A stretch of 64,000 nucleotides of DNA, taken from Halopseudomonas pelagia. GTDB lineage: Bacteria > Pseudomonadota > Gammaproteobacteria > Pseudomonadales > Pseudomonadaceae. Below the pieces are notes generated by a model. It saw nothing but the letters and a program-made list of their open reading frames with translations, was not told where the DNA came from and searched no databases. Position 1 is the first letter of the stretch; the number at the start of each line of letters is the position of its first letter. The position numbers and the translations under genes are program-made. The stretch is from NCBI RefSeq assembly GCF_009497895.1, contig NZ_CP033116.1, forward strand, positions 4,092,001 to 4,156,000, in the 5' to 3' direction. Shown in pieces: positions 1 to 64,000 of the stretch.

Positions 1-994
1 GGAAGATGATCGCATTCGGCTCGCCGGCACGGTTGGCTTCAACACGCTTCTCGACGTGCTCCAACGGGTAGGCAACGCGGGTGTTCTGCGTCAGGCTGAC
101 GTCGGCGTAATCGGCTACACGGCTCTGCTGATCGATAACCACGTTCTCTATGATCGAACCGAACTTGATGGCATTCCAGATTACCGGCTCGTTCTTCTGC
201 GACAGATCAATACACTTGGCGTAACAGCCGCCTTCAATATTGAACACTGAACCGGTGGCCCAACCGTGCTCGTCATCACCGATCAGGTTACGCGCCGGAT
301 CGGCGGACAGTGTGGTCTTGCCGGTGCCGGAAAGGCCAAAAAACAGGGTGGTGTCGCCTTCGTCGCCAACGTTGGCGGCGCAATGCATCGGCAGCACATC
401 TTTGGCAGGCAGCAGGAAGTTCTGTACCGAGAACATGGCTTTCTTCATCTCGCCGGCGTACTGCATACCGGCGAGCAGCACTTTGCGCTCGGCGAAATTG
501 ATGATCACACAGCCATCGCTGTTGGTGCCATCACGCTCTGGCTCACAAACGAAGTGCGGCGCATTGATGATGTGCCAACGATCCTTGGCAGCCGGATTGA
601 ACTGCTCGGGATTGATGAACAGGGTACGCCCGAACAGGTTGTGCCAGGCGGTTTCCGTCGCCATGACCACGGGCAAATAATGCTCGGGGTCAGCACCTAC
701 GTGCACATGGGAGACGAAGCTGGTGCGCTCGGCCAGGTAGGTAGCGACGCGCTTCCACAGGGCATCGAACTTGTCCGCCGGGAAGGGTCGGTTGATCGGC
801 CCCCAGGCGATGGAAGCCTGCGTGGAAGGCTCTTCCACAATGAAGCGGTCCATTGGCGAGCGACCGGTACGCTCACCAGTTTTGACTACCAGAGCGCCGT
901 TATCAGCCAACTGGCCTTCATTCCCTTGAATCGCCAACTCGATGAGATGAGCGATGCTCAGATCGGTGTGAACAGTGTGGATACTTTGCGTCAT
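1..994 (-). CDS. pckA: Phosphoenolpyruvate carboxykinase (ATP), 3' end outside window
   Basis: Converts oxaloacetate and ATP to phosphoenolpyruvate, CO2 and ADP, the first committed step of gluconeogenesis, in the cytoplasm. The reading frame starts with ATG at 994 ([12 protein letters not shown]) and stays open to base 1, giving 331 codons; the usual family length is about 515, so roughly the last third is missing. Visible family motifs are [12 protein letters not shown] near residue 40 and the kinase P-loop [13 protein letters not shown] near residues 218-232. It is the last gene of the minus-strand run hslR-hslO-pckA but has a 220-base upstream gap, so it probably has its own promoter. Confidence 0.96.
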
Positions 995-1184
995 CGAAAC
1001 TCATCCTCTTCGGCTGTGACCGAAATCTTCATAAGACCGGTCATTCGGTCTCAGCTCTGTAATTACGCTTGAAAGTACGCTGGCTCAGCGCTCAGGCGCG
1101 CCATTATGCCAAAAAAAGCTTTAGCGTGCTAAGTCTGTTGCGCCAACGGTCTGCATGAAACTGATAGTTATCGGCTATCTGGAT

Positions 1185-1209
1185 GGAGCACCCGTATCGC
1201 AGGTGCTCC
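1185..1209 (-). terminator. Hairpin downstream of hslO
   Basis: Perfect 8-bp inverted repeat GGAGCACC/GGTGCTCC with a 9-nt loop, starting 8 nt after the hslO stop codon. There is no clear U-tract on the minus strand, so this may be a weak intrinsic terminator or an mRNA 3'-end stabiliser. Confidence 0.5.
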
Positions 1210-1216
1210 GTCGCGT

Positions 1217-2098
1217 TCAATGCAGGCTGCGGGCATGCTTTTGAGCGGCACTGAACAGATCAATCAGTTCCGCCTCGGCGAAGCGATAACGGGCATTGCA
1301 GAACTGACAGTCGACTTCTATTTCGCCGCCCTGTTCCGCCAGCAGCGCCAACGCATCCTCGCGCCCCAGACTGACCAGCGCATTGCCCGATCGTTCAGCC
1401 GAACAGCTACATTCGAAGCGCACTGTAGCCGGGTCGAACAGGCGCAGGTCCTCCTGATGGAACAACCGGTGCAGCAGGGTCTGGTTGTCCAGTGAAAGCA
1501 ACTCTTCCGCAGTCAGGGTATTGGCCAGAATGCTCAGGTGTTCCCAGGTCGCATCGCGGTCTTCAGGGTCGATCTGGCGGTCAGCCGGCAATGCCTGCAG
1601 CAGGAAACCACGAGCAGTGCGACCGTCGGCCTGCAATCTGAAGCGCGTCGGCAACTGTTCGGAGTTATCAAAATAAGCGCTCAGCGCATCCGCCAGCGAA
1701 TGTCCTTCCAGCGGAACGATACCCTGATAGCGCTGACCTTCCTGTGGATCAATGGTGATGGTCAGTATGCCGTCGGGCATCAACTCGGGCAGCGAGTCGC
1801 CCTGAATATCTTCACTATAGCGCGCAATACCACGCAGGGCCTGATCGCTGGAGCATTCCACCATCAAGGTCGACAGCGGGCCGGAGGAGCGCGCCTGAAG
1901 TATCAACAGCCCGTCGAACTTGATCGTGGTCGACAACAGCACAGTTGCGGCCAGCATCTCGCCGAGCAACGCCTTTACCGATTCCGGATAGTCATGTTTG
2001 GCCAACACTTCCCGGTAGCTCTGATCCAGTGAAACCAGTTCGCCGCGCACATCGGCGTGTTCGAACATGAAACGTTGGGTAGTATCCTGAAACGACAT
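1217..2098 (-). CDS. hslO: Hsp33, redox-regulated holdase chaperone
   Basis: Cytoplasmic chaperone that is activated when oxidative stress and heat release its zinc and form disulfides; it then holds unfolding proteins. The protein is 293 residues, normal for Hsp33. The zinc-binding redox switch is visible at the C-terminus as CSC (Cys230, Cys232) and CQFC (Cys264, Cys267), the CXC...CXXC family signature. It lies 24 nt downstream of the S4-domain heat-shock gene hslR, so the two are probably co-transcribed. Confidence 0.97.
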   Translation of the reverse strand: MSFQDTTQRFMFEHADVRGELVSLDQSYREVLAKHDYPESVKALLGEMLAATVLLSTTIKFDGLLILQARSSGPLSTLMVECSSDQALRGIARYSEDIQGDSLPELMPDGILTITIDPQEGQRYQGIVPLEGHSLADALSAYFDNSEQLPTRFRLQADGRTARGFLLQALPADRQIDPEDRDATWEHLSILANTLTAEELLSLDNQTLLHRLFHQEDLRLFDPATVRFECSCSAERSGNALVSLGREDALALLAEQGGEIEVDCQFCNARYRFAEAELIDLFSAAQKHARSLH

Positions 2099-2122
2099 GA
2101 GTAGGCCCCGGCAAAAAGTCGA

Positions 2123-2539
2123 TTATACCTCTGAGCCGCCGCTCGGGGTATCGTGCAGGTTACGGAAGCGGTGAATCTGCCGGCGCTGCTTTTTCGTCGG
2201 CCGCTGCTCACTGATCAACATACCTGGCCCCATGGCCTTGCGCTTGAGTGCGGCATCTTCACGCAGGCGCAGACTTTCCTCTGTTTCTTCATATAACAGT
2301 TGCGCTTCGGTCGCGCTGCGGCGCTGGCCGGACAATACCTTGACCACCACGGTACGCAGATCAAAACCCTGACGAACCTGAAAAGCATCCCCTACCCTGG
2401 GCTCCTTGCCGGGCTTGCAGCGCTCACCCCGATGCTGCACCTTGCCCCCTTCTATTGCGGCCTTGGCCTGTGCCCGCGTTTTATAAAAGCGCGCCGCCCA
2501 AAGCCATTTATCCAGTCTAACCTTGCACTCTTCTGTCAT
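2123..2539 (-). CDS. hslR: Ribosome-associated heat shock protein Hsp15 (S4 domain)
   Basis: Small S4-type RNA-binding protein. In the E. coli family it binds free 50S subunits carrying a nascent chain and helps recycle stalled ribosomes. The S4 motif RLDKWLWAARFYKTR lies at the N-terminus, followed by a basic C-terminal tail (KKQRRQIHRF). The ATG at 2539 (MTEECKVRLDK) is preferred; the frame runs upstream to 2626, but that extension does not resemble the family. The product is 138 residues. It sits just upstream of hslO and divergent from rimB. Confidence 0.93.
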   Translation of the reverse strand: MTEECKVRLDKWLWAARFYKTRAQAKAAIEGGKVQHRGERCKPGKEPRVGDAFQVRQGFDLRTVVVKVLSGQRRSATEAQLLYEETEESLRLREDAALKRKAMGPGMLISEQRPTKKQRRQIHRFRNLHDTPSGGSEV

Positions 2540-2640
2540 AGGGTCTGTACTCCTGTGCTGGACCGAGTGTATCAGGCTTGTCGAAGCGCATGACTTGCCC
2601 CATGATGCGCGCCATTCGTGCCGCATCAGGAGTTTTTAGC

Positions 2641-3126
2641 ATGAAGACATTTGACCATCTCAATGTGATCGGCCTGCGTGAATGGATTGGCCTGCCCGGT
2701 CTGGGCATCAGTCAGATCATGGCCAAGATCGACAGCGGCGCCAAGACGTCGGCGCTGCACGCCAGCGATATCGAAACCTTTGAGCGTGATGATCAGACCT
2801 GGGTGCGCTTCAACGCCCATGTTGGCAGCTTGAAGAAGCAGCGCAAGCAATTATGTGAAGCGCCTTTGATTGAATATAAAACGATTAAAAGTTCCAACGG
2901 TCATATACAGGAGCGACACGTCATCCGCACGCCACTGGTCCTCGGCGACCGCTGCTGGTGGGTGGATTTCACATTAACCTGTCGCAAGTCCATGCGTTAT
3001 CGAGTACTGATGGGTTGCACTGCCATGCTGGAAGGTCAGCTGGTAATCGATCCGGGGACGCGCTTTGTGCAGGACAAGCCGCAAACCAATTTATTTACGC
3101 CAAAGCCTGAAGGATCAACCCCATGA
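2641..3126 (+). CDS. rimB: RimB-like retropepsin-fold (ATP-dependent zinc protease family) protein
   Basis: Member of the putative ATP-dependent zinc protease / retropepsin-like family that pairs with rimK in pseudomonads. The [11 protein letters not shown] motif near residue 29 matches the aspartic-protease-like DSG signature. In Pseudomonas, RimB is reported to influence RimK-dependent glutamylation of ribosomal protein S6; here that role is inferred from neighbourhood. The ATG at 2641 is chosen ([12 protein letters not shown]) with a plausible RBS (caggag) upstream; an in-frame start at 2578 would add 21 atypical residues. Length 161 residues. The stop overlaps the rimK start as ATGA, indicating translational coupling. 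Confidence 0.85.
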
Positions 3127-4028
3127 AGATCGCGATACTGTCGCGCAATCCCAACCTGTACTCCACCCGCCGCCTGGTGGAAGCGGGACGTGAACGCGGC
3201 CACGAGGTGCGGGTAATCGACACCCTGCGCGCCTATATGAACATCGCCAGTCACAAGCCTTCGATCCACTACAAGGGCGAAGTGCTGGAAGGCTTTGACG
3301 CCATCATTCCACGGATTGGCGCCTCGGTGACTTTCTATGGTGCAGCAGTATTGCGCCAGTTTGAAATGATGGGTGTCTATCCGCTCAACGAGTCGGTGGC
3401 CATCACCCGCTCGCGCGACAAGCTGCGCTCGCTGCAACTGCTGTCGCGCAAAGGCGTAGGCCTGCCGGTGACCGGCTTTGCCCACTCTCCGGATGACATC
3501 CCCGACCTGATCAACATGGTCAACGGCGCGCCGCTGGTGATCAAGCTGCTGGAAGGCACTCAGGGCATCGGCGTGGTCATGTGTGAAACCGAACAGGCGG
3601 CTGAGTCGGTGCTGGAAGCCTTTATGGGGCTGAAGGCCAACATCATGGTGCAGGAATACATCAAGGAAGCCGGCGGCGCCGACATCCGCTGTCTGGTCGT
3701 CGGTGACAAGGTCATCGCCGCGATGAAACGTCAGGCCAAGCCCGGTGAGTTTCGCTCCAATCTGCACCGTGGCGGCAGCGCCAGCCTGATCAAGATCACC
3801 CCGGAAGAACGCATGACCGCCGTGCGTGCGGCCAAGGTCATGGGCCTGAATCTCGCCGGTGTAGATCTTCTGCGCTCCAACCACGGCCCGGTGGTCATGG
3901 AGGTTAACTCCTCCCCTGGGCTGGAAGGCATTGAGTCCACCACTGGGCGCAATATTGCCGGACTGATCATCGAGCATATGGAAAAGAACGTCAGGCCCAA
4001 TCAGACGCGGACCAAGGGCAAGGGCTAG
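3123..4028 (+). CDS. rimK: Ribosomal protein S6 modification protein, ATP-grasp glutamate ligase
   Basis: Adds glutamate residues to the C-terminus of ribosomal protein S6 and can make poly-glutamate; ATP-grasp fold, cytoplasmic. The protein is 301 residues, the normal length. ATP-grasp features are visible: [15 protein letters not shown] in the middle, [19 protein letters not shown] as the nucleotide/metal region, and [14 protein letters not shown] near the C-terminus with the metal-ligand E and N. Its ATG overlaps the rimB stop by 4 nt. In pseudomonads rimK affects ribosome composition, motility and adaptation. Confidence 0.96.
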
Positions 4029-4032
4029 TAGC

Positions 4033-4058
4033 CAAGCTGCAAGCTGCAAGCTGCAAGC
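4033..4058 (+). repeat. Tandem heptamer repeat (AGCTGCA)
   Basis: About three and a half head-to-tail copies of the 7-mer AGCTGCA lie directly after the rimK stop. The reverse complement GCTTGCAGCT recurs near 4116-4126, just inside the end of the convergent yrfG gene. The two parts could pair across a ~60-nt loop in read-through transcripts from either side. Confidence 0.7.
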
Positions 4059-4093
4059 AATCGACGATGCCGGTCATCCAGGCCGGCGCAAGG

Positions 4094-4774
4094 TCAATTC
4101 GATTTTTTGCTTGAGGCTTGCAGCTGCGTGCTTAGCACGCGGTAATCCTCTACCGCGTCAAATTCCTCGGTATCGCGCAGCTCCCCTCTGCTGTCAGGTT
4201 GCCTCACGGCCAGCAACTGGGCCACCCCGTAATCCCGCGCCGCACGCAAAATATTCAGACTGTCATCAATAAACAGCGTGCGTGCTGGATCAAACGGCAC
4301 TTCTGCCTGCAGCGCCTGCCAGAACGCCTGCGCCTCCTTGGGAAAGCCAAAATCATGGGAGCTGATCAATCGCTGAAAATAGGTTTTCAGTTCGATGCGC
4401 TCCATTTTCAACGACAGCGAACCACGGTGCGCATTGGTAATCAGAATCACCTGCCGACCGCTGTTCTGCAGAGCTTGGAGAAAGCCTTCCGCATCCGGAC
4501 GCAGACTGATCAAATGCGCGATCTCGCGCTTGAGCTCGACGATGGGCAGGCCCAGCTCGCGAGTCCAGAAATCCAGGCAGTACCAATCCAGCTGTCCCTG
4601 TTTGGCCTGCATCAACGGATAGATCTCTGCCTTGGCCCATTCCAGGGACTGGCCATGATGGTCCGCGTAGCGCTGCGGCAGATAGTGCACCCAGAAATGA
4701 TTGTCGAAGTGCAGATCAAGTAGAGTCCCGTCCATATCCAGCAGCACGGTATCGATGGTGTTCCAGTTCAGCAT
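4094..4774 (-). CDS. yrfG: HAD-family GMP/IMP nucleotidase YrfG-like
   Basis: Haloacid-dehalogenase-superfamily phosphatase; the closest named relatives (YrfG) dephosphorylate GMP and IMP. The catalytic Asp motif LLDMDGTLLDL is near residue 11, the motif II Thr is in ILITNAHRGS, the Lys lies in DFGFPKEAQAF, and motif III is FIDDSLNILRAA. The ATG at 4774 (MLNWNTIDTV) is chosen over an in-frame TTG at 4810; it gives 226 residues, typical for YrfG. It converges on rimK and diverges from nudE. Confidence 0.88.
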   Translation of the reverse strand: MLNWNTIDTVLLDMDGTLLDLHFDNHFWVHYLPQRYADHHGQSLEWAKAEIYPLMQAKQGQLDWYCLDFWTRELGLPIVELKREIAHLISLRPDAEGFLQALQNSGRQVILITNAHRGSLSLKMERIELKTYFQRLISSHDFGFPKEAQAFWQALQAEVPFDPARTLFIDDSLNILRAARDYGVAQLLAVRQPDSRGELRDTEEFDAVEDYRVLSTQLQASSKKSN

Positions 4775-4884
4775 GCGAAAAGAAGCCTTGTGGTAAATCA
4801 GGGTGAGCAAAGTGCGCCGTGTGGGCTTTGCTCGCGTGTGCCGCTATGATACCCAAGCTATTTGCTGTTAACCACGGAGCCCCC

Positions 4885-5451
4885 ATGCCACAGAAGCCCG
4901 AAACCCTGGAAGCACGCATCGTTGCGAAAAGCCGATTATTTACGGTAGAGCAAGTGCAGTTGCGCTTCAGCAATGGTGTCGAGCGCACCTATGAACGCCT
5001 GGTCAACAAGGGCCAGGGCTACGGGGCAGTGATGATTGTCGCGATGAAAGACGAGCGCACGGTACTCTTGATCGAAGAATACTGTGGCGGCATGGACAAC
5101 TATCAGCTATCGATTCCCAAGGGCCTGGTCGAGCCGGGCGAAGACGTGCTGGATGCCGCCAACCGCGAACTGATGGAAGAAGCCGGCTTCGGCGCCGAAC
5201 GCCTGGAGTTCATCACTCATCTGTCACTGTCCCCCGGCTATATGAGCCAATCCATCGCCGTGGTGCTGGCACGCGATCTGTACGAGAAACGTTTGCCCGG
5301 CGATGAGCCCGAGCCGATCCGCGTCGACAGCGTCGATCTGTACGCGCTCAGCGATCTGATTGCCCGCGACAACTTTACCGAGGGCCGGGCCCTGGCCGCG
5401 CTGTATCTGGTGCGCGATCTGCTCGAACAGCGAGGCGAGCTGCACCGATGA
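4885..5451 (+). CDS. nudE: ADP compounds hydrolase NudE (Nudix)
   Basis: Nudix hydrolase acting on Ap3A, ADP-ribose and NADH in characterised relatives; a housecleaning enzyme in the cytoplasm. The Nudix box runs from GLVEPGED through RELMEEAGF, around residues 80-105. The ATG at 4885 is preceded by a good RBS (acggag) and gives 188 residues, matching the family; an earlier in-frame start would add a hydrophobic non-family extension. The stop overlaps the cysQ start (ATGA), so the pair is coupled, as in other pseudomonads. Confidence 0.94.
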   Translation: MPQKPETLEARIVAKSRLFTVEQVQLRFSNGVERTYERLVNKGQGYGAVMIVAMKDERTVLLIEEYCGGMDNYQLSIPKGLVEPGEDVLDAANRELMEEAGFGAERLEFITHLSLSPGYMSQSIAVVLARDLYEKRLPGDEPEPIRVDSVDLYALSDLIARDNFTEGRALAALYLVRDLLEQRGELHR

Positions 5452-6260
5452 GCGAGCTGCCGTTCGATCTTGATAGCCTGCTTGAGCTGACCAGCCGCGC
5501 CGGAGCGGAGACGCTCAAATGGTGGCGCAGCGATCTGGAGGTGACCGACAAGGCTGACGCCTCGCCCGTCACCGCAGCGGATATTGCCGCCCACCAGTTG
5601 ATCGCCCGCGGGCTACAGCAGCTGACGCCGGATATTCCCGTGCTATCGGAAGAGGATGCCGAAACGCCTTTTACCATCCGCCAGCATTGGCAGCGGTTCT
5701 GGCTGGTAGATCCACTCGACGGCACCAAGGAGTTTATCGCCGGCACCGATGAATTTACCGTCAACATTGCTCTGATCGAGCAGGGCCAGGTGCGTTTTGG
5801 TGTGGTCGGCGTGCCCGCCCGCGACAGCCTTTACTGGGGCGGCAAGGGAATGGGTGCCTGGCGCCGCCTGGGCCAACAAGCAGCCCAGCCAATCCAGTGT
5901 CGCCGTCAGGGTAGCCCAATGGTCGTTGTCGCCAGCCGCAGGCATACCAGCCCTGAGCAAGAGGCGCTACTTGCCCGCCTGGCTAGCCACGGCGATATTC
6001 AGAGGGTCAATATCGGCAGCTCGCTGAAGTTCTGCCTGATTGCCGAAGGTAATGCGGATCTGTATCCGCGCTACGCACCGACCAGCCAGTGGGATACCGG
6101 CGCAGCGCAGGCAGTGCTCGAAGGAGCCGGTGGACAAGTGCTGGGCCTGGATGGCCGGCGGTTTGACTACCCGCAGCGCAGCACCTGGTTGAACCCGCAC
6201 TTTATTGCCCTTGGCCAGATAGACTCCAGGCTGCTCGCAAGCCTGCAATTGGGCGCCTGA
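5448..6260 (+). CDS. cysQ: 3'(2'),5'-bisphosphate nucleotidase CysQ
   Basis: Mg-dependent phosphatase that converts 3'-phosphoadenosine 5'-phosphate to AMP, clearing a by-product of sulfate assimilation. It belongs to the inositol monophosphatase superfamily: acidic motif LSEED near residue 67, the signature [12 protein letters not shown] near residues 85-96, and [15 protein letters not shown] near the C-terminus, all metal or substrate ligands of the family. The product is 270 residues. Start codon and nudE stop overlap by 4 nt. Confidence 0.95.
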
Positions 6261-6370
6261 AAAGCCAACGGCGCGAGACACACGCGGCAATAGTGCGGCC
6301 ATTCACTGGCTGGACAGCGCTCTATCGAGCAGCGCATCATGGACTTCACTATTCCCACCAGGAGCACGCG

Positions 6371-7018
6371 ATGTTTCAACGCCGCATCCCCGAACACAAA
6401 CTGCGCCTGCCCAACGCCGACGAAGCCTTGCCTGGGCGCAGCAGCGCGATCTCCACCAGCCACACTCATTGCGTGCTGGGTACGCCGCTTCAACCACCCT
6501 ACCCTGCAGGTATGCAGCAGATCGTACTCGGCATGGGCTGTTTCTGGGGTGTCGAGCGGCTGTTCTGGAAAATTCCTGGCGTGTATACCACGGCGGTAGG
6601 CTACACCGGCGGGCTGACACCTAACCCGACCTATGAAGAAGTCTGCTCGGGCATGACCGGACACAACGAAGTGGTTCTGGTGGTATTCGATCCTGAACAG
6701 GTTAGCCTGGATACCTTGTTGAAAGCCTTCTGGGAGTCCCATGATCCGACTCAAGGCATGCGTCAGGGCAACGACTTGGGTACGCAATATCGCTCCGGCA
6801 TTTATGTATCCGATCCCGCCCAGCAGATGGCGGCCGAAGTCAGCAAGGCACGCTTCGCCGATCTGCTGTTACAGGCCGGGAAGGAGCCAGTGACAACTGA
6901 AATCAGACAGGCGCCGACCTTTTACTACGCTGAGGAATACCACCAGCAGTACCTGCACAAGAATCCCGGTGGATACTGCAATCTGGCCGGCACCGGTATC
7001 TGCCTGCCGCCGAGCTAA
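6371..7018 (+). CDS. msrA: Peptide methionine sulfoxide reductase MsrA
   Basis: Reduces the S epimer of methionine sulfoxide in proteins using thioredoxin. The active-site motif [10 protein letters not shown], with catalytic Cys, is present near residue 55; C-terminal resolving cysteines lie in [15 protein letters not shown]. The ATG at 6371 follows ggagcacgcg and gives 215 residues, the usual length for the longer proteobacterial MsrA. It converges on the HDOD gene with a 21-nt gap. Confidence 0.96.
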
Positions 7019-7039
7019 GGTGGCAACAATCAACCACAG

Positions 7040-8518
7040 CTAGCGGCGCCGACTGAGCGCTTGCAGGCATTGGCCGGTCATATCCGCGAGACGCTTGAAC
7101 GCGGTGAACTGACTGTCCGACAGAGCTCGGCCGGACAGACGCATATCCGCATAAAGCACCCCTATTTGCCGCTGCCCGGCCACTACCGGAGCAATAAAGA
7201 ACGGCCCAGCGCCTAGCCAACTGGTCATGTCTGGCGTCACCATATCCTGGAGATTGGCCGCCGCAGGCGTGCCCATCCAGAGCGGTTGCTGCTGATGTAA
7301 TGCGTAGCTGAAAATATGCTGCTGCTCGCCGCAGGCCAGGCTGAAATCCTGTAACCAGCTCTGGGTCCCTTTGCCGGCCACTTTGCGCGCGCGAAAGCGC
7401 GCCTGATTATCCGCCAGCACGCAGAGCATCACGCGCTCCAACCCGGCCCCTAGATGCAACCCGTTGATCACCGCGGTCAGCGTATTGTCGATATTGATCG
7501 GGCTGCTGACCATCAGCTTCATATTCTGCAAGGACAGCTTGAGCATCTCCAGATTCGGTTGCAGCAGCGGCTCCTGAACCATTGATCGAGCAGCCTGCGC
7601 TGGAACGGCATCCATCAGCAAGAGCTCAGACAAATCCAGAGGCAAATCATCGGTACTCGGGATCCAGGCCTGCAGATCGGCGTTCGAGCACGTACCCGCT
7701 ACCCGAACCGCCTCGTCCGCACTGGCGAGAATTTGCTGCATGGATTCTTCCGGCGTCATGCCGGTGAGCTCTGCGACGGGCGCGATCAACGCCTGCATTT
7801 CGTGTCCTGCCCAACCATGTTGAGCTGCATCGGCAATCGCTGCGCCCAGGCTGACCGCCCGCGCAGCCGGGCCGGATGAGCCATGACTGGCCTGCACCAA
7901 CTGGCCTATTTCTCCCAGATTCCAGGTTTTCAACAGACCCAGGGTCAACTGATCGAAGCCGGTCCCCAGAATACGCCGCGCCGCCTTGTCCTGATCCACA
8001 CCGGGAACTGCCAGCGCGTCAGCCAACTCATCTGCCTGTTCGCCACCCTGGCTCCAGAATGCCATTTCGCCCAGATCGCGCAGTAACGCCGCAATAAAAA
8101 CCTCTTCCTTTTCCGGCAAGGCGTTGTAGTCCGCCAGATTGCGCGCCTGCATAGCTGCGTGAAAGGACCGCGCCAACAATGACTGCAGCTGATGGCGGGG
8201 AGAATCCTTGAGCAGACCATCCAGCAGGCTGACCGACAGGCCGATCATCCGTACCTGATCAAAGCCGATGACCACCACCGCGCGGGAAATGGTCTTGATC
8301 ACTTCGCGGCCGGGATTACAGTAGACACTATTGCTGACACGCAGCACCTTGGAGGTCAAGGCCGCGTCGCGCAGCAGCACCTCTGCCAGCTGTCTGACCG
8401 AGGCGGTTTGCGATTGCGACAGGCGTAGCAGGTCATGTACAACCACGGCCATCGCCGGCAGCTCAGCTTTATTCAGTTGAGCAACCCATTGCCGCAACCC
8501 ATGCGTCTGTTCTTTCAT
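7040..8518 (-). CDS. HDOD-domain signalling protein with C-terminal GAF-like region
   Basis: 492 residues. The N-terminal ~250 residues match the HDOD fold, an HD-related domain without hydrolase residues (SKVLRVSNSVYC, AVVVIGFDQVRMIGLSVSLLDG, ALLRDLGEMAFW). The C-terminal ~170 residues (NIDNTLTAVINGLHLGAGLE to the end) look like a GAF sensor domain. HDOD proteins in gammaproteobacteria usually act in two-component, c-di-GMP or motility signalling; the ligand and partner cannot be told here. It stands alone, divergent from the EamA transporter. Confidence 0.8.
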   Translation of the reverse strand: MKEQTHGLRQWVAQLNKAELPAMAVVVHDLLRLSQSQTASVRQLAEVLLRDAALTSKVLRVSNSVYCNPGREVIKTISRAVVVIGFDQVRMIGLSVSLLDGLLKDSPRHQLQSLLARSFHAAMQARNLADYNALPEKEEVFIAALLRDLGEMAFWSQGGEQADELADALAVPGVDQDKAARRILGTGFDQLTLGLLKTWNLGEIGQLVQASHGSSGPAARAVSLGAAIADAAQHGWAGHEMQALIAPVAELTGMTPEESMQQILASADEAVRVAGTCSNADLQAWIPSTDDLPLDLSELLLMDAVPAQAARSMVQEPLLQPNLEMLKLSLQNMKLMVSSPINIDNTLTAVINGLHLGAGLERVMLCVLADNQARFRARKVAGKGTQSWLQDFSLACGEQQHIFSYALHQQQPLWMGTPAAANLQDMVTPDMTSWLGAGPFFIAPVVAGQRQIGVLYADMRLSGRALSDSQFTAFKRLADMTGQCLQALSRRR

Positions 8519-8687
8519 GCCGGCATCCGTAAGCTAAATGTAACAAATGATATCAATATAACATCTACCCCAACCCGCTGCGATGGGCCAAGGTCGATAA
8601 GCAACTGTACCGTTACCCCAGTGCGCGCAACGGGTAGACTGCGTCTTCCATTTAATACGCCATGTCGCTGACGGACCGCTTGCTTAT

Positions 8688-9554
8688 ATGCTGACTATGA
8701 CTCATTCCCGCGCCCTCGCCAGCATGCATGTCGCGGCACTCATGTTCGGGTTGACGGGTATTTTCGGCAAACTGGCGCAAGCGGGGCCACTAGCCATCGT
8801 GCTGGGTCGAGCGTTTTTTGCGGTACTGGCTCTGCTGGTGTTTGCGCGGGTATTTTCACGCCCCATATTATTGGGCGTGACTCGGGTTCGCTTGTTGCAA
8901 CTGGCCGGCTGCGGCTTGCTGCTCGGCATCCACTGGCTGACGTTTTTCCATGCGGTGAAAATCGCCGGCGTAGGGATCGCCACCCTGGGATTCGCCAGCT
9001 TTCCGGCATTCGTAGTCCTTTTGGAAATGCTGCTATGGAAAGAACGGCCCAGTCGCATGGATATGCTCAAGATGAGCCTGGTGTGCGCTGGCCTGGTACT
9101 CGTTGCACCAACTTTCGACCTGAATAACAGCGCCACTACTGGTTTGTTATGGGCCGTATTGTCCGGCTTCTGCTTCGCAGCCGTATCGGTGGGCAACCGC
9201 TACACCAGCGGCGATTTGCACGCGGTACAAATCGCTTGCTGGCAGAATATTGTGATTCTGGTGTGTCTGTTGCCTTTCAGCGTCGGAGCCGTGGCCGACA
9301 TGGCACCACTGGACTGGGTGTGGATCGCGCTGCTCGGGTTGTTCTGTACCGGTCTCGCCCACGGCCTGTTTGTCGCTAGCCTGAGCGTATTGAAAGCCCG
9401 TGTCGCGTCCCTGTTTTTTGCATTGGAGCCGGTCTACGGAATTCTGTTTGCCTGGTATCTGTTTGCCGAGCAGCCTACCTTGCGCATGCTGCTCGGTGGA
9501 GCGCTGATCGTCTCGGCGCTGGCGTTGGTCCAGCGCAGCCCCAAACCTGCATAA
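8688..9554 (+). CDS. EamA/DMT-family transporter
   Basis: 288-residue inner-membrane protein with about ten hydrophobic segments and the two-fold EamA repeat (first half to about residue 140, second half with FCFAAVSVGNRYTSG onward). The drug/metabolite transporter superfamily exports amino acids, metabolites or drugs; the substrate cannot be assigned. The start at 8688 is one of two close ATGs (8688 and 8697) and neither has a strong RBS. It is divergent from the HDOD gene across a 169-nt gap and convergent with the AI-2E gene. Confidence 0.85.
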   Translation: MLTMTHSRALASMHVAALMFGLTGIFGKLAQAGPLAIVLGRAFFAVLALLVFARVFSRPILLGVTRVRLLQLAGCGLLLGIHWLTFFHAVKIAGVGIATLGFASFPAFVVLLEMLLWKERPSRMDMLKMSLVCAGLVLVAPTFDLNNSATTGLLWAVLSGFCFAAVSVGNRYTSGDLHAVQIACWQNIVILVCLLPFSVGAVADMAPLDWVWIALLGLFCTGLAHGLFVASLSVLKARVASLFFALEPVYGILFAWYLFAEQPTLRMLLGGALIVSALALVQRSPKPA

Positions 9555-9590
9555 GCTGGCCGCCAGACCCCGGCTACTGTACCGGTCTGA

Positions 9591-10802
9591 TCAGGCGCGG
9601 GTTTCGATCAAGCGTACCCAGTTGGTCATGACCCCCAGTTGCGCGGCTGCCAACTTCAAGCATACCAACAGGGGTACAGCGAGCAGTACGCCTACGACGC
9701 CCCACATCCAGCCCCAGATGATCAGCCACACCATGATCACCAGCGGGTTAAGCCGCATATTGCGGCCCAACACCAGCGGTGTCACAAACTGCGCCTCCAG
9801 CATATTGATGCCGAAATAGACCAGGGCAGGCACCATCGCAAAGGCGACGGTACCGTATTGCACCACGCCGGCCAGACACAGGATCACAGTGCCAATCAAA
9901 GGCCCTATGTAAGGCGCAAAATTGAGCATGCCGACCAGCACGCCCCAGAGCAAGGCATCCTCCACCCCCAGCAACCACAACGCCGCGGCCGTGGTTAGGC
10001 CCAGACAAGTATTGATGATACTGACGGTCAGGATATAGCGCGACAGCTCGACCTGAATGGTCCTGACCAGCAGGATACTGCGTCTTTTGTCATGCACCTG
10101 CGGGAAGATATTCACGAAAGCGGCAAACAGACGCGGGCCGAACACCAGCAGAAAAAGAATTAGAATAATCGAGGTCATCAGTTGTGCGATCATCACCGGC
10201 GCCGCACTTAAAGCGGAAACCATCGCCTCGAGACTACCCTGTTTGATTCTGTCGCTGACCGCATTATCGTCGTCCTTGGCGCTCTGCACGGGGCGACTAG
10301 GGGCCTCCTGATCTTCCTCTTCGTCATCCCTGAACCAGCCGAAGAATCTAAACTTCCGGGGCTCTGCTTTAGGCTGTGGTTGAGGCACAGTGATTCGCTC
10401 GGAGTCCAGTTCATCCGTCAGGCTGCTGACCTGCTGAGTGAGCTTCTCCGACAACTCGGGAATCGCTTTCGCCCAGCGCTGGGCAGGCTCAGCCAACTGC
10501 GAGACCACGACTCCGAAAGGGCCGCCTATCAGGCAAAGGATCAATATCGCAGACATGCTTCGCGGTATGTAGAGCCGCTTTAGAACGCTGACCAGGGGAC
10601 TGAGCAGCAAGGCAAAAAGGAGCCCGACCACGATGGGCATAAGAAGGGATTTGGCAAAGTAAAGTGTATACAGCAAGGCTAATGCCAGCAGCCACTGCAT
10701 AACCCGCAGAAATCTCGGCGTCTTATGCACCGGGGATGCTACGCCCGGCAGTTCAGTATTCTCGGGCGCAGTAATATCCGTTGTCATTTTTTTATCTGTC
10801 AC
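9591..10802 (-). CDS. AI-2E (UPF0118/PerM) family membrane protein
   Basis: 403-residue polytopic inner-membrane protein. N-terminal membrane pairs (ALALLYTLYFAKSLLMPIVV) are followed by a long acidic and charged insert around residues 135-190 (DDEEEDQEAP), then the conserved C-terminal membrane block with PYIGPLIGTV. Members have been proposed as AI-2 exporters and, from memory, some halophile members as Na+/H+ antiporters; the function here is open. The GTG start at 10802 overlaps the stop of the upstream small gene (GTGA), supporting this start and co-expression with the DUF883 cluster. Confidence 0.85.
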   Translation of the reverse strand: MTDKKMTTDITAPENTELPGVASPVHKTPRFLRVMQWLLALALLYTLYFAKSLLMPIVVGLLFALLLSPLVSVLKRLYIPRSMSAILILCLIGGPFGVVVSQLAEPAQRWAKAIPELSEKLTQQVSSLTDELDSERITVPQPQPKAEPRKFRFFGWFRDDEEEDQEAPSRPVQSAKDDDNAVSDRIKQGSLEAMVSALSAAPVMIAQLMTSIILILFLLVFGPRLFAAFVNIFPQVHDKRRSILLVRTIQVELSRYILTVSIINTCLGLTTAAALWLLGVEDALLWGVLVGMLNFAPYIGPLIGTVILCLAGVVQYGTVAFAMVPALVYFGINMLEAQFVTPLVLGRNMRLNPLVIMVWLIIWGWMWGVVGVLLAVPLLVCLKLAAAQLGVMTNWVRLIETRA

Positions 10803-11089
10803 TCAACTGAGTCGCCCACCGCGCTCCCCGCGCCTGTACCGCCAGAAATCAACGGCCAGAGCCGTAAACCGGCCAGAGCCATCGAACCCAGCTTTGAAAC
10901 CACATTATCCATGGAGCCAGCTCTTTGCACCAGCGCGCCCGCAAAAGCGCCGCCAGCAATCAGCCAATAGGATGGGACTCCACGCAACTGCTCCATTCGG
11001 CGATGCCCAACGCTTTCCATGGCTAGCCGATGAATGCCAAGTTCGGCATCAAGCTTCTGGATTTCAAGCACTTGTAGTTTGCGTGCCAT
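10799..11089 (-). CDS. Small membrane protein of unknown function in DUF883 cluster
   Basis: 96 residues. The first ~35 residues are charged and helical (ARKLQVLEIQKLDAELG), followed by one hydrophobic segment (SYWLIAGGAFAGALVQ) and a Gly-rich tail. It resembles YqjK-like small membrane proteins in size and position but I cannot assign a family with certainty. An RBS (gaggacag) precedes the ATG. The start lies 26 nt inside the end of the holin-X-like gene and the stop overlaps the AI-2E start, so it is embedded in one operon. Confidence 0.75.
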   Translation of the reverse strand: MARKLQVLEIQKLDAELGIHRLAMESVGHRRMEQLRGVPSYWLIAGGAFAGALVQRAGSMDNVVSKLGSMALAGLRLWPLISGGTGAGSAVGDSVE

Positions 11090-11549
11090 CTGTCCTCTCC
11101 TTTAACTGACCAGCTTCCGTTTTGCTTGAGCTTGCACTGTTCACTAACGCCCGGAAATTTCGCTTGGTAGCAGGCAGACTCAAGCTGCGCTTGAACGTTT
11201 TAGCTGCTTTTACCAATAGCAAAATCACCAACACCTGAATGCCAAGAAACACCAGCAAAGCCAATGTCACCGATTCCAGTTGTTGGAATGCCAACCAAGA
11301 CAACAAGACAGACAAACCCAGCCAAGCGATGGATCCGAGCGACAGCAACGCCAAGCCCACGGCAATCAGACGACCCAGGTCGCCGCTTGCCAGCTTCAAC
11401 TCCGCACTGAGCAATTTACCAAAGGTACCGGCAGTTGAACCCGCCTGTTTACCCAATTCCATCCACTCGTGCAAAGCGTCTTGGCCAGCAGCGCCGGTAG
11501 CCTGCTCCGGCTGGCCCTGAGGCCGGCCGGAGTCGGTTTGTTCAACCAT
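11064..11549 (-). CDS. YqjE/holin-X-like (PF07332-type) membrane protein
   Basis: 161 residues with two adjacent hydrophobic segments (LIAVGLALLSLGSIAWLGLS and LALLVFLGIQVLVILLLV) flanked by charged cytoplasmic stretches. This is the pattern of the YqjE / Actinobacterial Holin-X family. Despite the family name there is no phage context. It is the second gene of a four-gene minus-strand cluster (DUF883, this gene, a small membrane protein, AI-2E); the E. coli equivalent yqjD-yqjE-yqjK is linked to stationary phase and stress. Confidence 0.82.
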   Translation of the reverse strand: MVEQTDSGRPQGQPEQATGAAGQDALHEWMELGKQAGSTAGTFGKLLSAELKLASGDLGRLIAVGLALLSLGSIAWLGLSVLLSWLAFQQLESVTLALLVFLGIQVLVILLLVKAAKTFKRSLSLPATKRNFRALVNSASSSKTEAGQLKERTDGTQTTSA

Positions 11550-11554
11550 GCCGA

Positions 11555-11848
11555 TTACTTCCGAGACATCAACTGGGAGAACAGAAAGCCTGCAGCGAAC
11601 GCGATACCGATGGTAGCAAGCGGCTTCTCATGCATGAAGCGCGAAGCGTCATTACCCAATTCTTCAGCTTTGCCTTTACCTTTGAGCAGCTGTTCCACGG
11701 CGTCATTTTTCAGATCAACACCGGCCGTTTCAGCGGCATGCTTGAAGTGATTCTTGGCTTCGATCAACTTGCTGTACGCAGACAGTACGGCTTCTTTACC
11801 AGTATCAATTTCCTGCTGCTGTACCTGATTATCGTTAGCTGTGGTCAT
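11555..11848 (-). CDS. ElaB/YqjD (DUF883)-family membrane-anchored protein
   Basis: 97 residues: a long amphipathic, coiled-coil-prone helix (residues ~15-70) followed by a C-terminal tail anchor (KPLATIGIAFAAGFLFSQLM). In E. coli YqjD and ElaB bind ribosomes at the inner membrane in stationary phase; that role here is by family analogy. The RBS AAGGAG is clear just upstream of ATG 11848. First gene of the cluster reading leftward. Confidence 0.88.
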   Translation of the reverse strand: MTTANDNQVQQQEIDTGKEAVLSAYSKLIEAKNHFKHAAETAGVDLKNDAVEQLLKGKGKAEELGNDASRFMHEKPLATIGIAFAAGFLFSQLMSRK

Positions 11849-12145
11849 GTGTTTCTCCTTCCTGTGATTGTAAATGTCCGTTATCCCTGACTAACCAGAG
11901 TGAGTGGTTCGTGCCCAAAGGTCCAGATAAAAGCCGACTACACTGAACTCAAAGTCGATTTTACGACCCCATGGAGGGATATGACCGAGTATTCGCATAC
12001 CCGAAACGTCCCCCGACACTTTGCACCCTGAGGTTAAACAACTCATCCTGATATCAAGGCGGTACATAGTTAGCAGACAGCGGCGAAGCGACATAAGTTC
12101 GACTTCTGACCGAATCCAACCAAATACACCTGGGAGACAGAGCCA

Positions 12146-13324
12146 ATGGCTACGCAACACACCGAGTTCGACATCATCGTTTACGGCGCCTCCGGCTTTA
12201 CCGGCCGACTAGTCGCCGAGTACCTGAGCCAGGAATATGCTGGAGATAAAAACCTGCGCTGGGCCATGGCCGGGCGTAGCGCCGAAAAGCTCGCCGCAGT
12301 GCGCGACGAAATTGGCGCCCCTGCAGACATTCCGCTGGTAGTCGCCGATACGCAGGACCCGGCGAGCATTGCCGCCATGGTCAAACGCACCCGAGTGGTG
12401 CTGACCACCGTGGGACCGTACCAACTGTATGGCGCAGAACTGGTTGCCGCCTGTGCGGCCAATGGTACCGACTACGTTGACCTGTGCGGCGAGCCGGCCT
12501 GGATGCGGCAGATGATCGACGCGCACGCTGCCACCGCGGAAAAGAGCGGCGCGCGCATTGTCTTTTCCTGCGGCTTTGACTCGATTCCCTTTGACCTTGG
12601 TGTGTATTTTCTGCAGCAGGAAGCACAAGAGCAGTTGGGCGGCCCGTTGCCGCGAATCAAGGCCCGCGTACGCAAGATGAAGGGCACTTTCTCTGGCGGC
12701 ACCGCTGCCAGCCTCAAGGCGACCATGGTTGCCGCCAAAAAGAATCCGGAAATTCTGCAGTTGCTCAACAACCATTTCGCCCTGACGCCCGGCTTCACTG
12801 GCGCGCCCCAGCCGCCGGCGAGCAAACCAGAATACGACGAAGCGCTGGGTACCTGGGCGGCGCCCTTTATCATGGCGGCGATCAACACCCGCAATGTGCA
12901 TCGCTCCAATGCACTGCTGGGCCACGCTTACGGCGAAGACTTCGTCTATGACGAAATGCTGCTGACCGGTCCTGGCGACAAGGGCAAAGCCATCGCCGAA
13001 GGCGTAGCCGCCGACCGCTCACTGTCCAGCGACAGTGCGCCCAAGCCGGGCGAAGGTCCAAGCAAGGAAGAGCGCGAAAACGGCTTTTACGATGTGCTCT
13101 TTATCGGCGAAAAAGACGGCAAGACGCTGATGGCCAGCGTGTCCGGCAAGAAGGATCCAGGCTATGGATCCACCTCGCGGATGATTGCCGAAAGCGCAAT
13201 CTGCCTGGTGCGCGATGCCACCGATACCGCTGGCGGCATCTGGACCACAGCGCCAGCCATGGGCGACAAGTTGATCAAGCGCCTGATTGAGCATGCCGGG
13301 CTGACGTTCAAGCTGGAGAGTTGA
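12146..13324 (+). CDS. Saccharopine dehydrogenase-like / trans-acting enoyl reductase family protein
   Basis: 392-residue NAD(P)-binding oxidoreductase of the saccharopine dehydrogenase-like family. The Rossmann motif YGASGFTGRLVAEYL is at residues ~12-26; HSIPFDLG-type motif is seen as GFDSIPFDLGVYF near residue 147. Characterised relatives reduce enoyl intermediates in mycobacterial lipid synthesis; pseudomonad members have no firm substrate. Single-gene unit, separated from the leftward DUF883 cluster by about 300 nt, and followed by a REP inverted repeat. Confidence 0.85.
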   Translation: MATQHTEFDIIVYGASGFTGRLVAEYLSQEYAGDKNLRWAMAGRSAEKLAAVRDEIGAPADIPLVVADTQDPASIAAMVKRTRVVLTTVGPYQLYGAELVAACAANGTDYVDLCGEPAWMRQMIDAHAATAEKSGARIVFSCGFDSIPFDLGVYFLQQEAQEQLGGPLPRIKARVRKMKGTFSGGTAASLKATMVAAKKNPEILQLLNNHFALTPGFTGAPQPPASKPEYDEALGTWAAPFIMAAINTRNVHRSNALLGHAYGEDFVYDEMLLTGPGDKGKAIAEGVAADRSLSSDSAPKPGEGPSKEERENGFYDVLFIGEKDGKTLMASVSGKKDPGYGSTSRMIAESAICLVRDATDTAGGIWTTAPAMGDKLIKRLIEHAGLTFKLES

Positions 13325-13337
13325 TATTGCAGTAAGC

Positions 13338-13407
13338 CTTTCGCGGCCAGGCGGCCGCTCCCACCTTGAAATGTGCAAAGGTAGGAGCGGCCGCCTGGCC
13401 GCGAAAG
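13338..13407. repeat. Paired REP element (BIME-like inverted repeat)
   Basis: Two 27-bp arms, 13338-13364 and 13381-13407, are reverse complements with one mismatch, separated by 16 nt. Each arm is itself palindromic (GCGGCC...GGCCGC), so each is a REP unit. The sequence GTAGGAGCGGCC...CGCGAAAG is typical of Pseudomonas REPs. It lies between two convergent genes and could act as a bidirectional terminator. Confidence 0.92.
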
Positions 13408-13427
13408 CGGGTTGAGTCAGGAGCGGG

Positions 13428-14270
13428 TCAGGGCTCCCCTACCAACCAATCCATCCGAAACCCGCCCGGCCCGGATTGCGCCAGCACGTCCGCCAACCAG
13501 GGCAATACCACTTCCAGCTCCTCCCATAAGGGCCAGGGCGGATTGACCAGCAGCAAGCCTGAGCCATTCAAACCCATAGTGTTATCTGCCGGGCGCACGT
13601 TCAGCTCGATGCGCAGCACCTTGGGCAAGTCCGCACCAGCAACTTGCCGGTAGAAGTCGCGCAGCAATCGCTCATCCTTGATCGGATACCAGAGTGCAAT
13701 AATCGTCTGGCGCATTCGCTGAATGCCGATTTGCATGGCCTTCAGGCAGCGTGCCAGGTCATCGGTTTTTTCGAACGGCGGATCCAGCAGCCACAGCGCC
13801 CGTTTTTCTGCAACCGGCAAAAAGGCTTTGGCCAGCTCATAGCCATCGCGCATGTGCACCGCCACTTCCGGCGCGCCAGCAAAGTGCGCGCTCAAGGTAG
13901 CGGCATCCTCGGGATGCAGCTCGCTCAAAATCATTCGGTCTTGCAGACGCAGCGCGTCGGCGATCAACTGCGGCGAGCCCGGGTAATGACGCAAGTCGCC
14001 ATCCGGATTGTGCCTAGCCACGACCTGGCAATAATCCCGCAGCATCTCGGGCAGGTCTTCGCGCTCCCACAACCTGGCAATACCGTCGAGATATTCACCC
14101 GTCTTGCCCGCCGCCTCGCCTTGCAGGTCATACATGGCGGTGCCGGCGTGGCTGTCCAGATAGCAGAAAGGCGCCTCCTTGCGTTGCAGCAGATGGGCCA
14201 TGCGCAGCAGGATGGCATGCTTGAACACATCAGCGTGATTGCCAGCGTGATAGCTGTGGCGATAATTCAT
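13428..14270 (-). CDS. rlmJ: 23S rRNA (adenine(2030)-N6)-methyltransferase RlmJ
   Basis: Methylates A2030 of 23S rRNA with S-adenosylmethionine. The protein is 280 residues, the normal length. The family N-terminus MNYRHSYHAGNHADVFKH is present, the SAM-binding region contains YLDSHAGTAMYDL, and the N6-adenine methyltransferase catalytic motif is LDPPFE near residue 163. Convergent with the saccharopine dehydrogenase-like gene across the REP pair. Confidence 0.95.
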   Translation of the reverse strand: MNYRHSYHAGNHADVFKHAILLRMAHLLQRKEAPFCYLDSHAGTAMYDLQGEAAGKTGEYLDGIARLWEREDLPEMLRDYCQVVARHNPDGDLRHYPGSPQLIADALRLQDRMILSELHPEDAATLSAHFAGAPEVAVHMRDGYELAKAFLPVAEKRALWLLDPPFEKTDDLARCLKAMQIGIQRMRQTIIALWYPIKDERLLRDFYRQVAGADLPKVLRIELNVRPADNTMGLNGSGLLLVNPPWPLWEELEVVLPWLADVLAQSGPGGFRMDWLVGEP

Positions 14271-14322
14271 GTCAGATTCCGTTAAAAAGTCGGCGGCATT
14301 CTATGGGCGGGCCAGCACCAGC

Positions 14323-16122
14323 TCAAGCTTGCTGACTGGTGGGCGTGACCCGCAGCACTTCTTCAATGGTGGTCAGCCCGGCGGCGACCTTCTGTGCGCC
14401 GGACAAGCGCAGACTGTGCATGCCTTCCTTGTAAGCCTGACGGCGCAGCGCATTCAGGTCGATATCGGCCTGTACCAGCGGCTTGACCGTGTCGCTGAGC
14501 AACATCAATTCATACACCCCGGCGCGGCCGCGATAACCCGTGTCCCGGCATTCCGGGCAACCAACCGGGCGGTGTGCCTGGGTCGGCAACGGCGCATTCC
14601 AGGGCTTGGTCAGCTCACGCCAGGCGTCTTCATCCACAGCCGCCGGCTCCTTGCAATGCGAGCAAAGCGTGCGCACTAGTCGCTGCGCCATTACCCCGAG
14701 CACGGTGGCCTTGATCAGATAAGCTGGCACACCCAGCTCAATCAGGCGGCTGACCGAACTGGGTGCATCGTTGGTGTGCAGCGTGGAGAGCACCAGGTGG
14801 CCGGTGAGCGCAGCCTGAATCGCCATCTCGGCGGTTTCCAGATCGCGGATCTCACCGACCATGATGATGTCCGGGTCCTGACGCATCAGGGCGCGCACAC
14901 CACCGGCAAAATCCAGGTCAATATTGTGCTGCACCTGCATCTGGTTGAAGCTGTCCTCGACCATCTCGATCGGGTCTTCAATGGTGCAGACGTTGACCTC
15001 GGGCGTCGCCAGTTGCTTGAGCGTGGTGTACAGCGTGGTCGTTTTGCCCGAGCCGGTCGGCCCGGTCACCAGCACAATGCCGTTGGGTTGGTGAACCATG
15101 GACTGCCAGCGGCGCTGATCTTCAGCGGAAAAACCCAGCTGATCAAAAGTGCGCAGCAGCACATCCGGATCGAAAATCCGCATGACCATCTTTTCGCCAA
15201 AGGCCGTCGGCAAGGTCGACAGCCGCAGCTCGATCTCGTTGCCCTGCGGTGACTTGGTCTTGATCCGCCCGTCCTGCGGCTTGCGTTTTTCCGCCACGTT
15301 CATGCGGCCGAGGGTCTTCAGCCGGCTGACCACGGCAATGGCCACCTGCAGCGGAAATTGATACACCGTATGCAGCACGCCATCGATACGAAAGCGCACG
15401 CTGCCGGACTCGCGGCGCGGCTCGATATGAATATCACTGGCGCGCTGCTCGAAGGCGTACTGAAATAGCCAGTCAACGATGTTGACCACGTGCGCGTCGT
15501 TGGCATCCGGCTCCTGGCCCATGCTGCCCAGGTTGAGTAATTGCTCGAAGTTGCCAATCGCGCTGTTTTTCTGGTCACTGGAATTGGCGCCGGTGACTGA
15601 CCGGGCCAGACGATAAAATTCCACCGAATAGCGTTGGATGTCGGCCGGGTTGGCAACTACACGTTTGATCTCGCGCTTGAGCACGTGCACCAGGTTGGCT
15701 TCCCAACTGCTGACAAACGGCTGGGCGCTGGCGATGATGACCTCACGCTCGCTCAGTTCGACGGCCAGAATCCGATGGCGCTGGGCGAAGGCAAAGGACA
15801 TCAGCGGCGTCACTGCGGCGACATTGATCTTCAACGGATCAATACGATAAAACGGCTGATCGGCTTCAACTGCCAACCAGCGGCTGAGAATATCCAGATC
15901 GAGCTTTTTGCCTGGACGGCTGAGATCATCGGGCGCCTGCCCAGCGATAAATTCCAGCGGATGCAATTTGGCCGTCTCGCCGGTCGCAGACCCGCGTAAC
16001 ATGCTCAACTGCTCGGCTGTCTCCTGAGTCAACCGGCCCTGCTCTACCAGCACATTCAGCAGGTCGGCCAAATCCAGTAGTCGGTCACTCCCCGGTATCG
16101 CCAGGTCAGCCAGCTTTCTCAT
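14323..16122 (-). CDS. GspE/PilB-type secretion ATPase, orphan
   Basis: 599-residue hexameric-ATPase homologue of type II secretion / type IV pilus motors. An N-terminal GspE-N-like domain (to about residue 210) is followed by the ATPase core: Walker A GPTGSGKTTTLY near 350, Asp box, Walker B DPDIIMVGEIRD near 416, His box STLHTNDAPSS. A zinc-binding tetra-cysteine element is present (TLCSHCKE and GCPECRDTGYRG). No pilin, secretin or inner-membrane partner gene lies nearby, so the machine it powers must be encoded elsewhere. Confidence 0.88.
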   Translation of the reverse strand: MRKLADLAIPGSDRLLDLADLLNVLVEQGRLTQETAEQLSMLRGSATGETAKLHPLEFIAGQAPDDLSRPGKKLDLDILSRWLAVEADQPFYRIDPLKINVAAVTPLMSFAFAQRHRILAVELSEREVIIASAQPFVSSWEANLVHVLKREIKRVVANPADIQRYSVEFYRLARSVTGANSSDQKNSAIGNFEQLLNLGSMGQEPDANDAHVVNIVDWLFQYAFEQRASDIHIEPRRESGSVRFRIDGVLHTVYQFPLQVAIAVVSRLKTLGRMNVAEKRKPQDGRIKTKSPQGNEIELRLSTLPTAFGEKMVMRIFDPDVLLRTFDQLGFSAEDQRRWQSMVHQPNGIVLVTGPTGSGKTTTLYTTLKQLATPEVNVCTIEDPIEMVEDSFNQMQVQHNIDLDFAGGVRALMRQDPDIIMVGEIRDLETAEMAIQAALTGHLVLSTLHTNDAPSSVSRLIELGVPAYLIKATVLGVMAQRLVRTLCSHCKEPAAVDEDAWRELTKPWNAPLPTQAHRPVGCPECRDTGYRGRAGVYELMLLSDTVKPLVQADIDLNALRRQAYKEGMHSLRLSGAQKVAAGLTTIEEVLRVTPTSQQA

Positions 16123-16165
16123 CCCATCCCCCGTTCAATCCATGACTGCGCTCAGATTAGCCTGA

Positions 16166-17569
16166 TCAGCCGTTCAATTCACGCCAGGCATTGAGTTTAC
16201 GCAGCCGCTGCCCCTGCTTGCGCAGGGCATCCATCAGCAAGGGGCGTTGTTCCTCTTCCACCATTGGGTATTGTTCGAGCAGTGCCTGCAGCTTGTTCAA
16301 CTCGCCAAACAGACGGTCTGGCTCCGGCACCTGCAGAAAACCGCGAAAGCCGGAGAGCAAATAGTACAAACGCGCCAGCCGCGGCTGCTGATCCATCCAG
16401 ATACTGACCGCCGAATCCGGGTCATTGGTGTGCGGTACCTTGAGCTCCTGGATTTCCTTCGCCACTGCAGCCAGCAACCAGCGCGACAGAGTCAGGTCGC
16501 CGATGCGCTGGCCCTTGGGGGGACGATTCAGTGTCCAGCCCCGACGCTGGAGCCATAGGGCCAAACCAACAAACAGTTTGCCCCATGCAGGATCGTTGAC
16601 GGCGTCGGCAAAGACCTCGCATGCATCCGCTCTCGCCTTGTGACCCGTCTCATCATCTGCCCAACCAGCCAGTACCAGCGGTTTGAACTGAGCCAGCAAC
16701 TGGTCCAATGGCTGGACAAAATCCTGAACAGAGGAGCGCGGCAATGCCAGGTCGAACACCCCGAAAGAAGCGCGAAGCGCGGTCAGGGTTAGCGTCATCT
16801 CGCGAAACAGCCGCCATTGCCCGGCATGCCGATACTGTTCCGCCAGCCGCTGACTATGCCCCAGCAGTTGGGTACCGGCACCGACTATCACTTCATCGAC
16901 TTTCGTTTCCGCGTGCCACTCCACAGCGCTGGGCCGCAGGTCGTAACTGCGTGCATCGAACAGCCGGTAACCGCGCTCGGCCTTGCTGATGTCGCAGGGC
17001 ATCAACGGCAGTTCGGCGCTCAATTCCAGCGCCAATTCCAGCAGCGCCGCCGCAGGACCTTGGCGAATTTCCAGTTCTAGTTCACAAATGTCTTCTTCGT
17101 TCTCGCCAGCAATGACTCGCCCTTGGTCCAGCGCCGCTTCCACTTCTACCGCTTCGCCGTCTCGCTCCCACTGCAGCAGCACCTTGGTGCGTTGGAAGTC
17201 GGTAGTGAACACCGGTTGTAGCTGGCTCTTGTCCAGGCTGGCCAGGGCCTCTGGCCAGCAGGTATCGTCCAGCAGCGCCATGTCCAGCTCATCCTGCTGC
17301 AGGTGCCAGTCCCATTCGTTACGCTCGGAAAGCCCAGCTACACTTTGGCCACGGCTTTTCAACGTCTGGATAAATTGCTCGCCGTCGCGCCGCAAGCGCA
17401 ATGCCACCTTGGCCGCAGCGAGATCGCGGGCGGGCGTATCGTAATATTGGTTGTACAGAGTGCCCTGGGTCCACTCGCCCTGCTGGCGTGCCTTGATCAA
17501 GGGGTGCTGCTGCACGGCCGCCAATGTCTCGGGTGTGGCGCGCAACTTGATTTCGGTTTCTTTGACCAT
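16166..17569 (-). CDS. CYTH-CHAD protein, inorganic triphosphatase-like
   Basis: 467 residues. The N-terminal CYTH domain (residues ~1-205) starts with the diagnostic ExExK motif KETEIKLR; the domain hydrolyses triphosphates such as PPPi (YgiF-type). The C-terminal CHAD domain (residues ~215-465) is a helical domain that binds polyphosphate. The ATG at 17569 (MVKETEIKL) is used because family proteins begin with this motif; the frame extends 5 codons further. It is divergent from the DUF47-Pit phosphate uptake pair, consistent with a role in phosphate or polyphosphate metabolism. Confidence 0.9.
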   Translation of the reverse strand: MVKETEIKLRATPETLAAVQQHPLIKARQQGEWTQGTLYNQYYDTPARDLAAAKVALRLRRDGEQFIQTLKSRGQSVAGLSERNEWDWHLQQDELDMALLDDTCWPEALASLDKSQLQPVFTTDFQRTKVLLQWERDGEAVEVEAALDQGRVIAGENEEDICELELEIRQGPAAALLELALELSAELPLMPCDISKAERGYRLFDARSYDLRPSAVEWHAETKVDEVIVGAGTQLLGHSQRLAEQYRHAGQWRLFREMTLTLTALRASFGVFDLALPRSSVQDFVQPLDQLLAQFKPLVLAGWADDETGHKARADACEVFADAVNDPAWGKLFVGLALWLQRRGWTLNRPPKGQRIGDLTLSRWLLAAVAKEIQELKVPHTNDPDSAVSIWMDQQPRLARLYYLLSGFRGFLQVPEPDRLFGELNKLQALLEQYPMVEEEQRPLLMDALRKQGQRLRKLNAWRELNG

Positions 17570-17620
17570 GACTGACTCTCGCAATAAACAGGTCGGCTCG
17601 CTGGCCGCCCCTGAGGGAAA

Positions 17621-17660
17621 ATGACTAATTTGTGACCGTCTTATGTCGTTTTAATGACGA
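17621..17660 (-). promoter_or_regulatory. Candidate tandem Pho boxes (PhoB sites)
   Basis: Read on the minus strand this stretch has direct repeats of about 10-11 bp (CGTCATTAAAA, CGACATAAGA, CGGTCACAAA, TTAGTCAT). They resemble the CTGTCATAAAnCTGTCAT consensus imperfectly. They lie 52-92 bp upstream of the CYTH-CHAD start and in the divergent region with DUF47-pit. Spacing to a -10 is not ideal, so this is tentative. Confidence 0.35.
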
Positions 17661-17676
17661 CCGGGACTTCAGCACC

Positions 17677-17682
17677 TATAAT
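17677..17682 (+). promoter_or_regulatory. Probable -10 element for DUF47-pit
   Basis: Perfect TATAAT hexamer 30 nt before the DUF47 start codon. No strong -35 hexamer is seen at 16-18 bp upstream, so an activator may be needed. Confidence 0.45.
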
Positions 17683-17711
17683 TCGCGGCTCGAACCCGCA
17701 TCGGAGGCCCC

Positions 17712-18389
17712 ATGCCCAGTAATCCGTTTCTCAATCTGTTTGGTCGCTCGCCCATAGGGCCCATGCAGCAGCATATTGGCAAGGCCCACGAATGTGCGGC
17801 GCAACTGGTGCCCTTTATTGACGCCGTGATCGCCAACGACTGGGTTGAGGCGGAACGCCTGCAGTTGCATATATCGCAGCTGGAACGTGATGCCGACAAA
17901 CTGAAAAAGGATGTGCGCATTCACTTGCCCAAGAGCCTGTTTCTGCCGGTTCCCCGCTCGGACCTGCTGGAGCTGCTGAGTGTACAGGACAAAGTAGCCA
18001 ACCGCGCCAAGGATATAGCCGGGCTGATGCTTGGCCGTCAGATGGCCATTCCCGAGCCGATTCAGGACTCTTTCAAGTTCTTCGTACAGCGCTCTGTGGA
18101 TGCTGCAGCCCAGGCCCTGAAGGCCATGAACGAGCTGGATGAACTGCTGGAAACCGGCTTTTCCGGCCGCGAAGTCACCCTGGTGGAAACGCTGATCGAG
18201 GAGCTGGACCGGATCGAGCATGACACCGATACCCTGCAGATCAAACTGCGCGCGGACCTGTTCAAACTGGAAAAAGATCTACCCCCGGTCAACGTCATGT
18301 TCCTCTATCAGATCATCGAATGGATCGGCGATGTCGCGGACCGTGCCCAACGTGTAGGCAATCGCCTGGAACAACTTATGGCCCGCTAG
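17712..18389 (+). CDS. DUF47/PhoU-like phosphate transport accessory protein (TIGR00153)
   Basis: 225-residue all-helical protein of the DUF47 (PhoU-related) family that accompanies Pit transporters and probably modulates their activity. Family features are the N-terminal NPFLNLFGRSPIGPMQQH, acidic metal-binding helices (QLERDADKLKKDVR; ELDRIEHDTDTLQ), and the C-terminal IIEWIGDVADRAQRVGNRLE. The RBS ggaggcccc precedes the ATG. The pit gene follows 49 nt downstream on the same strand. Confidence 0.92.
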   Translation: MPSNPFLNLFGRSPIGPMQQHIGKAHECAAQLVPFIDAVIANDWVEAERLQLHISQLERDADKLKKDVRIHLPKSLFLPVPRSDLLELLSVQDKVANRAKDIAGLMLGRQMAIPEPIQDSFKFFVQRSVDAAAQALKAMNELDELLETGFSGREVTLVETLIEELDRIEHDTDTLQIKLRADLFKLEKDLPPVNVMFLYQIIEWIGDVADRAQRVGNRLEQLMAR

Positions 18390-18438
18390 TGGTCAGCTCT
18401 AACCGCTTTAACATGCACCCAAACAGAGTATTGTCACC

Positions 18439-19695
18439 ATGACCCTGATTGCAGAATATGGCACGATCCTGCTGGTACTGGCCTGCGCCTTCGGTTTCTT
18501 CATGGCCTGGGGCGTCGGTGCCAACGACGTCGCCAACGCGATGGGCACGTCGGTCGGCTCCAAAGCACTGACGATCAAACAGGCGATCCTGATCGCCATG
18601 GTTTTCGAGTTTCTCGGTGCTTACCTGGCTGGCGGTTCGGTCACCCAGACCATTCGCAGTGGCATCCTTGAATCGGAGATGATCAGTCCCGAGCAAATGA
18701 TCTTCGGCATGCTCGCCTCCCTTCTTGCCGCCGGCACCTGGCTGTTTATTGCTTCCATGAAGGGCTGGCCGGTTTCTACTACCCATTCCATCATCGGTGC
18801 GGTGATCGGCTTTGGTGCGGTTGGCGTGTCGATGGACGCAGTGAACTGGGGCGGGGTTGCACCCATTGTTGCCAGTTGGGTGATATCACCGACGCTGTCG
18901 GGCTTCGTTGCCTTTCTGGTGTTCATGAGCGTGCATAAGCTGATTCTGGACACCGAAAAGCCTTTCGAAAACGCGAAAAAATACGTTCCTTTCTATATGT
19001 TTGCCGTGGGCTTTTTCGTCACCCTGATGACCGTGACCAAGGGCCTCAAGCACGTAGGCCTGGACCTGAGCCCGTTGCAGAGCTTTGGCCTGGCGGTCGG
19101 TTCGGGCTTGGCGGTGACCGCGCTGGGCGTGGTACTGCTGACCCGGGTCAAAGCCGATCCCGAGGCCGACAAAGACTTCCATTTCGCCAGCGTGGAGAAG
19201 GTCTTTGCGATATTGATGATCTTTACCGCCTGCGCCATGGCCTTTGCCCACGGCTCCAACGACGTGGCCAACGCCGTCGGCCCGCTTGCAGCGATTGTCG
19301 GCGTATTGCAGACCGGGACAATTTCCGACCAGTCCCTGGTGCCTGGCTGGGTGCTGTTGCTGGGTGGTATTGGCATCGTGATTGGTCTGGCGACTTACGG
19401 TTACCGGGTGATTGCGACCATAGGCAAGCATATTACCGAGCTGACACCCAGCCGCGGCTTTGCCGCTGAGCTGGCGACCGCTATCACCGTGGTTGGCGCT
19501 TCTGGCGCGGGCCTGCCGGTATCAACCACCCACACCCTGGTGGGGGCGGTACTTGGGGTGGGCATCGCCCGCGGCATTGGCGCCCTGAACCTGCGGGTGA
19601 TTGGCACCATCTTCAGTTCCTGGCTGATTACCCTGCCGGCCGGCGCCGCTCTTTCAATTGTATTTTTCTTTATCCTCAGCGGGATTTTCGGCTGA
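18439..19695 (+). CDS. pit: Low-affinity inorganic phosphate transporter, Pit family
   Basis: 418-residue inner-membrane symporter of metal-phosphate complexes. The two inverted Pit signature motifs are visible, GANDVANAMGTSVGSKAL near residue 27 and HGSNDVANAVGPLAAI near 271, with the matching PVSTTHSIIGA and PVSTTHTLVGA motifs. About ten hydrophobic segments are present. It is co-directional with DUF47 and likely co-transcribed. Downstream, a long hairpin separates it from argE. Confidence 0.95.
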   Translation: MTLIAEYGTILLVLACAFGFFMAWGVGANDVANAMGTSVGSKALTIKQAILIAMVFEFLGAYLAGGSVTQTIRSGILESEMISPEQMIFGMLASLLAAGTWLFIASMKGWPVSTTHSIIGAVIGFGAVGVSMDAVNWGGVAPIVASWVISPTLSGFVAFLVFMSVHKLILDTEKPFENAKKYVPFYMFAVGFFVTLMTVTKGLKHVGLDLSPLQSFGLAVGSGLAVTALGVVLLTRVKADPEADKDFHFASVEKVFAILMIFTACAMAFAHGSNDVANAVGPLAAIVGVLQTGTISDQSLVPGWVLLLGGIGIVIGLATYGYRVIATIGKHITELTPSRGFAAELATAITVVGASGAGLPVSTTHTLVGAVLGVGIARGIGALNLRVIGTIFSSWLITLPAGAALSIVFFFILSGIFG

Positions 19696-19704
19696 CGCTC
19701 ACTA

Positions 19705-19754
19705 CCTGGCAGCGTAAGCTGGTTCGACACTGATCGACCGCTTACGCCGCCAGG
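19705..19754 (+). promoter_or_regulatory. 50-nt hairpin overlapping the argE ribosome-binding site
   Basis: Arms CCTGGCAGCGTAAGC (19705-19719) and GCTTACGCCGCCAGG (19740-19754) pair at 14 of 15 positions, and the middle can extend the stem. The right arm runs into the argE Shine-Dalgarno (CCAGGAG), with ATG at 19763. It could serve as a pit terminator or sequester the argE RBS in read-through mRNA. Confidence 0.6.
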
Positions 19755-19762
19755 AGTTTTCA

Positions 19763-20908
19763 ATGGCCATCCCCTCCCTCAGGGCCCAGTTCGACGCCCT
19801 GCTCAACGTCCCCTCCATCAGCTGTACTCAGGCCGATATGGATCAGTCCAATCTGGGCGTGGTCAATCTATTGGCCGAATGGCTGAACGCGCTCGGTTTC
19901 AGTTGCACCATCCAGGACATTCCCAATGAGCCGGGCAAGGCCAATCTGATCGCGATTCTCGGCTCTGGCCCTGGCGGTCTGGTACTGGCGGGGCACACCG
20001 ATACCGTGCCATGCAATCCGGAACGCTGGCAGCACGACCCGTTCAAACTGACCGAAGCCGACGGCCGCTGGTACGGGCTGGGTAGTTGCGACATGAAAGG
20101 CTTCTTTCCGCTGATTATCGAAGCGCTGAAGGACTACGCAGACAAACCGTTCAAACAACCGCTGATCATCCTCGCCACCGCCGACGAGGAAAGCTCGATG
20201 AGCGGTGCCCAGGCATTGGTGGCCAGCGACCTGTTCCACGCTCGGCACGCCGTCATCGGCGAGCCGACCGGCCTAAAGCCGATCCGCGTGCACAAAGGCA
20301 TCATGATGGAACGGGTCGATATCACCGGCCAGGCCGGGCATTCTTCAGATCCGTCGCTGGGTCGCAACGCCATGGAAGCCATGCATCTGGTCATCAGTGA
20401 CCTGCTGGACCTGCGTGCTGGCTGGCAGAAGCGCTGGAACAATCCGCTGTTTGGCGTACCGACCCCCACGCTGAACCTGGGCTGCATCCACGGCGGTGAC
20501 AATCCGAATCGCATCTGCGCCAAATGCGCATTGGAGTTCGACATTCGCCCATTACCCGGCATGGACCCGGATGCGCTGCGCGCCGAAATCAATGAGCGCC
20601 TGCAGCTTATCGCCGCCGAGCGTCAGGTCGATATCAGCTTCAACCCCTTGTTCCCAGGCGTGCCGCCGCTGGATACACCGGCCGATGCCGCGATCGTCGC
20701 CGCCTGTGAGCAACTGACCGGCTACAACGCTGGCAGCGTGGCCTTTGCCACCGAAGGCCCGTACCTGAACCAGATCGGCATGCAGACATTGATTCTCGGC
20801 CCCGGCGATATCGATCAGGCCCATCAACCCGATGAATTTCTGGCGATGGACCGTATCGACCCGACGGTGAAGATACTCCGCGGGCTGATCGAAAAGTTCT
20901 GCCTATAA
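19763..20908 (+). CDS. argE: Acetylornithine deacetylase
   Basis: Zinc-dependent M20-family amidohydrolase; releases ornithine from N2-acetylornithine in arginine synthesis. The protein is 381 residues, the usual size. Metal ligands and catalytic residues are recognisable: AGHTDTVPC (His, Asp), GSCDMKGF (bridging Asp), TADEESSMSGA (catalytic Glu pair), VIGEPTGL, and the C-terminal His region in DIDQAHQPDEF. The dimerisation domain holds QAGHSSDPSLGRNA. argA lies 1.6 kb downstream with amn between. Confidence 0.95.
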   Translation: MAIPSLRAQFDALLNVPSISCTQADMDQSNLGVVNLLAEWLNALGFSCTIQDIPNEPGKANLIAILGSGPGGLVLAGHTDTVPCNPERWQHDPFKLTEADGRWYGLGSCDMKGFFPLIIEALKDYADKPFKQPLIILATADEESSMSGAQALVASDLFHARHAVIGEPTGLKPIRVHKGIMMERVDITGQAGHSSDPSLGRNAMEAMHLVISDLLDLRAGWQKRWNNPLFGVPTPTLNLGCIHGGDNPNRICAKCALEFDIRPLPGMDPDALRAEINERLQLIAAERQVDISFNPLFPGVPPLDTPADAAIVAACEQLTGYNAGSVAFATEGPYLNQIGMQTLILGPGDIDQAHQPDEFLAMDRIDPTVKILRGLIEKFCL

Positions 20909-20920
20909 GCTAACGCTTGT

Positions 20921-22405
20921 TCAGCGGAACGGCGGCTCGTCAAAACTACGCAGCTTGCGCGAATGCAGCGAATTTAGCTGGCTGCGCAACAGATCCAACG
21001 CGGCGATGCCGATATGCAGGTGCTGAGTCACGGCGCGTTCATAGAAGGCGCCCGCCGCACCCGGCAATTTGATCTCGCTATGCAGAGGCTTGTCCGACAC
21101 GCATAACAAGGTGCCATAGGGCACGCGCAGACGGTAACCCTGGGCGGCGACAGTACCACTCTCCATATCCACGGCAATGGCTCTGGCCAGGTTGATCAGC
21201 GGCCGCTCCTGGGCCCAGCGCAATTCCCAGTTGCGATCATCGTAGGTCAGCACAGTGCCGGTGCGCAGACGCCGCTTCAGATCGTCGCCGCGCTCGCCGG
21301 TGACCGTCGCGGCGGCCTCCTGCAAGGCCATCTGCACTTCAGCCAAAGCCGGAAGCGGAATATTCGGTGGCAGCACCCGATCGAGAATCCCGTCGCGGCG
21401 CATATAGGCGTGGGCCAGCACATAGTCGCCAATGCTCTGCGACTGCCGCAGCCCGCCACAGTGACCGATCATTAGCCAGCAATGCGGACGCAGCACCGCC
21501 AGGTGATCGGTAATGTTTTTGGCATTGGACGGGCCGACGCCGATATTGACCAGAGTTACGCCGTCGCGGTCATTGGCTTGCAGGTGGTAGGCCGGCATCT
21601 GGTAGCGATGCCAGATCACCGTATCGACCAGCGCCTGCATCTGTTCGGCACTCATACCGCGTTCAATCACGATATTGCCGGGCATGATCATGCGCTGGAA
21701 ACGCGATTCACCCTGCAGCATATCCAGACCGTGGCGGACAAACTGATCCACGTAGCGATGGTAGTTGGTCAACAGAATCCACGGCTGCACATGCCGCCAA
21801 TCGCTGCCGGTGTAATGCACCAGGCGGCGCAACGAGAAGTCCGTGCGCGCCGCATCAAACAGGGCCAGCGGCATGGGATCCAGCTGCTCCCAATCGAGCA
21901 AACCGTCGACGGTGCCATCGGTGACCGCTGACAGATCGGTACTGGGGAATACCCGGGCCAGCTCACCAGCAGTTACACCCGACCCCGCCAGCTCATCACC
22001 CTGCTCCACAACATACGGGTAAGGAATCGCCTGCTGGCTGATGCCCACTTCGATATGCAGAGTGAAATCGTTCATCAACGGACGCAGTTGCTCAAGCAGA
22101 TAAGGGCGAAATGCATCCGGATGGGTCACGGTCACGCTATAAGTGCCCGGCACCTGCACCTTGGCATAGGCGCGCACGGTGCGCGGCACATCCTCCTTGC
22201 AGCGGTAGGTTAGGCGCAGCTCCGGGTAACGGAACATGGCCAACTGGTCTGCATCCGGGCGGGTGCGATCCTTCAGGTAGGCCTGCAAGGCCGATCCCAG
22301 CGCCTCGGTAGCCTGACGATACAGGGCAGCCAGGCGCTCTACAGCTTCTTCCGGACTGCTGACGGTCACGAATGGAATGGGACGCTCAATTGAATCGGGG
22401 CTCAC
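20921..22405 (-). CDS. amn: AMP nucleosidase
   Basis: Hydrolyses AMP to adenine and ribose 5-phosphate, adjusting the AMP pool. The C-terminal half carries the nucleoside-phosphorylase-type fold (GVGPSNAKNITDHLAVLRPH; MIGHCGGLRQSQ; VDMESGTVAAQGYRLRVPYG). The GTG at 22405 (VSPDSIERPIPF) with gagagagta upstream gives 494 residues, matching the family (about 485-500). The frame remains open for another 300 codons upstream, but that part is antisense to argA. An alternative ATG at 22465 would add 20 residues. Confidence 0.92.
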   Translation of the reverse strand: MSPDSIERPIPFVTVSSPEEAVERLAALYRQATEALGSALQAYLKDRTRPDADQLAMFRYPELRLTYRCKEDVPRTVRAYAKVQVPGTYSVTVTHPDAFRPYLLEQLRPLMNDFTLHIEVGISQQAIPYPYVVEQGDELAGSGVTAGELARVFPSTDLSAVTDGTVDGLLDWEQLDPMPLALFDAARTDFSLRRLVHYTGSDWRHVQPWILLTNYHRYVDQFVRHGLDMLQGESRFQRMIMPGNIVIERGMSAEQMQALVDTVIWHRYQMPAYHLQANDRDGVTLVNIGVGPSNAKNITDHLAVLRPHCWLMIGHCGGLRQSQSIGDYVLAHAYMRRDGILDRVLPPNIPLPALAEVQMALQEAAATVTGERGDDLKRRLRTGTVLTYDDRNWELRWAQERPLINLARAIAVDMESGTVAAQGYRLRVPYGTLLCVSDKPLHSEIKLPGAAGAFYERAVTQHLHIGIAALDLLRSQLNSLHSRKLRSFDEPPFR

Positions 22406-22495
22406 GGGATACTCTCTCAACGGTGAAACATGACTTATCTTGCCTGCAATCGCATCCGTGGGCATAGCCCTGCGCGCAAGGATTGCAATCAGCGC

Positions 22496-22525
22496 TTGAA
22501 GCGAGTCGAACAAAGTCCCTAAACT
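22496..22525 (+). promoter_or_regulatory. Candidate sigma-70 promoter for argA
   Basis: TTGAAG and TAAACT hexamers with an 18-bp spacer lie 25 nt before the argA start, in the divergent amn-argA gap. The match to consensus is moderate and no ArgR site was recognised with confidence. Confidence 0.35.
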
Positions 22526-22549
22526 GCTGTTTTGCCCGGACTGCCACCC

Positions 22550-23845
22550 ATGACCGACTACGTCAACTGGTTCCGCCACTCGACGCCGTACATCAATACC
22601 CACCGAGACTGCACCTTTGTTGTGCTGCTGCCCGGCGAGGCATTGGCGCACCCGAATTTCAGCAATATCGTCCACGACATCATGCTGCTCAACAGCCTGG
22701 GTGTGCGGCTGGTGCTGGTGCATGGCTCGCGTCCGCAGATCGAGGAGCGTCAGACCGCTCGCGGGCTCAGCTCGCACTATCATAACGACCTGCGCATCAC
22801 CGACAGCGACACCCTGGCCTGTGTGATGGATGCGGTGGGCAGCTTGCGTATCGCCATCGAAGCGCAGTTGTGTACGGCACCCACCGCGTCCGGTCAGGGC
22901 TCGCGGCTGCGCGTGGTCAGTGGCAATTTTGTCACGGCCAAACCCATTGGCGTAGTCGATGGCGTCGACTTTCACCACACCGGCGAAGTGCGGCGGATCG
23001 ATCGCAAGGCGATCAGCCGGCATCTGGATGAGCAGTCCATCGTATTGCTCTCGTCTATGGGCTACTCGCCGACCGGGGAAGTATTCAATCTGGCCTGTGA
23101 AGACGTTGCCACCAGCACCGCCGCCGCACTGGAAGCCGATAAGCTCATCCTGTTCGGGCCCGATGCCGGTATTTTCAATGCCGAAGGCCAGTTGCTGCGC
23201 GAACTCAAGCCGACCCGCGCGCAGCCGCTGCTCAACGCCCTGGGCAACAGTTTGCCCGGCTCGCTGCTCAGCGCTGCCTGCAAGGCCTGTGACAAGGGCG
23301 TGAGACGCAGTCATATCGTCAGTTTCTGCGACGATGGCGCGCTGCTGACCGAGCTCTTTACTCGCGACGGCGGCGGCACGCTGGTCACTCAGGAAGCCTT
23401 CGAGCAGATCCGTACCGCCACCATTGAGGATGTCGGTGGCCTGATCGAACTGCTACGCCCGCTGGAAGAAGCGGGCATATTGGTGCGCCGCTCACGCGAA
23501 GTGCTGGAAACCGAAATCGGCCAGTTCACGCTGATCGAGCGCGACAATATGATCATCGGCTGCGCGGCCCTTTACCCGTTGGACGACTCCAGCGCGGCGG
23601 AGCTGGCCTGCGTCGCGATCGACCCGAACTATCGGCACGGCGGCCGCGGTGACCAATTGCTTGCGCATATCGAATCCCAGGCCCGGGTGATGAAACTCGA
23701 TACCCTGTTCGTGCTGACCACGCGCACCGCGCACTGGTTTCGCGAACGCGGCTTCGTACCCAGTTCGGTGGAGCGTCTACCCGCGAAACGCGCCTCGCTA
23801 TACAATTATCAGCGTAACTCCAAGGTCTTCGAAAAGACCTTGTAA
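22550..23845 (+). CDS. argA: N-acetylglutamate synthase
   Basis: First step of arginine synthesis: acetyl-CoA plus glutamate to N-acetylglutamate, feedback-inhibited by arginine. 431 residues. The N-terminal amino-acid-kinase-like domain (residues 1-~280) has VVLLPGEAL and VLVHGSRPQIEERQ; the C-terminal GNAT acetyltransferase domain (residues ~290-431) has ACVAIDPNYRHGGRGDQLLAHIE, the acetyl-CoA-binding signature. The ATG at 22550 (MTDYVNWFRHS) matches the family; a start 6 codons upstream is possible but lacks resemblance. Divergent from amn. Confidence 0.95.
   Translation: MTDYVNWFRHSTPYINTHRDCTFVVLLPGEALAHPNFSNIVHDIMLLNSLGVRLVLVHGSRPQIEERQTARGLSSHYHNDLRITDSDTLACVMDAVGSLRIAIEAQLCTAPTASGQGSRLRVVSGNFVTAKPIGVVDGVDFHHTGEVRRIDRKAISRHLDEQSIVLLSSMGYSPTGEVFNLACEDVATSTAAALEADKLILFGPDAGIFNAEGQLLRELKPTRAQPLLNALGNSLPGSLLSAACKACDKGVRRSHIVSFCDDGALLTELFTRDGGGTLVTQEAFEQIRTATIEDVGGLIELLRPLEEAGILVRRSREVLETEIGQFTLIERDNMIIGCAALYPLDDSSAAELACVAIDPNYRHGGRGDQLLAHIESQARVMKLDTLFVLTTRTAHWFRERGFVPSSVERLPAKRASLYNYQRNSKVFEKTL
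23821..23842 (+). terminator. Hairpin at the argA 3' end
   Basis: Perfect 9-bp stem CAAGGTCTT/AAGACCTTG with a CGAA tetraloop, ending immediately before the argA TAA stop. No U-tract follows; it may stabilise the argA 3' end or act as a weak terminator before ilvD. Confidence 0.4.
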
Positions 23846-23951
23846 GCCCTCTATTCCGTCCGCGCCAGCCAACCATCCGGTAGCGCGGGCTGCATGCCTG
23901 TCGCCAACTTGATATGCTTGCTCGATTGCAACGCACAACGAGATCATCCCC

Positions 23952-25790
23952 ATGCCCGATTATCGCTCAAAAACATCCACCTTTGGCCGCAACATGGCTG
24001 GCGCCCGCGCCCTGTGGCGCGCCACCGGCATGAAGGACGAGGATTTCAAGAAGCCCATCATTGCGGTGGCCAACTCCTTCACGCAATTCGTCCCTGGCCA
24101 TGTGCATCTGAAAGACATGGGCCAACTGGTCGCGCGTGAAATTGAGCGCGCCGGTGGCGTGGCCAAGGAATTCAACACCATTGCCGTGGACGATGGCATC
24201 GCCATGGGCCACGACGGCATGCTCTATTCCCTGCCCTCGCGCGAGATCATCGCCGACTCGGTGGAATACATGGTCAATGCCCACTGCGCCGATGCGATCG
24301 TCTGCATCTCCAACTGCGACAAGATCACCCCCGGCATGCTCATGGCTGCTCTGCGCCTGAACGTACCGGTGGTGTTTGTTTCCGGCGGGCCGATGGAAGC
24401 CGGCAAGACCAAGCTCGCCAGCCACGGTCTGGATCTGGTCGATGCCATGGTGGTTGCCGCCGATGAAAGCAACTCCGATGAAAAAGTCGCCGAATACGAG
24501 CGTTCCGCCTGTCCGACCTGTGGCTCCTGCTCGGGCATGTTCACCGCCAACTCGATGAACTGCCTGACTGAAGCCCTGGGCCTGGCGCTGCCTGGCAACG
24601 GCTCGTTGCTGGCCACCCACAGCGACCGTGAGCAGTTGTTCCTGCGCGCCGGACGCACCATTGTCGAGTTGTGCAAAAGCTATTACACCGACGGCGACGA
24701 AAGCGTGCTGCCGCGCAGCATCGCCAACTTCAAGGCGTTCGAGAATGCCATGACTCTGGACATCGCCATGGGCGGTTCGACCAATACCATCCTGCACCTG
24801 CTGGCTGCCGCTCAGGAAGGCGAAATCGAATTCGACCTGCGCGATATCGACCGGCTGTCACGCAAGGTGCCGCAGCTGTGCAAAGTGGCGCCGAATATCC
24901 AGAAGTACCATATGGAAGACGTACACCGTGCCGGCGGCATTTTCAGCATCCTCGGCTCGCTGGCCCGCGGCGGTCTGCTGCACACCGACCTGCCGACCGT
25001 CCATAGCGCAAGCATGGAGGAGGCGATCGCCGAATGGGACATCACCCAGACTGACGATGAAGCCGTGCATACCTATTTCAAGGCCGGCCCTGCAGGCATC
25101 CCGACCCAGACTGCCTTCAGCCAATCGACGCGCTGGGATACGCTGGACCTGGACCGTGAGCAGGGCTGCATCCGCAGCGTTGAGCACGCTTATTCCGCCG
25201 AGGGCGGTCTGGCCGTGCTGTATGGCAACATCGCCCAGGACGGCTGCGTGGTGAAAACCGCCGGTGTGGATGAGTCGATCCATGTATTCGAAGGCAATGC
25301 CAAGATTTACGAAAGTCAGGACACCGCAGTGAAAGGCATTCTTGCCGACGAAGTGAAGGCTGGCGATATCGTCATCATTCGCTACGAAGGGCCCAAGGGC
25401 GGCCCCGGCATGCAGGAAATGCTCTACCCCACCAGCTACCTGAAATCCAAGGGGCTGGGTAAGGACTGCGCGCTGCTGACCGACGGTCGCTTCTCCGGTG
25501 GCACCTCAGGGCTGTCCATCGGCCACGCTTCACCAGAAGCCGCTGCGGGCGGTGCCATTGGCCTGGTACGCGATGGCGACAAGGTCCTGATCGATATCCC
25601 CAACCGCAGCATCAACCTGCTGGTCAGCGATGAAGAGCTGTCACACCGTCGCGCCGACCAGGACAAGAAGGGTTGGAAGCCGGTCGAGCATCGTCCACGC
25701 AAAGTAACCACCGCACTGAAGGCCTATGCACTACTGGCGACCAGCGCGGACAAAGGCGCGGTGCGCGACAAGGCCATGCTCGACGGCTGA
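23952..25790 (+). CDS. ilvD: Dihydroxy-acid dehydratase
   Basis: Fe-S dehydratase of valine, leucine and isoleucine synthesis, converting 2,3-dihydroxy acids to 2-keto acids. The protein is 612 residues, the standard length. The cluster-binding cysteines are in [13 protein letters not shown] (near 122) and [16 protein letters not shown] (near 195). The N-terminus [19 protein letters not shown] and the C-terminal [17 protein letters not shown] signature are conserved. Single-gene unit, 106 nt after argA. Confidence 0.97.
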
Positions 25791-26183
25791 GCCGCTATTG
25801 GCCTAACTGAACTTCGCCAGAAAAAGTGACAACTACAGCCTTATCTGCACCCAGCGTATGAGCCACTCGCACAGTGGCTCATACGCACCTTTCCAGTCGC
25901 CTTCCCATAACCCTAATTGACCCAGCACGTAGGGCCCAAGGCGGCTATTTGCCTGCGCTTAATGCCGGTTCGCGATCAAATATCGCGCCGTAATAATGGC
26001 ACGTTATCCGGACAGCAAAAAAAGAGTCAATGGAACGTCTGATTGGTAAAACAGTCATACCATTGGTCGGACAAACTGGCCGTTCGCCACTCCATAATGC
26101 TGTGCATAAACTGTGATGGCGTTAACATAATCGCAACATGGAGCGTATTACACGGCGTTCCTCTCTGCCGGGCATGGATTCCG
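25791..26183. other. 393-nt intergenic region between ilvD and the GGDEF/EAL gene
   Basis: Contains the strong hairpin at 25854-25886 and otherwise AT-richer sequence likely to carry the promoter of the GGDEF/EAL gene. In-frame codons extend that gene's frame back to 26043 but do not look like coding sequence of the family. No small gene is convincing. Confidence 0.6.
25854..25886 (+). terminator. Strong hairpin downstream of ilvD
   Basis: Perfect 14-bp stem GCGTATGAGCCACT/AGTGGCTCATACGC with a 5-nt loop CGCAC, 64 nt past the ilvD stop. Only a short pyrimidine stretch (acctttcc) follows. Probable ilvD terminator. Confidence 0.55.
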
Positions 26184-27854
26184 ATGGACACAACTGCACG
26201 CAAACTGCTGCTGGTTGAGATGGATCCGGTCAAACGCGAACAACTGCTCGCATTTTGCCGGTCCAAAGACGATGCCCCGCTGGACGTCGAGGTCTGCACG
26301 CGACCCAAGGAAGCGGTCAACCGGCTTGCCGGTGGTGGATTCAGCGCCTGCCTTCTCCCCAATGATCTGAGCCTGTTGCGTGACGTGCGCCGCGTTGCCA
26401 ACGATACCTTGTGCCTGTTGATCAGCGACGCCAGCGAGCCCGAACACGACAGCACGGCGATTCATGATGGTGCCGACGACATTCTGCTGCGCTCCGAGCT
26501 GACCGCAGATGGTCTGCGCCGTGCCCTGGAACACGCCGGTTTCCGCCGCCAAAGTGGCGGCAAACTGGCCCAGCAGGCCAAGCAGGATCCGCTCACCGGG
26601 CTGGGCAACCGCGCGATGCTCGAAGAGGAGCTTGATCGGCTGCTGCTGCGCAGCAAGCGCAGCCAGACAGCCTTCGCGCTGCTGTATATCGACCTGGATT
26701 ACTTCAAACAGATCAATGACAGCTTTGGCCACGGCCTGGGTGATTTGCTGCTCGCGGTTATCGCCAACCGGCTGCGTCGCAGCATGCGCGATCTGGATAT
26801 GATCACCCGCATTGGCGGTGATGAATTCGTCGCCCTGCTGACCGACCTGCATGATGCGAATGACGCCGCGCTGATTGCCAGCAAGATCATCCACACCCTC
26901 AGCGAACCCATCACACTGAACGGGCATCACTTGCTGATTTCCGCCAGCGTCGGCATTGCTACGCATCCGCAGCATGGCAGCAGCGCCTCCGAGCTGTTGA
27001 ACAACGCCGACCAGGCACTGTATCGGGCTAAAGCCGGCGGCCGTAACGGCTACAGCTTCTACAGCCCGGAAGAGGATGCGCAGACCCAGCACAACCTGGA
27101 TATCGAACAGGGCCTACGCCACGGCTTGCTCGAGGGCCAGTTTCGCCTGCATTTCCAGCCCATCGTAGACACCCGCAATGGCCACACCCATGCATGGGAA
27201 GCCTTGTTACGCTGGCAACATCCGACATTGGGATTGCTGACGCCAGACGCCTTTTTGAAACTGGCTGAACACAGCGGCCTGATATTGCCCATGGGGCACT
27301 GGGTCATTGGCAAAGCGCTGGAAGGCATCAAGAAATGGCGCAGCGCTGGGGTGGACTGCCGGCTTTCGATCAACCTGAGTGATCGCGAACTGAAACAACC
27401 GCGCTTCGCCGACCAGCTCCGCCAACTGTTGATCAAGAGCGGCGTGCCAGCGAATGTCATTCAACTGGAGCTGCGTGAAGACGCGCTGCTGAAACACGCC
27501 AGCCAGGCAGAGAAGCTGTGTAAATCGCTCGCGGCGCTCGGGGTGGATATCTGGCTTGATCACTTCGGCGAAGAGTACGGGGCCATGAGCTACCTGGCCC
27601 GGCTACCGATCAAGGGCATCAAGTTGGACGCGCGTAAAATGGCCGATGATGGTGATTACGCCAGCTACCTGCGCAACCTGATCGGCCTGTCGCGCGATAT
27701 GGATAAGCAGGTCACGGCCAATTACGTAGAAGATGCCCATTGCGCAGAGCAATTGTCCAGCTGGGGCGGAGACTTCCTCCAGGGTTACTGGATCGGCAAG
27801 CCTCGGCCTTTGGAAGATGTGATGGGTCAGCCTCTGACCCTGTCCAGCACCTGA
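26184..27854 (+). CDS. Pseudo-receiver / GGDEF / degenerate EAL protein
   Basis: 556 residues from ATG 26184 (MDTTARKLLLVEMDP). Residues ~5-120 have a response-regulator-like fold but the beta-3 position reads ACLLPNDLS, with no phospho-acceptor Asp in place. The GGDEF domain is intact (RIGGDEFVAL, ~211-215) with a product-inhibition I-site RxxD (RDLD) five residues before it, so diguanylate cyclase activity is likely. The EAL domain keeps EALLRW (~339) and INLS but has LDHFGEE instead of the usual DDFGTG and ANYVE instead of AEGVE, so phosphodiesterase activity is doubtful. The 3' end overlaps convergent folA by 28 nt. Confidence 0.88.
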   Translation: MDTTARKLLLVEMDPVKREQLLAFCRSKDDAPLDVEVCTRPKEAVNRLAGGGFSACLLPNDLSLLRDVRRVANDTLCLLISDASEPEHDSTAIHDGADDILLRSELTADGLRRALEHAGFRRQSGGKLAQQAKQDPLTGLGNRAMLEEELDRLLLRSKRSQTAFALLYIDLDYFKQINDSFGHGLGDLLLAVIANRLRRSMRDLDMITRIGGDEFVALLTDLHDANDAALIASKIIHTLSEPITLNGHHLLISASVGIATHPQHGSSASELLNNADQALYRAKAGGRNGYSFYSPEEDAQTQHNLDIEQGLRHGLLEGQFRLHFQPIVDTRNGHTHAWEALLRWQHPTLGLLTPDAFLKLAEHSGLILPMGHWVIGKALEGIKKWRSAGVDCRLSINLSDRELKQPRFADQLRQLLIKSGVPANVIQLELREDALLKHASQAEKLCKSLAALGVDIWLDHFGEEYGAMSYLARLPIKGIKLDARKMADDGDYASYLRNLIGLSRDMDKQVTANYVEDAHCAEQLSSWGGDFLQGYWIGKPRPLEDVMGQPLTLSST

Positions 27855-28351
27855 TAGCGATGCGCAGGATAGTCTGCGCCGCCTGCAACTGCGCGCTCTT
27901 CCACCAAGGTCCACTGCGCGCCATCGACTGCCGGAAACCAGGCATCGCCTTCCGGTTCAGCTTCAACCAGCGTCAGATAAAGTCGATCCGCTCGATCAAG
28001 CATCTGCCGATACAGGTTCTCGCCGCCAATCACCATGATCTCATCCACGCCATCCAGCACCGCCTGCCGACCAGCCTGCTCCAAGGCGGCGTCCACCGAA
28101 CCCTGGACCCAGGCCCCGGGCAACTGCAAGCCACTCTGGCGGGTTATGACGATGTTGGTTCTGCCCGGCAATGGTCTGCCCAATGAATCAAAGGTCTTGC
28201 GACCCATGACGATCGGCTTGCCCCAGGTCATGCTGCGAAAATACTTGAGATCTTCCGGCAAATGCCAGGGCAACTGGTTATTGCGACCAATCACATGATT
28301 GCGACCCATGGCGGCGATTAACGCGATACGCGGCGTGTTCGTCTGCGTCAT
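27827..28351 (-). CDS. folA: Dihydrofolate reductase
   Basis: NADPH-dependent reduction of dihydrofolate to tetrahydrofolate, replenishing the cofactor consumed by thymidylate synthase. 174 residues. Family motifs: [20 protein letters not shown] at the N-terminus with the substrate-binding region [27 protein letters not shown], and [12 protein letters not shown]. The ATG overlaps the thyA stop (ATGA), so it is translationally coupled to thyA; lgt-thyA-folA reads as one operon. Confidence 0.96.
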
Positions 28352-29142
28352 ACCGCCACCGGTGCCTTGATATGCGGATGAGCCTGGTAGCCTTCCAGGG
28401 TAAAGTCGTCAAAGGTAAACGCAAACAGATCCGTGACCTCAGGATTCAAGCGCATACGCGGCATCGGGAAGGGTTCGCGAGATAGCTGCAGCTCAGCCTG
28501 TTCCATATGATTGGCATACAGGTGGCAGTCACCGCCAGTCCAGATAAACTCGCCCGGCTGGAGTCCACAGACCTGCGCCACCATCAGTGTCAGCAACGCA
28601 TAACTGGCAATATTAAAGGGCACACCCAGGAAAATATCCGCCGAGCGCTGGTATAACTGGCAGCTCAACTTGCCATCGGCAACATAGAACTGGAACAACG
28701 CGTGACACGGCGGCAAGGCCATCTCATCGACCAGCGCCGGGTTCCACGCCGACACGATCAGCCGTCGTGAATCGGGGTTGCTGCGGATCATCTCCAGCAC
28801 CTTGCCGATCTGGTCAATAGACTCGCCATCCGGCGCTGGCCAGGAACGCCACTGGTAGCCGTAGACCGGCCCCAGATTACCCTCCTCATCCGCCCAGTCA
28901 TCCCAGATAGAGACACCATTGTCTTTCAGATAAGCGATGTTGGTGTCGCCCTGAAGAAACCACAGCAGCTCATGGATAATGGATTTGAGATGGCATTTCT
29001 TGGTCGTCACCAACGGAAAGCCGTCGGCCAGGTCAAAGCGCATCTGATGGGCAAACACGCTGTAGGTGCCCGTGCCGGTCCGATCGCTCTTGAAGGTGCC
29101 GTGGTCGCGCACATGGCGCATCAAATCAAGATACTGTTTCAC
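28348..29142 (-). CDS. thyA: Thymidylate synthase
   Basis: Methylates dUMP to dTMP using methylene-tetrahydrofolate. 264 residues, the E. coli-type length. The catalytic Cys lies in [13 protein letters not shown] near residue 146; the nucleotide-binding [15 protein letters not shown] and the C-terminal IKAPVAV tail are present. The start is a GTG at 29142 ([10 protein letters not shown]), supported by family alignment. The gene begins 17 nt inside lgt and its stop overlaps folA. Confidence 0.97.
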
Positions 29143-29932
29143 GCTTTACGCCTCCGTTACGGTAAGCCCACGCCATCATCGCGGCGCCTATCAGAATCAT
29201 CGGCAGGGAAAGTACCTGCCCCATGGTGACCCAACCGAATGCCAGATAACCCAGATGCGCATCCGGCTCGCGGACGAATTCGGCGAGGAAACGGAAAATC
29301 CCGTAACAGACACCAAAGAGCCCGCTGACCGCCATGGTCGGGCGCGGCTTGGCTGAGTACAGCCAGAGGATGATAAACAAGGCCACGCCTTCCATCGCAA
29401 ACTGATATAGCTGCGACGGGTGTCGCGCCAATTGCAGAGGATCGGTGGGGAAGACCATCGCCCAGGGCAGATCGGTTGCCTTGCCCCACAGCTCCGCATT
29501 GATGAAGTTGCCAATGCGGCCCGCGCCCAACCCAATGGGCACCATGGGTGCGGCAAAATCCATCACTTCGAAGAAGCGTTTGCCGTTACGCCGGGCGAAC
29601 CACCATACCGCCAGCAGCACGCCAAGCAAGCCGCCATGAAACGACATGCCGCCCTTCCAGACCTGGAAGATCAGTGTTGGATCGTTGACATAAGATGCCA
29701 GATCGTAAAACAGGATGTAGCCAACTCGGCCGCCGGCGATCACACCCAGCGCGACCCAGAACACCAGATCCGAGAGCTTTTCACTGTTCCAGCTTGGATC
29801 GAAGGCATTCACCCTGCGGCTGGCCAGCCACCAGGCGCCGCCAATGCCAATCAGGTACATCAAGCCATACCAGTGAATCTGAATAGGCCCGAGCGACAAC
29901 GCCACCGGATCAATTTGCGGATAAGCCAGCAT
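29126..29932 (-). CDS. lgt: Prolipoprotein diacylglyceryl transferase
   Basis: Inner-membrane enzyme that attaches diacylglycerol from phosphatidylglycerol to the lipobox Cys of prolipoproteins. 268 residues, about seven membrane segments. The Lgt signature [13 protein letters not shown] lies near residue 143, and the conserved HPSQLYQ region follows. First gene of the lgt-thyA-folA operon; its end overlaps thyA by 17 nt. The upstream TauE-like gene ends 9 nt away and may be part of the same transcript. Confidence 0.96.
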
Positions 29933-29941
29933 TCATGCTCC

Positions 29942-30724
29942 CTACATTAAAAAATTGATGCCCACGCCCACCAATAACAAGGCGAACAGCCGTTTGAGCA
30001 ATTGTTGTGACAGCCTATGTGCCAACCGTGCGCCAAAACCGGCAAACAGCATACTGGTGGCTGCAATGCCGATCATCGCCGGCAGATAAACGTAGCCGAG
30101 GCTCCAATCCGGTAGCGGCGTGACCGCCCAGCCAGTCCAGACAAAACTCGCAGCGCCAGCCAGAGCGATCGGTAGGCCACAAGCTGAAGAGGTTGCCACG
30201 GCCTGCTGCATCGGCACGCTACGCCAAACCAGAAAAGGTACAGTAAGGGATCCGCCACCAATACCAAATATCGCCGACGCCCAACCTATCACTCCGCCAG
30301 CTACTGTCAAAGCTGGCTTGCCCGGCACATCCGATGAAGCCTTGGGGCGCAAATCAAAAGCCATCTGGATTGCCACCGCAATGGCGAAAACGCCGATAAT
30401 CTTCTGCAAAATCGCGCCCTGAATCACAGCCGCAGTCATTGCTCCCAGCACGGTACCAAACACAATACCCAACGCCATCCAGAGAAACAGAGACCAGCGA
30501 ACCGCGCCTTTGAGGTGGTGGGCGCGAATGGCATTAACAGAAGTAAAAGCGATGGTCGCCAACGACGTCCCCACGGCCATATGCGTAAGCACCTCGGGCG
30601 CAAATCCTTGCAGGGTAAAGCTGTAAACCAGCACCGGCACAATGATCATGCCACCGCCGACGCCAAATAATCCCGCCAGCGTGCCGGCAAATCCACCTAA
30701 TACCAGATAGACCAGAAACTCCAC
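29942..30724 (-). CDS. TauE/SafE-family permease
   Basis: 260-residue inner-membrane protein with about eight hydrophobic segments. The TauE/SafE signature is present twice: GLFGVGGGMIIVPVLV near the N-terminus and AIFGIGGGSLTVPFLVW in the second half. Family members export sulfite, sulfoacetate or related anions; the substrate here is unknown. The GTG at 30724 (VEFLVYLVLGGFAG) is chosen because it has a purine-rich GGGGGTAA upstream and fits the family start; an in-frame TTG at 30742 is the alternative. Confidence 0.88.
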   Translation of the reverse strand: MEFLVYLVLGGFAGTLAGLFGVGGGMIIVPVLVYSFTLQGFAPEVLTHMAVGTSLATIAFTSVNAIRAHHLKGAVRWSLFLWMALGIVFGTVLGAMTAAVIQGAILQKIIGVFAIAVAIQMAFDLRPKASSDVPGKPALTVAGGVIGWASAIFGIGGGSLTVPFLVWRSVPMQQAVATSSACGLPIALAGAASFVWTGWAVTPLPDWSLGYVYLPAMIGIAATSMLFAGFGARLAHRLSQQLLKRLFALLLVGVGINFLM

Positions 30725-30949
30725 ACTTACCCCCAGCTTCAAAGGCTACCAGGCGAATTTCGTCAGCGCCGCCAGGCAGGCCGCTAGTGTAGCCGAAACG
30801 AACGCCGATGCGTGCCTGGAAAGTCAGTTGCAGATCACATTGGCGGTTGTTTAAACGTGCCGCACGCAGCCGTCAATGGGCCACTCAGGCCACTACTCGA
30901 AGGGCAAAAACCCGTACACTAGGAGGATTACCGGGGGAGGGGAACATCT

Positions 30950-31705
30950 ATGTGTCTGATGGCTTTTGCCTGGCAGACGGGCGGCTACCCGTTCATTCTG
31001 CTGGGAAATCGAGACGAGTTCCACGCCAGACCGACTCGCGCAGCGGGCTTCTGGACCGAGGAAGGCTTGCCTGATCTGCTCGCTGGCAAGGATCTGGAAG
31101 CAGGGGGAACCTGGCTAGGGATTACACGGCGCGGTCGATTCGCCGCACTGACCAATATCCGTGCGCCTGGCGCCAGGAAGGGCGCGCAATCACGCGGCGC
31201 TCTGGCGCTCGATTATCTGGCTGGCGAACAAACTCCGGAGGACTACCTGAAACACCTGCAATCCAGGGGCGGCGATTATGCCGGGTTCAACCTGCTGGTG
31301 GGTAACCTTCAGCAGTTATGGCACCTCAATAGCCAGACCAACCAGATGCAACAATTGCCGCCGGGTGTTTATGGATTATCCAATGCTTCGCTGGACAGCG
31401 ACTGGCCCAAGCTAAAGCAATTGCGGACCAACCTGGCTGACAACCTGAACGCCGGTGCCGATGTATTGCTCGGCTTGCTCAGCGACAAGCATATTTACCC
31501 GGATCAACAACTGCCCGATACCGGCGTCAGCCTGGAATGGGAGCGACTACTCTCGGCTACGTTTATTCTGGGCGGAGACTACGGGACTCGCGCCAGCAGC
31601 CTGCTCAAGATGGATAAACAGGGCGGTATCATTTTCGTGGAGCGGCGGTTCGCGCCGATGGGCGAAGCACTGGGTGAGTCTTGCTGGCACCTGGCCGGGG
31701 ACTAG
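30950..31705 (+). CDS. NRDE (TANGO2-like) family protein
   Basis: 251 residues. It begins MCLMAFAWQ with Cys2 and carries the defining NRDE motif in LLGNRDEFHARPT (~residue 25), then GGTWLGITRRGRFAALTN. The family is Ntn-hydrolase-like and homologous to eukaryotic TANGO2, linked to haem or lipid handling; no substrate is certain in bacteria. The RBS gaggggaac precedes ATG. Divergent from the TauE-like gene and convergent with ptsP (1-nt gap). Confidence 0.88.
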   Translation: MCLMAFAWQTGGYPFILLGNRDEFHARPTRAAGFWTEEGLPDLLAGKDLEAGGTWLGITRRGRFAALTNIRAPGARKGAQSRGALALDYLAGEQTPEDYLKHLQSRGGDYAGFNLLVGNLQQLWHLNSQTNQMQQLPPGVYGLSNASLDSDWPKLKQLRTNLADNLNAGADVLLGLLSDKHIYPDQQLPDTGVSLEWERLLSATFILGGDYGTRASSLLKMDKQGGIIFVERRFAPMGEALGESCWHLAGD

Positions 31706-31706
31706 C

Positions 31707-33974
31707 TCAGCGGCCTTGGCGCAGGACCTTTTCCAGACCCATGTTGCGCAGCGCCAAATGCAGCGTGCTTTGCACCAGGTGCGGATTATCCAGGCCGATC
31801 ACTTCATCCAGCAGCGCTTTGGCATCGCTCAGAGATATCTGCCGCAATAGCCACTTCACCTTAGGCAGGTTGGTCGCATTCATAGACAGGACGTCGCAAC
31901 CCATCGCCATCAGCAACACTGCAGAGGCCGGATCACCGGCCATTTCGCCACACACACTCATTGGCTTGCCGGCTTCGCGGCAGGCGGTGGCGATCTTGAT
32001 CAACGCCTGCAGCACCGCCGGATGCAGCGAATGATATAGATCCGCCACGCGAGGATTGTTGCGATCGACGGCCAGCAGGTACTGCGTCAGATCATTGGTA
32101 CCCACGGAGAGGAAATCGACCATCTGCACCAACTCACGCGCCTGGTAGACAGCCGCCGGCACTTCGATCATCACCCCCACCGGCGGCATTGGCACTTCCA
32201 TGCCCTCATCACAGACTTCACTGTGGGCGCGGTGAATCAGATGCAGCGCCTCCTCCACTTCATAAACACTACTGATCATCGGCAACATGATGCGCAGATT
32301 ATTCAGTCCCTTGCTCGCCTTGAGCATGGCGCGAGTCTGCACCAGAAAGATTTCCGGGTGATCCAGCGTTACACGAATACCGCGCCAACCGAGGAAGGGG
32401 TTGTCTTCGCGGATGGGGAAATAGGTCAGGGCCTTGTCGCCACCAATATCCAGGCTGCGCATGGTCACCGGCAGTGGGTGGAAGGCTTCCAGCTGCTCAC
32501 GATAGGTCGCCTGCTGCTCCTTTTCGCTGGGGAAGCGATCCTGGATCATGAACGGCACTTCAGTACGGTATAGCCCGACGCCCTCGGCACCACGATCAAG
32601 CGAGCGGGCAACATCGGCCAGCAAGCCGGTGTTCACAAACAGCGGCATGCGGTGGCCGTCGGTGGTCACGCAGCGCACATCACGCAGCTTCTCCAGCCCC
32701 TGCACCAGCTCCAGCTCTTCGCGGACTATTTCCAGATAATGCCGGCGTAACTCCGGTGACGGGTTGGAATAAACCTCGCCATGGTTGCCATCAACGATCA
32801 GTTCCAGACCGTCCATGCGCGTGTACGGCAGGTCCACTGCACCCATGACCGTCGGAATGCCCATGGCGCGCGCCAGAATGGCCACATGCGAGCTACCCGA
32901 GCCAAGCACCGAGACCAGACCCACGAGCTTTTCCTTTGGCACCTCACCCAGCATGACTGGCGACAGCTCTTCACTGACCAGAATGGTTTGATCAGGGAAG
33001 ACCCGCTCTTCCTTGTTGGCCTCCTGCAGATACGCGAGGATGCGTCGGCCCAGATCCTTGACGTCCGAGGCGCGCTCACGCAGATACGGATCGTCCATCA
33101 TCTCGAAACGGTTGATATGGGCATTGACCACTTCACGCAAAGCGCCCTGCGCCCATTGCCCGCCGCGAATGACCGCCAGTACCTCGTTACCCAGGGCGGC
33201 GTCATCCAGCATCATCAGGTACACATCAAACAGCGCCAGCTCTTCGGGCCGCAGCTGGGTAGATAGCTTGGCGGACATGTCATGCATGTCCTGGCGAACA
33301 GCTTCGATCGCGCTACGAAAGCGCAACACTTCCGCCTCAATATCTTTGACATGCTTATCCGGCACGGCCTTGAGATCGGCCGGCGGCAGAATCACCACCG
33401 CCTGGCCGATCGCTACGCCGGGGGCTCCAGGTACCGCATCAAACCGGGTGTCCTGAATCGCCTCGCCAGCCCAACCCAGACCATGAATCGAGCCAGTGGC
33501 CTCAGCGTGTGCAATAACCCCGGCCAACTGAGCGCTCATGGTGACCAGGAAGGATTCTTCAGATTCGTCAAACTGCCTGCGCTCTTTCTGCTGGACCACC
33601 AACACGCCCATGACCCGGCGATGGTGGATGATCGGCACACCTAGAAACGAGGCAAAGCGCTCCTCGCCGGTCTCGGCGAAGTAGCGGAATTTTGGGTGAG
33701 CGGCGGCATCTTCGAGGTTTACCGGCTCTTCGCGGGCGCCCACGTAACCGATCAGGCCTTCGTTGTTGGCCATGCTGACGACGCCTACCGCATCTTTATT
33801 CAGACCCTGGGTGGCCATCAGCACATAGCGGCTACTGCCTGGATCGAGCAGATAAACGGAACACACTTCTGTACCCATGGCCTCACGCACGCGCTGGACA
33901 ATGATGTCCAGTGCGGTGATCAGGTCCTTGGCGGAGTTCACTTCCTGAACAATGCGCCGCAGGGTATTGAGCAT
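31707..33974 (-). CDS. ptsP: Phosphoenolpyruvate-protein phosphotransferase PtsP (EI-Ntr)
   Basis: First enzyme of the nitrogen-related phosphotransferase system; autophosphorylates with PEP and passes phosphate to NPr (PtsO) and PtsN. An N-terminal GAF domain (residues ~15-165) senses small molecules. The EI core has the active His in GSGSSHVAILARAMGIP near residue 360 and the PEP-binding C-terminal domain with RTEVPFM, GVMIEVPAA and SVGTNDLTQYLLAVDR. The ATG at 33974 (MLNTLRRIVQE) is preferred to a GTG two codons upstream; 755 residues. rppH lies 12 nt upstream, an order conserved in pseudomonads. Confidence 0.96.
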   Translation of the reverse strand: MLNTLRRIVQEVNSAKDLITALDIIVQRVREAMGTEVCSVYLLDPGSSRYVLMATQGLNKDAVGVVSMANNEGLIGYVGAREEPVNLEDAAAHPKFRYFAETGEERFASFLGVPIIHHRRVMGVLVVQQKERRQFDESEESFLVTMSAQLAGVIAHAEATGSIHGLGWAGEAIQDTRFDAVPGAPGVAIGQAVVILPPADLKAVPDKHVKDIEAEVLRFRSAIEAVRQDMHDMSAKLSTQLRPEELALFDVYLMMLDDAALGNEVLAVIRGGQWAQGALREVVNAHINRFEMMDDPYLRERASDVKDLGRRILAYLQEANKEERVFPDQTILVSEELSPVMLGEVPKEKLVGLVSVLGSGSSHVAILARAMGIPTVMGAVDLPYTRMDGLELIVDGNHGEVYSNPSPELRRHYLEIVREELELVQGLEKLRDVRCVTTDGHRMPLFVNTGLLADVARSLDRGAEGVGLYRTEVPFMIQDRFPSEKEQQATYREQLEAFHPLPVTMRSLDIGGDKALTYFPIREDNPFLGWRGIRVTLDHPEIFLVQTRAMLKASKGLNNLRIMLPMISSVYEVEEALHLIHRAHSEVCDEGMEVPMPPVGVMIEVPAAVYQARELVQMVDFLSVGTNDLTQYLLAVDRNNPRVADLYHSLHPAVLQALIKIATACREAGKPMSVCGEMAGDPASAVLLMAMGCDVLSMNATNLPKVKWLLRQISLSDAKALLDEVIGLDNPHLVQSTLHLALRNMGLEKVLRQGR

Positions 33975-33986
33975 GCTCACGTCTGT

Positions 33987-34508
33987 TTACTCACGTTTCC
34001 ATCCAGTCGTTTCCATCCAATCGCTCGCGTCCAAACCCAGCGGCAGTCTCGGCGCCAATTCCTTCATTGCACGACGATAAACGTCGCGTTTGAAAGCCAC
34101 CACCTGGCCCAGCGGATACCAGTAACTGACCCAACGCCAACCGTCAAATTCGGGCTTAGGGGTCTTGGTCATACAGACTTGTTGCTCATCGGCGGTCAGC
34201 CGCAGCAAAAACCATTTCTGCTTCTGACCCACACATACAGGTTGAGAGTGGCTACGAATCAAGCGCTGGGGTAAACGGTAGCGCAGCCAGCCACGGGTGC
34301 AGGCAAGAATTTCAACATCGTCGGGCATCAAGCCGACTTCTTCATGCAATTCGCGGTACAACGCCTGTTCAGGCGTTTCATTGCGTTGAATACCGCCCTG
34401 CGGAAACTGCCATGCATCCTGGCCGATACGCCGCGCCCACAGCACCTGCCCGGACCCATTGGTCAGGATGATGCCTACATTGGGACGGAAGCCATCAGGG
34501 TCGATCAC
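33987..34508 (-). CDS. rppH: RNA pyrophosphohydrolase
   Basis: Nudix enzyme that removes pyrophosphate from 5'-triphosphate mRNA ends, triggering RNase E decay. 173 residues. The N-terminus reads [16 protein letters not shown], typical of RppH; the Nudix box runs from GGIQRNETP to RELHEEVGL, around residues 37-59. The start is GTG at 34508. It is upstream of ptsP and probably co-transcribed. Confidence 0.95.
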
Positions 34509-34718
34509 AGCCGGTATCCTTGATTAATTGTCCTTTGCATTGTTCCACAAAGACGCGCGAAGCAGCAATTGCAGAGTAACAGGCATTTCAGTGCCTTATA
34601 AGCACACCTTCAGCATTCGTACATTCGGTGCCTTGCTGCCCCGCCCACACAGCACAAGCATTTGCCCGCAGGCTGGATTATCCTTGCGCCTCCGGCACCT
34701 AAACACAGGAGATACCCC

Positions 34719-35375
34719 TTGCCTCTGGCCATCTTTGATCTTGATAACACGCTGCTTGGCGGCGACAGCGACCATGCCTGGGGCGAGTTCATTGTCGATC
34801 ACGCCATCGTCGACGGCGCATCCTACAAGGCGCGCAACGATGAGTTTTTCAATGACTACCTGGCCGGGCGCCTGGATATTCAGGTCTACCTGAATTTCTG
34901 CCTGCAGCTGCTGGCCGAACACGAACCCGAGCAACTGACCGCCTGGCACAAGCAATTCATGGCCGAACGCATCGATCCCATCGTGCTGCCGCAGGCACTG
35001 GCGTTAATAGACAAGCACCGTAAGGCCGGCGATACGCTGATGATCATCACGGCCACCAACCGCTTTATCACGGCACCGATTGCCGAGCGCCTGGGGATCG
35101 ACATTCTGCTGGCGACCGAGTGCGAGCGCGCCAATGGCCGTTACACCGGCCGCACTACCGATATTCCGTGCTTCCGCGAGGGCAAGGTGACGCGCCTTGA
35201 GCGCTGGCTGATGGAGAACGGTAAGAAACTCGATGGAAGTTACTTTTACAGCGATTCGCAGAATGATCTGCCACTGTTGAATCTAGTGGACAACCCGGTG
35301 GCGGTTGATCCCGATGAGGTATTGCGTGCGCATGCGCAGGAGCATGGCTGGCCGATTCTTACCTTGCGGGACTAG
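34719..35375 (+). CDS. HAD-IB family phosphatase (SerB-like)
   Basis: 218-residue haloacid dehalogenase phosphatase of the IB subfamily. Motif [19 protein letters not shown] is at the very N-terminus, motif II TATNRFI near 104, and motif [16 protein letters not shown] near 180. The family includes phosphoserine- and histidinol-phosphatase-like enzymes; the substrate is not known. The start is a TTG at 34719, favoured by the strong AGGAG placed 7-8 nt upstream and by placing motif I at the N-terminus; starts further upstream have no comparable RBS. Confidence 0.87.
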
Positions 35376-35437
35376 CTGGCAACTGTGCTGAAAACAGGGC
35401 CCAACGCGCTTTGTATCAGAATCCTGCGGAGTACGTA

Positions 35438-35547
35438 GCCGTCGCAACCCGATAGAGCTAAGCCGACCGTCGATGGCAGGGATGCCATCGATGAGCTACA
35501 TGGACGTACTCGCTGCGTGTCGGCGTGCTCTGTCGGGTTGGGGCGGC
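35438..35547 (-). repeat. Core-conserved hairpin repeat, copy 1
   Basis: Outer arms 35438-35467 and 35519-35547 are imperfect reverse complements (shared CAACCCGA(T/C)AGAGC). Between them is the family core with inner palindrome CGATGGCAGGGATGCCATCG and the side block ACATGGACGTACTCGCTGCG. The core matches copies at 57380-57475 and 57544-57652; the arms do not. Confidence 0.85.
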
Positions 35548-35581
35548 TTTACACCGTGTTCTCAGGATCTGCGAGCACCCC

Positions 35582-35687
35582 GCGCTCGATCTGGCAAAGC
35601 TCCGAAAGACGCCGTAAATCCATCCCTGGAGGCTTGACGATAACATCCCTGTTATCGACACTTTCTCCGCCCTGCCAGCCCGAGCGC
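35582..35687 (+). repeat. Core-conserved hairpin repeat, copy 2
   Basis: Arms 35582-35608 and 35661-35687 pair imperfectly (about 19 of 27). The core is CGCCGTAAATCCATCC followed by the inner palindrome CGATAACATCCCTGTTATCG. Opposite orientation to copy 1 and 34 nt from it. Confidence 0.75.
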
Positions 35688-35776
35688 TATATCAACTGCG
35701 GAGTGAGGCTGGGTTTGCTGTCCAAAAACCAAGTCAAACCCTTTGCCATCATTCTATTGCGATCTTGCCAGTCTCA

Positions 35777-36970
35777 TCAGACCGGCAATACTCGGCAAAA
35801 CAGCGATTTGATATAACCGGTTTCCGGTATCGCTGGATGCAGCGGATGATCCGGGCCCTGGAAGCCGCGCTCGGTGATCACCAGATGGCGATCCAGATGC
35901 CGGCTGGAGGCCAGCAAAATCTCGCGCAGATTTTCTTCCGCCAGATGCATGGAGCAGGAAGCCGAAACCAAAATGCCATCCTTGTTCAGCAGCCGCATCG
36001 CCTGCTCATTCAAACGGCGGTAAGCGGCTTCCCCATTGCGTACATCCTTGCGCTTCTTGATAAACGCCGGTGGATCAGCAATCACTACATCGAATTTCTC
36101 GCCAGCCGACTTCAGCTCGCGCAAGGCATCCATCACATCACCTTCAACCACCGCCATCTTTTCGGCTACGCCGTTAAGGCCGGCATTGTGCTCGACCATA
36201 TCCAAAGCCGGCGCCGAGCTGTCGACACACATGACCTCAGTCGCGCCCATCACCGCCGCCTGCACACCCCAACCGCCGATATAGGAATACAGATCCAATA
36301 CGCGCTTGCCATTTACATAGGGCGCCAGACGCGCGCGGTTCATGCGGTGGTCGTAGAACCAGCCGGTCTTCTGTCCAGTCCAGACTGGCGCTTCAAAGCG
36401 CACACCATTTTCTTCCAGCGCAACATGCTCCGGCACTTCGCCAAAGGCAGCCTCGACGTAGGACGGCAGATCCTCGGCCTTGCGCGCGCCACTGTCATTC
36501 TTGAACAGCACGCCTGCAGGCTTGAGCACCTGAACCAGTGCCTCGACAATCGCCTCGCGCACCCGCTCCATGCCCGGCGTGGCAATCTGCACCACCAGGT
36601 AATCGCCAAAGCGATCTACGACCAGACCGGGCAATAAATCCGCGTCGCCGTAAACCAGGCGGTAAAAAGGTTTGTCAAAAAGTTTCTCGCGCAGACTCAA
36701 CGCGACCTGAATGCGGTGAACCAGCAAGGACTTGTCCAGGCCATGGCCCACATCGCGGCTGTGCATGCGTGCGCAGATCAGGTTGGTCGGACTCATGCAG
36801 ACCAGGCCCAGAGGTTTGCCTGAGGCGCTCTCAAGCTGTGCTTCCTGGCCGGGTTCGAAGGCGGTCAGCGGGGTCTGGGCGGTATCCACTTCGTTGCTGA
36901 ATACCCAGAGATGGCCGGCTTTGATGCGCCTGTCACTGTTGGATTTGAGGCGCAGACTTGGCAGCGTCAT
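35777..36970 (-). CDS. rlmI: 23S rRNA (cytosine(1962)-C5)-methyltransferase RlmI
   Basis: 397-residue SAM-dependent methyltransferase for C1962 of 23S rRNA. An N-terminal PUA domain (residues 1-~75, SNSDRRIKAGHLWVFSNEV) is followed by an EEHEE domain and the Rossmann methyltransferase: motif I VLDLYSYIGGWGVQAA near 219, motif IV DPPAFIKKRKD near 300, and the catalytic Cys in VSASCSMHLAEEN near 350. Divergent from the HDOD gene. Confidence 0.94.
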   Translation of the reverse strand: MTLPSLRLKSNSDRRIKAGHLWVFSNEVDTAQTPLTAFEPGQEAQLESASGKPLGLVCMSPTNLICARMHSRDVGHGLDKSLLVHRIQVALSLREKLFDKPFYRLVYGDADLLPGLVVDRFGDYLVVQIATPGMERVREAIVEALVQVLKPAGVLFKNDSGARKAEDLPSYVEAAFGEVPEHVALEENGVRFEAPVWTGQKTGWFYDHRMNRARLAPYVNGKRVLDLYSYIGGWGVQAAVMGATEVMCVDSSAPALDMVEHNAGLNGVAEKMAVVEGDVMDALRELKSAGEKFDVVIADPPAFIKKRKDVRNGEAAYRRLNEQAMRLLNKDGILVSASCSMHLAEENLREILLASSRHLDRHLVITERGFQGPDHPLHPAIPETGYIKSLFCRVLPV

Positions 36971-37088
36971 GGGAGCTCCTTACTCTCGGGCGGCAGGTGA
37001 TTCCGCCGGGCGAGCATTATACAGGGTGTCCAGCCCGCCAGTCTGCGGCTAAACTCCAATATCCCGCACGAGAGTGGACCCACAGCGC

Positions 37089-37973
37089 ATGACTCAGGAT
37101 CTTACGGAAGAGCAGATCAAGCACGCCTTGCAAGGCATCAGTGTGCCGCCGCAACCCCAGATCATGGTGGATCTGCAGATGGAACAGGTGATGCCGGACC
37201 CGGATCTGAAGGTGATCGCCCGGCTTATCAGCCAGGACCCCGGTTTGGCTGGTAGTTTGCTGAAAATAGTCAATTCACCGTTTTTCGGTCTGGCCAATCG
37301 CATTTCATCCATTCAGCAGGCGGTGAATCTGCTCGGCGTGCGCCGGGTGATCAATATCGTCAATGCGCAGTCGATCCGTGGCGAAATGACCGACGAGAAC
37401 ATCGTCAACCTCAACCGCTTCTGGGACAGCGCCCAGGATATCGCCATGACCTGCATGACACTGGCGAAGAAAATCGGCTGTGTTGAACCGGATGAAGCCT
37501 ATGCGCTGGGGCTGTTTCACAACTGCGGCATTCCGCTGATGCTCAAACGTTTTCCGTACTATATTGAAGTACTGGAAGAATCCTACGCGCAGCCGGGCCA
37601 GCGCATCGTTGATGTAGAAAACCTGCGGTTGAACACCAACCATGCCGTCATCGGCTATTTCACCGCCAAATCCTGGTTATTGCCACGCCATCTGTGCGAC
37701 GCCATCGCCAGTCATCACAACGCCGAGCAGATCTTTGGCGAAGAAGATCACCATGATGCCGGGCTGAAGAACCTGCTGGCCATTTTGAAGATGGCCGAGC
37801 ATATCTGCCGGGCACACAAAGTGCTGGCCAATCAGCCGGTAGACCACGAATGGAACGCGGTCGGCGCCCGTATACTCGAATATGTCGGCCTTACCGAGTA
37901 CGATTTCGAAAACATTGAATTCAATTGCCGGGAAATGATGACCAGTGGCGAAGGCCGCTATTATCAGGACTGA
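37089..37973 (+). CDS. HDOD-domain signalling protein
   Basis: 294 residues consisting almost entirely of one HDOD domain (SLLKIVNSPFFGLANRISS; AVNLLGVRRVINIVNAQS; YALGLFHNCGIPLMLKRFP; CDAIASHHNAEQ). HDOD proteins act as scaffolds in stress, motility and c-di-GMP signalling; catalytic HD-GYP residues are not expected. The ATG at 37089 is used; a GTG 5 codons upstream is possible. The gcvR-like gene follows after 22 nt and may be co-transcribed. Confidence 0.86.
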   Translation: MTQDLTEEQIKHALQGISVPPQPQIMVDLQMEQVMPDPDLKVIARLISQDPGLAGSLLKIVNSPFFGLANRISSIQQAVNLLGVRRVINIVNAQSIRGEMTDENIVNLNRFWDSAQDIAMTCMTLAKKIGCVEPDEAYALGLFHNCGIPLMLKRFPYYIEVLEESYAQPGQRIVDVENLRLNTNHAVIGYFTAKSWLLPRHLCDAIASHHNAEQIFGEEDHHDAGLKNLLAILKMAEHICRAHKVLANQPVDHEWNAVGARILEYVGLTEYDFENIEFNCREMMTSGEGRYYQD

Positions 37974-37995
37974 GGCAGCAGATTGAGGAGTGAGC

Positions 37996-38508
37996 ATGTC
38001 TACCCCGCTTGTACTGACCGTAATGTCCGCCGACAAACCCGGCCTGGTCGAAAGTATTGCCCAGGTCATTAATCGCCACGGCGGCAACTGGCTGGAAAGT
38101 CGCATGGCCAGAATGGCCGGGCAGTTTGCCGGCATTCTGCGCGTGGACATCCACCCGGATAATGTCGAGGCGCTGCGCGTTGATCTGGACGGGCTGACGC
38201 ACCTGGGCATCAATGTACAGGTAGCGGTGAGCGGCCAGGCTGACGATCCGCAGCTGACGCACCTGCATCTGAGCCTGTTGGGCAACGACCGCCCGGGGAT
38301 TGTGCATGAGGTGTCACAGATCCTTGCCCGGCACGGTGTCAACGTGGAAAAACTGGATACCGAATGTACCGCGGCGCCGATGAGCTCAGACCTGCTGTTC
38401 AAGGCACAGGCGGATTTGGGCATCTACCCGCAAACGGATCTCGACGCTCTGCGCAGCGATCTGGAAAACCTGGCCGATGACTTGATGGTCGAGCTCAGCG
38501 AACGCTGA
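37996..38508 (+). CDS. GcvR-like ACT-domain regulatory protein
   Basis: 170 residues with two ACT domains: VLTVMSADKPGLVESIAQVI at the N-terminus and LSLLGNDRPGIVHEVSQILA near residue 95. This is the architecture of GcvR, the glycine-responsive partner that antagonises GcvA at gcvTHP in E. coli. A gcvTHP operon lies 16-21 kb away in this window, so a regulatory link is plausible but not shown. The ATG at 37996 follows GAGGAG; a GTG two codons upstream overlaps the RBS. Confidence 0.85.
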   Translation: MSTPLVLTVMSADKPGLVESIAQVINRHGGNWLESRMARMAGQFAGILRVDIHPDNVEALRVDLDGLTHLGINVQVAVSGQADDPQLTHLHLSLLGNDRPGIVHEVSQILARHGVNVEKLDTECTAAPMSSDLLFKAQADLGIYPQTDLDALRSDLENLADDLMVELSER

Positions 38509-38526
38509 ATCACCCGTTGCGGCGGA

Positions 38527-41466
38527 TCAGGGCGCACGCATAATTCGACTTATCGCATCCAGCAGATCCTGTATCTGCAGGGGCTTGGTCAGGTAATAGG
38601 CGACGTCGAGATCGCTGACGCGTTGCCGGTCAGCCGGCAGAGCACCGGCGCTGATCACAATTACCGGCAGATCCCGGGTGCGCACGCTACCGCGTAACGA
38701 GCGCAGCAAACGGTCGCCCTGCATATCGGGTAGATCAATATCCAGCAGCAGTACCTGCGGTGGCCGCTCGGTGATGCGGTGCAAGGCTTCCAGCCCATTA
38801 TCGATGAGCGTTACCTGGGCCACCGCAGACAATGCGTGCTGCACCAGTATCTGACTGGCGCGATCATCTTCCACGTAGATCACATCCAGCAGATCGCTGT
38901 CGTTCCGCGCCTGGCTACCGGATTCCGCAGCGCCCGCAGCGTTTGCACCCGGCAGTTGCAGCCAGAAACAGCTGCCTACCCCTGGCTCACTGCTGAAACC
39001 CAGCTCACCATTCATCAGGCTTGCCAGTTCCCGGCTCAACGCCAGACCAATGCCGGTGCCCTTGATCGCGCTGTTCTCATGTCCCAGCCGCTGGAATGGC
39101 TTGAACAGTTTGGTCTGGTCCTGCTGATTGATACCACGGCCAGTGTCGGCCACGCGCAATTGCCAGCCTGCGCCGACGGAAACGCAGTCCAGCGTGATAC
39201 TGCCGCCCGGCCGGTTATATTTAACCGCATTGCTCAGCAGGTTGAGCAATATCTGCCGCAGACGCCGTGGCTCAGCAAGCACCATGGCCTGCTGCTCTGG
39301 CCTGTGCAGACGCAGAGCGAGCCCGGCCATTTCGCGCTCCGGCCGGACCTGCTCCGCGCAGGCCAACAGTGTCTGCCAGGCATCCACAGGCGCCAGTTGC
39401 ACAACCGGGCGCTCGGCTTCAATCCGCGCCAGATCAAGCACATCATCAACCAGCAAACACAGGTGCTGACTGGCCTGCAATATCTCGTAGACTTGCTGCT
39501 GCATGGTTTGTTGCTGAACGCCTGCCTGATGCGAGTCTGCTTGAGACGTGGTGTTGCTAGCGTCTTTTTCCAGATCCAGTGACAACAGTTGCGCAAAGCC
39601 CTGGATCGCATTCAATGGCGTGCGCAACTCGTGGCTCATGCTCGACAGGAAGCGGCTCTTGGCCAGGTTGGCTGACTGGGCCTGCAGGCTGGCGGCACGC
39701 AGAGCTTCCTGAGTCGCCTTGATTGCATCGATATCCACATGGGTGCCGGCGACGCGCTGCGGTCGCTGGAAACGTCCGTCCATCTCCACGATCCGTCCAC
39801 GGCCAAGTAGCCAGTGATAGTCACCAGCGGCATCGCGTAGGCGGTATTCAGCCTCGAGCTTCTGCTGCGCGCTGCGCGGCAACAGGCTGTTACGCGCTGC
39901 AGCTAGGTCATCGGGATGCACGCGCTGCAAGAAGGTGTCGAGGCTGATAACACCGGCAGGCAAGCCAAAACGCTGATTGAGCCGACCCTGGAAGCGAATC
40001 TGCTTCTGCGCCACCTCGACCTCCCAGATACTTTCGGTGGTCGAGTCCAACACCCTTTCCAGGTGCTGCATGGCTTCCTGTCTGGAATGCTCGCTGTCCG
40101 CCAGTTTGTCACCCATCGCCGAAGTATTACTGGCCATGAAGTCGAGCTCTGTGATGGGCGAGCGGTGGGGCTGAGGATGCCAGTTACCTTCACCAATTTC
40201 TTCCATCATCCTGCTAATGCCGCTGATCGGTGCCTCCAGTGCCTGGCTTAACCGCCGCGCACGCAGCGACATAACAGCGAAGAACAATAGATAGAACAGC
40301 ACCAGACCGGCAATCAGTAGATAGCCAATCTGCCGAAACTGCGTGGCCAGTGCATTGGTACGACTGAACAAACTGGCTTCGTCTACCAGCGTAATCAGCT
40401 TCCAGCCAGTTTCAGGTATGCTCGCCCAGGCCGCCAATTGCGAACGTCCGCCCAGTTCGAGCGGCATGACGCCTTGGCTTTCGCTGCCTACCAGCGCGGC
40501 CAGCTCACGGGTGTCATTGCGGTTGGCCAGGTTGAAATCGCCGGGCTTGAATATCTCTTTACGCACGGCTTCGGCATAGCTGTAATGCGTTAGCTCGTTC
40601 AGCCCCAGATCACGCTCGCCCGCTTCCGGCAGCGCCATGATATTCAGGTCCTCGCTCACCAGTACGGCGTAACCGCCCCAGGGCACCGCCAGCGATGATA
40701 TTTCCTCCAGAATACTGCCAATGGTGATATCCAGACCTGCCACGCCTTCGAGAAAATTGTCGGTATAAACCGGCGCTAATGCCGACATCATCCAACCTTG
40801 CCCCGCTGGGTCCACATAGACGTCGGTCCAGGTCACGCCGCGCGATGGATTGTTAACCGCATCGGCCAGGTAGTAGAAATTGTAGCTGGGGATATCCATG
40901 TCATGCGGATACTGCTCGGGGGTGAAAAACCAGGGCCAGATGCGGTTGTAGCTGTCATGCGTGTTGAAATACACCGCGCTGACCAATGTGCTGTTCTGCT
41001 CGATGCCTTTCATCAGCTCGTCAAGCTGCGCCAGGCGCATGACCTTGCTCTGGTCCTGCTGGCTGGGCGGAGTGACGTTCGAGTAGAAAGAAGCCGCACG
41101 GCCTTCGTCGCGCTGGCTATGCAGTACGCCGGACGCCGACCGCACGAGCAAATCAGCTTCCTGCGCATCTTGCGGTACATCCGTTCGCCTCAAGGCAGCG
41201 CCAACCTGCCCGGCAAACAGGCTGGCCAGTTCCCCCACGCTCTTCAGGCGCTGATTAACCACATGCGCTTCCTGCGTTGCGGCCGTCTGCATATCACTCT
41301 GCGCGGTGCTGCGCAGGTGCTCAACCTGAGCATCACGGATAGCCGTGTTGGACAACAGGTACGCCGCCACCAGAACCGTTTCCACCAGCAGCAGCGGAAT
41401 CAGGGCACTCTGGACAAAAGCCCGCCACATCCAGCTGCGCAGGTTGGTTGAATCAGTTCTGGCCAT
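38527..41466 (-). CDS. Hybrid sensor histidine kinase (dCache, PAS, HisKA, HATPase, receiver)
   Basis: 979 residues. A transmembrane segment (residues ~17-37) is followed by a ~330-residue periplasmic dCache-like sensor (NTHDSYNRIWPWF, GVTWTDVYVDPAGQGWMMS, GVAGLDITIGSI), a second transmembrane segment near 375 and a HAMP-like linker. Next are a PAS domain (~465-580), HisKA with SHELRTPLN (His near 609), HATPase with NAVKYN, ADTGRGI and GTGIGLALS, and a C-terminal receiver with LLLDIDLPD (Asp near 905) and Lys in LTKP. No HPt or separate regulator is adjacent. It is divergent, across ~100 nt, from the DUF1538 operon. The ATG at 41466 is chosen over one 5 codons upstream. Confidence 0.92.
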   Translation of the reverse strand: MARTDSTNLRSWMWRAFVQSALIPLLLVETVLVAAYLLSNTAIRDAQVEHLRSTAQSDMQTAATQEAHVVNQRLKSVGELASLFAGQVGAALRRTDVPQDAQEADLLVRSASGVLHSQRDEGRAASFYSNVTPPSQQDQSKVMRLAQLDELMKGIEQNSTLVSAVYFNTHDSYNRIWPWFFTPEQYPHDMDIPSYNFYYLADAVNNPSRGVTWTDVYVDPAGQGWMMSALAPVYTDNFLEGVAGLDITIGSILEEISSLAVPWGGYAVLVSEDLNIMALPEAGERDLGLNELTHYSYAEAVRKEIFKPGDFNLANRNDTRELAALVGSESQGVMPLELGGRSQLAAWASIPETGWKLITLVDEASLFSRTNALATQFRQIGYLLIAGLVLFYLLFFAVMSLRARRLSQALEAPISGISRMMEEIGEGNWHPQPHRSPITELDFMASNTSAMGDKLADSEHSRQEAMQHLERVLDSTTESIWEVEVAQKQIRFQGRLNQRFGLPAGVISLDTFLQRVHPDDLAAARNSLLPRSAQQKLEAEYRLRDAAGDYHWLLGRGRIVEMDGRFQRPQRVAGTHVDIDAIKATQEALRAASLQAQSANLAKSRFLSSMSHELRTPLNAIQGFAQLLSLDLEKDASNTTSQADSHQAGVQQQTMQQQVYEILQASQHLCLLVDDVLDLARIEAERPVVQLAPVDAWQTLLACAEQVRPEREMAGLALRLHRPEQQAMVLAEPRRLRQILLNLLSNAVKYNRPGGSITLDCVSVGAGWQLRVADTGRGINQQDQTKLFKPFQRLGHENSAIKGTGIGLALSRELASLMNGELGFSSEPGVGSCFWLQLPGANAAGAAESGSQARNDSDLLDVIYVEDDRASQILVQHALSAVAQVTLIDNGLEALHRITERPPQVLLLDIDLPDMQGDRLLRSLRGSVRTRDLPVIVISAGALPADRQRVSDLDVAYYLTKPLQIQDLLDAISRIMRAP

Positions 41467-41568
41467 GTTACACCTGTCCATTGATAGAGGTCAGCTTCTC
41501 CACACCAGGCCCCTGCTACTATCAGAACTGATATACCAAGCAAGCCAGCGAAAGGATCCGCCACTATT

Positions 41569-43074
41569 GTGAATCATCTTCTGACCTTCTGGCACACTCT
41601 CAAGCATTCTTTTGGCAACTTGCTGCCGATTGTGCTGGTGGTCGGCATTTTTCAGTTGCTGATCATCCGTGAGGTGCCAGACAACCTGGGCACCATGCTG
41701 GTGGGTCTGGGGATCGTGGTCTTCGGTGTGGCGATTTTTCTTCAGGGTCTGGATCTGGGGATATTTCCGGTCGGCAAGGGCCTGTCCAATGCCTTTGCCC
41801 GACGCGGCTCCCTACCCCTGCTGATGGCCTTCGGTTTCAGTCTGGGATTTGCCGCGGTGGTGGCCGAACCCGCGCTCATAGCAGTGGCGGAACAGGCACA
41901 GCTGATCAGCGCCGGACGCATCGACGCCCTGACCCTGCGCTTGCTGGTGGCCTTTTCGGTTGGAGCCGTGGTGGCCCTGGGCGTGTTACGCACCCTGCTC
42001 GGCCACCCTCTGCATTGGTACATGATCAGTGGCTACCTGCTGGTCGTCAGCGTGACCTTTTTTGCCCCGGAAGAAATTGTCGGCCTGGCTTACGACTCCG
42101 GCGGCGTGACCACCAACATTGTCACCGTGCCTCTGATTGCCGCTCTGGGTGTGGGCCTGGCCGCGTCGATCAAGGGCCGCAACCCGCTGGCCCACGGCTT
42201 TGGGCTGGTTGCGCTGGCGGTCATGGTGCCGATGATTGCCGTACAACTGTATGGCATCGTCGTCTATACGCTGCTTCCAGCGCCGCTGGAGACCGCTGAA
42301 GTCGCCCGCAACCTGGCCCAGGACCCATCCAGCAGAACAGCCGGACGCCAAGCTTTGATCATGCTTGTGGACCTGCTGAGCATGCTGCGCGATGTACTGC
42401 CGATCATTCTGGTCATTGTATTTTTTCAATATGCCGTGATCCGCAAACCCATACCCTACGTGCGCCGGGTGGTGCTCGGCTTCGCCATGGTGATACTGGG
42501 TCTGTATGCCTTTGTTATCGGCCTCAAGCTGGGGCTGTTCCCGGTAGGCCGCAGCATGGCCGAACAGCTGATTGGCCTGGATACGCTGCTGTGGGTCTAT
42601 CTGTTCGCGTTCGCTATAGGCTTTGCCACCACCATGGCCGAACCGGCCTTGATCGCCATTGGCGCCCAGGCGGAAGAAGCAGCGCACGGAAAACTCGACG
42701 CGAGGCACATTCGCCTGCTGGTAGCACTCGGAGTGGCGATCGGCATCAGCATTGGCGTGCACCGCATCATCGTCGGCGACTCTATCCATTTTTACATCAT
42801 GGGTGGCTATGCGCTGGTGATTGCCCTGACGTTTATCGCCCCACGCTTCATCGTGCCACTGGCTTACGATCTGGGCGGCGTCACTACCTCCGAGGTGACC
42901 GTGCCGTTAGTTACCGCGCTGGGTATCGGGCTGGCCACCCACATAGAAGGCCGTAGCATCCTGATCGACGGGTTCGGCCTGATAGCCTTCGCCTCGATCT
43001 TCCCCATTATTACGGTCATGCTCTACGCTATCGTCATGGAGTGGATCAGGCCAGACACAGGAGAAACAACATGA
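41569..43074 (+). CDS. Double-DUF1538 integral membrane protein, putative ion transporter
   Basis: 501 residues made of two homologous DUF1538 halves (~1-245 and ~255-501), each about six hydrophobic segments. Paired motifs show the duplication: LDLGIFPVGKGLSNAF / LKLGLFPVGRSMAEQL, VAEPALIAVAEQA / MAEPALIAIGAQA, and YDSGGVTTNIVTVPLI / YDLGGVTTSEVTVPLV. From memory, a pair of DUF1538 proteins in Halomonas has been reported as a Na+(Li+,K+)/H+ antiporter; here both halves are fused. The start is GTG 41569 with aaagga upstream. Its stop overlaps the PII-like start (ATGA). Confidence 0.85.
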   Translation: MNHLLTFWHTLKHSFGNLLPIVLVVGIFQLLIIREVPDNLGTMLVGLGIVVFGVAIFLQGLDLGIFPVGKGLSNAFARRGSLPLLMAFGFSLGFAAVVAEPALIAVAEQAQLISAGRIDALTLRLLVAFSVGAVVALGVLRTLLGHPLHWYMISGYLLVVSVTFFAPEEIVGLAYDSGGVTTNIVTVPLIAALGVGLAASIKGRNPLAHGFGLVALAVMVPMIAVQLYGIVVYTLLPAPLETAEVARNLAQDPSSRTAGRQALIMLVDLLSMLRDVLPIILVIVFFQYAVIRKPIPYVRRVVLGFAMVILGLYAFVIGLKLGLFPVGRSMAEQLIGLDTLLWVYLFAFAIGFATTMAEPALIAIGAQAEEAAHGKLDARHIRLLVALGVAIGISIGVHRIIVGDSIHFYIMGGYALVIALTFIAPRFIVPLAYDLGGVTTSEVTVPLVTALGIGLATHIEGRSILIDGFGLIAFASIFPIITVMLYAIVMEWIRPDTGETT

Positions 43075-43418
43075 AATTCTCGGTATTGGTCGCGATGCTG
43101 GCTGAAGACCTCGAAGAGCAGGCAATCGAATCAGCCAAAGCGGCAGGCGCTGGTGGCATGACCATCCTCAATGGTCGCGGGCTGGGCGCCGAACCAAAGA
43201 AAACCTTCTTTGGCCTGACCTACGAGGGCAGCCAGTCAGTGCTGATTCTGGTGCTGGAAAAGAAGCTGTCTCTACGCGTAATGAAATCACTGGTCAAGGA
43301 TCTGGATCTGAATAATCACAGCCGCGGGGTGGTGTTTACCTTGCCGCTGGAACATATCGCCGGGATCGATCACCGCCAGATTGCCCAGTTCGAACAATTG
43401 ATCAAGAACGAAATCTGA
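43071..43418 (+). CDS. PII-like signalling protein
   Basis: 115 residues with the PII fold signature: an N-terminal beta strand (MKFSVLVAML), alpha helix (DLEEQAIESAKAAGAGGMT), a T-loop region (RGLGAEPKKTFFGLTYEGSQ), and C-terminal strand/helix. It is not canonical GlnB/GlnK: the T-loop sequence differs and no ammonium transporter is adjacent. The ATG overlaps the stop of the DUF1538 membrane gene, so the natural inference is that it binds that protein and gates it in response to a nucleotide, as SbtB does SbtA. That role is inference. Confidence 0.85.
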   Translation: MKFSVLVAMLAEDLEEQAIESAKAAGAGGMTILNGRGLGAEPKKTFFGLTYEGSQSVLILVLEKKLSLRVMKSLVKDLDLNNHSRGVVFTLPLEHIAGIDHRQIAQFEQLIKNEI

Positions 43419-43438
43419 TCTCACCAGGAGCAACTGCC

Positions 43439-43834
43439 ATGCTGGTCAAAGACATCATGAAATCCAACGTCGTCACGGTGTCGGCCTTCGCCACCGTACG
43501 CGAGGGCATGCACATCATGCGCTTGCACGGCATCAAATCATTGGTGGTCGACAAGGGTAACGAACACGACGCCTATGGCTTGGTTACCTATAACGATATT
43601 CTCAAGACCATCGTCGCCGAAGAAGGCGATATTGACCTGATCAACGTTTATGACATCTGCACCAAGCCGGCGCTGATCGTCTCACGCGAGCTGGACGTAA
43701 AATACGTCGCGCGGCTGATGGTCAACATGAACATCCAGCGCATTCTGGTAACCAACGCCAACGAACTGGTGGGCATCATCACCATGAACGACATCGTCGG
43801 CGCGATTCTGGAAATGGCCGACGGCATGGATTGA
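43439..43834 (+). CDS. CBS-domain pair protein
   Basis: 131 residues comprising two CBS domains (MLVKDIMKSNVVTVSAFATV..LVTYNDILKTI and VYDICTKPALIVSREL..GIITMNDIVGAI). CBS pairs bind adenosine nucleotides or SAM and regulate linked transporters or enzymes. It starts 20 nt after the PII-like gene and is the third gene of the DUF1538 operon, so it is probably a second adenylate-sensing subunit of the same system. Confidence 0.88.
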   Translation: MLVKDIMKSNVVTVSAFATVREGMHIMRLHGIKSLVVDKGNEHDAYGLVTYNDILKTIVAEEGDIDLINVYDICTKPALIVSRELDVKYVARLMVNMNIQRILVTNANELVGIITMNDIVGAILEMADGMD

Positions 43835-43896
43835 GGGGAGTGGCGAATGGGCAGCTGAAGCCCGGCAGCCAGGCCAGGTCTTCAGCGCGTCAGAAC

Positions 43897-44733
43897 CTAC
43901 TGGCGGCCAATATAGCCTGGATTGAAGATGACCTTGTCGCGCTGAATATTGTCAAAAATATCCCGAGCGGCAATGGCCGGATCTTCCCAATCAGCAGCAC
44001 GATCGCTTTCCGGATTGGCCAGCGGGCCGACTGAATGCTGGCTGATCATGGTACGCATACCGGCCGGTGCGGCGATGAAGACTTTGATGTTGTCTGCTTT
44101 CAGCTCTTGCGCGGCGCTCTGAAACAACCCGTGCAGAGCATGCTTGTTACCTGCGTAGTGCCCCAACCCGGGAGGCGCAGCGCTCATACCAAGAATCGAT
44201 GAGACGTTAAGAATGGTGCCGCCGCCCTGCTTGCGCATGATCGGTATGACCCGTTGCGCCAGATCGGCGTAGGCCCAGTAATTGACCTCGAACATGTCCT
44301 TGGCCTGTTCGATATCCATCTGCTCAAGCGTTGCCAGGTAGGAGTAACCCGCATTGTTGAACAAGTAATCAATGCGGCCAAAGGCTTCCATGGCCTGGTC
44401 GATTACTCTGGGCCGCTGGTCGGCGTCAGCCAGATCAACCTCGACAACAATAGCCTCGCCACCCTGGCTGCGAATCTGCTCGGCCAACTCCTGGGAAGGC
44501 GCAGGACGCCGATCAACCAACACCAGTTTCATGCCCTCGGAAGCGCCGAGCAAGGCCAGCTCGCGGCCCAGGCCGTAGCTGCTGCCGGTGATAACCGCGA
44601 CTTTATCGTCGAACGGGGAGTCCTGTGCTTGCGCAGGCAGCGCCATCACAGTACAGAAGAGCAGAATGGCGGCCAGCCAGGCGGACTGAATCCGCGGACG
44701 AACAGCAAGGGAAGGTGAACTGACAGCAGTCAT
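43897..44733 (-). CDS. Short-chain dehydrogenase/reductase with apparent N-terminal signal sequence
   Basis: 278 residues. After a basic N-terminus a hydrophobic stretch ends in an AxA site (LLFCTVMALPAQAQDS, cleavage after about residue 36), which looks like a Sec signal peptide or an anchor. The rest is a classical SDR: cofactor motif VITGSSYGLGREL, NNAG (YLFNNAGYSYL), catalytic Ser in LNVSSILG and YxxxK in HYAGNKHAL. An exported SDR is odd since NAD(P) is scarce in the periplasm; an uncleaved anchor with the domain in the cytoplasm is also possible. Substrate unknown. Confidence 0.85.
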   Translation of the reverse strand: MTAVSSPSLAVRPRIQSAWLAAILLFCTVMALPAQAQDSPFDDKVAVITGSSYGLGRELALLGASEGMKLVLVDRRPAPSQELAEQIRSQGGEAIVVEVDLADADQRPRVIDQAMEAFGRIDYLFNNAGYSYLATLEQMDIEQAKDMFEVNYWAYADLAQRVIPIMRKQGGGTILNVSSILGMSAAPPGLGHYAGNKHALHGLFQSAAQELKADNIKVFIAAPAGMRTMISQHSVGPLANPESDRAADWEDPAIAARDIFDNIQRDKVIFNPGYIGRQ

Positions 44734-44816
44734 GAAATCTCCTGGAACAACAGTGGGCTTGAGCTAACAGGGTGCCTGCACAAGGTTGGTATTACCAGGA
44801 AACCAACCCCAGAGCG

Positions 44817-45905
44817 TCAGACATCTTCCAGCTGTTTCGGCACGGCCTTGCCACCCTTGGATTTGACCCGGCCAGCGGCGACATTGCGCATGAATTTCAG
44901 CGCACCACGGGCGTTGGAAAATTCATCCAGCATCACCGGGTTGGGGAAAGCCTTGGTCAGCCAGTGGTGGAACACCACAGATCCGCCGCCGGTGATAATG
45001 ATCGCGCGATAGATGCCGATCGAGCCGAGTCGGGATTTGACGTTGTTGATGATCTTGGTCGCCACGGAAGAGGCTACATCATCTCGCAGTACTTCGAAGT
45101 TACGCATCTCACCGGCAAAAAAGGTCGAACCGGTTTCCAGTACTTCGCTGACCAGGTTCGGCGGAATCTCGGCATCATGCGAATTTTCGATCAGGCCCAG
45201 ATCGATCAGTTCCTGTTTGATAGCCTTTTCCAGCGCAAATTTCAGGTCCAGTACGCCGACCTTGTCGGTACCCGAGTAGCTGTTGTTGATGGTAATGCTG
45301 TCATCCACGATCAGGTTAACCACATCGGTGGTCGAGCCGCCGATATCGATAATCGCCACATCACCCTTGGTGTACTTGGCCGCGTCGGTGAATTCGCCCT
45401 GATCATCCAGAACAAAGTCAAAAAACGCCGAGAGTGCCTCGGAATAACAATCGACCTGAGTGATGTTCAGCTTGTCTTCGCTACCGATCACCTCAACAGT
45501 ACCCTTGCTGCCATTGAAGTTGGCGATGGTCGCCTGCTTGTTTTCGGTAATCTGCGAGCCTTGCTCGGAGAAATAGTCACGAAACGACAGGGTAACGCCC
45601 AGGTGCAGGGGTTTGTTCAGCAACTTTGCCTTGCGCAGCGCATGGGTTACCAGCACGCGATTCTCGACGGAGGCAGGGTAGTTGGCATTGCGCAGGTTAA
45701 TCGGTGAACGCACAGACGGCTTGCAAGTGTAATCAACGCCATCTGCACGGTAACGGTCTACAGTTTCGCCGCTGTTGGAACTCAACCTGTCGGTACCAAT
45801 AATGGTCGGGATCTTCAGCGTCTGAATCTTGCCTTCGGCATCCAGCCAGGCCAGCTTGTGGTCCGCATAACCATTGTCGTCGACAACCAGTGTTACTTCT
45901 GCCAT
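44817..45905 (-). CDS. ParM/StbA-like actin-family ATPase (chromosomal orphan)
   Basis: 362 residues. Actin-superfamily nucleotide-binding motifs are visible: DDNGYADHKLAWLD at the N-terminus (phosphate 1), VAIIDIGGSTTDVVNLIVDD near 190 (phosphate 2), and IIITGGGSVVFHHWL near 310 (adenosine). This matches the ParM/StbA plasmid-segregation family. No parR, parC-like iterons or plasmid genes are adjacent, so it may be a chromosomal filament protein of unknown use. The ATG at 45905 has a good RBS (AGGAGAG). Upstream of the SDR gene with an 83-nt gap. Confidence 0.85.
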   Translation of the reverse strand: MAEVTLVVDDNGYADHKLAWLDAEGKIQTLKIPTIIGTDRLSSNSGETVDRYRADGVDYTCKPSVRSPINLRNANYPASVENRVLVTHALRKAKLLNKPLHLGVTLSFRDYFSEQGSQITENKQATIANFNGSKGTVEVIGSEDKLNITQVDCYSEALSAFFDFVLDDQGEFTDAAKYTKGDVAIIDIGGSTTDVVNLIVDDSITINNSYSGTDKVGVLDLKFALEKAIKQELIDLGLIENSHDAEIPPNLVSEVLETGSTFFAGEMRNFEVLRDDVASSVATKIINNVKSRLGSIGIYRAIIITGGGSVVFHHWLTKAFPNPVMLDEFSNARGALKFMRNVAAGRVKSKGGKAVPKQLEDV

Positions 45906-46123
45906 CTCGCTCTCCTGTCCATGCAATATAAGGTGGTCGTTACATCACTCCCGGTTGCCGCCACCCTCCCCCGCAGACTCGCCTGAGGCTATCAGGGTAC
46001 AGCACTAGCAAAGCCGTCATGTTCCGACGAAATCCCCGGCAGTATGCCAGCCTCGTGTTAAAGGTGAAATATTTAACCGGCTTAGCCGCCCGGCGGACAT
46101 GCAGATGGCGCTGGAAAAAATAG

Positions 46124-46159
46124 TTGACGACGCGACATTGCCTACCATATGGTAGGATC
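46124..46159 (+). promoter_or_regulatory. tetR promoter with overlapping palindromic operator
   Basis: A -35-like TTGACG (46124-46129) precedes the perfect 16-bp palindrome CCTACCATATGGTAGG (46141-46156). The -10 (TATGGT, 46148-46153, 18-bp spacer) lies inside the palindrome. The tetR ATG follows 3 nt later. The half-sites CTACC/GGTAG with a 4-nt spacer recur before the hydrolase gene, so this is the likely TetR autoregulatory operator. Confidence 0.75.
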
Positions 46160-46723
46160 ATGGACACTAAAACGCAGATACTCAGCATCGCTTCCGATCT
46201 ACTCCAGCGACAAACCGTAAACGGTTTCAGCCTGCAGGATGTGGCTGATCGGGTGGGCATTCGCAAGGCCAGCTTGTTCCACCATTATCGGAACAAGGAG
46301 GCGTTGGTCGCCGATGTGCTGGAGAATAGCCTGAATGGCTTTCGCACGCGTGTGGAAAGCATGCACAACCAGCCCGCCCAGCGCCAGTTGGATGCTTTCC
46401 TGGATATTTACCAACGCCGTATTGGTGCCGGCAGCCGCCTGTGCTCCGTCAGCGGGGTGACCGGGGATTGGGACCACTTGGGAGAAGAGCCTCGGTACTG
46501 GGCGCTGGAGCTGCTCTACGAACAAACTGCCTGGCTGAAGAGAATTGCCGAATTGGCCGGCTTTGCCCATAGCCCAGCCGAAGCGGAGGCCTGGGCAGAA
46601 CAGATCATGGTTAGAATTCAGGGCGCCATGCTGCTTTCCAGGGTGCAGAGCAGTCCCCTGCCATTAGAACGCACCATCGCGCTAATGCGCACTGAGTGGG
46701 CACGAACCACTAGCGCTAGCTGA
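46160..46723 (+). CDS. TetR-family transcriptional regulator
   Basis: 187 residues. The N-terminal HTH is clear: LQDVADRVGIRKASLFHHYR with NKEAL following, residues ~25-50. The C-terminal domain is of the TetR_C type that binds small hydrophobic ligands; the ligand is unknown. The ATG at 46160 (MDTKTQILSIASDLL) has TAGGA just upstream, within the operator end. It is followed by an intrinsic terminator and then a hydrolase-MFS operon with the same operator, indicating a local regulon. Confidence 0.92.
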   Translation: MDTKTQILSIASDLLQRQTVNGFSLQDVADRVGIRKASLFHHYRNKEALVADVLENSLNGFRTRVESMHNQPAQRQLDAFLDIYQRRIGAGSRLCSVSGVTGDWDHLGEEPRYWALELLYEQTAWLKRIAELAGFAHSPAEAEAWAEQIMVRIQGAMLLSRVQSSPLPLERTIALMRTEWARTTSAS

Positions 46724-46743
46724 TATCCATTTATAGTCACCAT

Positions 46744-46764
46744 AGCCCATCAAGGGCTTTTTTT
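46744..46764 (+). terminator. Rho-independent terminator of tetR
   Basis: Stem AGCCC/GGGCT with loop ATCAA followed by a run of seven T. It sits 20 nt after the tetR stop and separates tetR from the hydrolase transcript. Confidence 0.85.
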
Positions 46765-46769
46765 ACCCG

Positions 46770-46798
46770 TCGACAGACTACCTACTGGTAGGTAGATT
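46770..46798 (+). promoter_or_regulatory. Hydrolase-MFS promoter with TetR operator in the spacer
   Basis: TCGACA (46770-46775) and TAGATT (46793-46798) have a 17-bp spacer. The spacer and -10 are covered by the dyad CTACCTACTGGTAGGTAG (46778-46795), which shares CTACC-N4-GGTAG with the tetR operator. Binding there would block RNA polymerase. Confidence 0.75.
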
Positions 46799-46810
46799 AG
46801 GAGAAGATTG

Positions 46811-47773
46811 ATGAATAGCCACTCGGTCACTCAGGTAATGCGCTTCAAGCTGATTCAAGGGCTCTCATGGGTATTTCCGGAGTACTTCGGGGCTATTGGA
46901 ACCCGGCTGTTTCTTCAGCCCCAACGTGCCGCACCCGTCACCCGCTGGCAGAATGCTTTTGCAGACTTTGATAAGTCCGTGATTGAGGTTCAGGGGCTAC
47001 GCATCCCCTTCTGGCACAAGGGCAGCGGCCCGCAGATACTGCTGGTACATGGCTGGGAAAATGACCACTTTGCATTGGGCGGTTTTGTTCAGCCGCTGCT
47101 GGACCAGGGCTACTCGGTAGCCGCACTGGACCTGCCGGCGCATGGCGAGGCCGATGGCAAAGCCGCGCCGCTGCCACTTATGGCACAGGCCATTGCTGCA
47201 GTCGGGCAGGCCTTACCAGCCCTGCACGCGGTAATCGCCCATTCAGTGGGGGGCGCCACCAGCGTTCTGGCCATGGAAGAGTATGCTCTGAATGCCAGCA
47301 GGTTGGTGCTGATTGGTGCACCCCAGGCGGCCAGCAAGCAGGCGATAGGTCAGGCGCTCGCTACCGGGCTGTCCAGCAGGGCGATAAAGCGCATGGAGCG
47401 TCAGTTGCAACATCGCCTGGCGGCGCCCCTGGAGCACTTTCAGGTCGACCGTGGGCTGGGGCGCATTGATTGCCAAGTATTGTTGGTGCATGCGCACGAC
47501 GACCGGGTGGTGCCGATACGGGCTGCGCAAAAGAACGCCGCCGCCAGGGCATCGCAAACACTCTGGCTGGACCAGGGCGGCCATAACCGGCCGCTCGGCG
47601 ATCCGCTCGTCATCGGCTCTGTCATCGATTTCCTGAAAATATCCAGACGCAAGAACCGTCACCCATCCGGACTGCGCTATCATCCTCGATTCGCACAGTC
47701 AGTTGTTCAGAACAGCGTCCCGCATAACGCTGAGCAGAGTTATGCGGGCCAAAGCCAGGCAGAACCGTCATGA
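46811..47773 (+). CDS. Alpha/beta-hydrolase
   Basis: 320 residues. Alpha/beta-hydrolase fold with HG motif (LLVHGWEND), nucleophile elbow AHSVGGATS (Ser near 155), acidic residue region LLVHAHDDRVVP and catalytic His in DQGGHNRPLG. The substrate is unknown; esters or lactones are typical of the family. The last ~40 residues are a polar, low-complexity tail beyond the usual fold. The ATG at 46811 follows aggagaag. The stop overlaps the MFS start (ATGA). Confidence 0.9.
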   Translation: MNSHSVTQVMRFKLIQGLSWVFPEYFGAIGTRLFLQPQRAAPVTRWQNAFADFDKSVIEVQGLRIPFWHKGSGPQILLVHGWENDHFALGGFVQPLLDQGYSVAALDLPAHGEADGKAAPLPLMAQAIAAVGQALPALHAVIAHSVGGATSVLAMEEYALNASRLVLIGAPQAASKQAIGQALATGLSSRAIKRMERQLQHRLAAPLEHFQVDRGLGRIDCQVLLVHAHDDRVVPIRAAQKNAAARASQTLWLDQGGHNRPLGDPLVIGSVIDFLKISRRKNRHPSGLRYHPRFAQSVVQNSVPHNAEQSYAGQSQAEPS

Positions 47774-48951
47774 ACAGAAATGTAGTGGTACTTACCGCGG
47801 CCACCTGCGCAGTGGGCACACAAACCTTCGTTTTCGCCGGCCTGCTGATCGAGCTGGCTGCGGATATGGGCATCACGGTCGCGGTCGCAGGTTATCTCGC
47901 TGCTGCTTACGCGTTGACCTACGCCTTTACCGCGCCCTTTATCGCGCTGCGCACCGGGCAATTGGAACGCCGACGGCTGTTGTGGGTTTCATTGCTGGTG
48001 CTGGGTTTGATCAACCTCTGCGCCGCAATGGCCAGCACCTTTACCGAACTGATCAGCTTGCGCATCCTCGCCGGGCTGGGAGCCACCCTGGTTACACCCG
48101 TGGTGCCAGCCGTGGTCGCCAGCCTGCTGCCACCGGAGCGCCGTGGGCCGGCGTTAGCCATGGTCATGGGCGGTATGGTACTGGCCTTTATGTTCGGCAT
48201 GCCGTTGGGCAGTCTGATCGGCGCGCAGTTCGGCTGGCGCTCCACCTTTGTTCTTGCTGCGGTGCTGTGTGTTGGCGCGGCGCTGGCGATTCGACTGGTA
48301 TTACCGCAGGTGACTAGCCAGGACCAGAGCGGCTGGCGTTTGCTGAAACTGGGCTGGCATCCGCCAGTGCGCCGCCTGTTGATCATGACCTTGACCACGT
48401 TCTGCGCGACCTTCTGCGTAGTGCCCTTTATCGCACCGGTAATGAAGATCATCATCGGCAGCACTGAATGGGTGGCCTTCTCGCAGATGCTGGTCGGTGT
48501 TGGCGCACTCTGTGGTGTGGTGATTGCGGGGCGGCTTGGCACACCGAGCAATCCTGGCCGGGTACTCAAGCGGGCTTTCGTCGTCGTGGCAGCTACGCAA
48601 ATACTGTATTCATCCTCGATGATCTGGCTACCCGGGCTGGGCGTGATCAGTTGGCTGGGATTGAGTTTTGCCGTGGTCTTCGGTGCCTCGGCGCTGTTCT
48701 TCATGAGCCCGCTGATGCAGGCGCAACTGCTTGAAGCAGCGCCCCATGCCAGGCAGGTCACATTGGCGCTGAATGGCTCGATGATGTTTCTCGGTCAGGG
48801 TGCAGGTGCAGCCATCGGCGCCCAGGTAACCCAGGCCTTTTCCATGCCGATGATTGGCCTGGCGGGGGCCAGCGTGGCGATGATCGGCTGGTACTGTGCG
48901 CGCATGCTGCAGGCCAGTCCGGTCGCCATGGCCAGCCAGAGCGCCGCCTGA
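47770..48951 (+). CDS. MFS drug/metabolite efflux transporter
   Basis: 393 residues, about 12 hydrophobic segments, of the drug:H+ antiporter DHA1-type family (AraJ/arabinose-efflux-like). Motif A-like GQLERRRLLWVS follows TM2-3, and the antiporter-type RILAGLGATLVTPVVPAVVA matches motif C. Translationally coupled to the hydrolase and presumably exports its substrate or product under control of the TetR. Converges on arsJ with a 6-nt gap. Confidence 0.9.
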   Translation: MNRNVVVLTAATCAVGTQTFVFAGLLIELAADMGITVAVAGYLAAAYALTYAFTAPFIALRTGQLERRRLLWVSLLVLGLINLCAAMASTFTELISLRILAGLGATLVTPVVPAVVASLLPPERRGPALAMVMGGMVLAFMFGMPLGSLIGAQFGWRSTFVLAAVLCVGAALAIRLVLPQVTSQDQSGWRLLKLGWHPPVRRLLIMTLTTFCATFCVVPFIAPVMKIIIGSTEWVAFSQMLVGVGALCGVVIAGRLGTPSNPGRVLKRAFVVVAATQILYSSSMIWLPGLGVISWLGLSFAVVFGASALFFMSPLMQAQLLEAAPHARQVTLALNGSMMFLGQGAGAAIGAQVTQAFSMPMIGLAGASVAMIGWYCARMLQASPVAMASQSAA

Positions 48952-48957
48952 ATCCTG

Positions 48958-50175
48958 TTACCGGGCTGCTTTCGGCAGCCCGAGCGAGATCAGCGCAGCT
49001 AGCGCAACAAAGGCACTGGACACCCAGAGGCAGGCCTCCAGCCCGTAGGCCTGATACACCCAACCCGACAGCAGGGTGCCGATCAAGCGGCCCAGTGCAT
49101 TGGACATGTAGTAAAAGCCCACATCCAGGGATACGCCATCGGCCTGGGCGTAGGAGACGATCAGATAGCTGTGCAGCGAGGAGTTCACCGCGAACAGCAA
49201 GCCAAACAGCATCAAGCCGCCCAGCAGCACCCATTGCGCATTCAGCTCAGAGTACAGGCCCAGCGCAATTGCAGCAGGTAGTAGTGACAAGGCGGCAGCC
49301 CAGCCAAAGGCAGCCCTCCCCCCCGGCACTCTTCCTGCCCCTTTTCCGGTAATCGATGGCGCCACCGATTGTACGATGCCGTAACCGATGATCCAGCAAG
49401 CCATAAAGCCGCCAACCATCCAGAAGTCCCAGCCGAATACACTGCTCAGGTAGACCGGTAGCGCGATAACGAACCAGACGTCTCGAGCGCCGAAAAGGAA
49501 CATGCGCGCCCCAGACAGGATATTGATCCGCCGGCTTTTCGACAGCAACTCGCGAAACTTGGGCTTGGCGGTCGCCTTGCCCAGATCCTTTTTCAGCAGA
49601 AACAGGCTTGTTAACCATACGCCAGCCAGGACCAGCGCCATCACCAGCACCGCGCCAGCAAATCCAAGCAGCGCCAGCAGACCTCCGCCAAGAAAGAAGC
49701 CTACGCCCTTGAGCGCGTTTTTCGACCCGGTTAGCAGCGCCACCCAGCGATACAAAGCGCCCTGCTGGCTGTCCGGCACCAACAGCTTAATCGAGCTCTT
49801 GGCGCTCATCTTGTTCAGGTCCTTGGCCACCCCGGACATCGCCTGCGCTGCCATCACCCACACTACCGTCAGCCATTCGGCGGGCACTGTGAGCATCAAC
49901 AGCGCCATCACCTGCAAGGCCAAACCTATATTCATGGTCCGGTTCAGGCCGATGCGCGCGCCCAGATAACCGCCGACCAGATTGGTGATCACACCAAATA
50001 TTTCGTAGAACAGAAACAGCGCGGCAATCTGCAGCGGGGTATAACCCAGACTGTAGAAATGCAGCACTACCAGCATGCGCAGCGCGCCGTCGGTCAGGGT
50101 GAAAGCCCAGTAATTGCCGGTAACCACCAGGTACTGACGGACATCCGGCGACAAACGCGCGAGCATGCCCATCAT
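48958..50175 (-). CDS. arsJ: ArsJ, organoarsenical (1-arseno-3-phosphoglycerate) efflux MFS transporter
   Basis: 405 residues, about 12 hydrophobic segments. It follows an ars-type GAPDH, the diagnostic pairing for ArsJ: GAPDH makes 1-arseno-3-phosphoglycerate from arsenate, and ArsJ pumps it out. Sequence features match ArsJ (VTGNYWAFTLTDGALRMLVV near the N-terminus, MSAKSSIKLLVPD, FFLGGGLLALLGF). The ATG at 50175 overlaps the GAPDH stop by one base (TGATG), so it is translationally coupled. An in-frame start further upstream lies inside the GAPDH gene and is rejected. Confidence 0.92.
   Translation of the reverse strand: MMGMLARLSPDVRQYLVVTGNYWAFTLTDGALRMLVVLHFYSLGYTPLQIAALFLFYEIFGVITNLVGGYLGARIGLNRTMNIGLALQVMALLMLTVPAEWLTVVWVMAAQAMSGVAKDLNKMSAKSSIKLLVPDSQQGALYRWVALLTGSKNALKGVGFFLGGGLLALLGFAGAVLVMALVLAGVWLTSLFLLKKDLGKATAKPKFRELLSKSRRINILSGARMFLFGARDVWFVIALPVYLSSVFGWDFWMVGGFMACWIIGYGIVQSVAPSITGKGAGRVPGGRAAFGWAAALSLLPAAIALGLYSELNAQWVLLGGLMLFGLLFAVNSSLHSYLIVSYAQADGVSLDVGFYYMSNALGRLIGTLLSGWVYQAYGLEACLWVSSAFVALAALISLGLPKAAR
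48962..48982 (+). terminator. Hairpin in the convergent MFS/arsJ ends
   Basis: Perfect 8-bp stem CGGGCTGC/GCAGCCCG with loop TTTCG, inside the last codons of arsJ and 11 nt past the MFS stop. A probable shared end for the convergent transcripts; no U-tract. Confidence 0.4.
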
Positions 50176-51179
50176 CAGTTCGCCTGACCGACCAGCCGAG
50201 CCAGCTCGACGGTGCGGTTGGCGTAACCCCACTCATTGTCATACCAGGCATAGATCTTCACCTGAGTCCCGTTGACCACCATGGTCGACGGGGCATCAAT
50301 GATCGAAGAGCGCGGATCGGTACGATAATCGATCGATACCAGTGGGCGCTCCTCATAGCCCAGTATGTCCTTGAGCTCACCCTCGGCAGCCTCCTTGAAC
50401 CAGGCATTTAGCTCTTCAACACTGGTGGCTTTTTCCACCTCGAACACGCAATCGGTCAGCGACGCATTGGCCAGCGGCACACGCACCGCATGCCCGTTCA
50501 GCTTGCCACGCAGTTCGGGGAATATCTCCGCAATAGCAGTAGCCGAGCCGGTGGTGGTTGGGATCAGACTCATGCCACAGGCGCGCGCGCGGCGCAGGTC
50601 CTTGTGCGGCTGGTCAAGAATACTCTGGGTATTGGTCAGGTCGTGAATGGTGGTGATGGAGCCGTGCTTGATGCCGAGCTTCTCGTGCACGATCTTGACC
50701 ACCGGGGCCAGGCAGTTGGTGGTACAGGACGCGGCTGTAACAATCTTGTGCCGCGCCGGATCGAACAAATGTTGGTTGACGCCCATCACCACATTCAGGG
50801 CTTCCGGCTCCTTGACCGGCGCACTGACGACCACACGCTTCACCCCTTGATCCAGATAAGCCTGCAACGCCTTGACGGTCTTGTTCACGCCGCTGGCCTC
50901 AATCACCAAATCGCAGCCCGACCAGTCGGTATCGGCAATAGCCTTGTTCTGCGTCAGCTGGATGCGCTTGCCGGCAATAACCAGTGCATCGGCTTCATGC
51001 GCGGCTTCCTGCTGCCAACGCCCATGTACCGAGTCGAAATTCAACAGATGCGCATGGGTGGCGGCATCCCCCGCCGGATCATTGATCTGCACGAACTCCA
51101 GCTCCGGCCAGTCCCAGGCGGCGCGCACCAACAACTTGCCGATGCGGCCAAAACCGTTGATACCTACCTTGATAGTCAT
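50175..51179 (-). CDS. ArsJ-associated glyceraldehyde-3-phosphate dehydrogenase
   Basis: 334 residues. Classical GAPDH: NAD-binding [16 protein letters not shown] at the N-terminus and catalytic Cys in [11 protein letters not shown] near 153. In the ars context it uses arsenate in place of phosphate to make unstable 1-arseno-3-phosphoglycerate for ArsJ export. The ATG at 51179 ([10 protein letters not shown]) fits the family. Lies between arsH (68-nt gap) and arsJ (1-nt overlap). Confidence 0.94.
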
Positions 51180-51247
51180 GTCTGATCTCCCGAACAAGTG
51201 AATAGCTGACCCGCAATACGGGTTCGTTGAAATGCGTAGGGCCGCGC

Positions 51248-51958
51248 TCAGATACTGCGCTGGCTAACCCGCGCAGATAACGCTTCGGCCGTCTCGCGGC
51301 GCTCCGAGTAGCGGTCCACTAGGTAATCGGACTGCTCACGCAATAACAGGGTGAACTTCATCAGCTCTTCCATCACATCCACCACCCGGTCGTAATAAGC
51401 CGAAGGCTTCATGCGGCCACACTCAAACTCCAGAAAGGCCTTGGGAACTGAAGACTGATTGGGGATGCAGACCATGCGCATCCAGCGTCCCAGTACGCGC
51501 AGCTGATTGACCACATTGAACGATTGCGAGCCACCGCATACCTGCATTACCGCCAACGTCTTGCCCTGGGTAGGGCGCACGGCGCCCAGCGCCAACGGCA
51601 CCCAGTCGATCTGCGACTTGAATACGCCGGTCATCGCACCGTGTCGCTCTGGCGAGCACCAGACCTGGCCCTCGGACCATTGCATCCACTCGCGCAGTTG
51701 CTGCACCTTGGGATGAGTGTCCGGCGCGTCATCGGGCATCGGCAAGCCAGAGGGATCGAATATGCGCGTTTCCGCGCCCAGGTGTTGCAGCAGCCGCGCG
51801 GCCTCCTCCGTCAGCAAACGGCTGAAGGAAGTAGGTCGATTGGAACCGTACAACAGCAGAATACGCGTCGGATGTTGCAGTTCAGGCGTTCGCCCGAGCT
51901 GATCAGTATCAGGGGCTGGCAACTGATCAGCATCCAGGGCAGGAAGGTCATCTTTCAT
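51248..51958 (-). CDS. arsH: ArsH, NADPH-dependent organoarsenical oxidase
   Basis: 236-residue flavoprotein of the flavodoxin-like NADPH:FMN family. The FMN-binding loop is [15 protein letters not shown] near residue 34, and ArsH motifs [17 protein letters not shown] and [15 protein letters not shown] follow. ArsH oxidises trivalent organoarsenicals to less toxic pentavalent forms. Sixteen nt downstream of arsR and part of the same operon. Confidence 0.95.
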
Positions 51959-51974
51959 GTTTGGCTCCTGGTGA

Positions 51975-52325
51975 TCAGCAACAGGCTGACTGACGTAGCG
52001 GGCGATCGCCCATGGCCCCGAGTTGATTCAGGTTCGCGTCTAACCAATCGGCGTTGGCCTGCAAGGTGCTTTGCAGCACCTGCGTAACCCACTCGGGCAG
52101 ATCCGCCGCCAGGCTGTAATACACCCACTGACCCTGCCGACGATCCTGCAACAGACCGCATTGGCGTAGCTCGGCCAGATGGCGGGAGATTTTCGGTTGG
52201 CTGACGTCCAGGGCACAGGTGAGCTCGCACACACACAGCTCGCCTTCTCGGGCGATCAGCAGCATCGAGCGCAGGCGCGTTTCATCAGCCAGGCACTTGA
52301 AGACTTTGAGGGGTAACAACTGCAT
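51975..52325 (-). CDS. arsR: ArsR-family arsenic-responsive repressor
   Basis: 116 residues. Winged-helix ArsR fold with the As(III)-binding Cys motif [12 protein letters not shown] in the recognition-helix region and an extra cysteine pair at the C-terminus (SACC). [20 protein letters not shown] is the DNA-recognition segment. Dissociates from its operator when arsenite binds. First gene of arsR-arsH-GAPDH-arsJ; an AT-rich dyad lies 34-54 bp upstream. Confidence 0.95.
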
Positions 52326-52358
52326 CCACCGGTACTCCGGATTCCATTTGAAATCACC

Positions 52359-52385
52359 ATATATGAAATTTCGTATATATGAAAT
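52359..52385 (-). promoter_or_regulatory. Candidate ArsR operator/promoter
   Basis: Imperfect dyad centred on GAAATTTC (ATATATGAAATTTCGTATAT, 52359-52378), with ATATATGAAAT repeated at 52375-52385. AT-rich sequence in an otherwise GC-rich region, placed where the arsR promoter should be. Confidence 0.6.
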
Positions 52386-52440
52386 AGTGAATATATAGTG
52401 CGCGGCTTAATCGATGCGCGGGTTAGTTTGAGTCCGCTTG

Positions 52441-52486
52441 GATTCCCGCCTGCGCGGGAATGACGAGTGGGCGCGGGAATGACGAG
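52441..52486. repeat. ATTCCCGC...GCGGGAAT interspersed repeat, one and a half copies
   Basis: 52441-52466 is an inverted repeat (ATTCCCGC / GCGGGAAT with a short loop) followed by TGACGAG. The right half GCGCGGGAATGACGA recurs at 52472-52486. This resembles a short palindromic repeat widespread in proteobacteria. It lies between arsR and mgtE. Confidence 0.8.
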
Positions 52487-52540
52487 CAAGGGGGGTCTGA
52501 TTCCGGTCGGGAGGCAGACGAAGACCGAGGGAGAAAGCAG

Positions 52541-52563
52541 CGCCGCGCGGGGAAAACGCGGCG
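52541..52563 (-). terminator. Hairpin downstream of mgtE
   Basis: Seven-bp GC stem CGCCGCG/CGCGGCG with a 9-nt loop, 18 nt past the mgtE stop on the minus strand, followed by CTGCTTTCT. Likely intrinsic terminator. Confidence 0.45.
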
Positions 52564-52580
52564 GGCGCAGGGCTATGGCG

Positions 52581-54221
52581 TTAGATCAACAGCAGCGTCG
52601 CCAGGCCAAGGAAGGCAAAGAAGCCAACAACGTCGGTCACGGTCGTCAGTATCACCCCGCCCGCCAGCGCCGGGTCAATGCCAAACCGGCGCAGAATCAG
52701 TGGGATGGTCAAGCCAGCCAACGCGGCGCACACGAGATTAAGCAGGATCGCCGCAGCAATGATGCCGCCAATTTTCCAACTGCCGAACCAGAACACCGCC
52801 AGCGCTGCGACCACCACGGACCAGAGCAGACCGTTGAGCAGGCCGATACCCATTTCCTTGACCAGCAGCGCCTTGGCATTGCCGCCTTCGACCTGGCCCA
52901 GCGCCAGACCACGAATCACTAGCGTCAGGGTCTGGCTCCCTGCGATGCCGCCCATACTGGCCACGATGGGCATCAGTACCGCCAGTGCCACAATCTGCTC
53001 CAGGGTGCCCTGAAACTGGCCGATAACCCAGGCGGCGAGAAAGGCAGTGATCAGGTTGATGCCCAGCCACACCGAGCGGCGCCGGGTACTGGTGAGAATC
53101 GGCGCAAACATGTCGGCCTCGTCATCCAGACCGGCCATATTCATGATCGCCCGGTCGGAATCCTCACGGATAATGTCCATCACGTCATCCACGGTAATAC
53201 GCCCGAGCAACTCGCCCTGCTCGTTGGTCACCGCCGCGGACAACATGTCCAGATCCTCGAATCGCCGAGCCACTTCCTGGCTGCTGAGTTCTACGCCCAG
53301 CGGTTTGAAGTCCGCGTCCATGACCTCGCTGACCTTGGCATCCGGCGAGCTGGTCACCAACCGGCTCAAACGCAACACACCCTGGTAGCGATTCTTGCGA
53401 TCCACCACCATGACCTTGTCGGTGTGGTCCGGCAAATCCTCCAGCAGACGCAAATAACGCAGAATCGAACCCACCTTGACCTCTGCCCGCACCGATATAT
53501 GGTCGGTGTTCATCAGGCCGCCGGCACTGTCCTCCGGATAGGAAAGCATCGCCACCAGTTGCTGGCGCTTGATCTCGTCCATCGACAGCAACAGCTGCCG
53601 GCCCGAGCCCTTGGGCAGCGCCTGAATCAGGTCAACCAGGTCATCCAGATCGAGCTTGCGCGCAGCAGCGACCAGCTCTTCTTCATCCATCTCCAGTGCA
53701 AGATTGGCCCGCACCTCGTCGTGCAGGTGCACCAGCACCTTGCCGGCGCGTTCGTTATCCAGCGTTTCCCATACCGCGCTGCGCTCATCCGGCGGCAGGG
53801 CCTCAAGCAAGCCCGCGGCCTTGGCCGGATGCATATGCCGGAAGACCTTGCCAATACGCTTGAACTTGCCCGCTTCCAGCGCCTCACGCACGCTACTGAT
53901 CTGTGTGTACAGGTGCTCTTCACCGGCATCCAGCGCTTCTTCCAGGCCGGGTTCGTCGTGGTCGCGGTGCAGCGTGGCGGCCAGTTGGGGAGTGAGATGG
54001 CGCAGCACAGCCGCTTCCTGATCGTCGCCGACCTGCTGCCAGACCGCCTGACGCTGCTCGCTGTCCAGCGCTTCGAGCAGGCTGGCAAGTTTTCCCGGGT
54101 GCATCGCGCGCAGCAGTTTGCGCAAGCGCTTGTGCTTGCCTTTGCTGAGCGCATCAATTACCGCATCCTGTGCGGTATGAATGGCGGTATGAGAGCCGCC
54201 GACCCGGTCTTCACTGCTCAA
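52581..54221 (-). CDS. mgtE: Magnesium transporter MgtE with duplicated N-terminal domain
   Basis: 546 residues, longer than typical MgtE (~450-480). The cytoplasmic N-domain appears twice: KHKRLRKLLRAMHPGKLA (~28-75) and KFKRIGKVFRHMHPAKAA (~110-160). Then come the CBS pair (~225-350, LMNTDHISVRAE; ITVDDVMDII) and five C-terminal membrane helices (~385-546) with the Mg-pore motif MPIVASMGGIAGSQTLTL. The N and CBS domains gate the channel by Mg2+ level in characterised MgtE. Single-gene unit, 212 nt after gcvP on the same strand. Confidence 0.92.
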   Translation of the reverse strand: MSSEDRVGGSHTAIHTAQDAVIDALSKGKHKRLRKLLRAMHPGKLASLLEALDSEQRQAVWQQVGDDQEAAVLRHLTPQLAATLHRDHDEPGLEEALDAGEEHLYTQISSVREALEAGKFKRIGKVFRHMHPAKAAGLLEALPPDERSAVWETLDNERAGKVLVHLHDEVRANLALEMDEEELVAAARKLDLDDLVDLIQALPKGSGRQLLLSMDEIKRQQLVAMLSYPEDSAGGLMNTDHISVRAEVKVGSILRYLRLLEDLPDHTDKVMVVDRKNRYQGVLRLSRLVTSSPDAKVSEVMDADFKPLGVELSSQEVARRFEDLDMLSAAVTNEQGELLGRITVDDVMDIIREDSDRAIMNMAGLDDEADMFAPILTSTRRRSVWLGINLITAFLAAWVIGQFQGTLEQIVALAVLMPIVASMGGIAGSQTLTLVIRGLALGQVEGGNAKALLVKEMGIGLLNGLLWSVVVAALAVFWFGSWKIGGIIAAAILLNLVCAALAGLTIPLILRRFGIDPALAGGVILTTVTDVVGFFAFLGLATLLLI

Positions 54222-54399
54222 AAACGATACTCCTGTGATGCTGAAGGCAAACTGGCGGGACAGTGTTCAGACGCCGAAGAAGAGTAATAGATCACCCTAT
54301 GTTACAAGCGGGTACACATTGTGCAGGTGGTTTTAATGTAACCGCAGCGCTATGCCAGTGCCAAGATCACCGGCCGCGCAATAGAAGGGTTTGAAACGA

Positions 54400-54425
54400 G
54401 TCAGGCCGCCGAATGGCGGCCTGAC
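54400..54425 (-). terminator. Terminator of the gcv operon
   Basis: Perfect 11-bp stem GTCAGGCCGCC/GGCGGCCTGAC with a 4-nt loop, 8 nt past the gcvP stop. On the minus strand a moderately T-rich stretch (TCGTTTCAAACCC) follows. Confidence 0.75.
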
Positions 54426-54433
54426 GGGGAGCG

Positions 54434-57319
54434 TCACTCTTCGTAGGCTTCGATCGGCGGACAGGCGCAAAACAGATTGCGGTCGCCGTAGACGTTGTCG
54501 ATGCGGTTCACACTCGGCCAGAACTTGTTGGCCGCGACCCAGGCCTGAGGGAACACCGCCTCCTGCCGGGAGTAGCTGCGCTCCCATTCCCCAGTAATAT
54601 CAGCCAAGGTATGCGGGGCGTTGTGCAGCGGATTATCCTCGGCACTCCACTCGCCCTTCTCCACCCGGCTGATTTCGCTGCGGATGGTCAACATGGCATC
54701 GACAAAGCGATCCAGCTCGGCTTTGGATTCGCTCTCGGTCGGCTCGATCATGAGCGTTCCGGATACCGGGAAGGACATGGTCGGCGCATGGAAACCGAAG
54801 TCCATCAGGCGCTTGGCGACGTCTTCCTCGCTGATGCCGGACGCGGCCTTGAGCGGGCGGATATCGATGATGCACTCATGCGCGACGCGGCCATTACGGC
54901 CGCTGTACAGCACCGGATAGGCCTCGCCCAGGCGCTTGGCCAGATAGTTGGCATTCAGGATCGCAACCTCGGTGGCCTGGCGCAGACCCTGAGCGCCCAT
55001 CAGCGCAATATAGGTCCAACTGATCGGCAAAATGCTCGCGCTGCCCCAGGGCGCTGCACTGACCGCGCCGTTCTCTTCATTCGGGCCATCCAGCGGCACG
55101 ACCGGGTGATTGGCAACGAAAGGTGCCAGGTGCGCCTTGACGCCAATCGGGCCCATGCCCGGGCCACCACCGCCGTGGGGAATACAGAAGGTCTTGTGCA
55201 GGTTCATGTGCGACACGTCGGCACCGATGTCCGCCGGGCGGGTCAACGCTACCTGGGCATTCAGGTTGGCGCCGTCCATGTACACCTGGCCGCCGTGCTG
55301 GTGAATGATGTCGCAGATCTCGCGAATGCCTTCTTCATACACGCCGTGAGTGGACGGGTAGGTAATCATCAGGCAGGACAGGTTGCCAGCGTTGTCTTCC
55401 GCTTTCTGACGCAGATCGGCGATATCCACGTTACCCTGATCATCGCAGCTGACCAGTACCACGCGCATGCTCGCCATCATCGCCGACGCCGGGTTGGTGC
55501 CGTGAGCCGAGGTCGGGATCAGACACACATTGCGGTGATCGTCGCCATTGGCTTCGTGGAACTTGCGGATCGCCAACAGGCCGGCGTACTCGCCCTGCGC
55601 GCCAGAGTTGGGCTGCATACAGATGGCATCAAAGCCAGTGATCTCGCGCAGCATGGTTTCCAGCTCGTCGATCATGATCTTGTAACCCTGGGCCTGCGCC
55701 AGCGGCGCAAAGGGATGCAACTGGCCGAATTCGGGCCAGGTGATCGGAATCATCTCGGTGGTGGCGTTGAGTTTCATGGTGCAGGAACCCAGCGGAATCA
55801 TCGCGTGGTTAAGCGCCAGATCCTTGTTTTCCAGGGACTTGATATAACGCAGCATCTCGGTTTCGGAGTGATAGCTGTTGAACACCGGGTGCGTCATAAA
55901 TGCCGACTGACGACGCAGCGCGTCGGGAATGCCCAGGCCAGAAGCGGCGACCTGATCATCCAGCGCGGCCAGATCCTGGCTTTGCTGATCACCGGTAAAA
56001 CATGCCAACAGCGCTTCTACGGTGCTACGGGTGCTGGTTTCATCCAGGCTGACGCCCAGGTGATCGGCGTCGATCAGGCGCAGATTGATCCGCGCATCGC
56101 GAGCGCGTTCGACGATCTCTGATGCATTGCCCGGTACCTTGAAGGTCAGAGTGTCGAAGAAATACTGATTCTGCCGGGTGATACCGCGATTTTCGAGTGC
56201 GGTAGCCAGTATTCCGGTCAGACGCTGAACACGCTGGGCGATGGTCTTCAAGCCTTCCGGCCCGTGGTACACCGCATAGAAACTGGCGATATTCGCCAGC
56301 AGCACCTGTGCGGTACAGATGTTGGAGTTAGCCTTCTCGCGGCGAATATGCTGCTCGCGCGTCTGCAACGCCATGCGCAACGCGCGATTACCGCGGGTAT
56401 CGATCGACACACCGATGATGCGACCCGGCATTGCGCGTTTGTAGGCATCACGAGTGGCAAAGAAAGCCGCATGCGGCCCGCCGTAGCCCATGGGTACACC
56501 AAAGCGCTGCGCCGACCCAAAGACCACATCCGCGCCCAGCTCACCGGGCGGCGTCAGCAGCACCAGGCTAAGCAGGTCAGCCGCGACACAAGCCAGGCCG
56601 TTCTGCGCATGTACAGTATCAATCAGCGGTTTAAGGTCACGAATCTCGCCCCAGGTATTCGGATATTGGAACAACGCGCCGAATACTTCGTGCTGACCCA
56701 GGTCGGCGACATCATCGACAACGACGTCAAAGCCAAAGGCTTCGGCCCGGGTCTTGACCACAGAAATGGTCTGCGGATGGCAATCCTGATCGATAAAGAA
56801 CAGGTTGCTCTTGCTCTTGGCTACACGCTTGGCCAGGGCCATTGCTTCGGCGGCAGCGGTGGCTTCGTCCAGCAGTGAGGCGCTGGCCAGCTCCATGCCC
56901 GTCAAATCAATAGTCACCTGCTGGAAATTCAGCAGCGACTCCAGACGGCCCTGGGCAATCTCCGGCTGATATGGCGTATAGGCGGTATACCAACCGGGGT
57001 TTTCCAGTACGTTACGCAGGATGACCGTCGGCGTCAGAGTGCCGTGGTAACCCATGCCGATGCAGGAGGTATAAATTTCGTTCTTGCTGGCCACGCCCTT
57101 GAGATACCCCAGCACTTCCGCTTCGCTGCGTGGTGCCTGCATGTTCAGCAGATCCTTGCGCAGGATACTTTGCGGCACGGTCTGGTTGATCAACGCATCC
57201 AGCGATTCGACACCGAGGGTATCGAGCATGGCCTGCTGCTCAGCGGCATCCGGGCCGATGTGGCGGCGCAGGAAGGCATCGGTCTGTTCCAGATCGGTAA
57301 GGCTTGGGGTACGGCTCAT
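54434..57319 (-). CDS. gcvP: Glycine dehydrogenase (decarboxylating), P protein of glycine cleavage
   Basis: 961 residues, the fused single-chain P protein. PLP-dependent decarboxylase; takes glycine, releases CO2 and passes aminomethyl to the lipoyl group of GcvH. The PLP lysine is in [19 protein letters not shown], and the glycine-rich [17 protein letters not shown] region is conserved in the N-half. The ATG at 57319 ([12 protein letters not shown]) is used; a start 3 codons upstream is possible. gcvH lies upstream but 376 nt away, across a pair of hairpin repeats. Confidence 0.96.
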
Positions 57320-57379
57320 GGGGGGCACCTGTTAAAAATATGTAGGGCTGTATCGTAGTGGTTCGGGTAGTCCGTGCCT

Positions 57380-57475
57380 GCCAGGTACAGCGGTCTCAGA
57401 CTCGCCGTGAATACATCCGTGTAGGCTCATCGATGGCATCCATGCCATCGACGGTCTGAGACCGCCGCACCTGGC
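57380..57475 (+). repeat. Core-conserved hairpin repeat, copy 3
   Basis: Arms 57380-57401 and 57454-57475 pair at 20 of 22 positions. The core contains CGCCGTGAATACATCCGTGT and the inner palindrome TCGATGGCATCCATGCCATC. Core closely matches copy 1 read in reverse and copy 2; arm sequence is unique. Confidence 0.9.
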
Positions 57476-57543
57476 AAGCTCGCCATCGCCGCAGAGCACG
57501 CGGGTCCGCAGGAAACATTGATCCGTAGCACGGAGCCAGATCA

Positions 57544-57652
57544 GCGCTGTTGGCTTTCACCTGTTTCAGACCGTCGACGCCCTGGACGGGCGTCGCCGAG
57601 CCCACATGGATGTGCTTGTAGCGTGTCTGGAACAGGTGAAAGCCAACAGCGC
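57544..57652 (-). repeat. Core-conserved hairpin repeat, copy 4
   Basis: Arms 57544-57571 and 57625-57652 pair at 27 of 28 positions, the best of the four copies. The core has inner palindrome CGACGCCCTGGACGGGCGTCG and side block CACATGGATGTGCTTGTAGC. Opposite orientation to copy 3, 68 nt away. Confidence 0.9.
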
Positions 57653-57695
57653 AAACCACTCAAACCTGTCCTGATCAATGTTGCCTAACGCGAAA

Positions 57696-58076
57696 TCAGA
57701 TGGACGCACCATAGGCATCAGCATCCATCAGCTTGTCCAGCTCACTGGTGTCAGACGGCTTGATCTTGAAGAACCAGGCGCCCTCATAGGGCTCGCTGTT
57801 AACCAGCTCCGGGCCGTCGGCCAGGGCTTCGTTGACCGCAACCACTTCACCGCTGACTGGGGCATAGATGTCTGAAGCAGCTTTCACCGACTCGACCACA
57901 GCGCACTCTTCACCGGCGCTGACGGTACGGCCGACATCGGGCAGCTCAACGAAGACCACATCACCCAGCAAGTCCTGAGCGTGGTCGGTAATACCGATAG
58001 TAACGGTGCCATCAGCTTCCTGACGGGTCCATTCGTGGCTGGCAGCGTAACGCAGATCAGCAGGGATATTGCTCAT
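57696..58076 (-). CDS. gcvH: Glycine cleavage system H protein
   Basis: 126-residue lipoyl carrier of the glycine cleavage system. The lipoylated Lys is in [17 protein letters not shown] near residue 61. N-terminus [16 protein letters not shown] is typical. It lies 29 nt downstream of gcvT and is co-transcribed with it. Confidence 0.97.
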
Positions 58077-58105
58077 GGGATGATCCTCAACAGAAATGGG
58101 AAAAC

Positions 58106-59191
58106 TTATTCGAATACGGCCTGACCGTGACGCACAAAACCGGGCTTGATCACCCGAACGTCCATCAGCTTGCCGCGAATCTCGACTTGCGCCTTGTCAC
58201 CAGTGGCGCGCGGCACTCTGGCCAGAGCGATGGAGCAGCCCAGTGTAGGAGAAAAACTGCCACTGGTAATTTCGCCCTCGCCAACACCCTCGACGATGAC
58301 CTTCTGATGGCCGCGCAGCACCGCGCGCTCACGCATCACCAGACCTACCAGCTTGGGCTGATCACCCGCTTCACGCTGGGCCTCCAGCGCCTTGCGGCCG
58401 ATAAAGTCACGCTCGGCAGGCTCCCAGGCAATGGTCCAGGCCATATTGGCTGCCAACGGCGAAATGGTCTCATCCATATCGGAGCCGTAGAGGTTCATGC
58501 CGGCTTCCAGGCGCAAGGTGTCACGCGCGCCTAGGCCGCAAGGCTTGCAGCCAGCAGCGAGTAATGCGTTCCAGAATTCGGGGGCCTGATCGGCGGGGAG
58601 GATGATTTCCAGACCGTCCTCACCGGTATAACCGGTACGGCCGATAAACCACTCATCTTCGATCAGGCCCTGGAAGGGCTTCAGATCATTGATCAGCGAG
58701 GCGCGGCGATCACTGACCACGCTGGCGGTGACTGCACGCGCCCGCGGCCCCTGAATGGCCAGCATGGCCAGGTCGGAGCGCTCGGTGAGTTTGACAGCAA
58801 AGCCATCAGCCTGACTGTTCATCCAGGCCAGGTCTTTCTCGCGAGTGGCCGCGTTGACCACCACGCGGTAGCCATTGTCGGCCAGGTACACAATCAGATC
58901 GTCAATAACGCCGCCCTGCTCATTGAGCATGCCGCTGTATAGCGCCTTGCCAGCCGTGGTCAACCGGGCCACGTCATTAGCCAGCAGGTACTGTAGAAAA
59001 TCCTTGGCTTCGCTGCCGGTCACATCTACTACGGTCATGTGCGAGACGTCGAACATACCAACATCACGGCGTACCTGATGATGTTCTTCCATTTGCGAGC
59101 CGTAGTGCAGGGGCATATCCCAGCCACCAAAATCGACCATTTTGGCGCCGGATGCCAGATGCTGATCATATAGGGGAGTGCGCGAACCCAT
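58106..59191 (-). CDS. gcvT: Aminomethyltransferase, T protein of glycine cleavage
   Basis: 361 residues. Transfers the methylene carbon from H-protein aminomethyl-lipoate to tetrahydrofolate, releasing ammonia. Conserved N-terminus [20 protein letters not shown] and folate-site Asp in [16 protein letters not shown] (near 100). [16 protein letters not shown] near 192 is a family signature. The ATG at 59191 ([10 protein letters not shown]) is used; a start 5 codons upstream exists. First gene of gcvTH(P); only 85 nt separate it from the upstream permease gene on the same strand. Confidence 0.95.
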
Positions 59192-59276
59192 GCGGCCGTC
59201 CTTCAATGCTGAGGGAGTGTATTAGGATGTGAATTGTAGCCATAAACGCAGCGCTTTTGCAGCTTTTGACCCAGAT

Positions 59277-60902
59277 TCAACGCCGCGCTGATCGACGGAT
59301 CAGCACAATCACCGGAATCAAGCCTACCAGCACCAATGTCAGCGCCGGCAAAGAGGCTCTGGCCCAGTCGCCTTCAGCAGTCAGACCATGGATACGAACT
59401 GCCAGGGTATCCCAACCAAAGGGGCGCATCAGCAGTGTAGCCGGCATTTCCTTGAGCACATCGACGAACACCAGCAGCGATGCACTAAGAATACCTGGCA
59501 GCAGCAACGGCAGATAAATCCGGATGAACACCCGCCAGCCCGACTGCCCTAGGCTTTGCGCCGCTTCCGGCAGCGACGGTCGGATGCGCGCCAGTGAGGT
59601 GTCCAACGGACCAAAGGCCACCGCCATAAAACGGATAAGGTAGGCCAAGAGCAGCGCAAACAGGCTGCCCAGCAACAGCGGCGCCGGTTGCTCTTCACCC
59701 AACCAGCCGCGAAGGGGGATCAGCAAGTGATTGTCGGCGATGCTGAAAGCAAACATGATTGCCACCGCCAACACCGAACCCGGCAACGCATAACCCAGAT
59801 TGGCAACGGCCACGGCGCTGCGCACCCTGCGTACGGGTTGAAAGCGTCGAGCCAGGACCAGCAGGATGCCCAGCGTCACCGTCATCAACGCGGCCATGGC
59901 GCCTAACAGCAGGGTGTTCTGGATCAAGGACCAGTAGCGCTCATCCAAATCGTTCAAGCCACTGCGCAGCAGCCAATAGGCGAGCTGAATAACCGGGATG
60001 ATAAAAGCGACCGACAGTACCAGCAGACAAAAGCCTGTTGCTAGCGCCGCCTTGACGCCGCGCAGACGGTAGATGGCACCCTGGCGCGGCCGATCAATGC
60101 CGGGAAAGCGCTTGCTGCCCTGCGCGCGGCGTTCAGCGAACAACGCCATGAACACGAACAGCAGCAGGACGCTGGCCAGTTGAGTAGCTGTTTGCAGGCT
60201 GAAGAATCCGTACCAGGTCTTGTAGATAGCCGTGGTGAAGGTGTCGTAGTTAAAGGCTGATACCGCGCCGAAGTCCGCCAGCGTTTCCATCACCGCAAGA
60301 GCGGTACCAGCGCCAATCGCCGGTCGAGCCATAGGCAGCGCAACTCGCCAGAAGCCCTGCCAGGGTGTCTGCCCGAGGATGCGCGAGGCTTCCATCAAAC
60401 CCTTGCCCTGCGCCATGAAGGCGCTGCGCGCCAGCAGATAGACGTAGGGATAAAACACCAGCACCAGAACGGTAATCACGCCACCGGTGGAGCGTATTGA
60501 AAACATGCGAAAATCGCTGCCTAACCATCCCCGCAGAAAGGTCTGCACCGGGCCAGCAAAGTCCAGCACACCGATCATCACAAAGGCCAGCACGTAGGCA
60601 GGTATGGCAAAGGGCAGCATCAGTGCCCAATCCAGCCAGCGCCGCCCGGGGAATTCGCACAGGCTGATTAGCCAGGCCAGGCTGACACCCAGGATCAACA
60701 CGCCGATGATCACCCCGACGACCAGGGTCAGCGTATTACCGATCAGACGAAATAACTGGGTTTGCAGCAGGTGAGACCATATTTCACCATCCACTGCCTG
60801 CCAACTGAACAGCAGCACCAGCAAAGGCATGATGACCAACGCAGCAGAAAGATAAGCAACCCAGCGCCAGCGGGGCATAGTGGATATCAGGCGTCTGGGC
60901 AC
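59277..60902 (-). CDS. fbpB: Iron(III) ABC transporter permease (FbpB-type, two fused halves)
   Basis: 541-residue inner-membrane permease with two binding-protein-dependent transport domains in one chain, about 12 hydrophobic segments. Each half has an EAA-like loop (EASRILGQTPWQGFWRVALP and EAAQSLGQSGWRVFIRIYLP). This is the FbpB/SfuB architecture for ferric iron. The GTG at 60902 follows AGGAGCGGTT; ATG 60878 is an alternative. No ATPase (fbpC) is adjacent; it must be elsewhere. Preceded by fbpA across two hairpins. Confidence 0.92.
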   Translation of the reverse strand: MPRRLISTMPRWRWVAYLSAALVIMPLLVLLFSWQAVDGEIWSHLLQTQLFRLIGNTLTLVVGVIIGVLILGVSLAWLISLCEFPGRRWLDWALMLPFAIPAYVLAFVMIGVLDFAGPVQTFLRGWLGSDFRMFSIRSTGGVITVLVLVFYPYVYLLARSAFMAQGKGLMEASRILGQTPWQGFWRVALPMARPAIGAGTALAVMETLADFGAVSAFNYDTFTTAIYKTWYGFFSLQTATQLASVLLLFVFMALFAERRAQGSKRFPGIDRPRQGAIYRLRGVKAALATGFCLLVLSVAFIIPVIQLAYWLLRSGLNDLDERYWSLIQNTLLLGAMAALMTVTLGILLVLARRFQPVRRVRSAVAVANLGYALPGSVLAVAIMFAFSIADNHLLIPLRGWLGEEQPAPLLLGSLFALLLAYLIRFMAVAFGPLDTSLARIRPSLPEAAQSLGQSGWRVFIRIYLPLLLPGILSASLLVFVDVLKEMPATLLMRPFGWDTLAVRIHGLTAEGDWARASLPALTLVLVGLIPVIVLIRRSARR

Positions 60903-60945
60903 AACCGCTCCTGTTGGTTTGAAAGTCGATAATCGGAAACGGACA

Positions 60946-60966
60946 CGCCCGGTTCAGGACCGGGCG
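60946..60966 (-). terminator. Second fbpA-fbpB intergenic hairpin
   Basis: Perfect 8-bp stem CGCCCGGT/ACCGGGCG with loop TCAGG. It lies between the fbpA-proximal hairpin and the fbpB start. Possible partial terminator or processing-stable structure. Confidence 0.5.
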
Positions 60967-60994
60967 CGCAGTATATCGAGAAAAACCAGTTGTG

Positions 60995-61024
60995 ACTCAT
61001 GGCCGGCGAAAGTCGGCCATGAGT
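60995..61024 (-). terminator. fbpA-proximal hairpin, attenuator candidate
   Basis: Perfect 11-bp stem ACTCATGGCCG/CGGCCATGAGT with an 8-nt loop, 10 nt after the fbpA stop. On the minus strand CACAACTGGTTTTTC follows. Likely limits read-through into fbpB. Confidence 0.6.
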
Positions 61025-61034
61025 TCCGAGCGAA

Positions 61035-62036
61035 TCAGTCCCAGCGCTCGCGATCCATCAACATGACGGCTTCAGGCTGGCGACGGCCGGCCACTTCCAC
61101 ATTGATGGTGTCTTTTTTGAAATCACCCCAGGCCGCCACTTCATCAGACGGCTTGACCGACTCATTGGCAGGGAACTCCTGATTCACATCAGCAAAGATT
61201 CGCTGGGCTTCCGGCGTGGTCATCCACTCCAGGAACTTGATCGCCTCTTCCGGCTGCTTGGTGTGCTTGGTAACACCGGCACCCGAAATATTCACGTGCA
61301 CGCCGCGGTCATCCTGGTTCGGCCAGAATAACGCCACTTTCACGTCCGGATTGTCCTTGTGCAGACGGCCGAAATAGTAAGTATTAACGATACCCACATC
61401 ACACTGACCGGCATCGATCGCTTCCATCAATGACGTATCGTTGGAGAATACCGGGGTCTCGAGGTTGCTTACCCAACCCTTCACCACCTCTGTCGTGCGC
61501 TCTTCACCCAGGGTTTCGATCATGGTGGCGACCAGCGACTGGTTATAGACCTTCTTCGAGGTACGCAGGCACAGCCGGCCTTTCCACTCGTCATCTGCCA
61601 AGGCTTCATAGGTGCTCAGGTCTGCAGGATCAACCCGCTCGGTAGAGTAGACGATGGTGCGGGCGCGCAACGACAGACCCGTCCACTGACCACTTTCTGC
61701 CCGGTACTGACTGGGGATATTGCCCTCAATGACATCCGACTTGACCGCGCGGAACAGCCCCATTTGCTCGGCTTGCCACAGGTTACCCGCATCCACGGTG
61801 ATGAACATATCAGCGGGAGTGTTGGCACCCTCAGCGCGCAGACGGGCCATCAAAGGCGCTTCGCTGTCAGTTATGTAGTTGATCTTGACGCCAGTCTGCT
61901 CGGTGTAAAGCTCGAATACCGGCTTGATCAGATGTTCCTGGCGGGATGAGTACACCACCAGTTCCTTGGCCTGGGCGACGCCAGTGAAAGCAGTCAGCGC
62001 CAGACTTACGGCAGCAACAGAACGGATAAAGGACAT
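61035..62036 (-). CDS. fbpA: Ferric iron-binding periplasmic protein (FbpA-type)
   Basis: 333 residues. A Sec signal peptide ([20 protein letters not shown], cleavage AQA-KE) precedes a class II substrate-binding domain ([13 protein letters not shown]). The paired iron-ligand tyrosines are in [12 protein letters not shown] near 220, with a third family motif [16 protein letters not shown]. Delivers Fe3+ to FbpB. The ATG at 62036 with GAGG upstream is preferred over a GTG two codons upstream. A Fur-box-like sequence lies just upstream. Confidence 0.94.
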
Positions 62037-62070
62037 GGGCACGCCTCAGATTATGAAAATCGAAACAAGA

Positions 62071-62089
62071 TGGTAATGATTCATATTTA
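62071..62089 (-). promoter_or_regulatory. Fur-box-like site upstream of fbpA
   Basis: The sequence GGTAATGATTCATATTTAG matches the left half of the GATAATGATAATCATTATC consensus at 8 of 9 positions and the right half poorly. It sits 35-53 bp upstream of fbpA, a sensible position for Fur repression. Confidence 0.45.
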
Positions 62090-62101
62090 GTTTATCAACT
62101 G

Positions 62102-63355
62102 TTACTCTGTGTGGGCATGTTCCTCCGCATGCCGAGCCAACGGGGGCAAGCGGCCGGTCAATCCCATCGCGCGCCGAATAATGATGGATTTCAGCGTGCC
62201 CTGCTGATCCAGCCATTGCATACCCGCGTTGCGAAGCCAGCGCAAAGACAGCGCATCGGCATCAAACAGCCGCTCAAAGCCTTCCATTGCTGCCATCACG
62301 CCCAGGTTGGCGCCCATACGCCGGCGCTCGTAACGCTGCAATACCGCCAGATCGGAGAGCCTTTCGCCGCGCCCCAACGCTGCCTTCAATACATCGGTCA
62401 ATTCAGCCGCATCGAGCAACCCCAGATTGACGCCCTGCCCTGCCAGCGGGTGGATGCTGTGGGCCGCATCGCCGACCAACACCAGCCCGTCCATCACGTA
62501 GTCTTTTGCGTGGCGCTGGCGCAGCGCAATGCAGTGCCGAGCATCTACCGCAAACACCTGGCCCATCCGCTGCTCAATGGCTTCGGCAATGTCAGCGGCA
62601 AAGAGGTCATCAGACAGCGCCATCACCCGCTGAGCCTGATCCGGCACCAGCGACCAGACAATCGAACAGTAATGCCGCCCGTCCACATCCGGCAGTGGCA
62701 GATAAGCCAGCGGCCCACTGGGCAGAAACCGCTGCCAGGCAGTGTCCTGATGCGACTGACTAACCTGCACTGTGGTCACAACCGCGCTATGCAGATAATC
62801 CCACTCCCGCATGGCGAAACCCGCCAGCTCACGCAGCTTCGAGTTGCCCCCATCCGCGGCAACGATCAGCGGCGCATACAAACGTTCGCCGCCCACCAGG
62901 CCCAGGCGCCAGCCATCTTCTTCGCGGACCAGAGCCTCGACTTGCCGGCCGCCCAACAGGGTGACCCGGGAAGCGCGCAATGTATCCAGCAAGGCCTGTT
63001 GAATGCGATGATTCTCGACGATATGCCCCAGGCGTGGCTCGTCCAGACTGTGGGCGTCAAAGTGAATTTCCCCAGTGCCCTCCGCATCCCACACGTGCAT
63101 ATGGCGATATGCGCAACGCGCCTCGGCAGGGATGAGGGGCCACACGCCCAACTGAGTAAAAATACGCTCGGAGGCGGCGCTGAGCGCGCTGACTCGCGGA
63201 TCGTAGCCAGAGGCCGTTGGCTGGCCGCTCAATGGCTGGTCGAGCGCCACCGCGTCCAGCACCGCGATACGCAAAGGCGTCTCGGCGAGCGCTGCGGCCA
63301 ATGTCGCGCCGACCATACCCGCCCCGACGATTATCAGATCATATTGCTGGGCCAA
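62102..63355 (-). CDS. ubiI: UbiH/UbiF/VisC-family FAD-dependent ubiquinone hydroxylase (UbiI-like)
   Basis: 417 residues. Flavoprotein monooxygenase of ubiquinone synthesis; position next to ubiH suggests UbiI (C5 hydroxylase, formerly VisC). FAD-binding motif LIIVGAGMVGATLAAAL at the N-terminus, DG motif VAADGGNSKLRELAG near 165, and GDAAHSIHPLAGQGVNLGL near 285, the UbiH-family signature. The start is a TTG at 63355, supported by GAGGAGA upstream. Separated from ubiH by 23 nt. Confidence 0.92.
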   Translation of the reverse strand: MAQQYDLIIVGAGMVGATLAAALAETPLRIAVLDAVALDQPLSGQPTASGYDPRVSALSAASERIFTQLGVWPLIPAEARCAYRHMHVWDAEGTGEIHFDAHSLDEPRLGHIVENHRIQQALLDTLRASRVTLLGGRQVEALVREEDGWRLGLVGGERLYAPLIVAADGGNSKLRELAGFAMREWDYLHSAVVTTVQVSQSHQDTAWQRFLPSGPLAYLPLPDVDGRHYCSIVWSLVPDQAQRVMALSDDLFAADIAEAIEQRMGQVFAVDARHCIALRQRHAKDYVMDGLVLVGDAAHSIHPLAGQGVNLGLLDAAELTDVLKAALGRGERLSDLAVLQRYERRRMGANLGVMAAMEGFERLFDADALSLRWLRNAGMQWLDQQGTLKSIIIRRAMGLTGRLPPLARHAEEHAHTE

Positions 63356-63378
63356 GACCTTCTCCTCAAGATGCCTAG

Positions 63379-64000
63379 TCAGGCTTTCAAGCCCATAGCC
63401 CGCCGGGCAAAAAGGCGCCGCGCCGGTGGGAGCATGTCCAGACCCAACAAGCCGAGATTGCGCCCCATGGTCAGTAATGGCTGCGAATTGCTGAACAGCC
63501 GGGTCAGATAATCACTGAAAGCGACCGTCTGCCGCTGGTCTTGCTGCTGGCGCTGCAGGTACTGCTGCAACGTCGCCAACTCACCAGGCAAACGCTGCTG
63601 GCGGCCTGCGGCAATCAAGGTATCAGCCAGTGCCAGGGTATCGCGCAACGACAGGTTAAAACCCTGCCCGGCAATCGGATGCAGGCTGTGCGCCGCGTTA
63701 CCCAGCACCACCAGATGCGGACGCACCTGCTCCTGCGCTTCTATCAGTTTAAGTGGGTAGCATGCGCGACTACCGACCTGGGTCAGCGCCCCCATACGGT
63801 AGCCAAATGCGTCCTGCAAGCGCGCCAAAAAGGCTTGATCAGGAAGAGACGCGACGCCGGCAGCCTCTTCTTCCGGCAAAGTCCAAACCAATGCACAGCG
63901 CTTGCCCGACAGCGGCAGCAGGGCTAGCGGGCCCGACTGGGTGAAGCGTTCGTACGCGACCGAATCATGCCCTTCGGACGAACTGACATTCGCGATAATG
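63379..64000 (-). CDS. ubiH: 2-octaprenyl-6-methoxyphenol hydroxylase UbiH, 5' end outside window
   Basis: C-terminal ~206 residues of a UbiH-family FAD hydroxylase, open to base 64000 on the minus strand. Contains HLVVLGNAAHSLHPIAGQGF, the family's FAD/quinone signature, and the substrate region LPEEEAAGVASLPDQAFL. The N-terminal FAD domain is beyond the window edge. With ubiI just downstream, this is the standard pseudomonad ubiH-ubiI pair. Confidence 0.9.
   Translation of the reverse strand, partial: IIANVSSSEGHDSVAYERFTQSGPLALLPLSGKRCALVWTLPEEEAAGVASLPDQAFLARLQDAFGYRMGALTQVGSRACYPLKLIEAQEQVRPHLVVLGNAAHSLHPIAGQGFNLSLRDTLALADTLIAAGRQQRLPGELATLQQYLQRQQQDQRQTVAFSDYLTRLFSNSQPLLTMGRNLGLLGLDMLPPARRLFARRAMGLKA

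Follow-up and report, generated by a model that had tools for sequence, protein, structure and literature searches.

A DUF1538 membrane protein encoded with PII-like and CBS-domain partners in Halopseudomonas pelagia: a candidate PII-gated cation/H+ antiporter module

The window analyzed here, a 64,000-nucleotide stretch of the Halopseudomonas pelagia genome (NZ_CP033116.1, 4,092,001 to 4,156,000), carries three consecutive genes on its forward (+) strand. The first (41569..43074; 501 amino acids, GTG start), found in the list of open reading frames and by the PF07556 profile, encodes a fused UmpA/UmpB-like membrane protein with two DUF1538 domains at approximately residues 21-232 and 271-485. 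The second (43071..43418; 115 amino acids, ATG start) encodes a protein of the PII superfamily with the T-loop K-T-F-F-G-L, in which the canonical phosphate-binding residues are absent, and the third (43439..43834; 131 amino acids) a protein of two CBS domains. The original prediction had described three tightly coupled genes for a double-DUF1538, a PII-fold and a two-CBS protein, and both parts of that description were borne out. The first two genes overlap by 4 nt (ATGA) and the last two are separated by 20 nt, while the profiles assign the membrane protein to DUF1538 (PF07556, 429.6 bits in two stretches, gathering cut-off 22.6) and match its partners at 26.5 bits (PF00543, cut-off 25) and 79.2 bits (PF00571, two stretches). 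The term "fused" likewise applies to the window protein, and the majority of its relatives are encoded as two separate DUF1538 genes.

Upstream, an 87-nt intergenic gap (41482..41568), the presumed site of the operon promoter, separates this unit from a divergent gene for a hybrid histidine kinase (38527-41481; Cache-like, PAS, HisKA, HATPase and receiver domains). AAGGA lies 12 nt ahead of the GTG start at 41569, and no match to the sigma-70 consensus was found on either strand between 41380 and 44000. Downstream lies a convergent short-chain dehydrogenase gene. As part of the best overall explanation developed below, the three genes probably constitute one closely packed operon that encodes a secondary transporter under regulation. 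H. laoshanensis has an identical PII protein and a DUF1538 protein with 98% identity to that of the window. Within the genus DUF1538 is patchy, and 9 of 24 relatives searched there have it.

An AlphaFold2 (AF2) model of the fused DUF1538 protein (pLDDT 91.2, pTM 0.90), taken together with the loop charges, allows each half to be read as seven transmembrane segments, and each half has the conserved motifs E-P-A and D-x-G-G-V-T-T. Across 101 loci, the net charge of equivalent loops differs in sign between the first and second halves: -0.39 and +3.57 for loop 1-2, +0.91 and -1.76 for loop 2-3, -0.59 and +1.27 for loop 3-4, -0.64 and +0.98 for loop 5-6, and +0.66 and -0.26 for loop 6-7, with loop 4-5 approximately neutral in both. 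These opposite charges suggest that the two halves are inverted relative to each other in the membrane. Neither Foldseek nor VIA returned a convincing fold for DUF1538, the transporter has no sequence match to any PDB chain, and the model bears a weak structural resemblance to NCX_Mj of the NCX/CaCA superfamily. Pfam records no one-chain fusion of DUF1538 with PII or CBS among the 120 of 6614 DUF1538 matches inspected. A single 759-amino-acid protein (P0152) reads as three DUF1538-like repeats.

The Halomonas cation/H+ antiporter mentioned in the original prediction belongs to the UmpAB family, named for the DUF1538 pair of Halomonas zhaodongensis that is described as a Na+(Li+,K+)/H+ antiporter (PMC5484666). 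Antiport was shown there in E. coli KNabc with a clone comprising ORF1-4, in which ORF1 is truncated, and K0.5 values were measured for Na+, Li+ and K+. The clone is described without a PII or CBS gene among ORF1-4. This is the sole activity reported for DUF1538 in the literature we found, and UmpAB is the one pair characterized. The window protein resembles UmpAB in having two DUF1538 domains in the order A then B, in the seven transmembrane segments read for each half, as predicted for each UmpAB subunit (PMC5484666), and in its strong matches to the NCBIfam UmpA and UmpB profiles NF041627 and NF041628. It differs in being a single fused chain in place of two homologous subunits that form a heterodimer, in scoring below both curated equivalog cut-offs (454.2 vs 490 and 390.2 vs 500), and in having PII and CBS genes attached, neither of which is named in the main text of the UmpAB paper. 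Ten split UmpA relatives with an adjoining PII gene score 360-390, likewise under 490. By analogy with UmpAB, the window transporter is most likely an exchanger of Na+/K+ (Li+) against H+.

An alternative that we regard as unlikely is that the transporter moves some other substrate, such as bicarbonate, another anion or a divalent cation, with the antiport seen in KNabc being a side activity and the PII protein reporting on the substrate as SbtB does for SbtA. A 2023 review (PMC10710835) covers PII-gated transporters for ammonium, nitrate, urea or bicarbonate, and the KNabc screen is reported to have yielded antiport for several unrelated families as well; the weak structural resemblance of DUF1538 to NCX_Mj and the identity of the nearest solved CBS relative, CBS-CP12, point in the same direction. 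Against this stand the K0.5 values of UmpAB (PMC5484666), the UmpAB homologs noted in marine and brackish cable bacteria (PMC10030654, PMC12093952) and the listing of DUF1538 among pH-adaptation genes (PMC13255231).

Exchange of Na+/K+ (Li+) for H+ remains the preferred activity, and the two small proteins are its candidate regulators. The window PII is a true member of its fold but of a separate subfamily, matching the profile and showing the beta-alpha-beta-beta-alpha-beta arrangement in a monomer model. The original prediction held that PII-like and CBS proteins both bind adenine nucleotides, and for the PII protein this does not stand in the usual way. The positions that we take to correspond to Lys90, Arg101 and Arg103 of GlnB are V87, G98 and D100 in the window protein, so that the canonical GlnB/GlnK phosphate site is absent. 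Among 116 single-PII sequences (tandem PII domains excluded), the Lys90 position is I, V, L, M or Y and never Lys or Arg, the Arg101 position is Gly in all 116, and the Arg103 position is basic in four. Since Lys90 and Arg101 are never kept, adenine nucleotide binding by this subfamily is doubtful, and the residues present suggest that the protein binds either another ligand or adenylates in a different manner. The T-loop, K/R-T/S-F-F/L-G-L, is nearly invariant in the subfamily. The 115 residues of the window PII include no Cys and hence no CGPxGC redox loop. Three further PII-family genes are present in the same genome, two of intermediate score (72.7 bits at G000:C1:4461850-4462164 and 55 bits at G000:C1:4272074-4272394) and one of high score (112.5 bits), so ordinary GlnB/GlnK-type signaling can be served by others.

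For the CBS protein, the claim of adenine nucleotide binding holds at the level of motifs. Both copies of G-h-h-T-x-x-D, a form of G-h-h-[ST]-x-x-D, which we take to be the nucleotide-binding CBS motif, are intact in the window protein (T50/D53 and T115/D118). Counted per column across 113 sequences, D is kept at site 1 in 102 and at site 2 in 94, and S/T in 14 and 104, respectively; PF00571 matched all 24 CBS members scanned. The closest solved sequence relative is CBS-CP12 (5nmu; 77 bits over residues 4-120), from which the window protein differs in ending after the CBS pair, with no CP12 tail. CBS domains of OpuA and the PII-like DarA/PstA are c-di-AMP receptors in ion and osmotic homeostasis, according to three reports (PMC10710835, PMC7900238, PMC4316997), and the present locus resembles those systems in pairing CBS and PII-like folds with a probable ion transporter. 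It differs in that the diadenylate cyclase profile PF02457 has no match in the window's genome (11 of 14 controls were positive), which argues against c-di-AMP as the ligand in this organism.

The loss of the canonical phosphate-binding positions in PII would also fit a different view of the two proteins, namely that they sense no nucleotides and instead help to assemble or stabilize the transporter as subunits of it, or else act on some other target. We doubt this view. It would agree with the existence of PII copies, and of a PII-CBS pair, apart from DUF1538 (see below), and with UmpAB working in E. coli from a clone described without PII or CBS (PMC5484666). It sits poorly with the retention of both G-h-h-T-x-x-D motifs in the window CBS pair and of site 2 in most of the family, and with a T-loop, K-T-F-[FL]-G-L, that is nearly fixed. 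CBS and PII folds are, moreover, mostly ligand sensors, which again favors a sensory role for the two proteins.

The original prediction further called for a search for conserved DUF1538-PII-CBS neighborhoods across genomes, and such neighborhoods extend far beyond close relatives with operon order and spacing kept. We surveyed 369 genomes of the same class and 398 of the phylum, some genomes being common to both samples. PF07556 was found in 125 of the 369 class genomes and the same PII subfamily, searched with P0035 (76% identity to the PII of the window), in 121; both occurred in 119, leaving six genomes with DUF1538 only and two with PII only (Fisher 1e-86, a value overstated because related genomes are counted as independent). 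Five of the six DUF1538-only genomes have a divergent PII gene near DUF1538, and in the sixth the DUF1538 gene is partial (L223). In the two PII-only genomes the PII gene lies at a contig end (L097) or, by eye, just downstream of an apparent DUF1538 tail (L172). In the phylum sample, DUF1538 occurred in 126 of 398 genomes and 121 of these were also matched by the PII query; PII-only genomes numbered 22 at E 1e-3 and six at E 1e-6.

We then compared 126 loci, comprising the best PII match of the 120 PII genomes besides the window's and the DUF1538 genes of the six DUF1538-only genomes. DUF1538 and PII lie within one locus of a few kb in 120 of them; the remaining six comprise five PII-CBS pairs without DUF1538 (L097, L138, L171, L172 and L186) and the partial DUF1538 gene of L223. 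With script-chosen starts, 107 of the 119 gaps from DUF1538 to PII measure -40 to +60 nt, the median being 12 nt, and the PII-to-CBS gap is -4 nt in 87 of 112. Among 71 top-scoring loci centered on DUF1538 (from three family searches), PII is present in 70 and the other ends at a contig edge. The grouping is thus strongly conserved, beyond chance, and DUF1538 and PII remain together in widely different bacteria. That the neighborhood is a relic of general synteny with no functional linkage is very improbable, and we reject chance or synteny on the strength of the co-occurrence together with a neighbor control: some other neighboring genes are common to these genomes, but the next commonest family appears in at most 15 of 96 longer loci, against 120 of 126 for PII with DUF1538, the presence and absence of the two are linked across genomes in both samples, the pair is kept in clostridial plasmid records, and the set stays together in fused, split and reordered versions.

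The pairing is not exclusive, as PII copies away from DUF1538 also exist. Fifteen phylum-sample loci have PII with no DUF1538 nearby (L232-L237 and L239-L247, of which L245 is a weak case and the upstream sequence is truncated in L239 and L244), one genome has one PII gene adjoining DUF1538 and another apart (L248), and three genomes have a PII-CBS pair separate from their DUF1538 genes (L249-L251). By eye, the neighbors of solo PII genes of the same subfamily (L232-L237, L240-L243, L246 and L247), which come from several families of the phylum sample, include genes for a secreted SH3-like protein and a kinase resembling ArgB, and the pair of L251 lies downstream of a putative malic-enzyme gene. 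Evolutionary distances of the transporter correlate with those of PII and CBS at 0.73 and 0.69 over 106 loci and at 0.29 and 0.27 among 94 split loci; given the weakness of the latter values, we make no claim of coevolution.

The commonest arrangement has separate DUF1538 genes, umpA-umpB-PII-CBS (91 of 126 loci), and the fused DUF1538-PII-CBS form of the window occurs in ten. A further ten proteobacterial loci, forming a clade with support 1.0, encode a longer fused transporter and, after it, two PII domains that share one gene or are divided between two; support for the second domain is weak in L221 and L224, and the CBS profile matched none of the ten. A 391-codon frame beside a DUF1538 gene (L220:5638-6810) may contain three PII domains, the third being weak. 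Among single-PII loci, a CBS gene is present in 112 of 115 and missing in L095 (where the contig ends soon after), L176 and L205. Our view outside the Pseudomonadota comes from plasmid records. The window PII matched five of 72,556 such records, all within the nine that contain DUF1538, and three of the four DUF1538 records missed by this query, when examined, contained a divergent tandem PII (L081, L085 and L231). Seven of the nine were examined in all: the five clostridial loci each have a fused DUF1538 followed by a tandem-PII protein of approximately 220 amino acids, the two alphaproteobacterial loci have a single PII, and none of the seven matched the CBS profile. In a tree rooted by choice on Clostridia, loci with CBS fall in one large clade (support 0.84) and PII occurs on all branches, which makes PII the core partner and CBS a lineage-specific second one. 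The same clades (0.84 and 1.0) imply few events, so the mutual exclusion of CBS and a second PII does not count as ten independent cases. One locus (L238:2062-6139) contains two versions of the module that share a single CBS gene: a fused DUF1538 and PII come first, then CBS, then another PII with a split DUF1538 pair.

The reading that we favor, with a probability of roughly 60%, is that of a PII-gated cation/H+ antiporter with a CBS protein or a second PII as a second input, in which regulation is proposed by analogy with known PII-transporter pairs. The membrane protein would be an inverted-repeat transporter of two oppositely inserted seven-segment DUF1538 halves, with helices in each half broken at E-P-A and D-x-G-G-V-T-T, and would swap Na+/K+ (Li+) for H+ as UmpAB does. 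The PII-like protein, expected to be a trimer, would dock on the cytosolic face through its K-T-F-F-G-L T-loop and act as a brake, as GlnK does on AmtB and SbtB on SbtA. The CBS protein could supply the second input, probably of an AMP/ADP type, a slot that the second PII domain may fill in other lineages. The activity of UmpAB from a clone described without either sensor suggests that the transporter works at a basal level on its own, as would be expected if the PII is a brake and not an essential subunit.

Precedents for such docking and braking are AmtB-GlnK (PMC10710835) and SbtA-SbtB, in which the SbtB T-loop plugs SbtA (PMC8352866). The window locus resembles AmtB-GlnK in the linkage of a PII-type gene to a transporter gene and in the expected T-loop docking; it differs in that its transporter has no sequence match to AmtB, its PII lacks the GlnK phosphate-site positions, and the gene order is transporter first and PII second. 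From SbtA-SbtB it differs in having a DUF1538 transporter with no sequence match to any PDB chain, an added CBS protein, and a PII that is encoded beside DUF1538 rather than SbtA and lacks the C-terminal CGPxGC redox loop that some homologs of SbtB have kept (PMC8352866).

The original prediction regarded the PII and CBS layer as not described. In keeping with this, five papers name DUF1538 in the open-access literature searched, from which subscription journals are mostly missing, and among the papers listed there none links DUF1538 to PII or CBS; the terms PII, P-II and CBS are absent from the main text of the UmpAB paper (PMC5484666). The association of DUF1538 with PII in widely different bacteria suggests that the cell switches an ion exchanger on and off via partners that have seemingly not been studied.

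More tentatively, we propose that Pseudomonadota and Bacillota share a widespread module for the control of ion transport, in which an inverted-repeat cation/H+ antiporter has its own PII brake and a further sensor position is taken by CBS or a second PII. With the canonical ATP/2-oxoglutarate site out of use in this subfamily, these proteins would form a class of PII that responds to a new ligand and connects Na+/K+/pH homeostasis with a cation or with the energy state. In the window's genome, where no c-di-AMP cyclase is recognizable, the PII could do the job that c-di-AMP receptors have in other organisms. DUF1538 occurs in about a third of the genomes of both samples, yet the literature found characterizes one pair, without its linked partners. 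The module is small, at three or four genes. If PII and CBS do gate DUF1538, a large transporter family gains its regulatory logic, salt and pH work on isolated UmpAB has missed half of the system, and PII signaling, beyond its roles in nitrogen and carbon, would also reach Na+/K+/H+ homeostasis.
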